Of a stretch of DNA of 64,000 nt, positions 1-64,000 are shown in pieces (position 1 is the first letter of the stretch; every line of letters starts with the position of its first letter). The stretch is from Nostoc favosum CHAB5714. GTDB taxonomy: Bacteria > Cyanobacteriota > Cyanobacteriia > Cyanobacteriales > Nostocaceae. The stretch spans positions 62,001-126,000 of the forward strand of contig NZ_JAIVFQ010000013.1 in assembly GCF_020829495.1 (NCBI RefSeq), read 5' to 3'. The notes beneath the pieces are model-generated. The model was given only the letters and a program-made list of their open reading frames with translations, searched no databases and was not told the DNA's origin. Position numbers and translations under genes: made by a program.

Positions 1-2769
1 GAGGTAGAAACAGAGCCTACAGATGCAGAAATAGCATCCAATGTCAACTATTCTTCTAATCAAAGAGAAGATGACGCGCCTGTTAGCAGGGGAATAGCAG
101 CAGAGTTGCTCAGAAAGAATTATCTAGAAAAAGCGCAAGTCAAACCAAAAGGTACTTTTGCTGCTTTGTTTCCCTATTTATTCAAACTGAATGTACCACC
201 CCAGCAAATTCAACGTTTAATTGCACATCTGGATGTGCGCTTAGTTTTCACAGCGCACCCGACGGAAATTGTTCGTCATACCATCCGGGATAAGCAGCGC
301 CAGGTGGTACAACTTTTGCAAAAACTGGATGCCTTGGAAAACCATTCTGGTGCTACATCTGGGGGATATGCTTGGGAAGCAGCAGATGTCCGCGAACAAT
401 TGCTCGAAGAAATTCGCCTCTGGTGGCGTACAGACGAACTTCACCAGTTCAAACCCACCGTGCTAGATGAAGTAGATTATGCTCTACACTACTTCCAAGA
501 AGTTTTATTTGATGGCATTCCTCAACTTTATAAACGTTTCAAACACACCCTATCTAATACCTTTCCTTGGCTAGAACCACCGAGTAAAAACTTTTGCTCT
601 TTCGGTTCCTGGGTAGGCTCGGATAGGGATGGGAACCCATCAGTCACACCAGAAATTACCTGGAAAACAGCTTGCTATCAGCGCAAAATGGTACTAGGGA
701 GATATATTCAGTCAGTGAAAAATCTGATTGAATTATTGAGTGTGTCGATGCACTGGAGTGATGTCTTACCAGATTTACTGGAATCTCTAGAGTTAGATCA
801 GTCCCAGTTGAGTGAGGTATATGACGCACTGGCGCTGCGTTATCGACAAGAACCCTATCGGCTCAAACTGGCTTATGTGCTGAAACGGCTAGAAAATACT
901 CGCGATCGCAATTTAGCTTTGTACAATCGGGAAACGCCAAAAAATCAAGATAGCCCCCTGTATCGTTCGGGAGCCGATTTTTTAGCAGAACTGCGGATGA
1001 TTCAGCGCAACTTAACAGAAACAGGTTTAAGCTGTCGAGAATTAGAAAATCTGATCTGTCAGGTAGAAATTTTTGGTTTTAACTTGACACAGCTAGATAT
1101 TCGCCAAGAATCATCTCGCCATGCCGATGCGCTCAATGAGATACTGGAATACCTGCAAATATTACCTCAACCTTACAACGAACTATCTGAGGAGGAAAGA
1201 GTCGCTTGGCTCACAGGAGAACTGCAAACCCGAAGGCCATTAATTCCGGCAGAATTGCCATTTTCGGAAAAAACCAACGATGTGATTGAAACCTTTCGCG
1301 TCGTGCGATCGCTCCAACAAGAATTTGGTCTAAATATCTGCCAAACTTACATTATCAGCATGTGCCGCGACGTGAGCGACGTGCTGGAAGTATTGCTTTT
1401 AGCCAAAGAAGCCAGACTTTTTGACCCCGCCATTGCTGTCGGAACAATTCAAGTTGTCCCCTTATTTGAAACAGTAGAAGACTTACAACGCTCCAGAAGC
1501 GTCATGCGGAAACTGTTTGAACTCCCCTTATATCGCGCTTTATTAGCCGGCGGTTACGAACAGACAAAAACAGAAAGTGTTGTGGATGAAAATTCATCCC
1601 CCCCTGCCTCCCCTGCCTCCCCTGCCCCCCCTGCTTCTTCCTCCTCCTCCCCCCTCTCCCCAAACTTACAAGAAGTGATGCTGGGGTATTCTGATAGCAA
1701 CAAAGACTCTGGGTTTTTAAGCAGCAACTGGGAAATTCATAAAGCCCAAAAATCACTGCAACAAATAGCAGAAAACTACGATATAAATTTGCGGATTTTT
1801 CACGGACGCGGCGGTTCTGTAGGACGGGGTGGCGGCCCTGCTTACGAGGCGATTTTGGCTCAACCGGGTCATAGTATCAATGGGCGAATCAAGATTACCG
1901 AACAAGGAGAAGTTTTGGCTTCTAAATACTCCTTGTTGGACTTGGCATTGTACCACATGGAAACCATTACCACTGCTGTGATTCAAGCTAGCCTGCTGCG
2001 GACAGGGTTTGATGATATTGAACCCTGGAATGAGATTATGGAAGAATTAGCAGTGCGATCGCGTCAACATTATCGTGCTTTAATCTACGAACAGCCTGAT
2101 TTTGTTGACTTCTTCCACGAAGTAACTCCAATTGAAGAAATTAGCCAGTTGCAAATTAGTTCCCGTCCAGCCCGCCGTCCATCTGGTAAGAAAGATTTAA
2201 GTAGTCTGCGAGCTATTCCTTGGGTATTTAGCTGGACACAAACCCGCTTTTTACTTCCTTCCTGGTACGGCGTTGGCACAGCTTTACAAGAATTCTTGAA
2301 CGAAGAACCAGAAGAACACTTGAAATTGCTACGCTACTTTTACGTTAAATGGCCGTTCTTCAAGATGGTGATTTCTAAGGCTGAGATGACCTTGGCAAAA
2401 GTAGATATGCAAATGGCACATCACTACGTCCAGGAATTATCAAAACCAGAAGATCAACTTCGTTTTGCCAAAGTTTTTGACCAAATTGCTAGTGAGTTCT
2501 ATCTCACAAGAGATTTGGTATTAAAAATCACCGATCACAATCGACTCTTAGATGGTGATCCTGTCTTACAACGATCTGTGCAGTTACGCAATGGCACAAT
2601 TGTACCCTTGGGATTTATCCAAGTTTCACTGCTCAAGCGTCTACGGCAGTCCCTAAATACTACTGCTACTTCTGGAGTCATTCACTCTCGTTACAGCAAA
2701 GGCGAGTTACTGCGAGGAGCATTGTTAACTATTAATGGGATTGCTGCGGGGATGAGAAATACAGGTTGA
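1..2769 (+). CDS. ppc: Phosphoenolpyruvate carboxylase, 5'-truncated by window edge
   Basis: These are the last 922 codons of PEP carboxylase, the cytoplasmic enzyme that carboxylates PEP with bicarbonate to oxaloacetate and so refills the C4 pool for amino acids. The frame is open from the first base without a start, so about 90-100 N-terminal residues lie upstream of the window. Family signatures in order are VFTAHPTE (catalytic His), [23 protein letters not shown], the glycine-rich loop [23 protein letters not shown], and the C-terminal NTG that ends nearly all PEP carboxylases. Just before [11 protein letters not shown] sits a Pro/Ala/Ser-rich stretch encoded by a C-rich repeat (1597-1660) that I do not expect in the family. 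The catalytic motifs around it are intact, so the enzyme is probably functional. Confidence 0.97.
1597..1660 (+). repeat. C-rich nonamer short tandem repeat inside ppc
   Basis: Iterations of CCTGCCTCC followed by CTCC-type repeats keep the ppc frame and encode a Ser/Pro/Ala tract. The same nonamer occurs between genes at 18352-18378 and, in the opposite orientation, inside rsmG at 18044-18070. Confidence 0.85.
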
Positions 2770-2773
2770 TTGA

Positions 2774-2917
2774 GAATGGGGAATGGGGAATGGGGAATGG
2801 GGAGTGGGGAGTGGGGAATGGGGGATGAGGGAGCAGGGGGAGCAGGGGAAGAAATTGACCAATGCCCAATGCCCAATGACAAATGACAAATGACTAATGA
2901 CTAATGACTAATGACTA
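2774..2917 (+). repeat. Short tandemly repeated repeats after ppc
   Basis: First come seven or eight GAATGGG/GAGTGGG heptamers (2774-2825), then a GGAGCAGGG stretch, then the arrays CCCAATG, ACAAATG and ACTAATG running to the next start codon. These are typical heptanucleotide arrays of filamentous cyanobacteria. No protein is supported here. Confidence 0.85.
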
Positions 2918-3172
2918 ATGACTAAAAATAGAATTTTAATTTGCACTTTTTTGGCGCTATCAGCAGGTTTTTTTGGTGCTTACACCAGTGGGCAAATTAC
3001 CATAATGCTCCATAGCCAAAAGTGCCAAAACCAACCTTGGGGTTTCAAGGAAATGTGCAACGCTTGGATGACACCAGGAGCAATATGGCAAGGTAGCACA
3101 ACAGGACTATGGACAGGCACTATCTTAGGGGCTTTTGTTGGTGGTTTGGTGACGCGACAAGCTCGTGATTAG
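2918..3172 (+). CDS. Small two-helix membrane protein, unknown function
   Basis: I do not recognise this 84-residue protein. It has a hydrophobic N-terminal segment (about residues 5-27), a central polar part with two cysteines (KCQNQPWGFKEMC) and a second Gly-rich hydrophobic segment (about 57-80) ending in TRQARD. This suggests a small integral membrane protein with both ends on the same side. The ATG is the last unit of an ATGACTA heptamer array, so there is no ordinary ribosome-binding site; in-phase alternatives cannot be ruled out. It lies 148 bases after ppc in the same direction and is probably transcribed alone or by readthrough. Regular composition and the two helices support a real gene, with moderate certainty. 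Confidence 0.6.
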   Translation: MTKNRILICTFLALSAGFFGAYTSGQITIMLHSQKCQNQPWGFKEMCNAWMTPGAIWQGSTTGLWTGTILGAFVGGLVTRQARD

Positions 3173-3190
3173 TCTAGCGTGAGTTCGATG

Positions 3191-3284
3191 AACCTCTCCC
3201 TGCCTTGAACTAAAGTTCAAGTCTGTCCCTCTCCGAGTCGGAGAGGGACGGTTTTGCGTAGTAAAACCAGGGAGAGGTTTTTTT
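3191..3284 (+). terminator. Branched hairpin repeat with T-run, likely terminator
   Basis: An outer stem pairs AACCTCTCCCTG (3191-3202) with CAGGGAGAGGTT (3269-3280). Inside lie three further hairpins: TTGAAC/GTTCAA (3205-3220), GTCCCTCTCCGA/TCGGAGAGGGAC (3225-3249) and GGTTTT/AAAACC (3250-3268). A run of seven T follows at once. It can end transcription of the preceding small gene and also looks like a dispersed palindromic element. Confidence 0.7.
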
Positions 3285-3406
3285 GCGATCATTTAGACTT
3301 AATCAAGATAGATTTCTCGCGCAAAGAATTGCAAAAAAGCCAGTAGGCAGGTTTGGTGTCAACAAGGCTGGTAAAATCTACCCATAACGAAGAAGAGTAA
3401 ATCACC

Positions 3407-3712
3407 ATGCCTACCGAAACTAACCCAGGAAATCAAACTACCACAGGTGCTGATGCTATTGATGAAGCGATCGCACAAGGAATTGATTTTGATGGTTCTC
3501 CCATTCCACCTGCCAAGCTAGAGCTTTATGGTAAAGTTATGGCGCTAGAAGGCAATAGACAGCGCAGTGGCGTATCTAATACTATGCGATCGCGCATTGT
3601 GCGAATTGGCGCAAAACACATTCCCCAAGCAGAACTCGACCAATTACTTGTTGATGCTGGTTTCGCACCCCTAAAAGAAAAAGAAATTGCCTTCTTTTAT
3701 AGTGGTAAATAA
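3407..3712 (+). CDS. Conserved-looking small soluble protein, unknown function
   Basis: This 101-residue protein starts with MPTETNPGNQ after AAGAAGAG, a plausible ribosome-binding site. It has no signal peptide or membrane segment. The N-terminal 15 residues are polar and probably disordered. The rest mixes an acidic helix (DAIDEAIAQG), a central basic helix (RSRIVRIGAK) and a C-terminal FAPLKEKEIAFFY segment, which looks like a compact alpha/beta domain. I do not recognise a named family and make no functional claim. It stands alone, with repeats on both sides, and has two HIP1 sites (GCGATCGC) within or near it, as native genes here do. Confidence 0.75.
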   Translation: MPTETNPGNQTTTGADAIDEAIAQGIDFDGSPIPPAKLELYGKVMALEGNRQRSGVSNTMRSRIVRIGAKHIPQAELDQLLVDAGFAPLKEKEIAFFYSGK

Positions 3713-3759
3713 TTGTTAATGTTTTACAACAGTTTTCATTTATTTGAACCAAATATGTT

Positions 3760-3786
3760 GTAGGGGCACAGCATTGCTGTGCCCTC
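3760..3786. repeat. Solitary hairpin GGGCACAGCATTGCTGTGCCC
   Basis: A perfect palindrome around GCACAGCATTGCTGTGC, preceded by TTGTAGG. The same hairpin forms the centre of the inverted-repeat element at 59262-59454 and part of the relic at 17192-17219, so this is a probable remnant of that family (called IR-B here). Confidence 0.65.
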
Positions 3787-3934
3787 AATTCTTTATCTCA
3801 CACATCCCAAATTGCCATCGGTATTTTGGCTTCTTCAGTAATTTCCTGATCGGCTTGAAAAGTGTATCTTCAGCAAGATATTGTCAACTTTCTCTTGTGT
3901 TTGAATTGGCAGATGGCTATATGTGCGATCGCTC

Positions 3935-4072
3935 TTAGCAAAAACCGCAGAAGCGGCATCACGCGGCGAGTTTGAGCCTTTCAAAACCTCATCAATTTTC
4001 GATAGCACTGCCCAAAATCCAGATTGGCTGGGAGAGGAACCACAGCGCCTCCAGCAATTGATGTCAGCGTGA
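3935..4072 (+). pseudogene. C-terminal remnant of a lost protein-coding gene
   Basis: A 45-codon stretch reads LAKTAEAASRGEFEPFKTSS, then IFDSTAQNPDWLGEE and ends QQLMSA with a stop. The composition looks like a genuine protein C-terminus, but no start or upstream body exists: the frame closes at 3902. I read it as the tail of a decayed gene. I cannot name the family with confidence. Confidence 0.4.
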
Positions 4073-4178
4073 TGCTTTGTTAATGTTGTCTGTGGAGAAA
4101 GTTCACACGATAATCCAACAGTAAAGCATTTTGCGATTTAGTAATTGCATCCCCACGTTATCTAATGCAACCTCCTGC

Positions 4179-4280
4179 AATGGCATTGTTTCGACTAACA
4201 ATGCGATTGTTTCGGCTGACAATGCGATTGTTTCGACTAACAATGCGATTGTTCCGGCTGACAATGCGATTGTTTCGTTG
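4179..4280. repeat. 21-bp tandem repeat, nearly five copies
   Basis: Units of AATGCGATTGTTTCGACTAAC alternate with a variant carrying GGCTGAC at the end. Because 21 is a multiple of three, open frames cross the array on both strands, but none has a credible gene context. Confidence 0.85.
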
Positions 4281-4543
4281 CGATCGCAAGTTAATTAACT
4301 GAACAGCGATCGCTAACTTTCCTCTAAGCGCGATGTCTAACGACAAGCCCCTACGTGTCTACGGTCATGCCCAAAATTTGTGAATTGTTTAATTCGCTCC
4401 TTAATTACCAGCAAAAAACCTTTACTCAAAATTCAATCTATCAAAATAGTGAATTCATTTACTAACTAATGACGCAAAAACTTCTATCTAGGGAACGATA
4501 TGGCAAATAAGCTAAATGAAGTAAAAATAGTATACTAAGTCAC

Positions 4544-5005
4544 ATGAGATTGTATTCTATGAAATTGAATTATGTTACAAAACAGCTTTCTACGGTAAAA
4601 CGCTGGATGGCTACAGCAGTGTTTTGTATGTTAGCGATCGCTTTCGTTTGGCAAGGTGCATTTTTATCGAACACTTCAGCAATGGCTGCTCCTACTGCAA
4701 CCTTGATCGCATCAACAGACGCAGGGGATAAAGTTCAAGAAAAAACCAGTAAAGATGCTGGACGAGCCAAAAATTTCATCGAAGATACGAAAGATAAAGT
4801 TAAGGAAGCTGCCAAGAGCAACGCCAGTAAAGTTGATCAAGCAACAGACAATGGCAGTTTTGTTGAGCGCAAAGCAAAGAGAGATGCGGCTACAATTCAA
4901 AAAAGAGCAGACGAAGATGCCGCTCGGACTAAAGAAGCAGTAGACAACACAAAGAATGCTGTTGAGCGCACTGTTGATAGCATCAAGGATGCTTTTGGTA
5001 AATAG
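4544..5005 (+). CDS. Secreted LEA-like / low-temperature-induced-type protein
   Basis: This 153-residue protein has an N-terminal signal or anchor segment (about residues 22-48, ending near SAMAA). A highly charged, Lys/Asp/Ala-rich tail follows, with repeating helical phrases such as KDKVKEAAKSNASK and NTKNAVERTVDSIKDAF. Such 11-residue-like amphipathic repeats are typical of LEA-like proteins and of cyanobacterial proteins annotated as low-temperature-induced, which are thought to protect membranes or proteins during stress. An alternative start is the internal ATG six codons later (MKLNYVTKQ). It is monocistronic and followed by an imperfect hairpin. Stress function is inference from composition. 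Confidence 0.7.
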   Translation: MRLYSMKLNYVTKQLSTVKRWMATAVFCMLAIAFVWQGAFLSNTSAMAAPTATLIASTDAGDKVQEKTSKDAGRAKNFIEDTKDKVKEAAKSNASKVDQATDNGSFVERKAKRDAATIQKRADEDAARTKEAVDNTKNAVERTVDSIKDAFGK

Positions 5006-5040
5006 TAATCCTATTTGATTTCGTTCAAATCGAAAGGCTT

Positions 5041-5080
5041 AGATTCCCGACTTTTGTAAGAAGTTGGGAATCTTGCTGTT
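5041..5080 (+). terminator. Imperfect hairpin after the LEA-like gene
   Basis: AGATTCCCGACTT (5041-5053) pairs with AAGTTGGGAATCT (5060-5072) with one mismatch. A T-rich but broken tail follows, so termination is likely but not certain. Confidence 0.5.
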
Positions 5081-5545
5081 TACAAATAATCTAAGAAAGT
5101 CTAAATTTATTGCACAGATTAATTTATAAACTTTGTGCTGTGATTCTAATCGGCATGTTATTCGCTAGTTATCTCAGAAGTAACACAAAATTTTCTAATT
5201 AATTTAGAAAGATTATTTTACTAAAGAAATACTGAGTTTAGCTAAAGCGAGTGATCTAGTTAAGGAACTTCCGCAAACTGCTGCTGTAACACTTGTTTTT
5301 TATACGAACTAAAAACTATCTTTAAGTAGCATCACTTATTGACAAATGTGCTGCGACTTTAGCTGATTTCAACCTAGTTTGGACTAATTGTTAAGGGGTA
5401 ACAAATTTTTCACCATTATCAATTACGAAGTTATACTTTCCGCTACAACTTAGTAACAATAATAAGAGTCTGATTATGTGAACAACCCGACCGTGGGAAA
5501 ATCAAAATACCGAAAACCTGAAGTTAGAGAGGAAAACCCTATAAT
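5081..5545. other. Intergenic leader of dxs
   Basis: About 465 AT-rich bases with no supported gene or repeat. They must hold the dxs promoter. The only clear signal is GAGAGGA shortly before the dxs ATG, a good ribosome-binding site. Confidence 0.5.
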
Positions 5546-7453
5546 ATGCATCTGAGCGAAATCACCCATCCTAATCAGTTGCACGGTTTATCTGTTCGCC
5601 AACTACAACAGATTGCCCGTCAGATTCGAGATAAGCATCTCCAAACCGTAGCAGTTAATGGTGGACACTTGGGGCCAGGGTTGGGTGTTGTAGAATTAAC
5701 ACTAGGACTTTACCAGACACTGGACTTAGATCGGGATAAAGTGATTTGGGATGTTGGACACCAGGCTTATCCCCACAAACTGCTTACAGGACGCTACGAT
5801 CGCTTCCACACCCTCAGACAAAAAGACGGAGTTGCAGGTTATCTCAAACTCTGTGAAAACAAGTTTGATCACTTTGGGGCTGGACATGCTTCTACAAGTA
5901 TTTCAGCAGCATTGGGCATGGCTTTAGCGCGAGACTTAAAAGGAGAAAAATTTAAAGCCGTTGCTGTGATTGGGGATGGGGCGCTGACTGGGGGTATGGC
6001 TTTAGAAGCCATCAACCATGCCGGACACTTGCCGAAAACTAACCTGCTGGTTGTTCTCAACGACAACGACATGTCTATATCTCGTAACGTCGGCGCGATT
6101 CCCCGCTATCTGAACAAAATGCGCCTCAGCCAGCCGGTGCAATTTATTAAAGATAATCTTGAAGAACAATTTAAGCAAATTCCCTTCGTGGGTGAATCCC
6201 TGTCTCCCGAACTAGGACGCATCAAAGAAGGTATGAAACGCTTGGCTGTTCCCAAGGTAGGTGCAGTTTTTGAAGAACTCGGCTTTACCTATATTGGGCC
6301 AGTCGATGGGCATAATCTCGAAGAATTGATTGCCACCTTCCAACAGGCACATCAAATACCAGGCCCAGTTTTGGTACATGTATCAACAGTCAAAGGCAAA
6401 GGTTATGAAATTGCCGAACTAGATCAAGTTGGCTACCACGCCCAAAGCCCCTTCAACGTCGCAACTGGCAAAGCTATTCCTTCCAGTAAACCCAAACCTC
6501 CGGCTTATGCCAAAGTCTTTTCTCACACTCTGGTGAAACTTGCCGAACAAAACCCGAAAATCGTTGGGATTACTGCGGCGATGGCAACGGGGACAGGCTT
6601 AGATAAACTTCAAGCCAAACTGCCCAATCAATATATTGATGTCGGTATTGCTGAACAACACGCAATCACCCTAGCAGCAGGACTTGCAACTCAAGGGATG
6701 CGCCCCGTAGCCGCCATTTATTCTACTTTCCTGCAACGCGCTTATGACCAGATAATTCACGATGTCTGCATCCAAAACCTACCAGTATTCTTCTGTTTGG
6801 ATAGGGCAGGAATTGTCGGATCTGATGGCCCCACCCACCAAGGTATGTATGACATCGCTTATCTGCGTTGCATTCCCAACATGGCAATAATGGCACCCAA
6901 AGACGAAGCAGAACTGCAAAGCATGGTAGTAACTGGCGTTAACCATACCAGTGGCCCGATCGCTATGCGCTATCCTCGCGGCAATGGCTACGGTGTCCCC
7001 CTGATGGAAGAAGGTTGGGAACCCTTGGAAATCGGCAAAGGAGAAATTCTGCGTACAGGCGATGACGTGTTAATCGTCGGCTATGGCACAATGGTTTATC
7101 CAGGAATGCAAGCTGCGGAAATTCTCAGCGAACACGGCATTGAAGCAACTGTAATCAATGCGCGTTTTGTTAAGCCTTTGGATACCGAGTTGATTTTACC
7201 TTTAGCTAAGAAAATCGGCCGCGTTATCACCTTAGAAGAAGGCTGTGTCATGGGTGGCTTTGGTAGTGCGATCGCTGAAGCTTTACTAGATGCAGATATT
7301 CTCGTTCCTGTCAAGCGATTCGGTGTTCCAGATGTGTTAGTAGACCATGCTGAACCCAATGAATCTAAGACAGAATTAGGTTTAACTAGTCATCAAATAG
7401 CAGAGAGAGTGTTGCAAGCTTTCTTTAAACAGCAAGTATCGGCTGTGGTTTAG
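5546..7453 (+). CDS. dxs: 1-deoxy-D-xylulose-5-phosphate synthase
   Basis: DXS condenses pyruvate and glyceraldehyde 3-phosphate with thiamine diphosphate to make DXP, the first step of the plastid-type MEP isoprenoid pathway that feeds carotenoids, phytol and quinones. The 635-residue length is normal. Visible motifs are [12 protein letters not shown] (near 110), the ThDP/Mg site [10 protein letters not shown] (near 143) with NDNDMSIS, the pyrimidine-binding domain (about 315-480, with DVGIAEQHA and [15 protein letters not shown]) and a C-terminal transketolase domain (about 500-620, [12 protein letters not shown]). GAGAGGA sits before the ATG. The gene stands alone and ends at a strong terminator. 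Confidence 0.98.
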
Positions 7454-7475
7454 TTAATTCAAGGATATTTAATTG

Positions 7476-7516
7476 AAAATACACCCCATTAACCTAATGA
7501 TGGGGTGTATTTTTCA
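7476..7516 (+). terminator. Rho-independent terminator of dxs
   Basis: A perfect stem of AAAATACACCCCA (7476-7488) and TGGGGTGTATTTT (7501-7513), followed by further T residues. Confidence 0.85.
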
Positions 7517-7530
7517 ACAAGTATTAATAA

Positions 7531-7677
7531 TATCATGTTCGCTTGATTACTTATTAAATCCGAAGAACCCCACCCCGCCAAAGCTACGCTTTGTCTCCCC
7601 TCCCCGCTTGCGGGGAGGGGAGTAAGGGGCGGGGTGCAATAACTGTAAGAATCATAACTAATTATGCGGACATGATA
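7531..7677. mobile_element. MITE-like element, family IR-A, copy 1
   Basis: This 147-bp element has ends TATCATGTTCGC and GCGGACATGATA, a GC-rich hairpin core (CCCCTCCCCGCTTGCGGGGA) and no gene. It is preceded by TAA and followed by TTA, which it shares with the next copy. Confidence 0.8.
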
Positions 7678-7680
7678 TTA

Positions 7681-7825
7681 TATCATGTTCGCTTGATTAC
7701 TTATTAAACCCGAAGAACCCCACCCCGCCAAAGCTATGCTTTGTCTCCCCTCCCCGCAAGCGGGGAGGGGTTGGGGGTGGGGTGCAATGACTGTGGGAAT
7801 CATAACTAATTATGCGGACATGATA
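7681..7825. mobile_element. MITE-like element, family IR-A, copy 2
   Basis: Second copy in direct tandem, 145 bp, same 12-bp inverted ends. It is bounded by TTA on the left and TAA on the right. It differs from copy 1 mainly in the core, where GTTGGGGGTG replaces AGTAAGGGGC. Confidence 0.8.
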
Positions 7826-7918
7826 TAACTAGATTATTTCAGCTATAACAAAGATTTTCGCTTTCATCAAGGTGTATTAAAGTAAAAAATATTGCCTATC
7901 CACTAATTATCTTTTTTT

Positions 7919-8998
7919 ATGACACCTTCCACAAACCAAGTTTATCCCGTTATTTGGCACAATGACTCAGTGTCACTAATTGACCAAACTCGCTTACCCA
8001 ATGAATATACATTCGTAGAAATTCACCGCAGTGAAGATATGGCGCGGGCGATTAAAACCATGATTGTGCGAGGTGCGCCTGCAATTGGTGTGGCTGCGGG
8101 GTATGGAATGTATCTTGGCGCAAGAGAAATTGAAACAAGCGATCGCCACGAATTTTTGCAACACTTAGATAAAGTAGCCCAGCTGTTGCGTTCTACTCGT
8201 CCAACGGCGGTGAATTTATTTTGGGCAATTAGCCGGATGATGAAAGCCGCCTACGAAACGCTGGGAACGGTAGAAGAGATTAAGCAAACCCTTTTCCAAA
8301 CAGCCCAAGCAATCAACGCTGAAGATTTGCAAACCTGTCAGGCGATCGGCGACAATGGTTTAGCAGTCTTGCCCAATACCCCAGAAAAGCTGAGGCTGCT
8401 TACTCACTGTAACGCTGGAGCATTAGCTACTGCTGGTTATGGCACTGCTTTAGGTGTTGTGCGTTCTGCTTGGAGGGAAGGACGTTTAGAACGTTTATTT
8501 GCCGACGAAACCCGTCCCCGTTTGCAAGGCGCAAAACTCACCACTTGGGAATGTGTGCAAGAAGGTATTCCAGTTACATTAATTACTGATAATATGGCAG
8601 CCCATTGCATGAAACAGGGTTTGATTCATGCTGTAGTTGTGGGTGCTGATCGAATTGCTGCTAATGGCGACACTGCTAACAAAATTGGTACATATAGTGT
8701 TGCGATCGCAGCTAAAGCACATAATATCCCCTTCTTTGTCGCTGCGCCCCTTTCCACAGTTGATTTTGAATTAGCCGATGGCAGCAAAATTCCCATTGAA
8801 GAACGCGAACCAACAGAAATCTATCAAGTTGGCGATACTATTCTCACACCTGCGGGTGTAGATTTTTACAACCCAGCTTTTGATGTTACTCCAGCTGAGT
8901 TGATTACAGCCATCATTACAGAGAATGGAGCGATCGCGCCTGATAAATTAGCGAAATCACAGTTAAAGCAATTACCGATTGGGTTAAATCCGAATTAA
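7919..8998 (+). CDS. mtnA: S-methyl-5-thioribose-1-phosphate isomerase
   Basis: MtnA converts methylthioribose 1-phosphate to the ribulose form in the methionine salvage pathway, which recycles the methylthioadenosine left by polyamine synthesis. The 359-residue protein has the family motifs: [14 protein letters not shown] near the N-terminus, [17 protein letters not shown] with the catalytic Cys, DNMAAHCM, and [19 protein letters not shown] with the catalytic Asp. Length is normal. The ATG follows a T-rich stretch with no clear Shine-Dalgarno sequence. No other methionine-salvage gene is adjacent. The upstream region is occupied by two IR-A elements, so the promoter must lie within about 90 bases or inside the repeat. 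Confidence 0.96.
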
Positions 8999-9042
8999 TG
9001 GAGAACTTGCGCCGAGTTCTCGATAACTCTAAATCCGAATAA

Positions 9043-9187
9043 TATCATGTCCGCATAAATAGTTACGCTAACCACAGTCATTACACCCCACCCCCAACCC
9101 CTAAGAGCTTGCGGGGAGGGGAGACAAAGCATAGCTTTGGCGGGGTGGGGTTCTTCGGGTTTCATAAGTAATCAAGCGGACATGATA
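9043..9187. mobile_element. MITE-like element, family IR-A, copy 3
   Basis: 145 bp with TATCATGTCCGC and GCGGACATGATA ends, flanked on both sides by a TAA duplication. Its interior is in the opposite orientation to copies 1 and 2. Confidence 0.85.
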
Positions 9188-9221
9188 TAACGGAAACTTG
9201 ATAGGGGATTGCCCCAAAAAA

Positions 9222-9260
9222 ATCTCCGACTTTTTAGAAAAGCCGGGGACTTTGTTTTTT
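9222..9260 (+). terminator. G:U-containing hairpin with T-run
   Basis: ATCTCCGACTTTTT and AAAAGCCGGGGACT form a stem with some wobble pairs, followed by TTTGTTTTTT. It probably ends mtnA transcription beyond the inserted element. Confidence 0.5.
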
Positions 9261-9377
9261 GACTACTTTAAAATTTGACGGATCAAAATTTATCAGCAAT
9301 TTTTTCAATAATTTTATCTAAACTTCATATTTGGACTAAATTCAATAAGCAAAATCCGCAATTACTTTCTCAAAATA

Positions 9378-9625
9378 AGCTTTTACTTTCTCAAACCCCA
9401 GTTTGTTTTCTCATTTTGGTGTTTTCCGCAAGTAAAAGAAGCTTTTGCTTTCTCAAACCCCAGTTTACTTTCTCATTTTGGTGTTTTCCGCAAGTAAAAG
9501 AAGCTTTGACTTACTCAAAAGAAGCTTTGACTTTCTCATTTTGGTATTTTCCGCAAGTAAAATCAGCTTTGACTTACTCAAACCCCAGTTTGCTTTCTGA
9601 TTTTGGTGTTTTTTGCAAATAAAAT
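9378..9625. repeat. 62-bp tandem repeat, about four units
   Basis: Units begin AGCTTTTACTTTCTC and run through CTCATTTTGGTGTTTTCCGC. They start at 9378, 9440, 9502 and 9565, with a partial unit at 9523. An open frame crosses the array from a TTG at 9275, but the 62-bp period shifts frame from unit to unit, so the encoded sequence is not repeated. I regard it as non-coding. Confidence 0.8.
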
Positions 9626-9716
9626 GCCATTTCGCTTTTTTAAAATGGTTGATTTATCAGAGGATGTCTGAGAAGTATTAAATATTTGTCGATCCCCCCT
9701 AACCCCCCTTAAAAAA

Positions 9717-9975
9717 GTTACGGTGTACACACAAGTCTTACCGCAGCCATATCTTTATTAATAAATCTCGCACTGCGTTTCTATTCCGCCTCGGAATGAA
9801 TTCCGAGTCTCATAGCTGAAGTCCACTAAGCGTGGACTAAATGATCAATTCAGTCCACTTGAGTGGACTTTAGCTATCAGCCCTGAACTTCAATTCTGGG
9901 CGGGATATCGGTGAGCGTGACAGTTTCACTCTGACAAAAATGTGGGTAGAGGACGACTTGTGTATACACGGTAGC
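9717..9975. mobile_element. MITE-like element, family IR-C, with 8-bp duplication
   Basis: About 259 bp. Its ends GTTACGGTGTACACACAAG and CTTGTGTATACACGGTAGC are imperfect inverted repeats. It is flanked by TTAAAAAA at 9709-9716 and 9976-9983, a clear 8-bp target duplication. The interior carries further palindromes such as GTCCACTTGAGTGGAC. Confidence 0.8.
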
Positions 9976-10114
9976 TTAAAAAAGGGGGGATAAGAGTCTT
10001 AAAGTCCCCCAATTTATCGGGGAGCCAGTGCGGTCTTGGGGGTTTCCCCCATGAGCAACTGGCGTGGATTTAGGGGGATCTCCAAGGGCTAGGTGTATAC
10101 AAAAAAACTTTTCA

Positions 10115-10248
10115 TATGATGTCCGGGTAATTAACCATAATAACCGGAACCCCACCCCGCAAAAGCTGCGCTTTAGCTCCCCTAAGAGCTTGCGGGGAGG
10201 GGTTGGGGGTGGGGTTCTTTTATTATGGGTGATTTGGCGGACATGATA
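10115..10248. mobile_element. MITE-like element, family IR-A, copy 4
   Basis: 134 bp with ends TATGATGTCCGG and GCGGACATGATA, flanked by TCA at 10112-10114 and 10249-10251. It is inserted inside the right terminal repeat of the IR-D element. Confidence 0.85.
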
Positions 10249-10360
10249 TCAGACATCCTTTCAGAATTAGCGCCTTTGAGAATCTGTTTCTGGATTACTT
10301 AAGAATCCCCATCCGCCCATGCGGTGGGGAGTATCAATTGACTAATTAACCCTAATAGAC

Positions 10361-11782
10361 TTAACCAAAATGCTGAATAATTGCCTCAGCAAATTCAGAA
10401 CATTTTAAAGGTTCAACTGGCGGTTCCAGCAACCGCGCTAAATCGTAGGTGACTTGACTACTCGCGATCGCATCACTTAAACCTTTCTTAACTAAGTCTG
10501 CGGCTTCTTGCCAACCCATAAATTCCAGCATCATCACACCAGACAAAATCACTGAACCAGGATTAATCCGATCTAATCCGGCGTGTTTGGGTGCAGTGCC
10601 GTGGGTAGCTTCAAATATGGCACTAGAATCACCAATATTTGCCCCTGGCCCCATTCCCAATCCCCCAACAATCGCAGCAGCCGCATCAGACAAGTAATCG
10701 CCGTTCAAATTCATCGTCGCCAAAATCGAATACTCATCCGGTCTAGTTTGGATTTGTTGAAAAATACTGTCAGCAATCCGGTCATTCACCAAAACTTTCT
10801 CTTTCCATTTGCCATCACCGTGGGTTGCCCAAATTGTGTTAATAACAGTTTCAACTTCCTTGACAATTTGCGCTTTCTTGTCTGGAGTGAGACTATCAAA
10901 CCCAGGATCAATCTGGCGGGCGTTTTCTTCCAAAGAAATATTCGGATTTTTTTCCTTATTACTCAAAATCCAAGATTCCCGTTCCGTGACAGTACAGGCG
11001 CGAAATTCACTAGTTGCTAGTTCATAACCCCAATCGCGGAAAGCCCCTTCGGTGTACTTCATGATGTTGCCCTTATGCACCAAAGTCACTTGTTGCTTGT
11101 GTTTGGGCAATAGCAAGGCGTGTTTGATGGCACGTCTGACTAGGCGTTGGGAACCAGTTTTGCTGATGGGTTTGATGCCAATACCAGAATCAAGAGGAAT
11201 TCGTTTTTTCCCATGTTCTGGGGTGGCGGGGATCAGTTCTTCATTGAGAATTTTAATTAAGCGATCGCCAATTTCGCTACCTTGTCGCCACTCAATGCCT
11301 AAATAAATATCTTCCGTATTCTCCCGATAAACAATTACATCCAGCTTTTCGGGATTTTTGTGAGGGGAGGGCGTACCTGCATAGTAACGGCAAGGACGCA
11401 CGCAGGCATACAAGTCAAAAATTTGTCGTAGTGCCACATTTAAAGAACGAATTCCCCCCCCAACGGGAGTAGTCAAAGGCCCTTTAATAGCTACACCATA
11501 TTCTTCAATTGCCGTTAGAGTGTCTTGAGGTAAATACTGATAAGTACCGTATAAATCACAAGCTTCGTCCCCAGCGTAAACCTTGAACCAACTAATTTGA
11601 CGCTGACCCTTGTATGCTTTGGCTACCGCAGCATCTAGCACCTTTTGGGTAGCAGGCCAGATGTCTATACCTGTACCATCGCCACGAATAAAGGGGATAA
11701 TTGGATTGTCCGGTACGATTGGTTCACCATTTTTGAAGGTGATTTTTGCTCCGGCTGCGGGGGGGGTAATCTTTTCGTACAT
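10361..11782 (-). CDS. icd: NADP-dependent isocitrate dehydrogenase
   Basis: Icd oxidatively decarboxylates isocitrate to 2-oxoglutarate. In cyanobacteria 2-oxoglutarate is both the carbon skeleton for ammonium assimilation and the signal sensed by NtcA and PII. The 473-residue length fits the long cyanobacterial form rather than the 416-residue E. coli enzyme. Visible motifs include [15 protein letters not shown], the substrate loop [27 protein letters not shown], the metal/substrate segment [13 protein letters not shown] and [16 protein letters not shown] (complement at 11793-11797) precedes the ATG. It is divergent from gun4 across 273 bases. I did not find a perfect GTA-N8-TAC site there. 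Confidence 0.97.
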
Positions 11783-12055
11783 ACTTCACACACTCCTAAT
11801 CGATACGCTGCTATTCAAAAAACCTTATGTGGCAGGCTTGTATATTTTGCTGTGTTTTTTGTTCACCAAGCCATAAGGCGCAGATTTTCCCCCTACTCCC
11901 CTTGTACCTTATTTGGGGATTAAGTGTGGGATTCAGTGAAGCGATCGCAATTTTGTACGATCAAAAATAGTAAACTACTTTTCGCTATCAATGCTTCACC
12001 TTAGAGAAGCCCAATAGCTTACCGCTCTTTCACTGATCGCTAAAACGAGAATGGC

Positions 12056-12784
12056 ATGACAGACCCAATGATTTTATCAGGCCCTGCTAATGACATCGAC
12101 TCCCTCCGACGACCGTTAATCGCTGGGTCTGAAAAAGTCCAACAGCAGATAATCCCACAATTAGCTGAGTTGGGTAATGAGGGATTAGACGTGTTGATGG
12201 AATTTTTACTGAAACGACGTGAGAACCCAGCTACTTGGGTTGATGGCAAAGCTTACCAAGTCCTCTACAACTCTGATGCACCTCAAGCCAAAGAATTTCT
12301 GCGCTCCTCTTTTCCTGAAGGAATTGTACCTCTAAAATCAGAGTGCGGGATTAACTACAATTCTTTGCAACAGCTACTAGCTGTTCAAGACTTCCAAGCA
12401 GCCGATCGCGTCACCATAGAAAAAATGTGTGAACTATCAGGGCCAACGGCTGTACAACGAAAATGGTTGTACTTTACTGAGGTAGAAAATACCTCGGCTG
12501 TTGACTTGCAAACCATTAACAACCTTTGGTTAGTCCACTCCGAAGGTAAATTTGGCTTTTCAGTGCAGCGAGAAATCTGGTTAAGTTTGGGTAAAAACTG
12601 GGAGAATTTCTGGCCGAAAATTGGCTGGAAAGCAGGTAATAACTGGACGCGATACCCTAACGAGTTTACCTGGGATTTGAGTGCGCCTAGAGGTCACTTA
12701 CCCCTCTCTAATCAACTCCGGGGGGTACGAGTCTTTGCTTCTTTACTCTCTCACCCTGCTTGGTCGAAGAATCCAGAAAAATGA
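12056..12784 (+). CDS. gun4: Gun4-domain tetrapyrrole-binding protein
   Basis: Gun4 binds protoporphyrin IX and Mg-protoporphyrin and stimulates the ChlH subunit of magnesium chelatase at the branch toward chlorophyll. This 242-residue protein has the usual two-part build: an N-terminal all-helical bundle (about 1-85) and the Gun4 core (about 90-235) with YNSLQQLLAVQDFQAADRVT, the RKWLYFTEVE segment and the conserved tail WDLSAPRGHLP and HPAWSKNP. Size matches the Synechocystis protein. An ATG three bases upstream in another phase runs straight into a stop, which supports this start. A HicB-like gene follows 25 bases later but is unlikely to share function. Confidence 0.92.
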   Translation: MTDPMILSGPANDIDSLRRPLIAGSEKVQQQIIPQLAELGNEGLDVLMEFLLKRRENPATWVDGKAYQVLYNSDAPQAKEFLRSSFPEGIVPLKSECGINYNSLQQLLAVQDFQAADRVTIEKMCELSGPTAVQRKWLYFTEVENTSAVDLQTINNLWLVHSEGKFGFSVQREIWLSLGKNWENFWPKIGWKAGNNWTRYPNEFTWDLSAPRGHLPLSNQLRGVRVFASLLSHPAWSKNPEK

Positions 12785-12809
12785 TTTTGAGCCTACGTAC
12801 AAATAGATT

Positions 12810-13028
12810 ATGATCAATCCCACCAACCGAGAGTTCTACGTCATTATTGAACGGGATGAAGATGGCTACTATGTCGGAGAAGTACCTCAGCTACAAGCCT
12901 GTTACAGTCAAGGAGAAACAATTGATGAGTTGATGGCTAACATGAAAGAAGTAATTGAACTTTGTTTAGAAACAACAAGTGATGAAGAAATACCAGAATT
13001 TATAAGTATTCAAAAGGTAGTGATTTAA
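12810..13028 (+). CDS. HicB-like antitoxin-type protein
   Basis: A 72-residue protein with the partial RNase H-like HicB fold: VIIERDEDGYYVGEVPQLQA, followed by SQGETIDELMANMKEVIELC. Full HicB antitoxins often add a DNA-binding tail; this one lacks it. No hicA is adjacent. Instead it lies seven bases before a brnT-type toxin gene on the same strand, so it may be a co-transcribed orphan or an extra regulator. HicB assignment is by motif; its role here is unknown. Confidence 0.75.
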   Translation: MINPTNREFYVIIERDEDGYYVGEVPQLQACYSQGETIDELMANMKEVIELCLETTSDEEIPEFISIQKVVI

Positions 13029-13035
13029 TAATTTC

Positions 13036-13308
13036 ATGAAGTTTGAGTGGGACGAAAACAAAGCGGCAATAAATCTTTTAAAACATCAGGTTTCCTTTGA
13101 AGAAGCCAAAACTGTTTTCGATGATCCGCTCTATGTTGACTTCTATGATCCAGACCACTCTGATGATGAGGAGCGTTACCTTATTATTGGAGAGTCAAAT
13201 CGGGGACGCTTACTAATCATGTCGTATACAGAGAGAGGAAATTCGATTCGTCTCATTAGTGCAAGAGAAGTAACACGATCCGAGCGAGAAGCCTATGAAG
13301 AAGGGTAA
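13036..13308 (+). CDS. brnT: BrnT family toxin
   Basis: BrnT toxins are small RelE-fold ribonucleases that slow translation until neutralised by BrnA. This 90-residue protein shows the family pattern: FEWDENKAAINLLKHQVSF at the N-terminus, EEAKTVFDDP, the DPDHSDDEERYLIIG segment, and RLLIMSYTER with IRLISAREVTRSERE at the end. Length is typical. The downstream gene overlaps its 3' end by 14 bases, as expected for a translationally coupled toxin and antitoxin. Confidence 0.88.
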   Translation: MKFEWDENKAAINLLKHQVSFEEAKTVFDDPLYVDFYDPDHSDDEERYLIIGESNRGRLLIMSYTERGNSIRLISAREVTRSEREAYEEG

Positions 13309-13561
13309 GCCAGAAATGGAAGACGATCTGCGATCAGAGTATGACTTAAAGAGTTTAAGGGTCAGAAAGTTCGGCCCTGAACGAAAAAGCTTTGGGAAGA
13401 CAACAATTCGTTTAGAAGCGGATGTTGCAGAGGTTTTTCCCAATGCTGATGCCGTCAATGAGGCTCTAAGATTTCTGATTAGAGTTGTGCAGAACGACCA
13501 AGTTTCTGCACTTGCAAAGCAGCCTCACAGTTCCTCGGAGGGGGCGGATCAAACCTCCTAG
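13295..13561 (+). CDS. brnA: BrnA-like antitoxin
   Basis: The partner of the BrnT-type toxin: 88 residues with an N-terminal charged toxin-binding part (EDDLRSEYDLKSLRVRKFG) and a C-terminal ribbon-helix-helix-like segment, DVAEVFPNADAVNEALRFLI, which would bind the operon promoter. The order toxin then antitoxin and the 14-base overlap are normal for brnTA. The last 20 residues are polar and repeat-like, so the native C-terminus may have been altered. Confidence 0.78.
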   Translation: MKKGKPEMEDDLRSEYDLKSLRVRKFGPERKSFGKTTIRLEADVAEVFPNADAVNEALRFLIRVVQNDQVSALAKQPHSSSEGADQTS

Positions 13562-13612
13562 TGCTTAGTTGGAAGTGCCGCAGATCCCAAACTGAAAATA
13601 TCAAATCAGATA

Positions 13613-14734
13613 ATGGCAAACGTTCGTCTAGAAGATATTAAACGTAGATTCAATAACGTCACCGCTATTGAAGATATTACCTTTGAAATTCCTGATGGCG
13701 AGTTTTGGGTTTTAGTCGGGCCGTCGGGTTGTGGTAAGTCTACAATTTTGCGAACGATCGCTGGTTTAGAAACCGCTACATCTGGCAAACTCTATATTGG
13801 CGATCGCTTGGTGAATAATATCCCAGCCAGACAACGGGATGTGGCGATGGTGTTCCAAAACTACGCTCTCTATCCTCACATGAGTGTGGCGCAAAACATC
13901 GGCTTTGGCTTGCAAATGCGAAAGGTTGACTCGAAAATCATTCAAGAACGGGTGATGAATGTGGCGCGATCGCTTTCTCTGGATCATTTGCTGGATCGCA
14001 AGCCGAAACAACTTTCCGGGGGACAGCAACAACGAGTAGCATTAGGGAGAGCGATCGCTCGTGAACCCCAAGTGTTTTTACTTGATGAACCTTTATCTAA
14101 TTTAGATGCCCAATTGCGCGATGATACAAGGGCAGAATTGAAACAGCTACATCAAGAATTAGGCATTACAACAATTTACGTCACCCACGATCAAGTTGAA
14201 GCGATGACTTTGGCTGATAAAATTGTCGTGCTAAATCACGGACGGATTCAACAAATTGGCGATCCCCAAACTATTTATGCAAGTCCTGCTAATCAGATGG
14301 TGGCAACTTTTTTAGGCAGTCCGCCAATGAATATTTTGCCTGCAATCTATGAAAATAACGGTTTTGATGTAAGTGGACAGTTATTAGCAATTCCAGCAGT
14401 TGTGAAAGAAAAATTGCAGTTGCGTCAAGGACATAGTTATGAATTGGGGATTCGTCCAGAGCATATTTTTATTAACGTAGACGCTTCGGCTTGCCGCAGG
14501 CTACCGCCAACCCGCCAAGAAGTAAATGAGAGTCAGCTGATTGTGGAAGTTAAGGTGGTGGAACCTTTGGGAAGGGAAACTTTGATTCGTGCTGGTTTAC
14601 CTGGTTCGCCGGTGGTGTTGAATATTCAGGTGGGCGGGGATGTGCGTCCGCGTCCAGGCGATCGCCTTTCTCTACAACTTGATTTAAATCAATTGTTTGT
14701 ATTTGATCCCAAAACAGGGGACAGAATTTTATAA
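13613..14734 (+). CDS. ABC transporter ATP-binding protein, sugar/polyol (UgpC/MalK-type)
   Basis: A 373-residue ATPase of the CUT1 importer type. Walker A is GPSGCGKST (about 36-44), the signature is LSGGQQQRVALGRA, and Walker B is VFLLDEPLSNLDA, with the switch His in YVTHDQVEAMTLAD. A C-terminal OB-type regulatory domain (about 235-370) contains LGIRPEHIF. Such ATPases energise uptake of sugars, glycerol phosphate or compatible solutes and may serve several permeases; no permease or binding protein is adjacent. Odd: just after the LGIRPEHIF motif, the segment INVDASACRRLPPTRQE is encoded by a dispersed repeat (14474-14508). Confidence 0.93.
   Translation: MANVRLEDIKRRFNNVTAIEDITFEIPDGEFWVLVGPSGCGKSTILRTIAGLETATSGKLYIGDRLVNNIPARQRDVAMVFQNYALYPHMSVAQNIGFGLQMRKVDSKIIQERVMNVARSLSLDHLLDRKPKQLSGGQQQRVALGRAIAREPQVFLLDEPLSNLDAQLRDDTRAELKQLHQELGITTIYVTHDQVEAMTLADKIVVLNHGRIQQIGDPQTIYASPANQMVATFLGSPPMNILPAIYENNGFDVSGQLLAIPAVVKEKLQLRQGHSYELGIRPEHIFINVDASACRRLPPTRQEVNESQLIVEVKVVEPLGRETLIRAGLPGSPVVLNIQVGGDVRPRPGDRLSLQLDLNQLFVFDPKTGDRIL
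14474..14508. repeat. Dispersed palindromic repeat inside the ABC ATPase gene
   Basis: AACGTAGACGCTTCGGCTTG and the following CCGCAGGCTACCGCC recur almost unchanged at 52559-52597 in intergenic DNA. The reading frame is kept. Confidence 0.85.
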
Positions 14735-14845
14735 AGAGTTTCTTCAACTGCCAGAAATAATTGCAAATTCCCAATTTTTTGTAGCCAGAATCTAAGAAAA
14801 TAAAAACTGCAATAGAGACTTAATGGATTCCCTGCAAAAACTTAT

Positions 14846-15613
14846 ATGACTATTAATCGACGCCATTTCTTGTTTTTACTCACAGCAGGTGCGGGTGCTT
14901 TTGCATTAGATGCTTGTGCATTAGCAGAGAAATCTCCTGACGGAAACGCTGCAACACCAAATACAACAGCAAATACAACAGCAAATACAACAGGGGCTAT
15001 TCAACTGCCGCCTTTACCTTACGCCTACGAAGCACTGGAACCACACATCGATGCCAAAACGATGCAATTTCACCACGATAAGCACCATGCAACTTATGTA
15101 AAAAACCTGAATGCAGCGTTAGCTAAACATCCAGAACTCAAAGGTAAAAGCGTTGAAGAACTGTTGCAGAAACTTGACAATGTACCACAAGATATTCGCA
15201 ATACAGTACGCAATAATGGCGGTGGTCATGTGAACCACTCAATGTTCTGGCAAATTATGAAGCCGAAGGGTGGGGGAGAACCAACAGGAAATATAGCCTC
15301 CGCGATTAATCAAAATTTTGCCTCTTTTGCAGCTTTCAAAAAACAGTTTAACGAAGCTGGTGCTGGTCGTTTTGGTAGTGGTTGGGTTTGGCTAGTGCGT
15401 AACAAAGGTGGCAAGTTGGAAGTGACAACTACAGCTAACCAAGATAGTCCCTTAAGTGCAGGTAAATATCCTATCTTGGGTAATGACGTATGGGAACATG
15501 CATATTATCTCAATTACCAGAATCGCCGCGCCGATTATTTAGATGCTTGGTGGAACGTGGTTAATTGGGATGAGATTAACAAGCGGTTTGCAGCAGCAAC
15601 TAAATTTGCCTGA
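14846..15613 (+). CDS. sodA: Manganese superoxide dismutase, exported or lipid-anchored
   Basis: SodA dismutates superoxide. The catalytic body shows all expected motifs: [32 protein letters not shown], and [20 protein letters not shown] with the Asp and His metal ligands. ANQDSPL (Gln in the active-site position) favours Mn over Fe. The 255-residue length exceeds soluble SODs because of an N-terminal leader. It has a twin-arginine start (NRRHFLFLL) and a lipobox-like LDAC ending at Cys24, followed by a Thr/Asn linker with ANTT repeats. This fits the membrane-bound MnSOD described in heterocyst-forming cyanobacteria. A terminator follows. Confidence 0.95.
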
Positions 15614-15645
15614 AACCAGACAATATTTTAGAGTTATAGGCGCTT

Positions 15646-15687
15646 AAAAACTGGCAACAGAAACAATATTCTGCTGCCAGTTTTTCA
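15646..15687 (+). terminator. Rho-independent terminator of sodA
   Basis: AAAAACTGGCAACAG and CTGCTGCCAGTTTTT form a 15-bp stem with one mismatch, with T residues in the descending arm. Confidence 0.85.
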
Positions 15688-16013
15688 GATGTGATAAGCT
15701 AATCGTCATTCATTTTTTCAAAATGATTTACTTGTATAGGACTATGATTTGATTTCTGAAAAAGCTCGCCCTCAACTCGAAAAGCCTGATTCCATATTCC
15801 CGTTCGGCTACGCTCACGGCAAGCCTACTCTTTGCCTATCGCGCTTGCGCTGCGCTTCGCGCACCACGTAGATAATTTAAAAAATAAAATATGATTCCTA
15901 TAGTAAGCAAAACCACTGCGTTGCATAGAGTTGTCTAAGAGGAAGTCTCTGCTCAGAACTCCTCCCATTGTAGGAAGTGGCGTTACACCTATCGTGCTAA
16001 ATTACTTATGACA

Positions 16014-16125
16014 CAATACGCTTGGGTTAAGGCTAAAACTCTTTGTCAAAGTCAATTTTTTTTAGGAACCACAGAGACGCTGAGGGCACTGAGAGAAGAA
16101 ATAAATGCTTAACTGAACTGTATTG
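16014..16125. mobile_element. MITE-like element, family IR-E, copy 1
   Basis: 112 bp between CAATACGCTTGGGTTAAG and CTTAACTGAACTGTATTG. It is flanked by ACTTATGACA at 16004-16013 and 16126-16135, a perfect 10-bp direct repeat. No coding capacity. A second copy is at 52511-52691. Confidence 0.85.
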
Positions 16126-16266
16126 ACTTATGACAAGTAAAAGCTATATAAGATTAAAATTTAAGATTTTATCATGACAACGCATAAAGCTTAAAATCAT
16201 TTATTCAAATGTCCAATTTCAATAAAAACACTCTTGAGTCATTTTGATTATAAGGAGGATATTCTC

Positions 16267-17151
16267 ATGAAGATTGGTTCCAAATTATTCATGCTTGCTT
16301 TAACTGTTCCATTATTTCTTGGAATTTTAAATTTTAAAGTACAAGCTCAAGTTACTACTATAAAATTGGGTGTAGCTGGTGATATTCCCGTTCCCGGCAA
16401 TTATGATAAGGATGGTAGAGCTGATTTTGCAGTATGGCGACCAAGTAATGGTACTTGGTATGTAATTAACAGTTCTACAGGTCAAGCAGTTACTAGAGAA
16501 TGGGGTGTAGATGGCGATATTCCCGTTCTCGGCGATTATGATGGTGATAGGATAACTGATTTTGCAGTATGGCGACCAAGTAATGGTACTTGGTATGTAA
16601 TTAACAGTTCTACAGGTCTAACAGTTACTAGAAAATTGGGCGTAAATGGCGATATTCCTGTTCCGGGCAGTTATGATAATGATGGGAAAACTGATTTTGC
16701 AGTATGGCGACCAAGTAATGGTACTTGGTATGTAATTAACAGTTCTACAGGTCTAACAGTTACTAGAAAATGGGGTGTAAATGGCGATATTCCCGTTCTC
16801 GCCGATTATGATTATGATAGTAGAACTGATTTTGCACTATGGCGACCCAGTAATGGTACTTGGTATGTAATTAATAGTTATACGCGTCAAGTAGTTATTA
16901 GAAAATTGGGCGTAAATGGTGATGTTCCTGCCCCTGGTAAATATGATGAGGATACTAGAGCTGATTTTGCAGTATGGCGACCAAGTAATGGTACTTGGTA
17001 TGTAATTAACAGTTCTACAGGTCAAGTAGTTACTAGAAAACTGGGCGTAAATGGTGATATTCCTGTCCCTGCCATTTATAATTTCTCTATTAAAAGTGAC
17101 TTCGCAGTATGGCGACCGAGTAATGGCACTTGGTATATTCTGAGGAATTAG
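16267..17151 (+). CDS. Secreted six-repeat VCBS/FG-GAP-like protein
   Basis: The start is chosen at 16267 because AAGGAGG lies at 16252-16258; an in-frame ATG 33 bases upstream lacks one. The 294-residue product has a signal peptide ([18 protein letters not shown], cleaved near VQA) and six near-identical 45-residue repeats. Each has a [10 protein letters not shown] segment with an Asp-rich loop (such as [10 protein letters not shown]) and the constant part [19 protein letters not shown]. The DxDxD-type loops suggest calcium-binding beta-propeller blades of the FG-GAP/VCBS kind, so an extracellular structural or adhesive role is plausible. Repeat DNA is almost identical, which points to recent expansion or homogenisation. 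Ligand and partner are unknown. Confidence 0.85.
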
Positions 17152-17191
17152 GGCTAATATTTTGTCTAGTTACAGCAGAAATCATATATTT

Positions 17192-17512
17192 GAACCACAT
17201 CTTTCGTAAGGGCACAGCATTGCTCATTGGTGTCAACTTAAGTCAGAGAGCTTCATTCCACAGTCATTTTACCCCACACGCTATCCGGCTCCACGCAGGT
17301 GAACCCCAAGACCGCACTGGCTCCCCTTAATCCCCTCCCCGTGAACGGGGAGGGGAGATTTTGTCGTTAGACAAAAGCGGGGTGGGGTTCCGACGGCTTA
17401 ATTAGTGGCTTAATTAGTAATTGAGTGGACTTGATATAACGTCATTGCAAGGGTTTTACGTTAAGTTGACACCTATGAGCAAAGCTTAGCCCTTATCGCG
17501 TGGTCTATTTAC
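17192..17512. mobile_element. Nested repeat relic (IR-H inside IR-B remnant)
   Basis: An element of 263 bp (17220-17482) has 22-bp inverted ends, TTGCTCATTGGTGTCAACTT and its complement, with one mismatch. To its left and right are the two halves of an IR-B core (AACCACATCTTTCGTAAGGG and GCTTAGCCCTTATC...GTGGTCTATTTA). Inside it, CCCCTCCCCGTGAACGGGGA and GTGGACTTGATATAA resemble a decayed IR-A copy. It occupies nearly the whole gap before rsmG. Confidence 0.6.
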
Positions 17513-17545
17513 CTGAAAGTAGCTGTAATTTCCTCGAAACACCCC

Positions 17546-18289
17546 TCAAAGCGGTTTTTGGGTAGGTACACCAATAGCACGGGGAAACTGAATTGGTGTA
17601 GTGGCTACCTTACGCAAATAGACACAGTGCCGGATGCTGTGACTCAGGGGTGTTGTAAATTGTTCGATTGATTCAATCACGCCACCTAACTGCTTCACAG
17701 CATTCTGCAAAGCAGTTGTTTCATCCTCTGTCCAATTACCGCGATAAATTATGGCTAAACCTCCCTGTTTGAGCAGTGGTAAGGTATATTCTGCACAAAC
17801 AGAGGCTGCCCCTACAGCACGAATCAACGCAATATCGTAAGCTAGTCGATGCTGCGGGTGATGGCCGATTTCTTCAACCCTACCAATAAGAGTTTTGGCA
17901 TTGGTAAGGGCAAGTTCAGTTAATATATTGTCGATAAAAGTAATTTTTTTCCGAGTGGAATCCAGAAGAGTAATTGTGCAATTAGGTACAGTAATTGTCA
18001 CTGGAATACCTGGAAAACCCGCACCTGTACCAATATCGATGAGAGCAGGGGAAGCAGGGGAAGCAGGGGAGAAATTTGCTGAGAAAAGAGGTGCAATTCC
18101 TCGCAGAGAATCCCAGAGATGTTTTTCCCAAAACTCTTGGGGATCAGTGATCCGAGTTAAATTGAGTTGGCGATTACCTTCTAGGATTAACTCATAAAGC
18201 CTTTGGAATTGCGCTTGCTGTTGGACAGTTGGTTGCCAATTGAGAGTTTGCTGCCAGATTTCTGCCATTTCAGGCAATAGGTTTGTCAT
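17546..18289 (-). CDS. rsmG: 16S rRNA (guanine-527-N7) methyltransferase RsmG/GidB
   Basis: RsmG methylates G527 in 16S rRNA using S-adenosylmethionine. This 247-residue protein has the N-terminal helical part (LILEGNRQLNLTRI...EFWEKHLWDSL), the SAM-binding loop IDIGTGAGFPGIPVTI, and the conserved YDIALIRAVGAASVCAEY segment. Immediately before the SAM loop, SPASPASPA is encoded by a nonamer repeat, an unusual place for an insertion. The ATG abuts an array of ATGACTA-like heptamers (18283-18330), leaving no normal ribosome-binding site. The ABC ATPase gene upstream on the same strand ends 117 bases away. Confidence 0.94.
   Translation of the reverse strand: MTNLLPEMAEIWQQTLNWQPTVQQQAQFQRLYELILEGNRQLNLTRITDPQEFWEKHLWDSLRGIAPLFSANFSPASPASPALIDIGTGAGFPGIPVTITVPNCTITLLDSTRKKITFIDNILTELALTNAKTLIGRVEEIGHHPQHRLAYDIALIRAVGAASVCAEYTLPLLKQGGLAIIYRGNWTEDETTALQNAVKQLGGVIESIEQFTTPLSHSIRHCVYLRKVATTPIQFPRAIGVPTQKPL
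18044..18070. repeat. GCAGGGGAA nonamer repeat inside rsmG
   Basis: Three units of GCAGGGGAA (plus-strand reading) encode SPASPASPA in rsmG. The complementary repeat also lies in the spacer at 18352-18378. Confidence 0.85.
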
Positions 18290-18400
18290 TAGTCATTAGT
18301 CATTAGTCATTGGTCATTGATCATTGGTCAAAAATCAATACTTCTTGTTCCCCTGCCTCCCCTGCCTCCCCTGCTCCCCTTGTCTCCTTGTCCCCTTGCT
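18283..18400. repeat. Heptamer and nonamer arrays between rsmG and the ABC gene
   Basis: TCATTAG/TCATTGG heptamers (18283-18330) run up to and include the rsmG start codon. CCCTGCCTCC-type nonamers and CCTTGTC units follow to about 18400. The whole spacer is simple repeat. Confidence 0.85.
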
Positions 18401-18406
18401 CTTTTC

Positions 18407-19081
18407 TTACACCGATGGTAGAGGTTCTTTGACTTTGGATTCTAGTGTTTTTGGGTCTACTGATTCTAATTCACCGTGGTTGAGTGTCCAGCAACGGTCT
18501 GCGATCGCTAACAGATCCCCAGCATCGTGTGTCACTACCAACAGCGTCCAATCTTGTTTCAGTTTCGCTAATAAATTTACCAGTTGCCGACGCATTGACC
18601 AATCTAACCCAGCTGTGGGTTCATCCAATAACAGTAAATTTGGTTGGCGAATCAATTGCACAGCCAAAGCTAAACGTCGTTGCTGACCACCACTCAAAGC
18701 ATGGGGGGCGGCAAAGAGCGATAAATGCTCTAATCCCACCTCAGTAAGGGCCTGTTTAACTCGTTCTGACCCTAACTCAGGATGTCCTAAACGCAATTCT
18801 TCTAAAATTGAACCACCGCAAAAGTGCCGTTCTGGAAACTGAAATACCAACCCAGCTAATTGTTGCAGCTGTTCGGCTATAAGTTCTTGTTTCCGCCAGA
18901 AGAGTGCGCCGCTAGTGGGTTCGGCTAGTCCCGACAAAATTTCTAGTAAGGTACTTTTACCCGAACCACTCGCGCCAATAATCAGACCTAGCTGCTGGGG
19001 TGCTAATTCCAAGTTGATCGATTTGAGAATCGCTGTTGGGCACGCTGTGGGGTGATAATTTAGATTTCGGAGATAGAGCAT
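18407..19081 (-). CDS. ECF/CbiO-type ABC transporter ATP-binding protein
   Basis: A 224-residue ATPase with Walker A GASGSGKST, Q-loop GLVFQFPERHF, signature LSGGQQRRLALA, Walker B LLLLDEPTAGLD and switch VVTHDAGD. FQFPERHF in the Q-loop is typical of energy-coupling-factor (cobalt/nickel/vitamin) ATPases. A membrane T or S component is not nearby, so the substrate is unknown; in cyanobacteria and plastids such ATPases are often encoded apart from their permeases. The ATG at 19081 starts MLYLRNLNYHP directly; no extension is apparent. Confidence 0.9.
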   Translation of the reverse strand: MLYLRNLNYHPTACPTAILKSINLELAPQQLGLIIGASGSGKSTLLEILSGLAEPTSGALFWRKQELIAEQLQQLAGLVFQFPERHFCGGSILEELRLGHPELGSERVKQALTEVGLEHLSLFAAPHALSGGQQRRLALAVQLIRQPNLLLLDEPTAGLDWSMRRQLVNLLAKLKQDWTLLVVTHDAGDLLAIADRCWTLNHGELESVDPKTLESKVKEPLPSV

Positions 19082-19432
19082 TTGTTAAGATTACCAAAAA
19101 GTCAGCAAATTACTGATTAGCTACACTGAGAGCATCTGGAAAATTCAAAGAAAGGATTAACATCTTAATCTAGCAGCAAGAATCATCCACTTTTTCTCCA
19201 TTGTGGCAGACTCACCATTAAAACTTTGGCTGTAACCAGCCAGCCTGGGAACATGGAAAAATTACCAAAGTCAACCTTTATATAAGAAAATTTTGGTTGA
19301 AGCAGAGGCAAGTTAACACTTCGACTCCTTTCGACTGCGCTCAAGGCAAGTCGCTCAGTGTAAAAATTAACCATTTTTGCATTCTAAGTAACACATACAA
19401 CTATTTCAACCGCAAATATTCTGAGGGTTAAA
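19082..19432. other. Divergent promoter region with a dispersed repeat
   Basis: 351 bases between two divergent genes. CGACTCCTTTCGACTGCGCTC at about 19320 resembles dispersed palindromic repeats of the genome. No ORF or RNA is supported. Confidence 0.45.
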
Positions 19433-20392
19433 ATGACTAAAAGGTTTTCTTCGCCTCGATTAGTAGTGTCTGCTAGACTCACTAACCTTGCTCAGACTGC
19501 TTTTGGCGCTGCGTTCGCCTTTGGCGTTGCCCCTTGGGCAATCGCACTTAATTTGTGGGTAAATCCCTCCTTGGCTGGCGATCCGTTTCGCAATCGTGAA
19601 CCTCATCAAATTGGCGACCAAACAGAAGCCGCTTTTAAAGCGATTTTCCAACAGGGCAACTATCCAGCAGCAGAGCGTTATCTGGAACAAGCACTATCCA
19701 AAGAGCCAAATGAACCTCTAGCTTATGCTATGAAGGCATCTTTAGCATACGGAAATAAAGATTGGGCTAAATTAGACACCTACAGTCAGAAAACTCTAGA
19801 AGCCGGACGAAAACTGATTTCTAGTGATCCATTGCGTGGTAATTTATACACTGCTGTTGGTCATTTTTTAGAGGGTGCAGTAGTTCTCAGCCGTGAGGGT
19901 ACAGTCAACGGTGTACCACAAGCTTTTAGTCGGTTGCGGCAAGTTTATGAATATTTAGACAAAGCCGAAGCAATTTCTGCCAACGACCCAGAACTGAATT
20001 TAATCAAGGGTTATATGGATTTATTGTTGGCGGTTAATTTGCCTTTTGCTAGCCCAGATCAGGCTATTGGACGCTTAGAAAAAAATGCTGCTCCTGGGTA
20101 TCTCGTGGATCGGGGTATTGCTCTTGCTTACCGCGATTTAAAACGGTATCCACAAGCACTAGAGTATGTCAACAGGGCGATCAAAACCACATCCGATAAC
20201 CCAGAAATGTATTATCTAAAAGCCCAAATCCTGAAAGAACTGGGGCAAAAAGAAAAAAGCCAGCAGATGATCAAGGAAGCGATCGCTAATTTTGACAAAG
20301 CATTAACTAAAAAATCCCAACTCCCAGGCGATTTAGTCAAACAAATTGAGAGTGAACGCAGCAGTGCTGTTACCCTGAACAATCCTAGATAA
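19433..20392 (+). CDS. TPR-repeat protein, Sll0314/Alr1548-type
   Basis: A 319-residue protein with an N-terminal signal or anchor (about residues 15-48, ending NPSLAG) followed by tetratricopeptide repeats: FQQGNYPAAERYLEQALSKE, the central EYLDKAEAISANDPELNLI, and YPQALEYVNRAIKTTSDNPE with AQILKELGQKEKSQQMIKEA. Architecture and sequence resemble a cyanobacterial family known from Sll0314 and Alr1548, whose biochemical role is not known. It probably acts as a periplasmic or membrane-attached scaffold. GAGGGT precedes the ATG. The leader is encoded by unusually GC-rich, partly palindromic DNA (19500-19545), so it may carry repeat-derived sequence. Confidence 0.8.
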   Translation: MTKRFSSPRLVVSARLTNLAQTAFGAAFAFGVAPWAIALNLWVNPSLAGDPFRNREPHQIGDQTEAAFKAIFQQGNYPAAERYLEQALSKEPNEPLAYAMKASLAYGNKDWAKLDTYSQKTLEAGRKLISSDPLRGNLYTAVGHFLEGAVVLSREGTVNGVPQAFSRLRQVYEYLDKAEAISANDPELNLIKGYMDLLLAVNLPFASPDQAIGRLEKNAAPGYLVDRGIALAYRDLKRYPQALEYVNRAIKTTSDNPEMYYLKAQILKELGQKEKSQQMIKEAIANFDKALTKKSQLPGDLVKQIESERSSAVTLNNPR

Positions 20393-20417
20393 TTGGGCAT
20401 AGGGCAGGCGCGAAATA

Positions 20418-20515
20418 ATAACTCCTAACTCCTAACCCAACGGCTTGCTGTGGGCATCGCTCCTAACTCCTAACTCCTAACTCCTAACTCCTAACTCCTA
20501 ACTCCCCACTCCCTA
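20418..20515. repeat. CTCCTAA heptamer array
   Basis: Two blocks of CTCCTAA units (about three then seven copies) separated by a short dispersed repeat (ACGGCTTGCTGTGGGCATCG). They fill the gap between the TPR gene and the DUF3531 gene. Confidence 0.85.
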
Positions 20516-20562
20516 CTTTGATATGCTTATTTGCAGAACAGTAATTGAGATACTAGACCAAA

Positions 20563-21015
20563 ATGGAGATTCAGTTCCGCGAAATTAATCCTTTTGATAT
20601 ATGGATTTGGCTGAAATTCAGCACAAATCCTTCTGCGCGTGAAAAGCAGTATGTAGAAGAAGTTTTCAATTCCTGGTTTTATCTGGGTAAATTGGGTGCA
20701 TTTAATGCAGAGAATCTTCAGGTGCAGGACACTGGACTTGATATCAGCTACATGAATTATGATGAGCAAGGGTATGACAAAAGCTTGCTAGCACTGATGC
20801 ACAACATTGGTGAGTTTGAATATGAGGGTCAGTGGGGGCGTTGTTGGTTTGACTTAGGAACCAGTGATGCGATCGCATTGGATATTTTAATCAACGCCCT
20901 CAGCCAGCTAAGTCAGGAATATGTCACCATTGAAGAATTGTACATCGGTGGCGAAAACCCAGATTGGCCTATTGAGGGTAGCGAAAGTCGTCCTCAGTCT
21001 ATTTACGATAATTAG
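20563..21015 (+). CDS. DUF3531 family protein
   Basis: A 150-residue soluble protein with the family's conserved start FREINPFDIWIWLKF and the central VEEVFNSWFYLGKLGAFNAE, then ISYMNYDEQGYD and WFDLGTSDAIALDILINAL. DUF3531 is shared by cyanobacteria and plants and has no established biochemical function. Size is typical. The Nudix gene begins eight bases after its stop on the same strand, so the two are probably co-transcribed. Confidence 0.85.
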   Translation: MEIQFREINPFDIWIWLKFSTNPSAREKQYVEEVFNSWFYLGKLGAFNAENLQVQDTGLDISYMNYDEQGYDKSLLALMHNIGEFEYEGQWGRCWFDLGTSDAIALDILINALSQLSQEYVTIEELYIGGENPDWPIEGSESRPQSIYDN

Positions 21016-21023
21016 TTACCAAA

Positions 21024-21455
21024 ATGAATAAAGCAGGCGAAATTCGGGTAATAGCCTTGGGGCTAATTCGGGATGGCGAACGCATATTTCTTTCTGAAGG
21101 CTACGACCCCGTTAAGCAAGAAACATTTTATCGTGCTTTAGGCGGTGGTGTTGAATTTGGCGAAACCAGCCGCGCCGCCTTAGAACGCGAGTTTCAAGAG
21201 GAAATTCAGGCAGATTTAACGAATATTAAATATCTAGGTTGTATAGAAAACCTGTTTACATTTAGTGGTAGGCAAGGTCATGAAATTATTCAGCTTTATC
21301 AATGTGACTTTGTTGATTCTAAATTTTATCAACTGGAAAGTTTAGTTTTTTCAGAATCACAAACTCATAAACATAGAGCCTTATGGATAGATATTTCTCG
21401 CTTGAAATCTGGGGCATTAAGATTAGTACCTGAAGTATTTTTTGAATATTTATAA
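21024..21455 (+). CDS. Nudix hydrolase
   Basis: Nudix enzymes cleave nucleoside diphosphates linked to another moiety. The 143-residue protein has a complete Nudix box, GGVEFGETSRAALEREFQEE (about 36-55), with the REFQEE helix holding the catalytic glutamates and metal ligands. The fold is otherwise small and without extra domains, so substrate (oxidised nucleotide, sugar nucleotide or other) cannot be told. It is likely the second gene of an operon with the DUF3531 gene. Confidence 0.9.
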   Translation: MNKAGEIRVIALGLIRDGERIFLSEGYDPVKQETFYRALGGGVEFGETSRAALEREFQEEIQADLTNIKYLGCIENLFTFSGRQGHEIIQLYQCDFVDSKFYQLESLVFSESQTHKHRALWIDISRLKSGALRLVPEVFFEYL

Positions 21456-21492
21456 AATCTCTGGCAATTTACTAAGATTGCTTTGCTCTTAA

Positions 21493-21876
21493 TTATGTTA
21501 CCGCACTCAGCAAAGACACAATATACTGGTTGAGACTAACGCCTTCCCGTTCAGAAGTCTCAGCTAAACGTTGATGTAAAGATTTTGGCATCCGTAGTAG
21601 TAGTTTACCGCTATAGCTATTATTACTACTTGGTAAGGGAATATTATCGTCGGCTTCATAAGCTGTCTCAATCCACAATTCCCGCACCTCATTGAGATTT
21701 GCCATTGTCTCTTCAAGAGTTTCGCCTTGGGTAAGACATCCAGGTAAATCTTTAATTTGGGCTACATATCCCCCCTCTGGGTCAGGGTAAAGTGTTACAG
21801 GGTACTGAAGATTTAAATAATATTCTAAGGACGGCTTTTCAATCTGCTGGTTCTTCTGGTTCAGTGTCTTCATCAA
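21493..21876 (-). CDS. HicB-type antitoxin, orphan
   Basis: A 127-residue two-part HicB protein. The N-terminal HicB fold (YPVTLYPDPEGGYVAQIKDL, then GCLTQGETLEETMANLNEV) is followed by a C-terminal ribbon-helix-helix (LLLRMPKSLHQRLAETSERE, GVSLNQYIVSLL). It should bind DNA. No hicA gene is adjacent; the next gene upstream on the same strand is a RelE-like toxin. It may be an orphan antitoxin or regulator. The bases just upstream (21877-21930) encode ELLNLEEWIDEDTEPEEPAD in another phase, perhaps the tail of a lost antitoxin. Confidence 0.8.
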   Translation of the reverse strand: MMKTLNQKNQQIEKPSLEYYLNLQYPVTLYPDPEGGYVAQIKDLPGCLTQGETLEETMANLNEVRELWIETAYEADDNIPLPSSNNSYSGKLLLRMPKSLHQRLAETSEREGVSLNQYIVSLLSAVT

Positions 21877-21933
21877 TCCACTCTTCTAAATTTAATAGTT
21901 CAACTATTTGCTGTACGCGATCGCACTGTGTCG

Positions 21934-22203
21934 CTACAACTGAGAGAGTAACTTGTTATACTCTGCGTGTGAACCAAGCCAAAACCAAATAACGGTATCT
22001 CCATCTAACTGTCCAACCGCTCGATAATTTTTGCTAATCCGTGCTGAATAAATTGGTAGTTCTGGATGTACTTTTTTGAAGCGCAAGCTTGGATGGCTCG
22101 GATCTTGTTTGAAAAGGCGGTATGCTTCACAGGTTTGCTCTTGAACTTGCTCAGGTAGATCAGCAAACCCTTGACGAAACTGAGCGGTTATACGTGACTT
22201 CAC
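21934..22203 (-). CDS. RelE/ParE-superfamily toxin
   Basis: An 89-residue basic protein, with an N-terminal helix (FRQGFADLPEQVQEQTCEAY), FKQDPSHPSLRFKKV and the beta-sheet core YSARISKNYRAVGQLDGD with IWFWLGSHAEYNKLL. This is the RelE/HigB-like fold, so the probable activity is ribosome-dependent mRNA cleavage; sequence alone does not exclude a gyrase-directed ParE type. It overlaps the upstream antitoxin gene by four bases (ATGA), the usual arrangement for coupled translation. Confidence 0.82.
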   Translation of the reverse strand: MKSRITAQFRQGFADLPEQVQEQTCEAYRLFKQDPSHPSLRFKKVHPELPIYSARISKNYRAVGQLDGDTVIWFWLGSHAEYNKLLSQL

Positions 22204-22418
22204 AATGTATCTGGATCTAACTCTTGAGTTTTTCCTGTACGGTATTCAGCCATTGCCTCGGTTGCAAGTTTGGCAAGCATATCTGGAGAACGGGCAAAAG
22301 CTTCATCCCAACGGCGTTCATCTTCTAGTTCTTCCAAAATTATCGCCGCGATCGCATCTTGTTCATTGGCAGGTAAATTTTTTAGTTTAGCGATCGCTTG
22401 TTCAAGTAGCTCAGTCAT
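22200..22418 (-). CDS. Antitoxin partner of the RelE-like toxin
   Basis: A 72-residue acidic protein, first gene of a two-gene operon. It has an N-terminal helical part (LLEQAIAKLKNLPANEQDAI) and a C-terminal tail (LAKLATEAMAEYRTGKTQEL) of the kind that wraps a RelE-type toxin. No clear DNA-binding motif is visible, so I infer the role from gene position, size and the four-base overlap. Upstream, 22419-22618 holds HIP1 sites but no gene. Confidence 0.75.
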   Translation of the reverse strand: MTELLEQAIAKLKNLPANEQDAIAAIILEELEDERRWDEAFARSPDMLAKLATEAMAEYRTGKTQELDPDTL

Positions 22419-22618
22419 AGCTGTTAATCGTTACGAAAGTCATACTATAAATTATCTCTGCTTGCACTCTGTTGGGTGCGATCGCTTGGGGTGGGAGCAA
22501 AGCGCGATCGCTCTCAATAGCAGAACTAGTAGAGTTTGAGACAGTTCTACAATAAAAGCAAAGACGTTGAGGTTGAACTAACCTAATAGGTGTACCTGAA
22601 ACAAACCCAAAGATACCA

Positions 22619-23089
22619 ATGCTTTCACCAAGCCTCTACGAGACTGATTTTTACGCTTGGACACAGGAACAAGTAACTTTACTTCGCAATGAGCAGTGGA
22701 GTCAGATTGATCTGCAAAATCTGATTGAGGAGATTCAATGTTTGGGTAAACAGCAACGTCAAGAACTGCGAAACCGTCTGAGTGTGTTGATTAGACATTT
22801 ACTAAAATGGCAGTACCAGTCAGGGCGTCGTAGCCGTAGCTGGTTAGCAACACTTCGGATTCAACGCTTAGATATTGCTGAACTGCTCGAAGACAATCCT
22901 AGCTTAAAGCCCTACCTTGAAGAAGCACTTCGCAAAGCCTACCTTAAAGGTGTCGAATTGGCTGTTGGAGAAACAGATTTGCCCAAGCGGACTTTTCCGG
23001 TAGAGTGCCCTTACAGTTTGTCAGAGATTGTGGACTATGATTTCTACCCCGGTGAACCAAGCAAGTTACTAGATGAATCAGAGCAGTAA
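22619..23089 (+). CDS. DUF29 family protein
   Basis: A 156-residue protein with the typical DUF29 order: LYETDFYAWTQEQVTLLRN, the helix IDLQNLIEEIQCLGKQQRQE, the arginine/tryptophan region HLLKWQYQSGRRSRSW, and a C-terminal FPVECPYSLSEIVDYDFYPG. DUF29 proteins are numerous in cyanobacteria; their function is not established, though they often lie in mobile regions. A near-identical copy of the last 25 codons or so lies 2.2 kb downstream (25283-25366), beyond the hicBA genes and the IscB element. Confidence 0.88.
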   Translation: MLSPSLYETDFYAWTQEQVTLLRNEQWSQIDLQNLIEEIQCLGKQQRQELRNRLSVLIRHLLKWQYQSGRRSRSWLATLRIQRLDIAELLEDNPSLKPYLEEALRKAYLKGVELAVGETDLPKRTFPVECPYSLSEIVDYDFYPGEPSKLLDESEQ

Positions 23090-23096
23090 TTTGAAA

Positions 23097-23306
23097 TTAA
23101 AGTAAATCTTCTTCAGATAGCTGGGCTATTTTCATCAAAGCTTTCAAGGTTCCAATTTTCAAATCTTGATTGCGGTGAACAGGAATTGATAGGATTTTTT
23201 GTACTTCAGGGTTTTCATAAATATGATGACTGCCAGTAATTCTTTGCAAAACCCAACCTTTTTGCTCCAAAATCTTACAAAGTTGCTTGCCAGAAATCGA
23301 TTTCAT
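23097..23306 (-). CDS. hicA: HicA-type mRNA interferase toxin
   Basis: A 69-residue HicA/YcfA-like double-stranded-RNA-binding-fold toxin: SGKQLCKILEQKGWVLQRIT, the active-site segment GSHHIYENPE, and IPVHRNQDLKIGTLKALMK. The GSHH motif carries the catalytic His. It follows hicB on the same strand with a four-base overlap, so the pair is probably one operon with antitoxin first. The IscB element ends directly upstream of hicB and may have replaced the native promoter. Confidence 0.9.
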   Translation of the reverse strand: MKSISGKQLCKILEQKGWVLQRITGSHHIYENPEVQKILSIPVHRNQDLKIGTLKALMKIAQLSEEDLL

Positions 23307-23506
23307 ATAGCAATTTCGACAACTTGATCTGTTGACTCAATTGCATTACGACTGTTAGCAACTTCAAGCCAACCTTCAATAGCGTCCTTTAAATTAGCCA
23401 TCATCTCTTCTATAGTGTCTCCTTCGGTAATACAACCAGGAAGCGCGGGAACCTCTGCCCAATAGCCGCCTTCTTCTGCTGGATGAATGATTGCTCTGAT
23501 TTTCAT
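23303..23506 (-). CDS. hicB: HicB antitoxin
   Basis: Antitoxin of the downstream HicA. I place the start at 23506 (MKIRAIIHPAEEGGYWAEVP) because the longer reading (to 23566) runs into the end of the IscB element and lacks family similarity. The 67-residue product contains only the partial RNase H-like HicB fold (PALPGCITEGDTIEEMMANL) without a C-terminal DNA-binding domain, as in short HicB proteins. Its 5' end lies about ten bases from the inferred mobile-element boundary. Confidence 0.85.
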   Translation of the reverse strand: MKIRAIIHPAEEGGYWAEVPALPGCITEGDTIEEMMANLKDAIEGWLEVANSRNAIESTDQVVEIAI

Positions 23507-23591
23507 AAAAATACGTGGTATGCGGGAAACGAGCGTGGCTTTAGCCCTGAGAGGGAAGCGACTCAAGCGACTTTAGTCGCGGTGAATCTTT

Positions 23592-24875
23592 TTAATTTGA
23601 GTAACTGTAACCATCTTTTTTATGGATATGGGTACAGTTTTTAAAGCTAATTCCTTGAACTAATCCATTCTTAGTTGATATGTTAAAACTTCCAGTAGCA
23701 CGAGTTGCTATTCTTCCAAGATATTTGCCAACTTTTTTACCAGTTTTAACGACTGCTTTAACAATGTCTCCAGTTTGATAACCAAAATGAAACTTAGTTC
23801 TAGAACAGTGGCGACTTGGGAAACCATATTTATCTGTTCTGCACGATTGTCTAGTGCCGTGACCATTAGCAGTAATTAACAGTGGTTTAATGCCTTTGAT
23901 GTTGAGAATTGGTGTTGATTGACCAACGCAAGCCGCATCAATCCAGTGTGTTTTTTCTAGTTTTTGTTGACTGCGATTAAACTTCGTTAATCCTCCTGAA
24001 CCTGTTTCTACTGTTAATCCTGTAACTTTTAAAGTATTTAACAATGCAAATCGAGTTGTGTTTACAGAGGCTGCATCTGCCAATGGTCGTTTTGCTTGCT
24101 TCAAGATTTTCTCTAACCTTGTTGTATCTTTTGTGAGAAATTCCTTAATATCTTTAGTTCCTTTCTTGATGTTACATTTTTCACAACTTAAAGTAAGGTT
24201 TGTAATTGAATTTGAACCTCCTTTTGCTCTTGGATGAATATGCTCAATTTGAAAGGGAACATCCTTTACTCCACAGTATGCACATTGTCTACCCCACTTT
24301 TCTAATAGATATTCTCGTGTTTCGTAACCTGCTAAAGTCCCTTGTTGATATTCTTTGCCTTGAATATCAGGATTAGCCATTAGTTGCATATCAAAGCGTA
24401 CAAGCTCTTGACTAATAGCTCCAATTGGTGCAAATTTACGCAACTTCTCAACCCAAGTTTTTATATTATCAATACGACTTTGCAAGCTTGGGGCTAACCA
24501 TCCATCTGGACGGGTTCTATTCAAAAATCTTGGTTGTCTGTAACGAGTAATTCTTGCCCGTCTACTACGTCTTAACTGCCTCCTATTCGTTAAAGCTTCT
24601 CTAATGGCAAAGCCTCTATGTTTTAATTCAGCCGCAAATACAACATCTCCAGTTGAATCGTTAACTAATGTAATTCCTGTGTATTTTGCTCCTGGGTCAA
24701 TCTTTATTCTCAAAAGTGAGATAGGAGACTCAGAGCGCGATTCTTTGAGGATAATTGTGAATGGCAAATGTCTAAATATTGCCGCTTTTTTGTTTTGTAA
24801 TAATTGTCTAGCAAGTGAAGGATGGATTGGGTCTAATGGTCTGTTTTCGGTATCTAAAACAAATATTTTGGACAT
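23592..24875 (-). CDS. iscB: RNA-guided HNH/RuvC endonuclease IscB
   Basis: IscB is the ancestor-type relative of Cas9; it uses an omega RNA to cut double-stranded DNA. The start at 24875 follows AAAGGAGG (complement at 24882-24889); the frame is open 12 codons further but without a site. The 427-residue protein shows the N-terminal PLMP-type domain (1-50), RuvC-I LLRIKIDPGAKYTG (Asp60), an Arg-rich bridge helix (RRQLRRSRRARITRYRQ, 98-114), RuvC-II (Glu157), HNH with Cys198/Cys201/Cys231/Cys234 and IEHIHPRAKGG (His212), RuvC-III KTHWIDAAC (His310, Asp313) and a basic C-terminal domain. All catalytic residues I can identify are present, so it is probably active. Confidence 0.93.
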   Translation of the reverse strand: MSKIFVLDTENRPLDPIHPSLARQLLQNKKAAIFRHLPFTIILKESRSESPISLLRIKIDPGAKYTGITLVNDSTGDVVFAAELKHRGFAIREALTNRRQLRRSRRARITRYRQPRFLNRTRPDGWLAPSLQSRIDNIKTWVEKLRKFAPIGAISQELVRFDMQLMANPDIQGKEYQQGTLAGYETREYLLEKWGRQCAYCGVKDVPFQIEHIHPRAKGGSNSITNLTLSCEKCNIKKGTKDIKEFLTKDTTRLEKILKQAKRPLADAASVNTTRFALLNTLKVTGLTVETGSGGLTKFNRSQQKLEKTHWIDAACVGQSTPILNIKGIKPLLITANGHGTRQSCRTDKYGFPSRHCSRTKFHFGYQTGDIVKAVVKTGKKVGKYLGRIATRATGSFNISTKNGLVQGISFKNCTHIHKKDGYSYSN

Positions 24876-25101
24876 AAAGTCCCTCCTTTCGGGTAATGTT
24901 AGCTTCGTCAATGTTTTAAGAGCTTTTTAGACTTGCAACACTGTTTCAGTGACTTTAAAACTGTTTAATTGCAAGTGACAGGGCGAGGAACTAGCTACGC
25001 ATTCCAGGGTGTCGTGACTCAAAAAACGTAGTCAGTTAAGACTTAGACTGGTCAGTACAGCTTGTTTTGATTTCTCTTACAAGCTCAGTGGCTTTAGCCC
25101 T
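24876..25101 (-). ncRNA. Presumptive omega RNA (HEARO RNA) of IscB
   Basis: In IscB loci the guide RNA lies directly upstream of the gene and runs into its ribosome-binding site, as this gene-free segment does. On the minus strand I see a first hairpin AGCTTG...CAAGCT (25059-25085), a stem with loop GACTACGTTTTTTGAGTC, a segment ACACCCTGG also found in characterised omega RNAs, and a terminal CCCGAAAGGAGG. The guide would be the roughly 16 bases 5' of the first hairpin, near 25086-25101. Ends are estimates. Confidence 0.6.
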
Positions 25102-25155
25102 GAGTTACTGACAAACTTGTTGAGCTAGTTTGTGAGAATATGCTAACAAGCATAG

Positions 25156-25283
25156 CTGCCTCTGGAATCGCACCCTGCATTCTCCTAAAAGCATCAATCA
25201 AATTCTGTAATTGTTGAGCTGCATTAAAAACTCCCAACCCGCGCACCGTAACTTTTCCAGGATAATACACAAAGCGCGTCTTG
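25156..25283 (-). pseudogene. Fragment of the mfd 3' end
   Basis: The minus strand reads [20 protein letters not shown], then [13 protein letters not shown] and MQGAIPEAA. It matches the last 43 or so residues of the Mfd protein encoded at 29438-32968 with a few changes, then leaves the match. It has no start and cannot function. It is a displaced, diverged copy rather than part of the intact gene. Confidence 0.85.
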
Positions 25284-25366
25284 AGATTGTGGACTATGAC
25301 TTCTACCCTGGTGAACCAAGCAAGTTAGTAGATGAATCAGAGCAGGAAATTGATGCTGAACACTGA
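25278..25366 (+). pseudogene. Fragment of a DUF29 gene 3' end
   Basis: Reads EIVDYDFYPGEPSKLVDESE, then QEIDAEH and a stop. It is nearly identical at DNA level to the end of the intact DUF29 gene (about 23020-23088) but has a different C-terminal extension. It abuts the mfd fragment at a shared GAGATT. Confidence 0.85.
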
Positions 25367-25457
25367 CAGATAAACTGTATCGTCCTTACCTACTCTCTGA
25401 AAGAGCTTTTTGTAAACTTTCATTTCTGCGATTGAGTTAGGTATCTAATGGCTGGCA

Positions 25458-25586
25458 TAAGTAAGTCGGCATGATAAAACCCATGTATATTTAGTTTTGT
25501 AAAAACTGTGGAATGACCAATTTTTAATCTGTTTACTGATTTTATATTTTGTCACATAGGTTAATTTTTTAAAGCCGACTTACTTA
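25458..25586. mobile_element. MITE-like element, family IR-G
   Basis: 129 bp with perfect 13-bp inverted ends TAAGTAAGTCGGC / GCCGACTTACTTA and GCA on both outer sides (25455-25457, 25587-25589), a possible 3-bp duplication. No gene inside. Confidence 0.65.
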
Positions 25587-25672
25587 GCAGTAGATACACG
25601 AGTTTGTCTAATTTAGATTTTATGCAAAATTAGATGTGGAACAGCTTACTGGCAACGATATCTTTACAGGTG

Positions 25673-25750
25673 GTGCGGGTGGCGTTGGCGTAGCCCACCG
25701 TACCCCTACGGGGAAGCAAGCTACGCGTAGCGTCTCGCAGAGAAGGTATC
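25673..25750. repeat. Dispersed palindromic repeat
   Basis: GTGGCGTTGGCGTAGCCCACC, then TACCCCTACGGGGA and CTACGCGTAGCGTCTCGCAG form consecutive palindromes. The first part recurs inside the NRPS gene (38714-38734). An open minus-strand frame across it (25620-25928) has no family likeness. Confidence 0.75.
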
Positions 25751-25965
25751 GCTTTGTTTTCAATACATACACAATCAAAATTTTGAAAAGTGATAAATAG
25801 TTGACTAGCCTCTTAATATACTGTAAGTTGATGTCTTGTAAGTTAATCTGTGAAGTAAACAAGAAATCAACAAGCAAGATTCTCGATATTACTAGAGTTT
25901 CGATGAGATTTTCTTGCAATTCCAGCATTAACGATAAATGAAATATTTAAATTCGGAGAGTTGCG

Positions 25966-27729
25966 TTGACTACAGCATCTAAGCTTGCGTTAAAGACTTG
26001 TTTGCTCCCTCTCACACTCAGTGCTGCCCTCTTGCCAGCTATCATAGGCAAAGCCCAAAACCCTCCTCCACCGGAGGCTGCAAGTGGTCGAGTTGAGCGT
26101 GAAGCTGTTCGCACAAATAAGTATGTGGTAGTAGCTGCAAATCCACTAGCATCAGCAGCCGGACGTGATGTTCTACGTCGTGGAGGTAGTGCGATCGATG
26201 CTGCTATTGCAGTCCAAATGGTACTGACGTTGGTAGAGCCGCAATCTTCAGGTATTGGTGGTGGTGCTTTCCTTGTTTACTACGATGCCAAAACGAAGAA
26301 GTTGGTCACTTATGATGGTCGAGAAACTGCACCGGCTGCGGCGAAACCAGATCGCTTTCTCGATGCCAATGGCAAACCATTACAGTTTTATGATGCTGTT
26401 GTCGGAGGTAAATCTGTAGGTGTGCCTGGGGTGTTACGAATGCTAGAGTTGGCACACAAAAAATATGGCAAGTTACCTTGGTCTCAACTGTTTCAAGGAG
26501 CTATCCAACTGTCTGAACAAGGTTTTCCACTTTCACCACGTTTGTACACTCTGCTAAGTAAGGATCAATATCTATCTCGCAACGAGCCAGCTAAGAGCTA
26601 TTTCTATCAACCCGATGGTACACCCAAGCCAGTTGGTACAAGATTGGTCAATCAGTCTTTGGCAGAGGTATTGCGTCAGATTGCCAAAGGAGGCGCTGAT
26701 GCCTTTTATCAAGGAAATATTGCTAAAGACATAGTAGCTACGGTGAGCCAAGCAGCTGTACCAGGTGACTTAACCACCACTGATCTAGTGCAATATCAAG
26801 CTAAACTGCGAGAGCCAGTTTGTGGCACTTATCGAATTTACAAAGTTTGCGGCATGGGGCCTCCAAGTTCTGGTGGTTTAACCGTACTGCAAATTCTAGG
26901 TATTCTTCAAAAATTTAATCTGGCAGCTTTAAAGCCAGCTTCTTTAGAAGCAGTCCATTTATTTTCTGAAGCTGGACGTTTAGCCTATGCTGACAGAAAT
27001 TTATATATAGCTGACACAGATTTTGTTTCAGTACCAGTCAAAGAATTAATTAACCCTAACTACCTGAAGTTACGGGCAGCAATAATCAATCCTGAACGTT
27101 CAATCGGTCAAGCCCAAGCAGGCAATCCATTGTTACAGCAAGTAAATCCCTTGGGTAAAGATCAATCTAGGGATTTCCCATCTACTAGTCATGTTTCAAT
27201 TGTCGATGCGGCAGGTAACGCTATTTCAATGACTACTAGCATTGAAGATGCCTTTGGCTCAAGATTAATGGTACGAGGCTTCTTACTTAACAACCAACTG
27301 ACAGATTTCTCTTTTTCGCCGACATCAGAAGGAAAGCCCGTTGCTAATCGCATAGAAGCCAAGAAACGTCCTAGAAGCTCAATGGCTCCCATGATGGTCT
27401 TTGATCGCAATGGCAAGCTAGTAATGGTAATTGGTTCAGCTGGTGGGCCGCAAATCATTAATTATGTCGCTAAGGCAATAGTAGCCCATCTGGACTGGGG
27501 ATTGGACATTCAGCAAGCGCTATCTTTGCCAAATTTTGGTAGTCGTAATGGGCCAACTGAACTAGAAGAAAATACAGATGTTGCCAACCTCAAATCTGCT
27601 TTAGAAGCTAGGGGTCATACAATCAGCGTTATACAATTAACCAGTGGTTCCACCGGAATTGTACTGACTAATCAGGGGCTAGTTAGTGGTGCTGACCCAC
27701 GTCGTGAAGGAGCGCCTTTGGGTGAGTAA
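25966..27729 (+). CDS. ggt: Gamma-glutamyltransferase
   Basis: Ggt hydrolyses or transfers the gamma-glutamyl group of glutathione and related peptides; the precursor self-cleaves before a Thr that becomes the nucleophile of the small subunit. This 587-residue protein has a signal peptide (about 1-30, with LLPLTLSAALLPAIIGKAQ), the large-subunit motifs RRGGSAIDAAIAVQ and GIGGGAFLVYYD, the maturation site DFPSTSHVSIVD with Thr407, and PMMVFDRNGKLVMVIGSAGG in the small subunit. The start is a TTG at 25966; the next ATG would remove the leader. It is probably periplasmic and stands alone, followed at once by a PEP-CTERM-like gene. Confidence 0.95.
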   Translation: MTTASKLALKTCLLPLTLSAALLPAIIGKAQNPPPPEAASGRVEREAVRTNKYVVVAANPLASAAGRDVLRRGGSAIDAAIAVQMVLTLVEPQSSGIGGGAFLVYYDAKTKKLVTYDGRETAPAAAKPDRFLDANGKPLQFYDAVVGGKSVGVPGVLRMLELAHKKYGKLPWSQLFQGAIQLSEQGFPLSPRLYTLLSKDQYLSRNEPAKSYFYQPDGTPKPVGTRLVNQSLAEVLRQIAKGGADAFYQGNIAKDIVATVSQAAVPGDLTTTDLVQYQAKLREPVCGTYRIYKVCGMGPPSSGGLTVLQILGILQKFNLAALKPASLEAVHLFSEAGRLAYADRNLYIADTDFVSVPVKELINPNYLKLRAAIINPERSIGQAQAGNPLLQQVNPLGKDQSRDFPSTSHVSIVDAAGNAISMTTSIEDAFGSRLMVRGFLLNNQLTDFSFSPTSEGKPVANRIEAKKRPRSSMAPMMVFDRNGKLVMVIGSAGGPQIINYVAKAIVAHLDWGLDIQQALSLPNFGSRNGPTELEENTDVANLKSALEARGHTISVIQLTSGSTGIVLTNQGLVSGADPRREGAPLGE

Positions 27730-27801
27730 CAGCTAGTGTTGAGCAAGTATTTTCTCTTTTTCAATATCAAAAATTCTTCAACAATTCTCTGGTATAAAAC
27801 T

Positions 27802-28326
27802 ATGAGATGGTTCCCAAAGATAGCATTTACAACTACTCTCAGTATTTTCAGCTTGCTAGGAAGCTCAGTTAACCAAGTACAAGCTGCATCTCTGGACTAC
27901 GCCTTTACACAATCAGGCTGGGAAGGAGGAGGTATCTTGTCTGGTTCATTTTCTGGTGTAGATGAAAATAATGATGGGTTAATTTACACAAGTGAGTTAA
28001 ATACGTTTGATTTGATATTTTCTGGCAACTCCAAAGTTCCGCAAGAGAAATGGTTGGGTGTATCTAGTTTAAGTTCTTTTGGATTTAACTCTAGTAATTC
28101 TAAATTAGCTTTCTCAACTTATGAAAATTTAGATGAGTATACTGCTAATATTGTTGGTTTGCCTTATCTTAATTATATTGGCAAGCCTTTCCTTACCAAT
28201 TATATTACCTCTTCTGAAATTCAACCGCTTGTAGTTGCAAAATCTATTCCCGAACCTACCTTTGGATTTGCTAGTTTAGCGGTCTTGAGTTTTGGTCTAT
28301 TACTTAAATTGGGCAACTCCCGATGA
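27802..28326 (+). CDS. PEP-CTERM-type exported protein
   Basis: I place the start at the ATG at 27802, since a signal peptide follows immediately (FTTTLSIFSLLGSSVNQVQA); a TTG 66 bases earlier is less likely. The 174-residue product ends with the sorting-type motif IPEPTFGFASLAVLSFGLLL and a basic tail, the pattern that exosortase systems recognise on exported, polysaccharide-associated proteins. The mature part is Ser/Gly-rich with no catalytic motif. Such proteins are common in cyanobacteria. No exosortase gene is in the window. Function unknown. Confidence 0.78.
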   Translation: MRWFPKIAFTTTLSIFSLLGSSVNQVQAASLDYAFTQSGWEGGGILSGSFSGVDENNDGLIYTSELNTFDLIFSGNSKVPQEKWLGVSSLSSFGFNSSNSKLAFSTYENLDEYTANIVGLPYLNYIGKPFLTNYITSSEIQPLVVAKSIPEPTFGFASLAVLSFGLLLKLGNSR

Positions 28327-28393
28327 TGGTCAACATCTGCTACTGTGCGATACAGGAATCATATTTGATTGTGTGAAAAAATCTAAGTATTAT

Positions 28394-28465
28394 TGTAGGG
28401 TGTGTTAGCAGAGCGTAACGCACCACAAGCTTGGAATGGTGCGTTATGCTATCGCTAACACAACG
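28394..28465. repeat. Palindromic repeat GTAGGGTGTGTTAGC
   Basis: The arms GTAGGGTGTGTTAGC...GCGTAACGCACCA and TGGTGCGTTATGC...GCTAACACAAC pair over about 70 bases. This dispersed hairpin is of a type frequent in Nostoc intergenic regions. It lies in the 371-base gap after the PEP-CTERM gene; the rest of that gap shows only short dispersed repeats. Confidence 0.7.
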
Positions 28466-28697
28466 CCAGTTCGCTCAAGTCGGGAAACCCGCCCACGCGA
28501 CTGGCTCGCCTACGTGGATTTCAAAAATCAAATACTAGTCCTATATATCGTTAGGACTTAGGCAAAAATTGCCAAAAAGCTTAATTTATCGAACCGCTAT
28601 TTCTGCGAGACACTACGTGAACGCGAAGGATCTGGCAGAAATAGCGATCGCTCCAACCCAAATCTTAGACCCCGGTTGTACAAGTGTTGGGTAGCTG

Positions 28698-29081
28698 TTA
28701 ACGTATGTAGGGCTGTGCCATAACAAGATCGGGAACAACACGGTAATGTTTTACATTGAATGTACAAAATGTTGCACCTTGCCCAACAGCACAAGCAGCT
28801 ATCAGCGCATCTAACAACCCTAAACTGTGAGATAAATGGTAGGTCGTAAAGTCAGACAAGGCGCGAGTCAAGTCAGCCTCAGTAGCCCAGACTACAGGTA
28901 GCGGCGCAACCAGTTTTAAAGCATTACTTAATTGTTGCTTGTTTTGAGAATCCTGAATCAGTTCCATGACTACAAAGCCGGGCACACTGGGCAACTCTGA
29001 TAAACTGGCAAACCAAGTTATTGCAGGAGCATGACCTCGTTGAATATCAATCAAAACGTCGGTATCTAGCAAATACATCAA
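28698..29081 (-). CDS. PIN-domain (VapC-like) toxin
   Basis: A 127-residue PIN ribonuclease: the N-terminal MYLLDTDVLIDIQRG with the first catalytic Asp, a central VVMELIQDSQNK with the conserved Glu, and LGLLDALIAACAVGQGATF with the third acidic residue, then FCTFNVKHYRVV. All expected acidic positions are present. VapC-type toxins cut tRNA or rRNA. It follows its presumed antitoxin gene by six bases on the same strand. Confidence 0.88.
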   Translation of the reverse strand: MMYLLDTDVLIDIQRGHAPAITWFASLSELPSVPGFVVMELIQDSQNKQQLSNALKLVAPLPVVWATEADLTRALSDFTTYHLSHSLGLLDALIAACAVGQGATFCTFNVKHYRVVPDLVMAQPYIR

Positions 29082-29087
29082 CTTTAC

Positions 29088-29348
29088 CTATTCTCGCTCA
29101 CGCGTTTGGGTCTGATGGCGTAACTTGCGAGCGTATGCTTGACTATCTGTAATATCAGGTCGTGAGTTGATCACACCTTCGCTCTGCCAATAAGCAACGA
29201 GTTCGGCTCCTGTCTTAGGAGGATTTGCTAAAACCTGTCTCACAGAAAGAATCCGAAGAATGTATTCAGAAAGAGGAAGATTTAACCGAGAAGCTTCAGT
29301 AAAAAGCTGGTTTTCTAGCTCTGGTGGCAAATCAAGATTAATACTCAC
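29088..29348 (-). CDS. VapB-like antitoxin of the PIN toxin
   Basis: An 86-residue protein directly before the PIN-domain toxin gene. The N-terminal part (INLDLPPELENQLFTEASRL, NLPLSEYILRIL) looks like a ribbon-helix-helix DNA-binding fold; the polar C-terminal half (WQSEGVINSRPDITDSQAYA, RKLRHQTQ) would contact the toxin. Assignment rests on gene order and this two-part shape. It probably represses its own promoter in the roughly 90 bases that separate it from the end of mfd. Confidence 0.8.
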   Translation of the reverse strand: MSINLDLPPELENQLFTEASRLNLPLSEYILRILSVRQVLANPPKTGAELVAYWQSEGVINSRPDITDSQAYARKLRHQTQTRERE

Positions 29349-29437
29349 TCTGCTTATCCCCTGTAGGTTTGGTTCTTAATTGATAAAAACTTGAGCAAAA
29401 CTTATCAAGCAATTGATGACTAATCTTTTTCTAGCAT

Positions 29438-32400
29438 TTAAACAACAGCCGCCTCTGGAATCGCACCTTGCATTCTCCCGAAAGCATCAATCAAATTCTG
29501 CAATTGTTGATCTGCTTTAAAAACTCCTAACCCGCGCACTGTCACTTTCCCTGGAGAATAGACAAAGCGCGTCTTGAGATTTTCTGGTAAATTCGCCGCC
29601 AATAAATTCCAAGCGGGTTCTTCCATTGGTGTTTCTAAAACGACGTGCTGCTTGTTTTCTGGTTTAATGCGGCTAAATCCAAGTTTTTTCGCTAGCTGTT
29701 TGAGTTCCATGACTCGCAAAAGTTGATTTGCAGAGACTGGTAAAGTACCATAGCGATCGCTCCACTCACCAGCTATCTGCTTTAATTCTGATTTAGATTT
29801 AGCTGTCGCCACTGCCCGGTATGCACTCATCTTTTGATCCAAATCAGTAATGTAATCTGCTGGGATAAATGCTGTCAGGTTGAGGTCAATCTGGGTATCC
29901 TCCACTTGCGGAATTTCTTGTCCTCGGATTTCCCGAATTGCTTCTTCTAGCATTTCCATGTATAAATCAAAACCGATGGCATCCATTTGACCGGATTGTT
30001 CTGCACCTAGCAAGTTACCCACGCCTCTAATTTCCATATCGCGCATTGCCAGTTGATATCCAGAACCCAACTGAGTAAATTCCTGAATTGCTCGTAATCG
30101 TTGCCGTGCCGCGTCAGATAACGTCCGCTGCTTCGGATAAAATAACCAAGCATGAGCTTGGATACCTGCACGTCCCACACGACCGCGTAATTGATACAGT
30201 TGTGCCAATCCAAAGCGATGAGCATCTTCAATTAAAATCGTGTTGACTCGTGGAATATCTAAGCCAGATTCAATAATTGTCGTACAAACGAGGATATCTG
30301 CGTCGCCATTGCTGAAGGTGAGCATGGTTGATTCTAACTCGCTTTCATCCATTTGACCGTGAGCGATCGCAAACCTAGCTCCCGGTAAAACTTCTCGTAA
30401 ATTGGCTGTTGTCTCTTCAATTCCGTCTACTCGTGGAACTACGTAAAATACCTGTCCGCCTCTATCTAATTCTTGCCGAATTGCAGTACGGATACTTTCG
30501 GAATTTATTGGTGATAGATGGGTTTTAATCGGTCGTCTAGTTGGGGGTGGTGTGGTAATCAAACTCATTTCCCGAATTCCCGACAAGGACATATACAAAG
30601 TCCGGGGAATAGGAGTGGCGGAGAGGGTAAGCACGTCCACTTGAGTTTTCAAGCTTTTAATTTTCTCCTTCTGATTCACCCCAAATCGCTGTTCTTCATC
30701 CACCACCAACAGTCCTAAATCCCGGAATGTCACGCCTTTACCTAAAAGTTGGTGCGTACCAACTACTACATCTAATTCACCCGTTGCCAATCGCTTTTGA
30801 ATATCACGGCGTTCTTCAGCAGACCGAAAGCGGTTGAGTAAGCCGACATTTACCGGGTAGGGTGCAAAACGTTCTTTGAGTGTATGGTAATGCTGCTGTG
30901 TTAAAATAGTCGTTGGCGCAAGGAGTGCCACTTGTTTACCGGCGGTGACTGCTTTAAAAACAGCACGAATCGCCACTTCCGTCTTACCAAAACCGACATC
31001 GCCACAAACTAAGCGATCCATTGGGCGATCGCTTTCCATGTCGCGTTTTACATCTTGTACAGCTTTGAGTTGATCCGTTGTAGGTTGGTAGGGGAAAGAA
31101 TCTTCCAGTTCTTCCTGCCAAGGCATATCACCTGGAAAGCTAAAACCTTGTTGTTGCGATCGCGCTGCATACAGTTTCAACAAGTCCACCGCCAATTTTT
31201 TGATCGCTTTGCGGACTTTATTCTTGGTATTTTCCCAAGCTTTACCGGTCATCCTGTTGAGTTCCGGTGCTTTATCACCTGCGGCGCGGAACCGGGATAA
31301 AGCACCTACTTGATCGGCTGCGACTCTGAGTAACCCATCAGCATACTGCACTACCAAATAATCACGGGTTTCATTATTAATCGTCAAACTTTCCAGCTTG
31401 ACAAATTTGCCAACACCATGATTTCTATGAACCACATAATCGCCTGGACGCAGCTTATTGGGATCAACTTGCTTAGAAGTAGCTTTGTGACGCTTGCGGA
31501 TATAGCCGGGAGTCGCCAAAGAATGCTGCCCAAAAAATTCCCGATCTGTAACGATTACCACTCGATATGTCGGCAGAATAAAACCTTCTAGTTCCGCCAG
31601 ACCAGAATATTTTAGGGCTATGGGAGTATGGTTGATTTGGAGCTTATCTATCGCTTGGTAGTCGCGGGGATTGGGGATAAACTGAGCCGGACAATCATGT
31701 TCTTGCAATAGAGAGACAGAACGCGAAGGTTGAGCAGAAAGCAGCCAGATCGAGAAATTGCGATCGCGTTCTTGGCGGATGGTTTCAGCTAGTTTAGCAA
31801 ACTGGTGCGGCGTGACTGGAACAGGTCGGCTGGCAAGATTAATCCCATCATTTTCTTCTGACAGTTCCGATAAATATAAGGTTTTAAATTTGGCAACGTC
31901 AGCCAAACACTCATCAAACGACCGATGAATTTTCGGGAGGTTTAATTCTTCCCCAGTCCCCAGCCTCCATTGTTCCTGGGCATTTTCCACCCAGCGATCG
32001 CTATGAGCATGACACTGTTCTGGCTCATCAATGGCAATCAGGGTATTTTCTGATAAATAGTTTAGCAGGGACGCTGGTTGCTCGAAAGCCAACCCCAAAA
32101 AGCGACGACTACCCTCCAAGAGTGATGAGTTCTCAGTGCTAAGTTCTAAGTCAGAATTTAACTCATAACTCATAACTCCTAACTCAGAACTATTCTTCAG
32201 TGCCGCCATGACGATGGGAGCAAAGCTAGTGGGGGTAAGAATTAACTGATCAACTTTGTCGAGGGCGGAACGTTGGGTTGCTGGGTCAAATTCCCGCATT
32301 TGCTCGATTTCATCACCAAACCATTCCAGCCGGACTGGAAACTCAGATGAAACTGGGTACACATCAACAATATCGCCCCGTCGGCTCCACTGTCCTTCTG

Positions 32401-32968
32401 TTTCCACCAGAGGTACTCGTTCGTATCCCAGAATAGTTATTTTCTCACTGAAGGCATTCAAGTCTAATTCCATCCCCCGCTTTAAGGTAAGACAGAATCG
32501 CCCAAAAGCTTCTGGTGGTGGTAAGTGGGGTTGCAGCGCCCCTTGAGTAGCAACGATTGCCAAAGATCGCTTCGCTGCGGGATTGGGGATGTTGTTCAGT
32601 TCTGTGTCCCCTGTCCCCTGTCCCCTGTCCCCTGTTACCAAATCCGCCAATACCTGCATTTGCCCCCAACTCATCTCAGTTTCCGGGTCAAAAGGTTCGT
32701 AGGGAGAAGCCTCGGAGGTGGGGTAAAAATGTACTGTTTGCCATCCCATTGCCTCCAGTTGTGCGTAAACGCGTCCAGCTTCTTCAAGGGTGGCGCAAAC
32801 CACAAACAAATCCTTGCCTTGAGATTGGGCCAATGCCGAAGCCACCAAACCCTTGGGTAGTCGAGGAATGCCATTTAACCGCAATTCTTGTTGTCGGTTT
32901 AACTTAGAAATAAATTCAGTGGTGAGCGGCGATCGCGCTAAGGCACGCACAATAGAAGAAAATGACAT
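29438..32968 (-). CDS. mfd: Transcription-repair coupling factor Mfd
   Basis: Mfd removes RNA polymerase stalled at DNA lesions and recruits UvrA. The 1176-residue protein contains the UvrB-like N-terminal domains (about 1-370), the RNA-polymerase-interacting CarD-like domain (about 500-570, [16 protein letters not shown]), the superfamily-2 translocase (Walker [14 protein letters not shown] box [30 protein letters not shown]) and the C-terminal TRCF domain. Two tracts look repeat-derived: [14 protein letters not shown] (about 112-125), from four TGTCCCC heptamers, and [13 protein letters not shown] (about 261-273), from ACTCATA heptamers. Both lie outside core motifs. The gene stands alone. 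Confidence 0.97.
32161..32191. repeat. ACTCATA/ACTCCTA heptamer repeat inside mfd
   Basis: Four heptamers (ACTCATA, ACTCATA, ACTCCTA, ACTCAGA) read in frame through the mfd coding region; the same heptamer type fills intergenic arrays at 20418-20515 and 60360-60390. Confidence 0.8.
32605..32636. repeat. TGTCCCC heptamer repeat inside mfd
   Basis: Four tandem TGTCCCC units encode [10 protein letters not shown] in mfd. Array length 28 bases plus a partial unit. Confidence 0.85.
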
Positions 32969-33040
32969 AAGTACTACTAGCGGTGGGAGTCTTTGTGGAT
33001 CAGAAAATCTTGAGGCAGTTTATGTCAACTATTTTAAAAG

Positions 33041-33081
33041 GTTGACGGTTGACGGTTAACAGTCAACAGTCAACAGTCAAC
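33041..33081. repeat. GTTGACG/AGTCAAC palindromic heptamer array
   Basis: GGTTGACGGTTGACGGTTAA then CAGTCAACAGTCAACAGTCA form a perfect-looking hairpin of heptamers, in the gap between divergent mfd and the CNNM/CBS gene. A related array lies at 42946-43010. Confidence 0.8.
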
Positions 33082-33190
33082 GTGAAAATAACTATTACTT
33101 TGTGTACAGTCAAAGCATTTATAGAAGCACCTTTAATACTAGATACTAGGTATTGAGCTACGTTCGCTCTGATAAGCGGCAATTTTAAAC

Positions 33191-34519
33191 ATGTCCTCCA
33201 TCACTTTTGAAATTTTAATCATTTTGGTGCTAATTATTGCCAACGGTGTGTTTTCTATGTCTGAGATGGCGATTGTCTCAGCCCGGAAAGTTAGGCTACA
33301 GCAGCTTGCCAATCAAGGAGATACCAAGGCAAAGGCAGCATTGCAACTAGCTGAGTCTCCAAATCATTTCCTGTCAACCGTTCAAGTGGGTATTTCCCTA
33401 ATCGGTATCCTGACTGGTGCTTTTGGAGGAGCAACAATTGCCAACCGATTGGCAATCTATGTAAAACTTGTGCCCTTGTTAGCACCTTATAGTGAACCGC
33501 TATCTTTCGGAATAGTGGTTTTGCTTATTACCTATTTGTCACTCATTGTTGGCGAATTGGTACCGAAGCGTTTGGCATTAAACAACCCAGAAAGGATTGC
33601 ATCGATTGTAGCGATTCCTATGCAAGCCTTATCGGCGATCGCTTCCCCAATGGTGTATCTCTTAAGCGCTTCTACAGATTTGATCCTGCGATTACTGGGA
33701 ATTACAGCTTCTACTGAGCCGCAAGTTACCGAAGAAGAAATTAAAATCTTAATTGAGCAAGGCACCGAGGCGGGAACCTTTGAGGAAGCCGAACAGGATA
33801 TGGTGGAGCGAGTCTTTCGTTTAGGCGATCGCCCTGTCAGCTACTTAATGACACCCCGTCCCGATATTGTCTGGCTAGACTTAGACGACTCTCCCGAAGA
33901 AAATCGTCACAAAATGGTTGATAGTGCCTATTCTCGGTATCCAGTTTGTCAAGGGGGACTTGACAATGTGCTAGGTGTTATCCCTGTTACGGACTTATTA
34001 GCCAGGAGTTTCCGAGGAGAACCGCTAGACTTGACAGTGGGATTGCGACAGCCCATATTTGTCCCAGAAAGCACCCGTGGTTTGAAAGTTTTGGAATTGT
34101 TCAAACAAACCATCACTCACATGGCGCTGGTAGTGGATGAATACGGCGTGATTCAAGGATTAGTCACTCTCAACGACATCATGAGCGAAATTGTGGGTGA
34201 TGTTCCTTCAACAGATGGACTGGATCATCCACAAGCTGTGCAACGCGAGGATGGTTCCTGGCTTTTAGATGGGATGTTGCCTGTAGAGGAGTTTTTGGAA
34301 CTTTTCGGTATGGAAGAGTGGGAGTCTGAGGAACGCGGTAGCTATCAAACTTTAGGCGGTTTTGTAATCACTCATTTAGGTCGTATTCCTGCCGCAGCAG
34401 ATCATTTTGAATGGCAAAGTATGCGAATTGAAGTGATGGATATGGATGGAAACCGCGTTGATAAGGTGCTGGTCGTACCAAAGGGAAATAAATCACCAGA
34501 TACGGCAAAATCTGATTAG
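33191..34519 (+). CDS. HlyC/CorC-family membrane protein (CNNM plus CBS domains)
   Basis: A 442-residue integral membrane protein. The N-terminal CNNM/DUF21 domain (about 1-190) has three to four helices and motifs IIANGVFSMSEMAIVSARK and GELVPKRLALNNPE. Two CBS domains (about 215-335, with PVSYLMTPRPDIVWLDLDDS and HMALVVDEYGVIQGLVTLND) and a C-terminal CorC/HlyC transporter-associated domain (about 350-430, DGMLPVEEFLELFG) follow. Family members are linked to Mg2+ or Co2+ transport; older annotations call them hemolysins. Substrate is inferred from the family only. It is divergent from mfd. Confidence 0.92.
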   Translation: MSSITFEILIILVLIIANGVFSMSEMAIVSARKVRLQQLANQGDTKAKAALQLAESPNHFLSTVQVGISLIGILTGAFGGATIANRLAIYVKLVPLLAPYSEPLSFGIVVLLITYLSLIVGELVPKRLALNNPERIASIVAIPMQALSAIASPMVYLLSASTDLILRLLGITASTEPQVTEEEIKILIEQGTEAGTFEEAEQDMVERVFRLGDRPVSYLMTPRPDIVWLDLDDSPEENRHKMVDSAYSRYPVCQGGLDNVLGVIPVTDLLARSFRGEPLDLTVGLRQPIFVPESTRGLKVLELFKQTITHMALVVDEYGVIQGLVTLNDIMSEIVGDVPSTDGLDHPQAVQREDGSWLLDGMLPVEEFLELFGMEEWESEERGSYQTLGGFVITHLGRIPAAADHFEWQSMRIEVMDMDGNRVDKVLVVPKGNKSPDTAKSD

Positions 34520-34530
34520 TAATGCTTGGG

Positions 34531-34570
34531 GGAGTTTGGAGTTTGGAGTTTGGAGTTTGGAGTTTGGAGT
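34531..34570. repeat. GGAGTTT heptamer array
   Basis: Five to six units of GGAGTTT just after the CNNM/CBS gene. Confidence 0.9.
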
Positions 34571-34578
34571 TAACGCGA

Positions 34579-34702
34579 TGTGCAACTTAATTCTTAGAAC
34601 CCCGCTTCCATTCCTCTCCCCACAGTCCGAGAGGCTTTGATTCTTGCTCCCCAACGCTAGTAGGGAAGGGGTTGGGGGTTAGGTTTGAGAGAAAGTTGCA
34701 CA
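34579..34702. repeat. Inverted-repeat element with TGTGCAACTT ends
   Basis: TGTGCAACTT (34579-34588) and AAGTTGCACA (34693-34702) bound a 124-base element with a C-rich/G-rich interior (AACCCCGCTTCC...GGGGTTGGGGGTT). No target duplication is evident. Confidence 0.55.
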
Positions 34703-34757
34703 CGGCGTGAATTAGGAATTATTTTTCCCAAACCCCATGCCCCATTCCTACAATTTG

Positions 34758-35939
34758 TCAAGTCTTCGATAGACGTTGGACAGCCTCACCTGCCAACATC
34801 TGATGTGTTTGTTCCAAAACTTGAGGGATTTTATCGGCGTGGGGATTGCGGGCGAGACATTGCCGCAAGTCTAATTCGTCTAGCCGATCAGCTTTGTTAC
34901 CAGGAAACCAATGGCTGGCATTACCAAGCAGGTTGTAACGCATTTTGGCATAGTCTACCAGATCGTAGGCGATCGCTAAATTTCTCAACCACAAAATCAC
35001 CCGAATATTTACCTCACCAGGGGTTTGGTCAAAGGTTGGTAGATTTGTCTGCCAGGATTTTACCCAATCTTCTCCCAAAGTAGCGATCGCTTCTTCTTCC
35101 AACCTTGCTAAAATCGGCGGTAAAATTTCTGATGCCCGATCTACTAATTCTAAAGTTTTCAGGTGTTCATCAAAATCTTCTGGTTTTGCTGCTCCCAAAC
35201 TCAGGGTATGCACCTCTTGATGACTCAGACAAAACAAATCATTAAACACCATTGGACTCAAAGGGGCGCAAAGATTTACTAACTTTTGCGGTGGTTTATA
35301 TAATAAACCTCCTTTATCAGATGGGCTAATAATAAATACCCCCATATCGTGGCATTTAGCTGCTTCAATTGCTGCCCAATTCCATTGATTAATGTAGTAC
35401 CAGTGCAGATTCACGTAATCAAATAGATTGGTATTAATTGTCTGCACAATCATATCTGTTGATCCGTGTGTGGAAAAGCCAATAAATCTAACTTTTCCCT
35501 CTGCTTGCAACTGCTGCGCTACTTCCAAACAGCCACCGGGACGGATGCTGTCATTTAACGACTCAGCATGATTGATGCCATGCAACCCTAAAAGGTCAAC
35601 ATAATCTAGTTGGAGATTTTGCAATGATTGTTCAAATGTCTCGCGGAATTCTTTCGCATCTGCCTTTGGGCTGATTTTGGTCTGAACAATCAACTTTTCG
35701 CGGGGAAACTTGGGCAATATTCTCCCCAATTGCATTTCGGAAGTGCCATAACCACGAGCAGTTTCAATATGATTAATCCCAACATCGAGTGCCCTTCTAA
35801 TAGTCGCTTCCAGATTTGCCTGGTTATCAGCAGGAATTTCATTATTGGGAACATCTTCCCATTTGAACTGATATCTCATGCCACCGCAGGAAAACACTGG
35901 CATCTGTAATTCTGTGCGTCCAAATCGTCTATATAGCAT
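34758..35939 (-). CDS. Aldo/keto reductase
   Basis: A 393-residue NADPH-dependent oxidoreductase of the aldo/keto reductase superfamily. It has LYRRFGRTELQMPVFSCGGM at the start, ALDVGINHIETARGYGTSE (the Asp of the usual D-x-A-x-x-Y motif is replaced by Glu in HIETARGYG), KISPKADAKEFRETFEQSLQ, YVDLLGLHGIN with the catalytic His, and VRFIGFSTHG. The C-terminal 90 residues form an extra helical region, as in the long bacterial subfamily (COG1453-like). The replaced residue may matter for catalysis, or the family may use Glu; substrate unknown. It is upstream of nothing in particular and is separated from the NRPS by 395 bases. Confidence 0.88.
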   Translation of the reverse strand: MLYRRFGRTELQMPVFSCGGMRYQFKWEDVPNNEIPADNQANLEATIRRALDVGINHIETARGYGTSEMQLGRILPKFPREKLIVQTKISPKADAKEFRETFEQSLQNLQLDYVDLLGLHGINHAESLNDSIRPGGCLEVAQQLQAEGKVRFIGFSTHGSTDMIVQTINTNLFDYVNLHWYYINQWNWAAIEAAKCHDMGVFIISPSDKGGLLYKPPQKLVNLCAPLSPMVFNDLFCLSHQEVHTLSLGAAKPEDFDEHLKTLELVDRASEILPPILARLEEEAIATLGEDWVKSWQTNLPTFDQTPGEVNIRVILWLRNLAIAYDLVDYAKMRYNLLGNASHWFPGNKADRLDELDLRQCLARNPHADKIPQVLEQTHQMLAGEAVQRLSKT

Positions 35940-36334
35940 CAGTAAATTGTGGATTGCTTACCAACTTAAAATCTAAAACAACAGCCATTCAAGCCTACAG
36001 TGTCACAATAACTACCTCTGTTCAATCTGTGACACTAGCAGGATTCATCGCATATTAAATTGGTCAGGTCTTTTGGTTATTGGACTGCGACCAGTATTCC
36101 AGTTCCACAAAATAATTATCTCATCCTAGTTAGCACTAGCAAACATTTCTCCATTATTCTCCTAATTAGTGTTTAGGCTAAGACATGACAAAAGCACCCA
36201 GCAGTGCTGAGTTGAGGCTAGAAAAAATCCAAAATCCTTAAGCCTCGTACCCTTTTAGTTTCTTTCAATCCAAAATCAAAAATCAAAAATCAAAAATTGG
36301 TTGACTTCTTTTGCTAAGGTAGCGGGTTGTGAGA
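35940..36334. other. Intergenic region with an AATCAAA heptamer array
   Basis: Contains the promoter of the aldo/keto reductase gene (reading left) and the end of the NRPS gene. AAAATCAAAAATCAAAAATC (36271-36294) is a heptamer array. Nothing else is supported. Confidence 0.5.
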
Positions 36335-39300
36335 TTAATTCTTTGGAGACTGCGCTTGGATTAAGCAATTTCTCAATGTTTCGGCTAACACCTGTACATG
36401 CGGTTCATTAAGTTGGCCAAGGTGAGATCCAGGAACGTAATGGATATCTAATCCTCCAGCAACTACTTTGCCCCAGCCGAATTGAGGATCGTATTGTGTG
36501 CCTATAGCTTCGTCCCGATTTTGATCTTCTGTTCGCAAGAGGATAGCTCGACCAGGGTAAACTGGGAAAATATATTCACTAACGGCTTGAGTGTTAGCAT
36601 CTATAATTTTTAAGTGCTTGTCACTTACAGGTATATCTAGTGCCACTTCCAAGTAACGGTCGTATGTATTCTGGAAATGAGACTTACGCCAATAACTCCA
36701 TCTCACAACCCTTTGCCAAAGGTAGGCTGGCCCTTGTTGAACAATATTATTTAAATGCAAGAAAACTCGCTTGAGAAATGACGCCCGCCAGCTATAACCT
36801 GGACGACAACTATCAAGCATAACTAGAATACCAACTTGTTCACCTTGCTCTTGGAGTTGCCGAGCCATCTCGAAAGCAACTACACCCCCAAAAGAATAAC
36901 CTCCCAGAAAATAAGGGCCATTGGGTTGAAGGGTCTGAATTTCTTGAATGTAATGAGTTGCCATGTCTTCAACCCGTGTATGGAAAGGATGTTTTCCATC
37001 TAACCCTTGTGGTTGTAGTCCGTAGAATGGTTGGTCTGGCCCCAGATGCTGTGCCAATTCACGGAAACACAAGACTTCTCCACCTAGTCCGTGAATACAG
37101 AAAAAAGGTGGCTTGGAACCATTGGGTTGAATTTCTACCAAGGATGACCAAGTAGTTATTGATTCGTCTAAGGTATTTACTAAAGCCTTGTTTGCTGCTA
37201 AATCTTCTTGACAAATTATTTTGGCTAGAGCCTCTACAGTTGCTGACTGGAAGAGAATGGCAAGAGGCAGATTTTTATTAAATGTCTTCTCAATCTGCCA
37301 AAACAGTTTTACTGCTAAGATGGAGTGCCCTCCTAGCTCAAAGAAGTTATCGTTGACGCCAATGGGCTGGACACCTAAAGTTTGTTCCCAAATCTCTGTT
37401 AACTGGCGTTCCACCTCATTGCGGGGAGCAACAAACGTAGCTTCCGACCCTTGCCTTGATGAATCGGGTGCAGGTAAGGCCCAGCGGTCTACCTTGCCGT
37501 TGGGGGTTAGAGGCATGGTGTCTAGCAAGACAAAAGCCGAAGGGAGCATGTACTGTGGGAGCTTTGTCAAGAGGAAGCTCCGTATGTCACTAATTGTGGA
37601 TGCCCAGTCTTGATTCGGGATAATGTAAGCCACTAAACGTTTATCCCCAGGAGCATCTTCACGGGCAATTACTACAGTTTGAAGTACATCTGGGTGTTGG
37701 GCTAACACTGTCTCAATTTCCCCTGGCTCAATGCGTATCCCACGGATCTTAACTTGATGATCTCGGCGACCGAGAATTGCTAGAGAGCCATCTGGACGAT
37801 AGCATCCGCGATCGCCTGTATAATAAAGCCAATCTCGTTCGTCATTCCGATACAGGTTTTTGACAAATCGAGAACGGTTTTCTTCTTGAGCATTTATATA
37901 ACCCAAAGTGCGGAATGGCGTTCGTATAACGATCTCGCCTGGTTCACCTATGCCACACAGTTGGTTATTTGGTGTTAAAACTAGTGCTTGGGTTTCAGGG
38001 AGCGGTAATCCTACTGGCTGTACCCCTGGTGTACACTCAACAGGTATTTTGTAATAACACTTCGCCAAAGTTGTCTCTGTTGGCCCATAGAGATTGACAA
38101 TTTCACCTGATTCGGGAAAAGCATCGCGCCACCGATATACCAGTGTCTCTTTGAGAGGTTCTCCAGCAAATAACAACCAGCGTAAGTTACGTAGATAGAC
38201 TCCTGACGGCACATTAGCTAACCATGATTGCGCCAGCGAGGGAACTGTATGCAGCACAGAAATTTGCTCATGTTCCAAGTAATTCAGAATTTTAGTTGGT
38301 TCTAGGTTATGCCCTTCTTCTGGCAAACACAGGGTTGCACCACTAGTCAAAGGTAAGAAAATATCTCTGAGAACTACATCAAAGGAAAGACCTGTCAATT
38401 GGGCAACCCGGTCTTGCTGACCAATTTCAAATGTTTGCCTCTGCCAGTTGAGAAAATGCGCCATCCCTTTGTGACATCCCAGCACCCCTTTAGGTACGCC
38501 AGTGGTGCCAGAAGTAAAGAAAATATAAGCTGGATCATCGGCAGCGATTTCAGGCAAGTTTATTGCTTTACTGCTATTTTGGGGTGAATTTATCGCTTCT
38601 CCTGTGTCTGGGTTTACACGGATAATAATTAAAGATTTGTATATTTCTTCATATTCTGGATACTGACTATCAATATATAATATATATTTAGCTTTAGCTT
38701 CCTTTAACATGAGCAGGTGGCGTTGGCATAGCCCACCAAAGGTATCGCTGGGAAGTTTTGGATCGAGAGTCAGTAGAACACCGCCACTCAAAAGTACAGC
38801 GTTCATACTCGCAATCAGTGCAAAGCTTCGTGTCCCAAACACGGCTACAACATCTCCTCGTTCCACTCCGTGAGACAACATCACCCGTGCTAAAGCTTGA
38901 GCGCTTTTGCCCAATTCGCCATAGTTCCAAGTGCGAGATCCTTGACGGAGTGCCAAATGTTCTGGGGTACGATTTATCCAAGAGGTAAACATTGTTGTTA
39001 CCAATTCGTACCGAGGTTCTGGCAAAACCGCCCTTGGTTCTGGTAGCAAAGTTCTGGCTCCTGGTGTGACAAGAGAATACAAACTAATCTGGCATTCCGT
39101 TGCAGCAACAATTTGATTCAACAAATGATGGAATTGATGCAGCATTTCCATCATCCGCTCTGAAGTAAACAGATCAGTGTTGTAGACTAAATCAAGTTGG
39201 ATTCCCTGATTTTTTTCTGTTACATACAAGGTTAAGTCGAACTTAGAAGCGGTTTCTAACATCGAAACTGGTTCTATCGCCACCCCAGGTAGTTCCAGTT

Positions 39301-42295
39301 GGATGTCCTTTAAATTGAGCATATTAAACCACACTTGAAACAGTGGGTTACGACTGGTATCTCGCTCTGGTTGTAGTTCTTCTACCAGTTTCTCGAAAGG
39401 CATATCTTGATGGGCATAAGCACCTAATGCCATCTGGCGAACTCGACTTAGCACTGAACGAAAACTAGGATTACCGGAAAAATCAGCCCGTAAAACGACA
39501 GTATTAATAAAAAATCCGATTAACCCTTCAATTTCAGAACGGTTACGTCCAGCAATGGGAGAACCGATGAGAATATCTTCTTGCCCACTGTAGCGGTGCA
39601 GGATTGTCCCAAAGGCTGCCAGCAAGGTCATAAATAGGGTGACACCTTCCTGACGCGAGAGTTCTATCAGCGATGCACTCAGAGTCTGCGGTAGCATGAG
39701 GGATTCGGCCGCCCCCTGGTAAGTTTGCACTGGTAGACGTGGCCGGTCGGTAGGCAATTCCAGTACAGTATTAGCACCTGCTAACTGGGTTTTCCAGTAG
39801 TTTATTTGGCTGGAGAGGACTTCACCCGATAGCCATTGGTGCTGCCAGACAGCAAAATCGGCATACTGAATGGGTAATTTTGCCAGGGGAGAAGGCTTAC
39901 CGCTCAATAAGGCTTCATAAAGGGATGCTAACTGCTGCCAGAGAATACCCATTGACCAACCATCGGATGCGATGTGGTGCATCACTAACAAAAGTATCTG
40001 TTCCTGTTCGTCTATCTGGAGCAAGCTAGCTCGCAGCATTAAGTCAGATTCTAAGTTGAAGGGGCGTTGCGCCTCTTGATTTAGGAGAGATTGTACCTGC
40101 TCTTGGGTTACTTTAATTATCTTGAGTTCAACTGGCCGAGGCTTACGAATAACTTGTATGGGGCTACCATCCGGCGATGTAATAAAGTTTGTTCGCAGTG
40201 CCTCGTGATGAATAACGATCGCATCTAGTGCCTGTTGCAATATACTCGTGTTGAACTCGCCCGTTAAGCGCAGTGCATTGGAGATGATATAAGCTGGGCT
40301 GTTAGGTTCCAACTGCTCCAAAAACCAGACTCGCTGCTGGGCAAAGGATAAAGGGATTGACTCCCGGTTGGCGATGGAGGGAATAGTCTGGTTTTGGGGA
40401 TCATTTTCTTGAATCTGGGTTTGAGCTATCGCTTGAGCTAAACTAGCGATCGTTGGATTCTCAAATAGGATTTGCAACGGCATTTCTATCTGAAAGGCTT
40501 GGCGAACCCTAGACATGACTTGAGTCGCCAGCAGTGAATGGCCTCCCAATTCAAAAAAATTGTTGTGAATGCCTACTTGTTCCAAACGCAAAACTTTTAC
40601 CCAGATGTTAGCTAAGACCTCTTCTGTAGCATTTTGGGGCGGGACAAAGTTAGTTGACAGAAGATCAGATGTATAGGGTGCAGGTAAAGCGTGGCGGTCT
40701 ATTTTGCCATTGGGGTTTAATGGCAGGGTGTCCAAACATACAAAGGAGGCAGGCACCATATATTCAGGCAACCGACCTTGCAAAAAGCGACGCAATTCAA
40801 CCTGACTAGGAATTTGTTCTGAGTTGGCAACAATATATGCTACTAGTTGCTTGTCACCAGGAACATCCTCTCTAGCTATGACTAGAGCCTCTGTCAGTGC
40901 CGGATGTTGACCTAATATCGCTTCAATTTCTCCCAATTCAATTCGGAAGCCACGAATTTTCACTTGGTAGTCAATACGACCAAGGAATTCGATATTATCG
41001 TCTGGTAGAAAACGTGCCAAATCCCCAGTTTTGTAAAGACGTGCCCCAACTTCAGAGCTAAAAGGGTTGAAAATGAACTTCTCTGTGGTTAATTCAGGAC
41101 GGTTAAGATAGCCTCGCGCTAAACCAATCCCGCCAATGTGCAGTTCACCTGATTCACCAACAGGCACAGGCTGCAAATTTTCATCAAGGATGTAAATCTC
41201 TGCATTAGCAATAGGGCGACCAATGGGAGCAATGGTATAACTAGTGCCGCGCTGACAAGTCCAGAAGGTGGCATCAATAGAAGCTTCTGTGGGGCCATAG
41301 CAATTATGGAAAACATTGTCCAAATTCAGTTGGGCAAAGAAGTGGTCTATGAGTTCGCTAGGTAAAGCTTCACCACCGCAGGTAATATGCCTGAGAAATC
41401 GACAATTCTCAATTCCCTTCTCTTCTAGTAAGACACGCAGTATAGAAGGTACTAAGGCCAAGACAGTGATTTGCTGCTCAATAATCACCTTCACAAGGTA
41501 AGCAGTATCTTGCTGTCCACCAGGGCGAGCCAGGATCAATTGCCCCCCGAAGCACAATGGCCAGAATATTTGCCACACTGAGGGGTCGAAACTAAAAGAA
41601 ATAGTCAGTAAAACTTTATCTGCTTGAGTTAATCTAAAGGTTGTTTGCCGCCAGTATAGTTGATTGCAGATACCACGATGGGGGATCATTACACCCTTGG
41701 GTTGTCCTGTAGAACCAGATGTGTAGATTACGTAGATGAGGTTATCAGCCGTCGTTTGATTTACAGGATTTTCTTGATTGTTTTGGGTGTTACCTTGCCA
41801 GTTTGAGTCTAGACAAACCACTTGCGTCTGATGCGGTGGTAGGTTCTTGACCAATTTCTCTTGCGTTAACAACACTGGTGTCTGGGTATCTGATAAGATG
41901 AAGGCTAAACGCTCTGGGGGATATGCCGGATCTAAAGGCACATAAGCGCCTCCAGCTTTGAGAATAGCCAGTATTCCTACGATCATCTCCAAAGAGCGCT
42001 CCAGGCAAATGCCCACAAGTACTTCAGGCCCAACTCCCAAAGTACGTAGGTAGTGCGCTAGTTGATTCGCCCGCTTATTTAACTGCTGATAAGTAAGTTG
42101 TATATCTTCAAATACTACAGCAATTGCATGAGGCGATCGCTCTACTTGCATCTCAAACATCTGATGGATGCACAGATCGTGATCAACTACTTGAGTGTCA
42201 TTACATGCCTCTAGAATTTGAGTGCCGATGATGTGAGTTAAAGTATTTAACGGAATATTTTGCTTATACTCTGGAGTCTGGCTATTTATCTGCAT
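36335..42295 (-). CDS. Two-module nonribosomal peptide synthetase (A-PCP-C-A-PCP-TE)
   Basis: A 1986-residue NRPS. Adenylation domain 1 (about 45-545; YTSGSTGQPKG, YKTGDLARF, NGKID) has no preceding condensation domain, so it loads the starter. PCP1 has FELGGHSLL (Ser587). The condensation domain (about 645-1075) has MHHIASDGW (His773, His774, Asp778). Adenylation domain 2 spans about 1100-1605 (FTSGTTGVPKG, YYTGDRG), PCP2 has FELGGHSIL (Ser1658) and the thioesterase (about 1715-1980) has GGYSFGG (Ser1801) and SHLGQL (His1958). The specificity positions read D-P-W-A-I-C-C-I-D-K and D-V-R-H-L-A-L-L-A-K; I cannot assign substrates. The likely product is a dipeptide or its cyclised or oligomerised form. 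No MbtH, phosphopantetheinyl transferase or exporter gene is adjacent. In adenylation domain 2, FGGLCQRHLL derives from a dispersed repeat. Confidence 0.95.
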   Translation of the reverse strand: MQINSQTPEYKQNIPLNTLTHIIGTQILEACNDTQVVDHDLCIHQMFEMQVERSPHAIAVVFEDIQLTYQQLNKRANQLAHYLRTLGVGPEVLVGICLERSLEMIVGILAILKAGGAYVPLDPAYPPERLAFILSDTQTPVLLTQEKLVKNLPPHQTQVVCLDSNWQGNTQNNQENPVNQTTADNLIYVIYTSGSTGQPKGVMIPHRGICNQLYWRQTTFRLTQADKVLLTISFSFDPSVWQIFWPLCFGGQLILARPGGQQDTAYLVKVIIEQQITVLALVPSILRVLLEEKGIENCRFLRHITCGGEALPSELIDHFFAQLNLDNVFHNCYGPTEASIDATFWTCQRGTSYTIAPIGRPIANAEIYILDENLQPVPVGESGELHIGGIGLARGYLNRPELTTEKFIFNPFSSEVGARLYKTGDLARFLPDDNIEFLGRIDYQVKIRGFRIELGEIEAILGQHPALTEALVIAREDVPGDKQLVAYIVANSEQIPSQVELRRFLQGRLPEYMVPASFVCLDTLPLNPNGKIDRHALPAPYTSDLLSTNFVPPQNATEEVLANIWVKVLRLEQVGIHNNFFELGGHSLLATQVMSRVRQAFQIEMPLQILFENPTIASLAQAIAQTQIQENDPQNQTIPSIANRESIPLSFAQQRVWFLEQLEPNSPAYIISNALRLTGEFNTSILQQALDAIVIHHEALRTNFITSPDGSPIQVIRKPRPVELKIIKVTQEQVQSLLNQEAQRPFNLESDLMLRASLLQIDEQEQILLLVMHHIASDGWSMGILWQQLASLYEALLSGKPSPLAKLPIQYADFAVWQHQWLSGEVLSSQINYWKTQLAGANTVLELPTDRPRLPVQTYQGAAESLMLPQTLSASLIELSRQEGVTLFMTLLAAFGTILHRYSGQEDILIGSPIAGRNRSEIEGLIGFFINTVVLRADFSGNPSFRSVLSRVRQMALGAYAHQDMPFEKLVEELQPERDTSRNPLFQVWFNMLNLKDIQLELPGVAIEPVSMLETASKFDLTLYVTEKNQGIQLDLVYNTDLFTSERMMEMLHQFHHLLNQIVAATECQISLYSLVTPGARTLLPEPRAVLPEPRYELVTTMFTSWINRTPEHLALRQGSRTWNYGELGKSAQALARVMLSHGVERGDVVAVFGTRSFALIASMNAVLLSGGVLLTLDPKLPSDTFGGLCQRHLLMLKEAKAKYILYIDSQYPEYEEIYKSLIIIRVNPDTGEAINSPQNSSKAINLPEIAADDPAYIFFTSGTTGVPKGVLGCHKGMAHFLNWQRQTFEIGQQDRVAQLTGLSFDVVLRDIFLPLTSGATLCLPEEGHNLEPTKILNYLEHEQISVLHTVPSLAQSWLANVPSGVYLRNLRWLLFAGEPLKETLVYRWRDAFPESGEIVNLYGPTETTLAKCYYKIPVECTPGVQPVGLPLPETQALVLTPNNQLCGIGEPGEIVIRTPFRTLGYINAQEENRSRFVKNLYRNDERDWLYYTGDRGCYRPDGSLAILGRRDHQVKIRGIRIEPGEIETVLAQHPDVLQTVVIAREDAPGDKRLVAYIIPNQDWASTISDIRSFLLTKLPQYMLPSAFVLLDTMPLTPNGKVDRWALPAPDSSRQGSEATFVAPRNEVERQLTEIWEQTLGVQPIGVNDNFFELGGHSILAVKLFWQIEKTFNKNLPLAILFQSATVEALAKIICQEDLAANKALVNTLDESITTWSSLVEIQPNGSKPPFFCIHGLGGEVLCFRELAQHLGPDQPFYGLQPQGLDGKHPFHTRVEDMATHYIQEIQTLQPNGPYFLGGYSFGGVVAFEMARQLQEQGEQVGILVMLDSCRPGYSWRASFLKRVFLHLNNIVQQGPAYLWQRVVRWSYWRKSHFQNTYDRYLEVALDIPVSDKHLKIIDANTQAVSEYIFPVYPGRAILLRTEDQNRDEAIGTQYDPQFGWGKVVAGGLDIHYVPGSHLGQLNEPHVQVLAETLRNCLIQAQSPKN
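38714..38734. repeat. Dispersed repeat inside NRPS adenylation domain 2
   Basis: GGTGGCGTTGGCATAGCCCA (plus strand) matches the intergenic repeat at 25677-25697 with one change. It encodes GGLCQRH after the LTLDPKLPSD motif. Confidence 0.75.
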
Positions 42296-43701
42296 TTTTT
42301 ATATATCAACTCCATCAACAAGTACGTTTGTTTTAATTTATTATTTATTGTAAATGTTTTTATACAAATTTTTATGTGAATCTGCACATTAATGAATGCC
42401 CTCAGGATACAAGCCTAGCTTGGCTTAAGGGCAGTCTGGTGCGCGAAATACTTCTGGTTTACAGTACCGAGGCTAATTATATGCATTTTCAAAAATAATT
42501 GATACTTGAAACTCTAGCTACTCGATTTTTTTCTAATATAATAATTCCCAGCTTTTTACAAAACATTTTATTTTTAAACTAAAACTTTAAAATGCATTTA
42601 AATTTAAAAAATTACCTGATTGCATTGTTGAGGTACAGTCAGTGAGAAGGATTTAGTTTCCGAATTTACGTTTACTTTACAAATATTTTTTTGCTTTTTT
42701 GTATAAACATAATATGGTTCAAACACAATCACTGAAAAGACTTTATCTTTTTTTACGAAAATTTGCTGAAGGAAAAAATAATTATTACTGAATCTTCATT
42801 GTGTTTATTCAAATGTAAAAATACTGTAAAGCTAAAAAATTGATTCTCTCTCAGTAGGTAAAAATGTCTATAATGCAGAGATGACAAGGCTCACAGATAT
42901 CAAACAGTGTTGATAAGCTGTTACGCATTTAACTTGTACATTTACCTGATGACTGATGACTGTTGACGGTTGACTGATGACCGATAACCGTCAACCGTCA
43001 ACCGTCAACGATTATAAAGAATGTTTATATAATTTAGATGCATATCAGCTTATTACTTTATGACCAAATTCTCTGGACATGCCCATGAAACTTACTCAAG
43101 CTCAATCACGACAAAAACTTATGTAAAGTTTTGTAACAATAATCAAATTTTTGATGCATTTTGTTCTATCTTATGTGTGTAAGTTTTGTTAATCAGTAAT
43201 TATGCGTAAACAAACAGAGAAGTTTTAAACAAAGCTGAATTAGTCTAGCTAAACATGCTACAGTAATTTCCGAAGGCATATCATCTATATAGAAGTGGAA
43301 ATCTGCAATCAAACTGTAGTAAATCAGTTCAACTGTTACGCACCTTAAACATCTTTCCTAATATTTTTACCTGACCTACTTGATTATTTACGTCAGGGAT
43401 TTTATTCAACTATTAAGTTAACTCACCAAAAAATCCTTTTTTTGGCATCAAAGCTCAAAATTTCCAGGCTAAATTGGATTCTACCCTGCAACAAAAGCTA
43501 AGTATCTGGGTAGTAACCACACTCAAACCGACCCTGGAAGATGCTTTTGATCAAGAATTTAAAGTTAGTGCGAAGAAAATGGTTAATAGTAGGCTACAAA
43601 GTCCAGGTTTTTTTGAAAAAAAATGTGAGATACCCCATTTTTCTTACTTAAATATAAGCTTCCATCAAACAAATTTTAACTACACCAAGTGTTTCTAAAC
43701 T
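42296..43701. other. Long AT-rich intergenic region before the polysaccharide locus
   Basis: About 1.4 kb between the divergent NRPS and sugar transferase genes. The only clear structure is an array of GTTGACG/CGTCAAC heptamers with a palindromic arrangement at 42946-43010. A 74-codon frame at 43474-43698 ends just before the sugar transferase start but has no family likeness. Promoters for both flanking genes must lie here. Confidence 0.5.
42946..43010. repeat. Heptamer array TGACTGA / CGTCAAC
   Basis: TGATGACTGATGACTG, then GTTGACGGTTGACTGATGAC and CCGTCAACCGTCAACCGTCA; the two halves can pair. Related to 33041-33081. Confidence 0.8.
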
Positions 43702-45144
43702 ATGAGTAATCAAAGCATTACAACAAGTAAATTTAATGAAGTGCCTCTAGATTTACGTGCATCTTCATTTGCCAGGGTACGCAAGGGTTCGTGGTGGTTG
43801 AGATTAACAACATTATTTTTAGTAGACTATACTCTTTTATCCTTGGCTTGGGTTTTAGCTGGATATCAGTCTTCTTATGGGCATTTGACTTCGTATATAC
43901 AGAGTCATTATTTGCCGATTTTAATAACTATTGGGATTCAAATAGGCTCATTAGCTATCGAGGGTATTTATCGAGAAGGTCAAAAACGCTATGACTATCT
44001 CAACATTATAAAATCGCTAACTTTTGCTCATGGATTAATACTCCTAGTTTGTCTTTTATATAAGCCAGTTATTGATATTACACGCCCAAGATTAATATTA
44101 TTATCTTGGTTGCTAAGTATATTATTTATTTGTACTGGTAGGTACACTATAAATATTACTTTGGAATATCTGCGAAAACAGAAAAAAATAGTTCGTTCTT
44201 CTGTCTTTATTATTTGCGATCCTCAAGACCATGAGCAAATAACTAGCTTTATAAAAAAAGAAAAACATTATATTGTATCTGGAACAGCTAATGCTAGCTC
44301 ATTAGATAGATATAAACGTCAACAAACATTGAATCAACTTAATGAATTAGGTGTAACAGAAGTTTTTATCTCTTGGGATGCTCTAAAAAATAGAATGTTT
44401 TTATGCTGGTTATTTCAAGCATCTGGCATCCAAGTACATATTTTGCCAATGGAATTAAAACCAATTTATAAAAACATAGAATTTAATAAAATAGGAGGAA
44501 TGCCTTGTTTGAGTTTGGATTGTCCGATAATTACAGGGAAAGATTTTTGGATAAAGCGCAGTTCTGATTTTTTCTTTGCGACTTTATTTGTAATGTTATC
44601 ATTTCCTATTTATATAGCTATAGCTATAGCTATCAAACTGGACTCTCCCGGCACAGTATTTTACAGACAAACCCGCATAGGTTTACATGGGCAACAGTTT
44701 AAAGTATGGAAATTCAGAACGATGAGGTCTGATGCAGAAAAATTACAGAAAGAATTAGAAGCATTAAATGAAACGAAAGATGGGATTATCTTTAAAATTA
44801 AAGACGATCCTCGCATTACCCGTGTTGGAAAATTTCTTCGACGTTACAGTTTAGACGAATTACCTCAACTGTTTAACGTTATCCTTGGAGAAATGAGTAT
44901 AGTAGGACCTCGCCCTTTACCTATTAGAGATGTAGATAAGTTTTCTGAACATCATTTTATTCGCCATGAAGTTCTACCTGGTATTACAGGTCTTTGGCAA
45001 GTCTCAGGTCGCTCGGATATTTTAGATTTTGAGCAAGTGATAAATCTTGATCTTAACTACATCGAAAATTGGTCGCTTCGGTTAGACTTTGAAATTCTCC
45101 TCAAAACAGTTATGGTAGTTTTGAAAAAAGAAGGTGCCTACTAA
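43702..45144 (+). CDS. Polyprenyl-phosphate sugar-1-phosphate transferase (WbaP/CpsE-type)
   Basis: This enzyme starts an exopolysaccharide repeat unit by moving a sugar 1-phosphate from a nucleotide sugar to undecaprenyl phosphate. The 480-residue protein has four N-terminal membrane helices (about 35-140), a cytosolic nucleotide-binding-like part (about 160-260), one re-entrant hydrophobic helix (about 287-312) and the catalytic domain: KLDSPGTVFYRQTRIGLHGQ, FKVWKFRTMRSDAE, DDPRITRVGKFLRRYSLDEL, PQLFNVILGEMSIVGPRPLP and PGITGLWQVSGRS. It is the first gene of the polysaccharide locus and marks a Wzx/Wzy-type pathway. The sugar cannot be named from sequence. Confidence 0.95.
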   Translation: MSNQSITTSKFNEVPLDLRASSFARVRKGSWWLRLTTLFLVDYTLLSLAWVLAGYQSSYGHLTSYIQSHYLPILITIGIQIGSLAIEGIYREGQKRYDYLNIIKSLTFAHGLILLVCLLYKPVIDITRPRLILLSWLLSILFICTGRYTINITLEYLRKQKKIVRSSVFIICDPQDHEQITSFIKKEKHYIVSGTANASSLDRYKRQQTLNQLNELGVTEVFISWDALKNRMFLCWLFQASGIQVHILPMELKPIYKNIEFNKIGGMPCLSLDCPIITGKDFWIKRSSDFFFATLFVMLSFPIYIAIAIAIKLDSPGTVFYRQTRIGLHGQQFKVWKFRTMRSDAEKLQKELEALNETKDGIIFKIKDDPRITRVGKFLRRYSLDELPQLFNVILGEMSIVGPRPLPIRDVDKFSEHHFIRHEVLPGITGLWQVSGRSDILDFEQVINLDLNYIENWSLRLDFEILLKTVMVVLKKEGAY

Positions 45145-45417
45145 GGTCAGAAAAACAAAATCATAGCGAACAGCAATAATTATAGTATTTACATATTGAT
45201 ACAATTATTGCTGTTTTCAGTAGAGTTTTTGTTTCTTACGCATTCAATTTAGATTTTCTACTTTGCTGAGTTATTAACTACCTACTTAAGGGCGATAAAA
45301 GCTTTTGCGTTAACTACTCAAGCTTCTAACGATATATCCGAAAAAAATTCCAGTTATGAGATATATAGGTATTGGCGATTCAAAATGAGCGAATTAAGGT
45401 GAATTAATAATTTAAGA

Positions 45418-46857
45418 ATGGTAGAAAAGTACAAATTCATAAGTAATTCCCTCTCAATGATAGTCAATCGGTTAGCGCAAAGCATAACAGCTTTTGTATT
45501 AACCGCCGCTATTGCTCGTAATCTAGGAGCTGAAGCTATAGGTCAGTATCTACTAGCCTATAGCTACTACTTTATCTTTGTGGGCATTGCTTCCCAGGGA
45601 CTAAAGATATTGTTTACAAGAGAACTAGCCCGCGAACCACAAAAAACATCAGTTTATTTGATTAGTGGTACCTGCCTACAGTTAATATTTAGTTTGCTCA
45701 GTTATGGGGCGTTGGTGATTATAGTATTTTTACTTCCCTATAGTTCCAAAACCTCGACTCTTTGCTACATAATGGGCTTAACGATAATTCCCTTTGCACT
45801 TTCCAACGTAACAGAGGCAATTTTCCAAGCTAAAGAAAAGATGCATTTGATTGCCATTGCTACAGTGCCAGTGTATATATTACGCCTAATAATAATGATC
45901 TGGGTAATGCAACTGAAGTATGGGATTGAATATCTGGGAGGAATACTATTTTTTTCGGAAACATTAATTCTCGTAATTGAATGGATTCTGATCACACATT
46001 TAGTAAAAATACAATGGCAAATTGATAAAGATTTTGTATGGAATACAATTAAAATTTCACGGACATTTTTTGCTATTGAAGCAATAGCTGTAGTCAGTAG
46101 TAGAATTGAAATCTTGATTCTTTCATTGCTAGGGAATGAGTTTTTAGTAGGTCTTTTCGGTGCAATAGTACAACTGCTACAACCATTTTTAATAATTGCC
46201 AACAGTATAACTGTAGCAATGTTTCCTAGACTCTCAAAAGTAGTAGATCAAGGACGGGAAAAGCAGCAGCAGATCACTGAAAGCTTTATTGAAATTTTAT
46301 TAACTATAGGATTACCCTTATTCCTTGGATTGTTATTTTTTGGCAAAAATTTACTTATTTTTATTTATGATTCTAGCTTTGCTCAAGCAAGTTTAGCTCT
46401 TAGTATAAGCGCTGTATCACTGCTTTTATTGCCCTTCATACGCACACTGTGTTCTCTACTTGTAGCCAACCATTTTGAGATAGTGAATCTGCGTGAAGTG
46501 GTTATTACAACTACATTAGGAAGTTTGGGAGGTATAGCATTAGTTTCGCAATATCAGTTAGTAGGTGCAGCTATAATGGCATTGCTAATGACTATTCTTG
46601 CCTTTAGCCAGTATCTTTACTTCACTTATACTCTCCTATTTCCATTAAATTTATGGCGAGTTATTCGCCGTCCTGTTATAATAAGCACTTTGATGCTATT
46701 TGTATTCTTAATTTTAAAAACAATCAATTTAGACTTTTTATTTACTCTAATTATTGCGATTTTCTCCTATATTTTATTTGTTATTTTTCTGAGCATTCAT
46801 GTTTTAGGTGGAATTCATATTGTAAGAGAAAAAATTGTAAAAATGATGAAGTTTTAA
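45418..46857 (+). CDS. Wzx-type polysaccharide flippase
   Basis: A 479-residue protein with about twelve to fourteen hydrophobic helices and the start VNRLAQSITAFVLTAAIARN (LGAEAIGQY follows), typical of the polysaccharide transport (MATE/MOP) family. It should flip the lipid-linked oligosaccharide unit to the periplasmic face. AT-rich codon use is like that of its neighbours in the locus. It lies 273 bases after the sugar transferase and about 50 before a glycosyltransferase, all in one direction. Substrate is unknown. Confidence 0.9.
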   Translation: MVEKYKFISNSLSMIVNRLAQSITAFVLTAAIARNLGAEAIGQYLLAYSYYFIFVGIASQGLKILFTRELAREPQKTSVYLISGTCLQLIFSLLSYGALVIIVFLLPYSSKTSTLCYIMGLTIIPFALSNVTEAIFQAKEKMHLIAIATVPVYILRLIIMIWVMQLKYGIEYLGGILFFSETLILVIEWILITHLVKIQWQIDKDFVWNTIKISRTFFAIEAIAVVSSRIEILILSLLGNEFLVGLFGAIVQLLQPFLIIANSITVAMFPRLSKVVDQGREKQQQITESFIEILLTIGLPLFLGLLFFGKNLLIFIYDSSFAQASLALSISAVSLLLLPFIRTLCSLLVANHFEIVNLREVVITTTLGSLGGIALVSQYQLVGAAIMALLMTILAFSQYLYFTYTLLFPLNLWRVIRRPVIISTLMLFVFLILKTINLDFLFTLIIAIFSYILFVIFLSIHVLGGIHIVREKIVKMMKF

Positions 46858-46909
46858 TAGCCCAACCTGCTTATAAAACAGGAAATTTGCATAACAGATA
46901 ATAAAAGCA

Positions 46910-47908
46910 ATGAATATTGAATATCTTCAATCAAAAAAATCAACAAACCAGAAATTAACAATGGTCAATGAAAGTAACCAAACAATAGTCAGCGTCGTGA
47001 TTCCTACACGCAATAGACCACAGATTGTTGCGAGGGGTGTCAGAACTGCATTAACTCAAACGCTGCAATCAATTGAAGTGATTGTTATAATAGACGGCCC
47101 CGATCAGGAAACAGTTAATGTACTATCTCAGATAACCGATCCCAGATTGAGAGTGATAGAACTATCAAAAAATGTTGGACCATCAGGGGCTAGAAATACT
47201 GGTGTGAGGGAAGCTAAAGGCACTTGGATAGCCTTTTTAGATGATGATGATGAATGGCTTCCACAAAAATTGGAGCGTCAACTTGAAGTAGCAAATAATT
47301 CCCATTATGATTTTCCAGTTGTCGCTAGTCGTTTCATTTCCCAGACTCAAAAAGGTGATTTTATTCGTCCGACAAGGCTACCTAACCTCTCTGAACCTCT
47401 AAGTGAATATCTTTTTGCACGTAACTCCTTTTTTAAAGAAGAGGGCTGCATACAAACCTCAACTATTTTCGTGAAAAAAGAGTTAGTCCAAAAAATGCCT
47501 CTGGAAGAAAAATTTTACAGACATGAGGATTGGGAGTGGTTGCTTCGGGTTACTGCTATGGAAGGTGTAGGAGTAGAGTTTGTGCCTGAGCCTATGGCAA
47601 TCTGGCATTCAGAAGTGGGAATCAAGCGCTTAAGCAATATCAACGACTGGAAATATTCCTTGGATTGGATTCGTTCGACCCGCAATTTAGTAACACCAAA
47701 GGCTTATTCAGGCTTTATTGCAACAATGATCACTCCTTCTGCGTCCTCAGTAGGTGATTGGAAAGCCTTTTTTCCTTTGTTGTGGGAAGCTATACGCTGG
47801 GGTAAGCCCCGCCCGATTGATATATGCTTGTACTTGATTATGTGGCTGTTCCCTCAGGAACTGAGGCAGCAAGTTAGCTCTGTTTTGACTAAGAAGTCCA
47901 AAAAATAA
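46910..47908 (+). CDS. Family 2 glycosyltransferase
   Basis: A 332-residue GT-A glycosyltransferase of family GT2. It has the start VSVVIPTRNRPQIVARGVRT, the nucleotide-binding VIIDGPDQETVNVL, SKNVGPSGARNTGVREAKG and the metal-binding AFLDDDDEWLPQKLE. Then RHEDWEWLLRVTAMEG, with the acidic ED motif near the catalytic base. There are no membrane helices, except perhaps a weak hydrophobic segment near the C-terminus (PIDICLYLIMWLFP). It would extend the lipid-linked sugar in the cytoplasm. It is the only added glycosyltransferase in the locus, so the repeat unit is short or other enzymes are encoded elsewhere. Confidence 0.93.
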   Translation: MNIEYLQSKKSTNQKLTMVNESNQTIVSVVIPTRNRPQIVARGVRTALTQTLQSIEVIVIIDGPDQETVNVLSQITDPRLRVIELSKNVGPSGARNTGVREAKGTWIAFLDDDDEWLPQKLERQLEVANNSHYDFPVVASRFISQTQKGDFIRPTRLPNLSEPLSEYLFARNSFFKEEGCIQTSTIFVKKELVQKMPLEEKFYRHEDWEWLLRVTAMEGVGVEFVPEPMAIWHSEVGIKRLSNINDWKYSLDWIRSTRNLVTPKAYSGFIATMITPSASSVGDWKAFFPLLWEAIRWGKPRPIDICLYLIMWLFPQELRQQVSSVLTKKSKK

Positions 47909-48330
47909 GAGGCTTTTTATACAAGAAATGCAAAAGGCAGAAAATAAAAATAATTACAAAAAACCTTGAAGTGTGAATTTAAAGACCACCAAAAAAAGCT
48001 ATCTTTGGCAATAGCCATAGCGCTATATACAAAACGTCTGTGGTTAAATTATCTGCTTGGATACTTAGCTTACTTCTGTCTTCGGTTTGAATGAAAAAAT
48101 GCTAATTCAAAAAATACAGCATCTAAAAATGAGTGAATAGATATAAGTAGTAAGACAAAATTAATTACACAAATTTTGACGTGAAAGCTTCATCCAGTCT
48201 AAAAGGTCATATGTAAATATTTTTTTCCGATTACTTAGTAAAGTATTTTTCCAAATTAACGGGGACTAGTAATCACAACTTTGTGACTTGTTAAATATAT
48301 ATATACGATGATATTGACACATGATAAAAA
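47909..48330. other. Intergenic region with half of an IR-F end
   Basis: AT-rich gap of 422 bases. TAAGTAGTAAGACAAAATTA at about 48139-48158, followed by ATTACACA, resembles the left end of the IR-F element at 57749; a matching right end is not evident. No gene supported. Confidence 0.4.
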
Positions 48331-49554
48331 ATGAGAAAATTTCTACTTCTCGCTGAAAAATTATTTACAATCGCTTCTTTGATGATCTATTCAGGAACTC
48401 CACTAGATCCGTTGATGACCAATGGCTTTACTATCAAAGAAGGTGATAGACTAATAGCTCGATTGCTTTTCACTCTTACATATATAGTTAGCCTTTCCTT
48501 AATTGGTTTACGTTGGAAGAAGGTTGCTTACGTCTTTAACAGAGATAAACTTATTTGGGTATTGCTCGGAGTTTGTGCAATTTCTAGTTTTTGGTCTTTA
48601 AATTCAGATATTACTATACGTCGTGTTGTAGGTCTGACGGGAACAATGCTCTTTGGGCTTTATTTCGCTTCACGCTACACCTTAAAAGAACAACTGAAGT
48701 TATGTGCATACATGCTTGGTATCTCAGCATTTATGTGTATCTTATTTGTTGTACTAATTCCACAGTACGGGATGGGAACTGCTGGAGACCCAACAGCTTG
48801 GCGAGGAATATATCCACAAAAGAATCTTCTTGGCAAAAGATTTGTACTTAGTGGAGCAATATTTTTCTTCCTTGCCATGACTAATCGAGAAAATCGTTGG
48901 GTTTTATGGCTTGGTTATGTTACTTCTGGATTACTTGTATTATTATCAAAATCAACAACATCTTTAGGTAATTTTATTATTATTACAGTTGCTTTTCTTA
49001 TATATTATCGAATTTTACATTTAAAGTATAAAGTAATGATACCCGTTGTGACGTTTATATCAACACTTGGTATAGCTTTGTATACTTTTGTTATCTCTGA
49101 AGCTGATACAATTCTAGGCTCAGTAGGTAAGGACACAACACTCACTGGACGTGCAGAACTATGGCCTGCTGTGTTGCAAATGGTTGCGAAAAGACCGTGG
49201 CTAGGATATGGCTATGGAGCATTCTGGGAAAATAGTAGTGAGTCTTCTATTGTTATACAAACCGTACAATGGGATGCTCCTAATGCTCACAATGGTTTTT
49301 TGGATCTTTGGCTAGCGTTGGGTCTACTAGGAGTTTTGGTTTTTGCAATTGGGTTCGTTATTAATCTATTAGGAGCGATATATTTAATCCGATGGAATCA
49401 AACATCTGAAAATTTATGGCTTTTAGTTTATTTTACCTATATTATTCTTTCAAATCTAACTGAAACTACATTATTAGAGCAAAATAGTTTGGAATGGATA
49501 CTTTATGTATCAACGATATTATCAAGCAAACTTTCCACACGTGCAAATCTGTAA
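48331..49554 (+). CDS. O-antigen ligase/polymerase-family (Wzy-like) protein
   Basis: A 407-residue polytopic membrane protein with about ten to eleven helices. A large periplasmic loop contains PQYGMGTAGDPTAWRGIYPQ, KNLLGK and the family segment GRAELWPAVLQMVAKRPWLG, YGYGAFW, then NAHNGFLDLWLALGLLG. This is the Wzy_C / O-antigen ligase pattern; in a locus with a priming transferase and Wzx it is most likely the polysaccharide polymerase that joins repeat units in the periplasm. It precedes the Wzc-like kinase by 520 bases. Polymerase versus ligase cannot be settled from sequence. Confidence 0.9.
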   Translation: MRKFLLLAEKLFTIASLMIYSGTPLDPLMTNGFTIKEGDRLIARLLFTLTYIVSLSLIGLRWKKVAYVFNRDKLIWVLLGVCAISSFWSLNSDITIRRVVGLTGTMLFGLYFASRYTLKEQLKLCAYMLGISAFMCILFVVLIPQYGMGTAGDPTAWRGIYPQKNLLGKRFVLSGAIFFFLAMTNRENRWVLWLGYVTSGLLVLLSKSTTSLGNFIIITVAFLIYYRILHLKYKVMIPVVTFISTLGIALYTFVISEADTILGSVGKDTTLTGRAELWPAVLQMVAKRPWLGYGYGAFWENSSESSIVIQTVQWDAPNAHNGFLDLWLALGLLGVLVFAIGFVINLLGAIYLIRWNQTSENLWLLVYFTYIILSNLTETTLLEQNSLEWILYVSTILSSKLSTRANL

Positions 49555-50074
49555 AAATAAAATCAATAGGCTGACTCGACCTCAGGATAAAGCTAGGGAG
49601 CGTTTTGAATCTGGTAAAATAAATCAAACCTTAACTTGTGATTCTTTCGCTGATATATTAATCAAAGATAGACCAATTATTCAAAAATTGCAGCTAAGGT
49701 CTAGAATTAATAGTCTCAAGATTATCACATTAAGTTCTAGCTTACTCAACAGAGTGGTATTTCCGGTTATGAGAAACTGTCATGGCTGAACCATAGAGAA
49801 TTGATTATCTTCTGAGATAGGAGCCGAGGGGCGAAGCAGAACGGAAAAGATAGTTGAGTGGCAATATCAAGCTCCGAAACTGTTAGAGGCTTATAATAAA
49901 ATTTGGCAAAGCTAGTAGTTACTTTAAATTTTGGATAGAAACTAAATTTGTAACTTAGATAGTCTATACTATTCTCATATTGTCAAATAGATCAGTCTTG
50001 TCAATTGCAGTTGTTTGTGCATTCTCTAAGTCAAATTTTAGTTTCTTGCTTAAAACCTGTACTCTTGAAGATTT
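49555..50074. other. Intergenic region before the tyrosine autokinase gene
   Basis: 520 bases without a supported gene. A 94-codon frame (49505-49789) overlaps the previous gene's end and has no family likeness. I see no repeat family here. Confidence 0.4.
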
Positions 50075-52303
50075 ATGTCAGAAAAATCTATGGAATCTAG
50101 GGAATCTATTGATTTAGACCTTAGTCGTTACTTATTGATATTAAAACGATGGTGGCTACCTGCTACTGCAATATTTGCAGCTACAGTTATGCTAAGTGCT
50201 ATAGCTACACAATTTATGAAGCCATCCTATGAAGCCGAAGGAAAACTGCTATTTAGAATTCCTTCTTTTAAAGTAGTAGGCTCCAATCTTTTTCCTACTA
50301 ACGCTGAAGGAGGAGATCCAGGAGATTTAAAATCCCTGCTAGCAACTCAAAATCCTATAAACACTCAAATAGAAGTTATTTCCTCACCTAATCTATTGCA
50401 GCGAACAATAGACAAACTACAGCTTAAAGACGAAGAAGGTAAACCTCTGGAAGTAGAGAAACTACGAAATTCTCTCACACTGAAAATTGTTAACGGCACA
50501 GATGTATTGCGAATTAGCTATACCAGCCGTGACCCTGAACAATCAGCGGCAGTGGTCAACACAATCATGAGTCTTTATTTAGAAAATGATATTTTGACAA
50601 ATCGCTCTGAGGCAGCAGCAACTCGTCAATTTATGGCCAAGCAGCTTCCTAAAACTCAAGAGGCTGTTAATAATGCAGAAGTAGCGCTACGTATATTTAA
50701 ACAGAAGCATCAGATAGCAAATCTATCAGAGGAAACAAGGTCAGCCGTTGAAACTATCGGAAATCTCGACAATGAGATGAATACTGTTAGGGCTCAACTG
50801 GATGAGGTAAATGCCCAAACCAATGAACTGCGCCAGAAAGTAGAGCTAAATTCTCAGGAAGCGATCGCTGTGAGTGCCCTCAGTCAGTCGCCAGCAGTCC
50901 AGGGAGTTCTTACACAACTTCAAGATACCGACCGACAGTTAGCAATTGAGCGTAGCCGTTTCCTAGATGATAACCCCGTAATTATTAACTTAGAAGCAAA
51001 GAAAGCTAGCTTAAAATCCCTCCTGCAACAGCAAATTGGTCAAACTGTTGGTAATCAAACACAAATTCCGCAGAGCTTATTGCAGATTGGAGAACTCAGA
51101 CAAAACCTGATCCAAAATTTTCTACAATCAGAAATACAGCGCCTTGGTTTAGCTAAAAGACTCTCCTCTCTATCTAATTCCCGCTCTACCTACGAGCAGC
51201 GAGTGAAAATCATACCCCAGTTAGCACAAAATCAGCGAGAGTTAGAACGGAAAGTTGAAGTTGCAGAATCGACATATCAAACTCTTTTGAAAAAGGTTCA
51301 AGAATTACAGTTAGTTGAGAATACAAATACAGCCAGTTCGCGGATTATTGCTCAGGCTTTAGTGCCCAAAGATCCAGTAGTAGGCAAAAAAATTATCATT
51401 TTATTGCTAGGAGTGATGTTTGGGTTATTTTTGGCCACTACAACTATTCTCTTCCTAAGCATGAGAGATAGATCTTTGAAAACACTTAAGGAAGTCAGAG
51501 ATGTATTTAGATATACATTGCTAGGAATTATTCCTTTGTCTGTTAAAAAGGTTCGCTCTCGTTATTCAAATGTAGAATCAATAACTCAAAAAATTGCTGT
51601 CAGAGATACGCCTTACTCTTTAACTAGTGAAATGTACCGAATGATTCAAGCCAATCTGAAATTCCTGAGTTCAGATAAAGTGCTCAAAACTATCGTGGTA
51701 ACTAGCGCAGTTCCTAAAGAAGGCAAGTCTACAGTTTCAGCTAATTTGGCAGCAGCGATCGCTCAACTAGGGCGTAAAGTTTTATTAATTGATGCAGATA
51801 TGCGAGTTCCTTCTCAGCATCATCTTTGGCAGCTAACGAATGCAGTTGGTTTGAGTGAGGTTCTTGTAGGGCAGGCTGAATTTGACGTTACTGTATCTAA
51901 GGTAATGGATAATCTTGATGTCTTAAGTGCTGGGGTTAGACCTCCCAACCCACTTGCTTTGCTTGACTCGAAACGGATGGCATCATTAATTGAAAATTTC
52001 TCATCTAAACATAACTATGATTTTGTAATTATTGATGCTCCTCCCCTCCTTTTGGCAGCCGATGCTTTGACTTTAAGCCAAATGACTGACGGGATTTTGT
52101 TAGTAGCTCGACCTGGGGTAATTGATTCCAACAGTGCTAATGCTGCTCAAGAGATGTTAGAAAGATCCAATTACAACGTACTAGGCTTAGTCGTGAATGG
52201 AATCATTGATAAAAACGAATCTAGTAGTTATTTATATCACGATCATGAATATTTTAAACCAACAAAGTTGGCAAAAGAGTTTCAAGGACTTGCAAAAAAA
52301 TAA
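50075..52303 (+). CDS. Wzc-like polysaccharide co-polymerase and tyrosine autokinase
   Basis: A 742-residue inner-membrane protein that controls chain length and export. It has an N-terminal Wzz domain with the first helix (about 28-50) and ISSPNLLQRTIDKLQLK, a long periplasmic coiled coil (about 190-400), the second helix (about 445-467) and a cytoplasmic BY-kinase. The kinase has VVTSAVPKEGKSTVSANLAA (Walker A), LLIDADMRVP (Walker A') and FVIIDAPPLL (Walker B). The C-terminus, SSSYLYHDHEYFKPTKLAKE, has only three tyrosines, fewer than E. coli Wzc. It works with the Wza-like protein at 55940-57412. Position next to the polymerase supports the role. Confidence 0.94.
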   Translation: MSEKSMESRESIDLDLSRYLLILKRWWLPATAIFAATVMLSAIATQFMKPSYEAEGKLLFRIPSFKVVGSNLFPTNAEGGDPGDLKSLLATQNPINTQIEVISSPNLLQRTIDKLQLKDEEGKPLEVEKLRNSLTLKIVNGTDVLRISYTSRDPEQSAAVVNTIMSLYLENDILTNRSEAAATRQFMAKQLPKTQEAVNNAEVALRIFKQKHQIANLSEETRSAVETIGNLDNEMNTVRAQLDEVNAQTNELRQKVELNSQEAIAVSALSQSPAVQGVLTQLQDTDRQLAIERSRFLDDNPVIINLEAKKASLKSLLQQQIGQTVGNQTQIPQSLLQIGELRQNLIQNFLQSEIQRLGLAKRLSSLSNSRSTYEQRVKIIPQLAQNQRELERKVEVAESTYQTLLKKVQELQLVENTNTASSRIIAQALVPKDPVVGKKIIILLLGVMFGLFLATTTILFLSMRDRSLKTLKEVRDVFRYTLLGIIPLSVKKVRSRYSNVESITQKIAVRDTPYSLTSEMYRMIQANLKFLSSDKVLKTIVVTSAVPKEGKSTVSANLAAAIAQLGRKVLLIDADMRVPSQHHLWQLTNAVGLSEVLVGQAEFDVTVSKVMDNLDVLSAGVRPPNPLALLDSKRMASLIENFSSKHNYDFVIIDAPPLLLAADALTLSQMTDGILLVARPGVIDSNSANAAQEMLERSNYNVLGLVVNGIIDKNESSSYLYHDHEYFKPTKLAKEFQGLAKK

Positions 52304-52510
52304 AACCTTCAAAGGTTAGGAACTACTCCAATACATCTTAATAAATCATGATCCTAATTCATGTGACACCTTGAAATGGGGAATGTAGGTTAAAACTTAC
52401 AGTTCGCCCATTTTATTTTTATTAGAGTTAGGAAAAATTAGGAATCTAGTTTTGATCGGGGATTAAATCTAGAAAATGTATTGCCGTTGAAGCAACAGCT
52501 AGGTTTACCA

Positions 52511-52691
52511 CAATACGGTTCATTTAAGGCTAAAACTCTTTGCCAAAGTTATTTTTTTAACGTAGACGCTGCATCGGCTTGCCGCAGGCTACCGCCATCG
52601 CGCAGCGTCTCGCAGAGAAGGACGCCTTCACGAAGTGTCTCGAAGAGAAGGACGCAAAGAGAAGGAAGAAATACTTAACTGAACTGTATTG
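52511..52691. mobile_element. MITE-like element, family IR-E, copy 2
   Basis: 181 bp between CAATACGGTTCATTTAAG and CTTAACTGAACTGTATTG, flanked by AGGTTTACCA (52501-52510) and AGGTTTAGCA (52692-52701), a 10-bp duplication with one change. It is longer than copy 1 because it holds a dispersed palindromic repeat (52559-52640). Confidence 0.85.
52559..52640. repeat. Dispersed palindromic repeat within IR-E copy 2
   Basis: AACGTAGACGCTGCATCGGC, TTGCCGCAGGCTACCGCC, then GCGCAGCGTCTCGCAGAGAA. The first 35 bases or so also sit inside the ABC ATPase gene at 14474-14508. Confidence 0.75.
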
Positions 52692-52892
52692 AGGTTTAGC
52701 AGGCAATTACCTATGCATTAGCGTAGCTTGATATAGGTATTAACTATCTTTGCAAACGCTGAAACCCTGATTATTTACCACCACACTTTTTCTTAGTTGC
52801 TATGAGCGAACAGTGTGTTAAAAAAACGGGTTGTAGACAAAAACGCTGGATAAATCAGGATTTTGCCATACAACCCAATTCCATACTGATAA

Positions 52893-53125
52893 AGGATGTT
52901 TGAAAAGTATTTGGCTGTGATTTTAGACACTTATTGATCCCCCCTAACCCATGCTAGTCGCTCCACTTTGGGAGATCCCATCGCTCTTAACCTCTTGCAA
53001 AGGGAGAGGATTCCGCCAACGCGGAGCGTCTCGTAGAGAAGGGGGTTTCCCCCATGAGCAAGAGGTCTGGATTTAGGAGGATCTAGAACGTTTTGATACC
53101 TACAACAAGACTTTTAAAACATCCT
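52893..53125. mobile_element. MITE-like element, family IR-D, copy 2
   Basis: 233 bp with ends AGGATGTTTGAAAAGT and ACTTTTAAAACATCCT and the inner segments GATCCCCCCTAACCC and GTTTCCCCCATGAGCAA that it shares with the 9661-10259 copy. A GGAGCGTCTCGTAGAGAA repeat lies inside. It ends eight bases from the beta-helix gene's stop. Confidence 0.75.
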
Positions 53126-53133
53126 CTTAACTA

Positions 53134-54534
53134 CTACCGCATTTCGTGTGCCCCTCTATCGGATCGTGAACCCTTCACACGAGGCTCGCCTAGAAAATCG
53201 GTTGTCACATTATTGAACTTCATACCACTATTGATTGCCGGACTCGTCGACTTGAGCCTAAAATCACCAGCCGAGGCATTCATAAACTGTGGATCTGCAA
53301 TCATATCACTAGGCCCGGAAACTTTTATCAAGGAACTATTGCCGTTGAGGTTGTAGTCAAACCTGACGTTGCTACCACCGTATCTTACGTTTATCGGTTT
53401 CCCACGCTGAGAATAAAGGATGTTATTGAGAACGTTGACATTATTTGAAGCATTAATCGAGATTTGCCCGTATGAAATTTCCGGACTCTGGTTATTCAGA
53501 TAACTAGTGTTGTAGACAATATCGATATTCTCACTTTGGAATGTATGAATGCCGCCACCACCATTTTTATATGAAATGTTGCTGGCAATCAAAGTACGTC
53601 CTCGATACGCACTCAATTTTGATCCCTTTTGCTTATTCATTCCACGATCAACAATAATGCCATTACCGTCTTGGATCTTGTTAGTAACAATCCAGGGAAC
53701 AAGCATTTTATTGTTGTAGACCTTGTTTCTGGTAATAAACATCTTATAGTTTTGGTTGTTGTCAGAATTCCAATTATTGAGCAGCGAAATGCCACTACAG
53801 CCGTGAACTGAGTACCAGGCATTATTGAATACTTCGTTATTATCCACTGTTATATAGTCTGATTCAGTGGCTGAAATGCCTCCGCCTCCACAATCATGTA
53901 CCTTGTTGTTGAGAATACGTACATGGTGGGGGCGACCATTTTTTCTTCCATCTATGCTGATGCAGTTTCCATTCGTCAGCGGGTTGGAATCATCATACCT
54001 CTGACCCAGCGCATAGTTACGGCTCATCTTGCCATTGTTCCCTACAACCTCCAGCCCGTTCACCTCAATATATGATGCTCCATTGTAAATCCAAATTCCA
54101 TGCCATCCATTGTGCTGAATTTTCGGTCGATGTCCAGGATATGCTTTATACGTAATCCATGCATTTGCCCTTCCAGAGCGTTTAATTTCTAATACCGTTC
54201 CTTCTGGGTGTGCATTCTTGTATTCCCCGTTCATAATAAGTACGGTGTCCCCAGGTTTGGTCAGGTCAGCCGCCCTTTGAATTGTCCTAAAAGCGGATGA
54301 GGTAGTGAGTCCGCTATTTCTATCATTTCCTTTACCACTAACATAATATGTCGCAGTTGAAATAGCACTGATCAGCTTGCGGTTGGGTAGTGGCATTTCT
54401 TGATCAGTGGATGACTGACGAACATCTTTAACTAAAGACTCTGTTATTCTTTGTCCTTGAACCAGACCTGTTAATGCCCAGGGAAGTACAAGAGATGCGC
54501 TCAAACTGAGAAAACCTAAACCATGAATCATCAT
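53134..54534 (-). CDS. Secreted right-handed parallel beta-helix protein (polysaccharide lyase-like)
   Basis: A 466-residue protein with a hydrophobic N-terminal leader (LGFLSLSASLVLPWALTGLV), then the start of a beta-helix: YYVSGKGNDRNSGLTTSSAF, RTIQRAADLTKPGDTVLI. Many short coil units follow, rich in Asn and Gly: VRILNNKVHDCGGGGI, VDNNEVFNNAW, VNVLNNILYSQRGKP. This is the DUF1565/pectate-lyase-type fold (families such as PL9). Its place in the polysaccharide locus, on the opposite strand, suggests trimming or modification of the exopolysaccharide. Catalytic residues cannot be fixed by eye; it could also be purely structural. Confidence 0.85.
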   Translation of the reverse strand: MMIHGLGFLSLSASLVLPWALTGLVQGQRITESLVKDVRQSSTDQEMPLPNRKLISAISTATYYVSGKGNDRNSGLTTSSAFRTIQRAADLTKPGDTVLIMNGEYKNAHPEGTVLEIKRSGRANAWITYKAYPGHRPKIQHNGWHGIWIYNGASYIEVNGLEVVGNNGKMSRNYALGQRYDDSNPLTNGNCISIDGRKNGRPHHVRILNNKVHDCGGGGISATESDYITVDNNEVFNNAWYSVHGCSGISLLNNWNSDNNQNYKMFITRNKVYNNKMLVPWIVTNKIQDGNGIIVDRGMNKQKGSKLSAYRGRTLIASNISYKNGGGGIHTFQSENIDIVYNTSYLNNQSPEISYGQISINASNNVNVLNNILYSQRGKPINVRYGGSNVRFDYNLNGNSSLIKVSGPSDMIADPQFMNASAGDFRLKSTSPAINSGMKFNNVTTDFLGEPRVKGSRSDRGAHEMR

Positions 54535-55459
54535 AGGGAAAAAATAGGGTATGTTGCAAAAACTGATTCGTCAACGGTCAGTAGCTCTAGCCTTAGTCAG
54601 TAACTCAGTATTGGATACAGTCGTGTAACTGCCATTGGTAAGTTTATACAGCGTTTATGAGGTTTTCACCTGAGAATTCCCACGTAAATATGCCTGAAAA
54701 GCCTTTTTAGCTTGTCTTCCAAAAGATAGCAACTATATAGTAAAACTACTGAAACAAAATGATTCAGTATCGAGAGTTACTTCATTAATGGACACCAAGC
54801 AACTGTACAAATGGCGTCATTTCCAATTCGAGATTATTGTACTGTGTATACGTGATATCTATGGTTAAGATACTATATCTGTCATCAATTAGTTAATTTA
54901 CTTAAATAATTCTTATGATAATAAGAATCAAGTAATAGCCAAAAGGCTGTGAAGGCTATATTTACGTCCATAACTTGCAAAAGATTATCATTATCATTAC
55001 CACAAAAATCAGAGTAACTAAAACAAAGTTCAAAAAGCCTATCAATAGCAGATTAATAATCTTCAGTGAAAACTTTAGGTCTATAGTATTTGTAAACAAG
55101 TAATACTACCTAAAAAGATCCTAAAATTGGGATAGAAAATGCAATTTTCGAGGAAGCGATCGCTAAAGGCAAGCCAGTTGCTACCCTGCCTTAACGCTAA
55201 GAGCGTAGCAAGATCCCCATAGGGGTACAAGTTGGTAAACCGCAAGGGCGCACTGGCTTCTCTGTGCCTCGGCGGTGAAATAAATTACTTTTAAACCGCA
55301 GAGGCACAGAGAGCACTGAGAAAAACAATCTTATTTTACCAGTCACCTTGAAAGGGCTAGTCCTAAATTTAATACTGCTATCATGAGTCTATAGTTGTTT
55401 TCTATAGTATAGCAATCCAAATTAAATTGTGAAAAAATACGGGGATAAAAATACTTATT
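54535..55459. other. Long intergenic region upstream of the beta-helix gene
   Basis: About 925 AT-rich bases with no supported gene. Dispersed repeats occur at 55150-55330 (AAGGCAAGCCAGTTGCTACC and CCGCAGAGGCACAGAGAGCA). The promoter of the beta-helix gene should be in the right-hand flank of its start (54535-54700). Confidence 0.45.
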
Positions 55460-55790
55460 TAGGACTTACGCACTGTACAAATGCATCGTGATGTCCATTA
55501 CCTAAAATAGGAAGTTTTCAGGCTTTTCTTAATTATCCTGCGATCAAAAATAGACCATGCTGTAGGGGCTAAGCAATGCTTAGCCCTTACAAAAGATATG
55601 GTTTTTAACCTTAATCCATATTTGGTATTCATTGTCAATGCGTAATATCATGTCCGCCAAGTTACCCATAATAAAAGAACCCCACCCCCAACCCCTCCCC
55701 GCTTGCGGGGAGGGGAGACAAAGCGTAGCTTTGGCGGGGTGGGGTTCTTCGGGTTTAATAAGCAATCAAGCGGACATGATATAAGTCCTA
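55460..55790. mobile_element. MITE-like element, family IR-B, copy A, interrupted by IR-A
   Basis: Left end TAGGACTTACGCA (55460-55472); right end TGCGTAA plus GTCCTA, split at 55646-55781 by an IR-A copy. Outside lie TTATT at 55455-55459 and 55791-55795, a possible 5-bp duplication. Its body is the reverse complement of copy B (59262-59454). Confidence 0.8.
55646..55781. mobile_element. MITE-like element, family IR-A, copy 5
   Basis: 136 bp with TATCATGTCCGC / GCGGACATGATA ends, inserted in the right terminal repeat of an IR-B element with duplication of TAA (55643-55645 and 55782-55784). Confidence 0.88.
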
Positions 55791-55939
55791 TTATTTATAA
55801 GCTTTTCAGTTTTTTTCTCTCACAAATTATTAAGTAGGGCTATATTAACTCTTGACTATTGAGCCTTGACTCATACATAGTGCAATTCTGGGGACGAAGA
55901 GGGTTGACCAACGTCCCCTATTTACAACCGTATTTTAAA

Positions 55940-57412
55940 CTAGATTCCGAACAACCTCAGAATATTAAAAATAACGCCTAGAGGCCCAGTTATAGTGTTT
56001 GTGGTATCGCCAGTCTTAGCTAAACCAGATCGGTTAACTACCACAACATCATTATTGCGGAGTATGGGATTAGTTTGCTCATTAATCCCAGCGGAGAAAT
56101 CCACTTTTACTATACGTTTAGTCACAGAACCATTAGGGTTCAGGCGAATCAAATCAACAGCATCACTACTAGCTCTGGCATCATTAAATCCTCCAGCAGC
56201 GAGTATAGCTTGATTTAAGGAACTATTTGGCTGAACGTCTGTTAACCCTGGTTTTTTAACTTCACCTACCACACCAACTTGAATGCGTGCAGGAGACAAA
56301 GTAGTGGTAGCTAATTGAGTAGCTTCCGCGGGGTTGATTTCAGTTGCCGTCGGAATCACAATCGTATCTCCGTCTTGCACGATTATGTCTTGATTGGCGT
56401 CACCACTCTGCAATAATTGCCAAAGATTGATATCTATAGCTTGTTCTGAACCAGCTCTTGTAAGTCGGCGTAGCTTGAGATTACGAATATCAGCCTGTGC
56501 TGTAATTCCCCCAGCTAGTTGAATTACCCGCGTCACATTTGGTAGACCATTGGGAGTGGTAGTACCACTATTAGTGGTTGCGCCTCCCCCCTGTGCATCT
56601 GTGCTAGCTGGGGTGACAAGATAGGAACCGGGACGGTTAACTTCACCGATAATTGTTACTGTGCGGGGTGTGGTTTGGCTAGCGGCAAAATTAGCTGCAA
56701 ATATATTGCGGGATTCTGCCACGTTGAAGTTGGTTGCAGTTGGCACAACTATAGTGTCTCCATCCCGCAAGGTAATATCCTGTGATAACCTGCCTGTTTG
56801 GATGAGTTCCTTCAAATTGATACTGACGACTTGCTCTGAGGAGCGCCCTATTTTACGCCGTAATTGAACTTGAGTCACATCCGCAGCCAGCGTTACCCCC
56901 TGTGCTGTTGTCAGTGCGGCTAATACAGTGGGGTATTGTACGCCGGGATTGTCTCCTGCGCCTCCGCTCAAGCTCAGGGTGTAAGCGCCTGGACGTGTCA
57001 CCTCTCCGGCAACGAAAATATTAATGGGACGAGACGATAACAAATTGACTGAGATCAAGGGACGTTTCAGGAAGCGAGCATATCTTCTAGCAATTTCGTC
57101 AGCAGCCTGTTCAGTTGTTAGACCGAGGACTGACACACTGCCAATTAAAGGTAGATTGATTGCTCCACCAGGGGGAATTTGATATTCACCTGTATATTCA
57201 GGTACTTCAAATACATTTACACGGATGCGATCGCCGCCTCCTAATGAATAATTAGTATCTAATTGTGTTGGTGTGGTTGGTGTTTGTGTAGTTGGTGGTA
57301 ATGGTTGTCCCTGAGCTAGACTGGCAGATGGCACAGCGGCATTGACAGCAGTTAACAAAGCCACACCCACAACTGGCCGAGTTAGGAATTTAAACAAAGT
57401 TGTGTTAAGCAT
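55940..57412 (-). CDS. Wza-like polysaccharide export protein (SLBB domains)
   Basis: I use the ATG at 57412 (MLNTTLFKFLTRPVVGV), since it begins the signal peptide; a TTG ten codons upstream is less likely. The 490-residue product has a signal peptide (cleaved near ASLAQG), a Poly_export domain (about 50-135: YSLGGGDRIRVNVFEVPEYT, INLPLIGSVSVLGLTTEQAA) and SLBB repeats (IFVAGEVTRPGAYTLSLSGG, VTIIGEVNRPGSYLVTPAST, IQVGVVGEVKKPGLTDVQPN). It forms the outer-membrane export channel with the Wzc-like protein. No lipobox Cys is evident. It is the last recognisable gene of the polysaccharide locus. Confidence 0.93.
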   Translation of the reverse strand: MLNTTLFKFLTRPVVGVALLTAVNAAVPSASLAQGQPLPPTTQTPTTPTQLDTNYSLGGGDRIRVNVFEVPEYTGEYQIPPGGAINLPLIGSVSVLGLTTEQAADEIARRYARFLKRPLISVNLLSSRPINIFVAGEVTRPGAYTLSLSGGAGDNPGVQYPTVLAALTTAQGVTLAADVTQVQLRRKIGRSSEQVVSINLKELIQTGRLSQDITLRDGDTIVVPTATNFNVAESRNIFAANFAASQTTPRTVTIIGEVNRPGSYLVTPASTDAQGGGATTNSGTTTPNGLPNVTRVIQLAGGITAQADIRNLKLRRLTRAGSEQAIDINLWQLLQSGDANQDIIVQDGDTIVIPTATEINPAEATQLATTTLSPARIQVGVVGEVKKPGLTDVQPNSSLNQAILAAGGFNDARASSDAVDLIRLNPNGSVTKRIVKVDFSAGINEQTNPILRNNDVVVVNRSGLAKTGDTTNTITGPLGVIFNILRLFGI

Positions 57413-57748
57413 ATTTACCTGAGACTCTGAAACTACAATCAATAAAGTACTGTCTAAACATTTTTATTTTGACTATACCTAAGTATTCATGTTCCCCAAC
57501 ACTCTTATTTTCCTCGAAAAGTGTCATTTTCCGGAGGAAATTTGTCTATTGAATTTGAATTTTTAGTGAAGTTAATTTAAAGTTAAGCAAATTTGAATAT
57601 AGAAATTATCAAAAATATTAGGACTTACGCAACTAAACGCAGTTTATACAAGAAGTTCTTTGTTAATCAATAAAGTACTTACGAATAAAATTTTCTTCTC
57701 AAAGTCAATTTTACGACATTTAAACTGTGAGTTTAAATCTGCTAGGGC

Positions 57749-57970
57749 TAAGTAGATAAACAAAATTAATTACACAATGTCATTGCGTTAAGCGAAGCCA
57801 TGCCCGAAGGGCTTTATGCAGCAAAGCGAAATGTAGGCGAAGCCTTCCCGAAGGGTAGCAATTCGCTTGCGGCTGGGATTGCAACTCTTAGAGACGCACT
57901 CGCGTTCGCTTCTCTTCTTAGGCTGCGCCAACGCTCGCAATGACTGTAATTAATTCTGTACGCTTACTTA
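57749..57970. mobile_element. MITE-like element, family IR-F
   Basis: Left arm AAATTAATTACACAATGTCATTGCG and right arm CGCAATGACTGTAATTAATT are inverted repeats, and TAAGTAG / CTTACTTA extend them outward. Interior GCGAAGCC...GGCGAAGCC repeats and GCGTTGGCG-type palindromes; no gene. Target duplication not found. Confidence 0.6.
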
Positions 57971-58077
57971 CCAAAATTATGAACAAGTTCATTAAATAAA
58001 TACAAATAACCTTAAAAAGATATGGGAATTTTATTTTTGTCGGTTTGCTTCAGAAAGATGAACTCAAAAAGGCAGAA

Positions 58078-58111
58078 CTTTTGGGTTTTGTTGCTTAAGA
58101 CAACCCAAAAT
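58078..58111 (-). terminator. Likely terminator of the ABC-2 ATPase gene
   Basis: TTTTGGGTT (58079-58087) pairs with AACCCAAAA (58102-58110), 20 bases after the ABC gene's stop on the minus strand. T/A-rich arms suit a terminator, though the tail is not a clean T-run. Confidence 0.5.
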
Positions 58112-58130
58112 TTACTATTTGCCAACAAGA

Positions 58131-59114
58131 TTAATTCAGCGAGTCATTTTTTCTTTGGATTTGTTGAATAAAAAACTCTTCTAGGGAGTAGCGCGACAAA
58201 TTCATGGCAATAATTTTACCCTCCATGAGACGAAGACTGGCAAGAAAATCATAATAATCGTCTTGTAGTGTACCTTGCCAGGAACCATCGGGTTCAAATC
58301 TGAGAGTGGGTATCCATTTTTTAAGAATTTCCCAGTCGCCACCTTGACCTTTGACGTGATATGTGTTGTTTATGCCTAAGAGTTCATTGAGGGAACCAGA
58401 GCAAATTAATTCACCTTGAGTGAGAATGGCAATGCGATCGCAAATCTGTTCTACTTCACTAAGAACGTGGCTGTTGAAAAAAATCGTCTTACCAGCAGCT
58501 TTTAGCGCCAGGATAATTTCCCGCATTTGGTAGCGTCCCACCGGATCAAGACCAGACATCGGTTCATCCAAAAAGACCAAATCTGGCTCGTTAATTAGTG
58601 CCTGTGCCATACCGACACGCTGTAGCATTCCTTTAGAATAGCGACGCAGCAGCTTTTTGCGGGCATCGGCTTGGGATAAACCCACTAATTCCAGGAGTTG
58701 GGGAATGCGTTGGCGTTGGACACTTTGGGGAATTTGGAATAGCCCGGCGGCTAGCTGCAAAAATTCCCAGCCAGTGAGATAGTCATACAAATAGGGATTT
58801 TCCGGCAGATAGCCGATATGTTGCTTGATAGTGCGATCGCCTATTGGCTTACCCAATAATAGTCCCCGTCCAGAGCTAGGACGAATAATTCCCAGCAACA
58901 ATTTTAAAAGGGTGGTTTTACCAGCACCGTTTGGCCCTAGCAACCCAAAGGTTTCGCCTTTATAAACTGTTAAAGAACAGTTTTTGAGAGATACGACTTT
59001 TTGATTTAGCCAAAAACCAGTGCGATAGACTTTTCGCAACTCAGAAGTCAGGACTACTGGCGGAGTGTCTGTCGTATTAAGTTGAGAATCAGGGTCATCT
59101 GCAACAGACTTCAT
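58131..59114 (-). CDS. ABC-2-type transporter ATP-binding protein
   Basis: A 327-residue ATPase of the export type that pairs with ABC-2 permeases. It has Walker A GPNGAGKTT, Q-loop YLPENPYLYDYLTG, signature YSKGMLQRVGMA (a variant of LSGGQ), Walker B LVFLDEPMSGLD and switch FFNSHVLSEVEQ. A C-terminal extension (about 235-325; WQGTLQDDYYDFLASLRLME) is the usual regulatory part. No permease gene is adjacent, so the substrate is unknown; it lies between the polysaccharide exporter and hisB, but a role in polysaccharide export is not shown. Confidence 0.9.
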   Translation of the reverse strand: MKSVADDPDSQLNTTDTPPVVLTSELRKVYRTGFWLNQKVVSLKNCSLTVYKGETFGLLGPNGAGKTTLLKLLLGIIRPSSGRGLLLGKPIGDRTIKQHIGYLPENPYLYDYLTGWEFLQLAAGLFQIPQSVQRQRIPQLLELVGLSQADARKKLLRRYSKGMLQRVGMAQALINEPDLVFLDEPMSGLDPVGRYQMREIILALKAAGKTIFFNSHVLSEVEQICDRIAILTQGELICSGSLNELLGINNTYHVKGQGGDWEILKKWIPTLRFEPDGSWQGTLQDDYYDFLASLRLMEGKIIAMNLSRYSLEEFFIQQIQRKNDSLN

Positions 59115-59261
59115 CTCGGTTTAATTACTAATTACCAGCTTGGCACTAATTACAAGTTACCCGATAGGCTGATAATAACCATCACTAACCTGTGTGTCAA
59201 TTATCGCAAACAGAGTAGCTGAATGAACCCTATAAATGTCAGCCCTGGTCAGTAACTATGA

Positions 59262-59454
59262 TAGAACTTACGCATTGACAAAAAATACCAAATATGAGTC
59301 AAGGTTAAAAACCATATCTTTCGTAAGGGCACAGCATTGCTGTGCCCCTACAGCATGGTCTATTTACGATCGCAAAATAATTAAGAAAAGCCTGAAAACT
59401 TCCTTAAGCTCGTTAATGCACATCAGAATGCATTTGTACAGTGCGTAAGTCCTA
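59262..59454. mobile_element. MITE-like element, family IR-B, copy B
   Basis: 193 bp with ends TAGAACTTACGCA / TGCGTAAGTCCTA, a central hairpin GGGCACAGCATTGCTGTGCC, and perfect TATGA duplications at 59257-59261 and 59455-59459. It lies in the gap between the ABC gene's start and hisB's stop. Confidence 0.88.
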
Positions 59455-59465
59455 TATGATTAGCT

Positions 59466-60107
59466 TTATAAAACGCCTTTAGAACTGGGAATTAGACCAG
59501 CACGGCGAGGGTCAATTTCCACCGCCAGCCGCGTTGCCCTCGCAAATGCCTTAAATGTCGCTTCAATAATGTGATGGGAATTAATGCCATCCAGTTGCCG
59601 AATGTGCAGTGTCATTTGGCTATGATTCACCAGTGCTACAAAGAATTCGCGCACTAGTTGGGTGTCATAGGTTCCTACACGCTGGGTAGGAATTTGCAAA
59701 CCGTAACTGAGGTGAGGGCGTCCAGAAAAGTCTAGCGCTACCTGAACTAAAGCTTCATCCAGTGGTGCGAGAAAATTACCAAAGCGGACAATACCTTTTC
59801 TGTCGCCTAGTGCTTGGTTCAAAGCTTGGCCCAAGGTAATGCCTACATCTTCATTGGTGTGATGGTCATCAATTTCCCAGTCTCCCTTGGCTTTGACATC
59901 TATATCAATCAGCCCGTGGGAAGCAATTTGATGCAACATGTGATCCAAAAACGGAACACCTGTTGCTGCTGTGCAAGTTCCTCTACCATCCAGATTGATG
60001 GTAACTTGCACATTGGTTTCACCAGTGGTGCGGTGAACAGTGGCAATCCGAGGGGTTTTAGTTGACTGGTCGTAGTTTGAATTAACTTGGCGATTGGTTG
60101 TTTGCAT
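59466..60107 (-). CDS. hisB: Imidazoleglycerol-phosphate dehydratase
   Basis: HisB removes water from imidazoleglycerol phosphate to give imidazole acetol phosphate, the sixth step of histidine synthesis. The 213-residue monofunctional form (without the phosphatase domain of E. coli HisB) is normal for cyanobacteria. Metal-binding motifs are present: [32 protein letters not shown], and [17 protein letters not shown], plus RPHLSYGL. The ATG follows AGTGGAAAGAG-type purine-rich sequence in reverse. A heptamer array separates it from fabI, and no other his gene is present. Confidence 0.97.
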
Positions 60108-60398
60108 GGGGAGTGGAAAGAGTTAAAAGTTAGGAGTTATGAGTTATGAGTTAAAAATTTAGGTTCTTCGGTACGTATTATGCTGGAATTTTCATTAAAG
60201 TCCGTAGCTTGCCTTGAAAATCAAGCCTTACAGGCAGCTATAGCGTAAATTTCAGAACCTAGCCTCAAACGCTAAGAATAACGGCTGTTATTATTGTCCA
60301 GCAAGGGTTTTAAGCTGATTTACATACGTGTTTAGCATAATAAGTAATAAAGAGCCAAAATTTATAACTCTTAACTCCTCACTCCTCACTTTATCGCG
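60108..60398. repeat. Heptamer arrays between hisB and fabI
   Basis: GTTAGGAGTTATGAGTTATG at 60126-60151 and CTCTTAACTCCTCACTCCTC at 60365-60388 are the same heptamer type as at 20418-20515. The sequence between is unique. Confidence 0.7.
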
Positions 60399-61175
60399 TC
60401 ACATTCCCATAATTTCATATCCTGCATCTACATACAGCACTTGTCCGGTAATACCACTAGACAAATCACTACATAAGAAAGCGGCAGTGTTGCCCACTTC
60501 TAGCTGAGTGACGGTGCGTCGTAGGGGAGCTACTTCTTCTACATGATGAATCATATCCAAAATACCACCCACTGCTGAAGATGCCAAGGTGCGGATGGGG
60601 CCTGCGGAGATGGCATTGACGCGGATATTTTGCGGCCCTAGTTCGGCGGCTAGGTAACGTACACTAATTTCTAACCCCGCCTTGGCAACTCCCATAACGT
60701 TGTAGTTAGGGATTGCTCTGACACCGCCTAAATACGTCAATGTAACGATACTACCTCCCTCTGTCATCAAAGGTTTAGCTGCACCACTTAACTGCACCAG
60801 CGAGTAGGTACTGATTTCTAAGGCGGTGTTGAAGCCAGAACGAGAAGTTTGACTAAAATTTCCAGTCAAATCGTCTTTGCTGGCAAAGGCAAGACAATGG
60901 ATGAGGATGTCTAGCTTCCCCCACTGTTCACGGATTGTCTCAAAGGTAGATTGAATCTGTTCATCATTTTGGACATTACAGGGAAGAAATAAGCTGGGGT
61001 TGAGGGGTTCTACCAATTCTGCAACTTTTTTCTCCATCTTGCCGCGTTCATCGGGCAGGTAGGTAATACCCAGGTTTGCTCCGGCTTTATGCAGCTGTTG
61101 GGCGATGCCCCAAGCGATCGAGCGGTTATTGGCAATACCTGTAACAAGAGCATTTTTTCCAGTCAGATTTAGCAT
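60399..61175 (-). CDS. fabI: Enoyl-ACP reductase (NADH)
   Basis: FabI reduces trans-2-enoyl-ACP in the last step of each fatty-acid elongation cycle. The 258-residue short-chain-dehydrogenase-like protein has the NAD-binding start LTGKNALVTGIANNRSIAWG, DILIHCLAFASKDDLTGNF, the catalytic YNVMGVAKAGLE (Tyr and Lys of the YxxxxxxK form), and SAGPIRTLASSAVGGILDM. Length is normal. It is divergent from ntcA and on the same strand as hisB, which it precedes by 291 bases; co-transcription is possible but not shown. Confidence 0.97.
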   Translation of the reverse strand: MLNLTGKNALVTGIANNRSIAWGIAQQLHKAGANLGITYLPDERGKMEKKVAELVEPLNPSLFLPCNVQNDEQIQSTFETIREQWGKLDILIHCLAFASKDDLTGNFSQTSRSGFNTALEISTYSLVQLSGAAKPLMTEGGSIVTLTYLGGVRAIPNYNVMGVAKAGLEISVRYLAAELGPQNIRVNAISAGPIRTLASSAVGGILDMIHHVEEVAPLRRTVTQLEVGNTAAFLCSDLSSGITGQVLYVDAGYEIMGM

Positions 61176-61454
61176 ATAAATTGTTAATGCGATCGATCAT
61201 CTAGGAGCATACTAGAATCTGAGGCACGTTTTGTCTTTGTTTTATACAGGATTTGCAAAAATGAATATTGGTAAGAGTGTTTGCTGTGACAAAAATCTTG
61301 ATTTTTCCTAAAGATATTCCCAAAATAACTTTATTTGTTCTTTAAAAAACCCTTTTTAATACAGCTATTGGAAGTACTTATCAACAATTAGTAGCTTAAA
61401 GGATCAAGAATTATGTATCATTATAAACAAAGAGTTATGAAGAGATTAGTTTGA

Positions 61455-61468
61455 GTATAGGAAAGTAC
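61455..61468 (+). promoter_or_regulatory. NtcA-binding site upstream of ntcA
   Basis: GTATAGGAAAGTAC matches the NtcA consensus GTA-N8-TAC exactly, 88 bases before the ntcA start. Known ntcA genes of heterocyst-forming cyanobacteria are autoregulated, so this is probably the autoactivation site. A -10-like TATTCAT lies about 20 bases downstream. Confidence 0.75.
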
Positions 61469-61556
61469 AGAAAGGTTGACGGTGCTTTATTCATTTTTCG
61501 GGTGTATTCTTAGGTAATCAGTTTTTGTTTTTCCGGCATTGGGTAGGGGAAGGGAG

Positions 61557-62228
61557 ATGATCGTGACACAAGATAAAGCCCTAGCAAATGTATTTCGTCA
61601 GATGGCGACCGGGGCGTTTCCGCCAGTTGTGGAAACGTTTGAACGCAATAAAACGATCTTTTTTCCTGGCGATCCTGCCGAACGAGTTTATTTTCTTTTG
61701 AAAGGTGCTGTTAAACTTTCCAGGGTGTACGAGGCAGGAGAGGAAATAACGGTAGCGCTGCTGCGGGAAAATAGTGTTTTTGGTGTATTGTCATTGCTGA
61801 CGGGAAATAAGTCGGATCGGTTTTACCATGCGGTTGCATTTACGCCTGCGGAATTACTGTCAGCACCAATTGAACAAGTGGAACAAGCACTCAAGGAAAA
61901 TCCAGAATTATCAATGTTAATGCTGCGAGGTCTGTCTTCGCGCATTTTACAGACAGAGATGATGATTGAAACTCTCGCTCACCGAGATATGGGTTCTAGG
62001 TTAGTAAGTTTTTTGCTGATTCTTTGTCGGGATTTTGGGGTTCCTTGTGCAGATGGGATCACAATTGATCTGAAGTTATCTCATCAAGCGATCGCAGAGG
62101 CAATTGGTTCAACTCGTGTTACCGTTACTAGGCTACTAGGGGATTTGCGTGAAAAAAAGATGATTTCTATCCACAAAAAGAAAATTACTGTGCATAAACC
62201 TGTTACCTTAAGTAGGCAATTCACATAA
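61557..62228 (+). CDS. ntcA: Global nitrogen regulator NtcA
   Basis: NtcA is the CRP-family activator of nitrogen-assimilation and heterocyst genes; it senses 2-oxoglutarate and is stabilised by PipX. I start at 61557 ([20 protein letters not shown]), giving the 223 residues known for NtcA; an ATG six codons upstream has a weaker fit, while AAGGGAG lies just before 61557. The effector domain (about 20-120, with [20 protein letters not shown]), dimerisation helix ([20 protein letters not shown]) and HTH ([20 protein letters not shown]) are complete. Confidence 0.98.
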
Positions 62229-62396
62229 ATGCAATTGGAGAAAGGGGAATCGGCGCGTGTTGTATTTTGAAAAATGACACTAATAGCTAGAGGTAAATCT
62301 AAAATTGAGTAATTTCAGCTATTGCCAATTTCCACTTCTTTCCAGACAATGCTTAAAAGTAGTAGGCTGTATCTGGAAGGATTTCGGTAGCTAAAG

Positions 62397-63887
62397 ATGA
62401 CCACCGGATACATCCTCATCGCAGCAATTTTAATTCTGGGAGGCGTAATTGCAACCGTGGGCGATCGCATCGGCACACGAGTTGGCAAAGCCCGCCTCTC
62501 ACTTTTTAACCTACGTCCAAAAAATACTGCTGTACTGGTAACTATTTTTACGGGCGGTTTGATTTCAGCATCAACCTTAGGAATTTTATTCGCTGCCGAC
62601 GAAGGCTTGCGAAAGGGAGTCTTTGAATTAGAAGATATTCAAACAGACCTCAGACAGAAGCGGGAACAGCTAAAAACCGCAGAAACTCAGAAAAGTCAGG
62701 TAGAAAGTGAGCTAAACCAAGCAAGAATTGCCCAAGCAAAAGCACAACAAGACTTGCAGGTGATTAATCAATATTTGCAGGCGGCGAATGCCAAACAACG
62801 CCAAACACAAGCTCAGTTGAACCGCACCATTAGTCAACAAGCTCAAACTCAAACTCAACTCCAACGCACTCAAAGTCAGCTAGAACAAGTTGTACCTCAG
62901 TACCAAAAAGCTATAGCTGAATTGCAAAGCGTTTACAATCAGAGAAAGGAGCTACAGGCGGCAGTTGAACTACTGAAGACAGAACGTCAACGACTGTACG
63001 CTGAAGCTAAAAAAGCTATTGACGAAGCCAAAACAGCGATTGAAAAACGCGATCGCGAACTTGCTAATCGCCAAGAAGCCATAGAAGTGCGCGATCAAAA
63101 AATTGCCCAACTCGATCAATTGATTCAAAAACGTAATGTAGAAGTTGCAGCGCGAGAGCAAGTGATTTCCACACGGGAATCGCGCCTCAAAGAATTGGAA
63201 GGACAACAGGAGCAACTAGAACTGGAAGTTGCAAGGCTGGAAAAATATTATCAGTCTTACCGCGACCTGCGTCTGGGTAAGCTAGCCATAGTTCGCGGTC
63301 AAGTTCTGTCTGCTGGTGTAGTTCGTGTTACCCAACCTGCTGCTGCTCGCCAGGTAGTGGTAAAACTTTTACAACAAGCCAATCGCAACGCTAACCTCGA
63401 ATTAAGTGAGCCTGGGGCAAATCCTGCAAATGTAGAGCTAGTGCGCGTGACCCAGGATAAGGTTGACCAATTGAGCAAGCAGATTAGCGATGGTCAAGAA
63501 TACGTGGTGCGAATTTTCTCGGCCGGTAATTACGTCAGGGGAGAAAAGCAGATAGAATTTTTCGCCGATACAGCCCGAAATCAATTAGTTTTTTCGGGAG
63601 GCGCAGTACTGGCCACAACGACTGCTGATTCCAAAACCATGACATCCTATCAGTTACAGCAGCGCCTGGAAATACTGATTTCTGCTTCCCAATTTCGTGC
63701 CCGTAATGCCGGAATTGTCGAAGATGTGCAAGTAGAGGGGACTTTTTTGCGCTTTGTCAGCCAATTAAGACAGTACAATCAACCATTGGAGATTAAAGCG
63801 ATCGCAGCAGAGGACACTTATACAGCCGGCCCATTGAGAGTAAAATTAGTGGCAATAGTCAACGGACAAATTATTTTTAGTACTTAA
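62397..63887 (+). CDS. DUF3084 membrane-anchored coiled-coil protein
   Basis: A 496-residue protein with two N-terminal membrane helices (about 4-22 and 48-68) around GDRIGTRVGKARLSLFNLRP, then a very long Gln/Glu/Lys-rich coiled coil (about 80-300; LKTAETQKSQVESELNQARI is typical) and a C-terminal globular domain (about 300-495) with IFSAGNYVRGEKQIEFF. This layout is that of DUF3084, found across cyanobacteria near ntcA or elsewhere; function unknown. Anchoring plus coiled coil suggests an envelope or scaffold role. Its first codon is 168 bases after ntcA. Confidence 0.88.
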   Translation: MTTGYILIAAILILGGVIATVGDRIGTRVGKARLSLFNLRPKNTAVLVTIFTGGLISASTLGILFAADEGLRKGVFELEDIQTDLRQKREQLKTAETQKSQVESELNQARIAQAKAQQDLQVINQYLQAANAKQRQTQAQLNRTISQQAQTQTQLQRTQSQLEQVVPQYQKAIAELQSVYNQRKELQAAVELLKTERQRLYAEAKKAIDEAKTAIEKRDRELANRQEAIEVRDQKIAQLDQLIQKRNVEVAAREQVISTRESRLKELEGQQEQLELEVARLEKYYQSYRDLRLGKLAIVRGQVLSAGVVRVTQPAAARQVVVKLLQQANRNANLELSEPGANPANVELVRVTQDKVDQLSKQISDGQEYVVRIFSAGNYVRGEKQIEFFADTARNQLVFSGGAVLATTTADSKTMTSYQLQQRLEILISASQFRARNAGIVEDVQVEGTFLRFVSQLRQYNQPLEIKAIAAEDTYTAGPLRVKLVAIVNGQIIFST

Positions 63888-64000
63888 AACATTATTTGCA
63901 CACTCTTATTAGTAAGATTTAAACATATCGAACAGCAGTCAAAATAGTTGCTGTGATTACATTTATTCATTTCTAATTCTTAATTTTTAATTTTTAATTT
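63888..64000. other. End of window
   Basis: 113 bases after the DUF3084 gene, AT-rich, ending in TAATTTTTAATTTTTAATTT-type sequence. No feature supported. Confidence 0.4.

What the first reader, a model, noticed from the sequence alone, without database searches (positions are those of the whole stretch)
23515..25155. Apparently intact IscB nuclease with upstream omega RNA, no transposase
The protein keeps RuvC Asp60/Glu157/His310/Asp313, the HNH His212 and four zinc Cys. The upstream segment ends in AAAGGAGG, carries ACACCCTGG and stable hairpins, matching the layout of characterised IscB-omega RNA loci. There is no tnpA, so it is either mobilised in trans or retained as a host-useful nuclease.
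Basis: partly seen in the sequence, partly recalled or inferred. Interest (0 to 1): 0.75.

Follow-up and report, generated by a model that had tools for sequence, protein, structure and literature searches.

The report
Intact IscB–omega RNA element before hicB
A small mobile element in a cyanobacterium carries an intact RNA-guided DNA-cutting enzyme of a known kind, the likely forerunner of Cas9, and sits exactly between a host gene's leader and its start codon, so its guide RNA should read, and its enzyme should cut, the version of that site that lacks the element.

Summary
The window holds an intact IscB (427 aa, catalytic residues kept) behind a full omega RNA (HEARO RF02033, 159.8 bits), with no tnpA found in the window. 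Empty alleles fix the limits: the element is 23507-25112 (ends ambiguous by 3 nt), inserted without duplication between the leader and the ATGA start of hicB. All 17 related loci whose hicB start could be read lack it. Seventeen nt of the flank that should be the guide, plus ATGA, match perfectly in 7 of 53 same-genus genomes, each time at that site; the own genome holds no such match within 2 mismatches except the guide itself, which is followed by GTCA. So it is a recent, precisely inserted, non-autonomous IscB element; mobilisation in trans is favoured over a kept host gene. In 88 related insertions whose right end was called against RTGA, that RTGA is a gene's first start codon in 28 (null about 4%), 74 carry a Shine-Dalgarno-like core, and most are sense to host genes. 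I infer that IscB, whose guide is 5', depends on a host promoter and spares the gene it enters. The copy is an ordinary new member; the family pattern is the interesting part. Nothing was tested at the bench.

The parts
23507..25112 (-). Whole IscB element (1606 bp); ends ambiguous by the 3 nt TTT present at both joints
   Evidence: Empty alleles join 25113 directly to 23506-23509; gapless in G012
24893..25112 (-). omega RNA scaffold (HEARO RF02033); its first base is the element's left end
   Evidence: cmscan 159.8 bits, model 1-211
25113..25132 (-). Predicted guide: host flank just 5' of the scaffold (hicB leader). Its length is not measured; 20 nt is the guide of DtIsrB
   Evidence: Position next to the scaffold; 17 nt + ATGA perfect in 7 of 53 genus genomes at the empty site
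23592..24875 (-). iscB, 427 aa, RuvC and HNH residues and four Cys kept
23507..23591 (-). Right end of the element: two hairpin-like repeats (by eye), then ACCACGTATTTTT before the start codon; sister copies such as L108 read ACCAGGTATTTTT
   Evidence: Compared with sister copies
23503..23506 (-). ATGA: predicted target-adjacent motif and at the same time the start codon of hicB
   Evidence: Present in the empty alleles; RTGA also belongs to the target at two other sites
23303..23506 (-). hicB antitoxin-like gene (67 aa)
   Evidence: Pfam HicB_lk_antitox, UPF0150
23097..23306 (-). hicA-like gene (69 aa), overlapping hicB by ATGA; named from position and sequence, no family search made
   Evidence: Translation
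22619..23089 (+). DUF29 gene next to hicA
   Evidence: Pfam DUF29 180 bits
25154..25288 (-). Second copy of the mfd 3' end in the left flank (89.6% to 29447-29581); outside the element, and present in the element-free G012
   Evidence: mfd named by eye from the ORF
25283..25353 (+). Second copy of the DUF29 3' end (93% to 23024-23094); outside the element

Best explanation
This is a non-autonomous IS200/IS605-type IscB element. It was moved in trans, by a Y1 transposase encoded elsewhere, into the gap between the leader and the start codon of hicB, without target duplication (joint shown; transposase inferred). The left flank becomes the 5' guide of the omega RNA (geometry shown; guide use inferred from characterised relatives). 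The IscB-omega RNA complex should cut the empty allele, which carries guide sequence + ATGA, and spare the occupied allele, in which the guide is followed by GTCA (sequences shown; cutting inferred). Cutting the empty allele restores or spreads the element by repair from an occupied copy (inferred). Because the guide is 5', its transcript must start in host DNA. Insertion just before a start codon, in the sense direction, gives the element a host promoter, and in most sister copies the right end supplies a ribosome-binding site so that the gene stays translated (pattern shown in relatives; promoter use and translation inferred).
For: HEARO 159.8 bits; guided_IscB 443.4 bits; residues intact. 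Empty allele in 17 of 17 readable relatives, of 29 related loci given; G012 is 98.2% identical over 25113-27573 with an exact joint. Guide 17 nt + ATGA perfect in 7 of 53 genomes, all at this site, and with one mismatch in 4 more; in the own genome the guide itself followed by GTCA, and two places with 3 mismatches. Two further sites have exact empty alleles: L061, three genomes matching 240 of 240 nt at equal length and a fourth 233; L058, 15 genomes with a match running across the joint, 14 of them at equal length. Strict start-codon insertion 18 of 42 (null 58 of 1505) and 10 of 46 in a second set (null 76 of 1682). Shine-Dalgarno-like core in 74 of 88 elements against 360 of 3691 other RTGA; at 44 start-codon sites (strict or relaxed rule) 5 have such a core in the joined empty allele and 38 after insertion. 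Of 87 classified, inside genes 20 sense, 2 antisense; between genes downstream gene same strand 57, opposite 7.
Against: No RNA or cleavage data. A sigma-70 consensus scan of 23200-25700 found no promoter-like site in the left flank and fewer such sites than in shuffles (2 against a mean of 6.2), so the host promoter is not seen. The window copy has the weak right end (ACCACG), so the ribosome-site argument rests on sisters. One of three further sites tested (L055) had no empty allele in 53 genomes. None of 9 type B sites was at a start by the rule (L130 probably is one). One of the two 3-mismatch places in the own genome does carry ATGA. The upstream gene is opposite in 18 of 64 intergenic cases, which a need for readthrough from upstream genes alone would not predict. 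RTGA was required when right ends were called, and 9 of 59 loci in set 1 and 7 of 60 in set 2 had no such end (a further 1 of 59 lacked the iscB C-terminus). The transposase that moves it is not identified: no TnpA-like frame in 95 loci with six queries.
Confidence: 0.75

Rival explanations
1. Retained host-useful nuclease: the transposon is dead and the host keeps IscB and its guide for regulation or defence, as with nuclease-dead TldR proteins (TldR is recalled).
For: No tnpA found in cis; iscB under purifying selection; right end weaker than in sisters such as L108.
Against: Catalytic residues intact. Site empty in 17 of 17 readable relatives, so the insertion is young. Related copies sit at many different sites. 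Within 2 mismatches the guide plus motif matches nothing else in its own genome.
Confidence: 0.1
2. Immobile relic: intact because it is recent, not transcribed and with no function now.
For: No promoter-like site found in the left flank; no identified transposase; right end differs from sisters (ACCACG against ACCAGG).
Against: ORF and RNA scaffold both undamaged. Recency alone does not tell a relic from an active copy, so this is open.
Confidence: 0.2
3. The start-codon pattern is not targeting or promoter dependence but survivorship: insertions before start codons in the sense direction are simply the ones that do least harm.
For: Sense and boundary bias would also follow from selection against gene disruption; type B ends show that RTGA away from starts is tolerated; the unchanged last residue at stop overlaps is almost automatic, as only the wobble base changes.
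Against: Harm alone does not directly predict a Shine-Dalgarno-like core in 74 of 88 right ends, nor that the GTAA left ends at overlap sites, 7 of 12, restore the stop at once. Both causes may act together.
Confidence: 0.4

Closest known systems
IscB with omega RNA (TbaIscB 9K30, OgeuIscB 7UTN/7XHT, IscB chains 11HR and 11HX)
   Same: RuvC with HNH insertion, N-terminal PLMP-like stretch, omega RNA 5' of the gene; phmmer E 3e-39 to TbaIscB and 2e-24 to 3e-26 to the others
   Different: 427 aa, against chain lengths of 441-496 for the OgeuIscB-type chains named here; target motif here is read from insertion sites, not measured. The OgeuIscB motif NWRRNA is recalled; ATGAAA at this site would fit it
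DtIsrB
   Same: NTGA target motif and cleavage with TTGA and ATGA printed in PMC9581776 (passages read) agree with RTGA here; 20-nt guide at the 5' end of the RNA
   Different: IsrB lacks HNH and nicks; this protein has an intact HNH. At 60 degrees DtIsrB preferred TTGA
HEARO RNAs (Rfam RF02033; Weinberg 2009; Goltsman 2022 PMC9755519)
   Same: Same RNA family; [quoted passage not shown]
   Different: Nothing in kind. Weinberg 2009 (not held) is recalled to report insertion before ATGA/GTGA, so that part is probably not new
TnpB of IS200/IS605
   Same: Guide copied from the insertion site, cuts the empty allele; gene drive in plasmids described in PMC11870625 (abstract and outline seen)
   Different: In TnpB the guide is at the 3' end and the motif at the left end (recalled); the reverse here, which moves the promoter question outside the element

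Membership tests
IscB (OMEGA RNA-guided endonuclease) | Split RuvC with D, E, H/D residues | tested here: met
   D60, E157, H310, D313, in stretches aligned with solved IscB
IscB (OMEGA RNA-guided endonuclease) | HNH domain inserted in RuvC | tested here: met
   Pfam HNH 198-240, H212
IscB (OMEGA RNA-guided endonuclease) | Family model score over cut-off | tested here: met
   NF040563 443.4 bits, cut-off 175
IscB (OMEGA RNA-guided endonuclease) | omega RNA directly 5' of the gene | tested here: met
   RF02033 1-211, 17 nt between its end and the ATG
IscB (OMEGA RNA-guided endonuclease) | Left flank matching the empty site next to a motif | tested here: met
   7 of 53 genomes perfect over 17 nt + ATGA; in the own genome no match within 2 mismatches except the guide itself
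IscB (OMEGA RNA-guided endonuclease) | RNA-guided cleavage of double-stranded DNA | not testable with these tools
   Needs biochemistry
Autonomous IscB-TnpA transposon (IS200/IS605) | Y1 transposase (tnpA) in the element | tested here: not met
   None in the element or the window
IS200/IS605 insertion style | Insertion without target-site duplication | tested here: met
   Exact joints at three sites; a fourth, L055, had no empty allele to compare
IS200/IS605 insertion style | Subterminal hairpins recognised by TnpA | tested here: inconclusive
   Hairpin-like repeats seen at both ends by eye; recognition not testable
Domesticated, nuclease-dead OMEGA protein (TldR type) | Lost RuvC residues, fixed locus with conserved guide | tested here: not met
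   Residues intact; insertion not shared by the 17 readable relatives

The most novel reading that the evidence does not exclude
IscB elements of this group are leader parasites. Since the guide is 5' and outside the element, they depend on a host promoter, and both ends have evolved to slip between promoter and start codon, or between two overlapping genes of an operon, without changing any protein. The right end donates a Shine-Dalgarno sequence to the downstream gene, and GTAA left ends replace NNA-TGA with NNG-TAA, keeping the upstream protein unchanged. The target motif RTGA is then the start codon (or stop-start overlap) itself.
Probability: 0.4. Interest if true: 0.72.

Novelty: new member of a known kind. 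Interest (0 to 1): 0.45.

Why it matters
The copy adds a clean natural case in which guide, motif, occupied and empty alleles are all known, so the retention or homing role of IscB can be tested directly with native sequences. If the family-level reading holds, it would explain how an RNA-guided element whose guide lies outside its own end gets that guide transcribed, and why its motif looks like a start codon.

Tried and rejected
Host domestication was considered and set aside because the site is empty in the 17 relatives that could be read. I considered whether the mfd-DUF29 mosaic beside the RNA was part of the element; rejected, since the element-free genome G012 has the same mosaic. A tnpA partner next to related iscB genes was sought in 95 loci (a few hold only iscB fragments; flanks 1.5-3 kb for most) and not found with six own-genome Y1-type proteins; a distant TnpA could be missed. 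Empty alleles for L055 were not found in 53 genomes. A promoter in the left flank was not found. Standalone HEARO: one weak match, C10, 50.4 bits; no iscB match lies on that contig; not pursued. No structure prediction was run, as sequence matches to solved IscBs settle the family.

Counting caveats. Of 60 loci scanned for HEARO had one over the cut-off (not L126, L135). Set 1: these 58 + the window = 59; 1 had no C-terminal match and 11 no right end by the first patterns; 40 unique sites; with wider patterns 2 of the 11 gave an end, so 42 unique sites and 9 without, most of the 9 from the GCTAT subfamily. Set 2: 60 places chosen by me among the rows that one search listed (a capped list); 60 of 60 had HEARO; 7 without a recognisable RTGA end (one reads ATGG, one is cut by the contig end), 7 duplicates, 46 used. 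RTGA was required to call an end in both sets, and in set 2 ends were called by eye on printed sequence that also showed what follows, so the RTGA rule itself is not an independent count; start-codon status was computed afterwards. Elements of one subfamily are not independent. The gene caller is a simple longest-ORF rule, and the orientation p-values were taken against 50:50, while RTGA inside genes is itself 57:43 sense in the flanks. With a looser start rule set 1 gives 22 of 42 and set 2 22 of 46, without a matching null. Ten downstream ORFs picked by me as clear were checked with Pfam: 10 of 10 match known families, 6 of 10 from within the first 20 residues.

Full report
What is there. 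On the minus strand, 24875-23592 encodes a 427-aa IscB. It scores 443.4 bits against NCBI's guided_IscB model, cut-off 175, and matches RRXRR and HNH in Pfam. Directly upstream, 24893-25112 is a complete HEARO/omega RNA, 159.8 bits, the only Rfam match at gathering level in 64 kb. The genome (8.5 Mb, 241 contigs) has four full-length IscBs, the other three 77, 78 and 56% identical, four HEARO matches over the cut-off and one weak one, and 21 Y1 transposase matches, 20 over cut-off, some of them pieces of one broken gene, none of them in the window. Pairwise dN/dS between this iscB and nine sisters is 0.085-0.118, with dS 0.69-1.90.

Limits and target site. A search of 53 same-genus genomes (own included) with the right flank gave loci in many of which the block ending at 23506-23509 runs straight on into 25113. 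In all 17 related loci where the hicB start region could be read, of 29 related loci given to the script, the element is absent. G012 is 98.2% identical over 25113-27573 and reads ...CTCAACAAGTTT-ATGAAAATT across the joint, although it lacks 22763-23222 on the other side. The element is therefore 23507-25112, starts with the first base of the omega RNA scaffold, and lies between the leader of hicB and its ATGA. Nothing is duplicated or lost; TTT at both joints leaves 3 nt of ambiguity. The hicB (67 aa) and hicA-like (69 aa) frames are open.

Guide and motif. The flank next to the scaffold is where characterised IscBs carry the guide (recalled; for DtIsrB the scaffold begins at residue 21 after a 20-nt guide, PMC9581776, passages read). 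Seventeen nt of it plus RTGA were searched with up to 3 mismatches. Seven of 53 genomes have a perfect match, all at the empty hicB site; four more have one mismatch. In the own genome there are three matches: the guide itself, followed by GTCA, and two places with 3 mismatches, one of them with ATGA. So occupied and empty alleles differ exactly at the predicted motif. NTGA is the printed motif of DtIsrB, and RTGA is what the insertion sites show here. [quoted passage not shown]

Two other insertion sites confirm that RTGA belongs to the target. For L061, between a gene end that looks like a sigma factor (by eye) and an RskA-type anti-sigma gene, three genomes match the joined flanks over 240 of 240 nt at equal length, a fourth over 233. 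For L058, 15 genomes match across the joint, 14 at equal length. For L055 none of 53 genomes has an empty allele.

Family pattern. I took two sets of related elements: 42 unique sites (same genus, the GTDB species collection and the window) and, as a repeat, 46 unique sites from 60 places that I chose among those listed in an order-wide draw. How sites were dropped is told under Tried and rejected. The strict test was that RTG is the first start of an ORF of at least 50 aa in the joined flanks. It holds for 18 of 42 (null 58 of 1505) and 10 of 46 (null 76 of 1682), binomial p 5e-15 and 3e-5. TGA of RTGA is the stop of an ORF of at least 80 codons in 8 of 42 (null 18 of 1505) and 4 of 46 (null 14 of 1682). 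Of ten downstream ORFs checked in Pfam, ten match known families, six of them from within the first 20 residues. A Shine-Dalgarno-like core lies 4-16 nt before RTGA in 74 of 88 elements, against 360 of 3691 other RTGA in the flanks. At 44 start-codon sites (strict or relaxed rule) such a core is in 5 joined empty alleles and in 38 occupied ones. Of 87 classified elements, those inside genes are 20 sense to 2 antisense (RTGA inside genes is 1042 to 794 in the null); between genes, the downstream gene is on the same strand in 57 and opposite in 7, the upstream gene 46 to 18. At the 12 stop-overlap sites the last residue of the upstream protein is unchanged in 12, which is nearly automatic because only the wobble base can change; in the seven with a GTAA left end the stop is regenerated at once (NNA TGA becomes NNG TAA), in the five with GTCA the protein gains 5 to 17 residues. 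GTAA is commoner at such sites (7 of 12) than elsewhere (16 of 76), Fisher p 0.012. None of the 9 type B sites was at a start by the rule, so the pattern is not uniform.

Mechanism. Shown: intact protein and RNA, exact joint, guide-target match, motif difference between occupied and empty alleles, start-codon and sense bias, ribosome-site-like right ends. Inferred: cutting of the empty allele and repair from the occupied one; mobilisation by a Y1 transposase in trans; transcription from the host leader. The last follows from the guide being 5' and outside the element, but no promoter-like site was found in the left flank. In the window copy the right end reads ACCACG where sisters such as L108 read ACCAGG, so its own supply of a ribosome site is doubtful. 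Survivorship of harmless insertions explains part of the bias and cannot be separated from promoter dependence with these data.

Novelty. Ten paper searches of an open-licence library gave no listing, abstract or passage that states the start-codon, sense or Shine-Dalgarno pattern; I saw passages of two papers and the outline of a third, not the bodies of the other hits. The two key papers (Weinberg 2009, Altae-Tran 2021) are not held. I recall that Weinberg 2009 already noted insertion before ATGA or GTGA, so I file the window feature as a new member of a known kind.

Noticed in passing
window 25154-25353: The flank holds second copies of the mfd 3' end (89.6% to 29447-29581) and of the DUF29 3' end (93% to 23024-23094), joined over 6 shared bases; the same mosaic is in the element-free genome G012.
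   Followed up: partly
L009, L132, L142, L143, L144: A more distant IscB subfamily whose left end starts GCTAT has right ends that, by eye, run into GATCGC, half of the HIP1 octamer (recalled as common in cyanobacteria), instead of RTGA. L133 and L155, with the same left end, do not show it.
   Followed up: no
L015, L017, L161, L162, L164: A fragment of about 60 bp of iscB (residues about 125-151) containing an inverted repeat sits behind what looks like the same unrelated gene in several genomes; no HEARO was found in these loci.
   Followed up: partly
L005 1501-1720 (own genome C10): Weak HEARO match of 50.4 bits; no iscB match of the own-genome search lies on that contig: possible standalone or decayed omega RNA.
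   Followed up: no
L138 2030-2246 and 2744-2966; L249: Two HEARO RNAs face away from each other within about 500 bp in Planktothrix sp. PCC 11201.
   Followed up: no
L225 1522-1599: A group II intron match overlaps the left end of a HEARO RNA.
   Followed up: no
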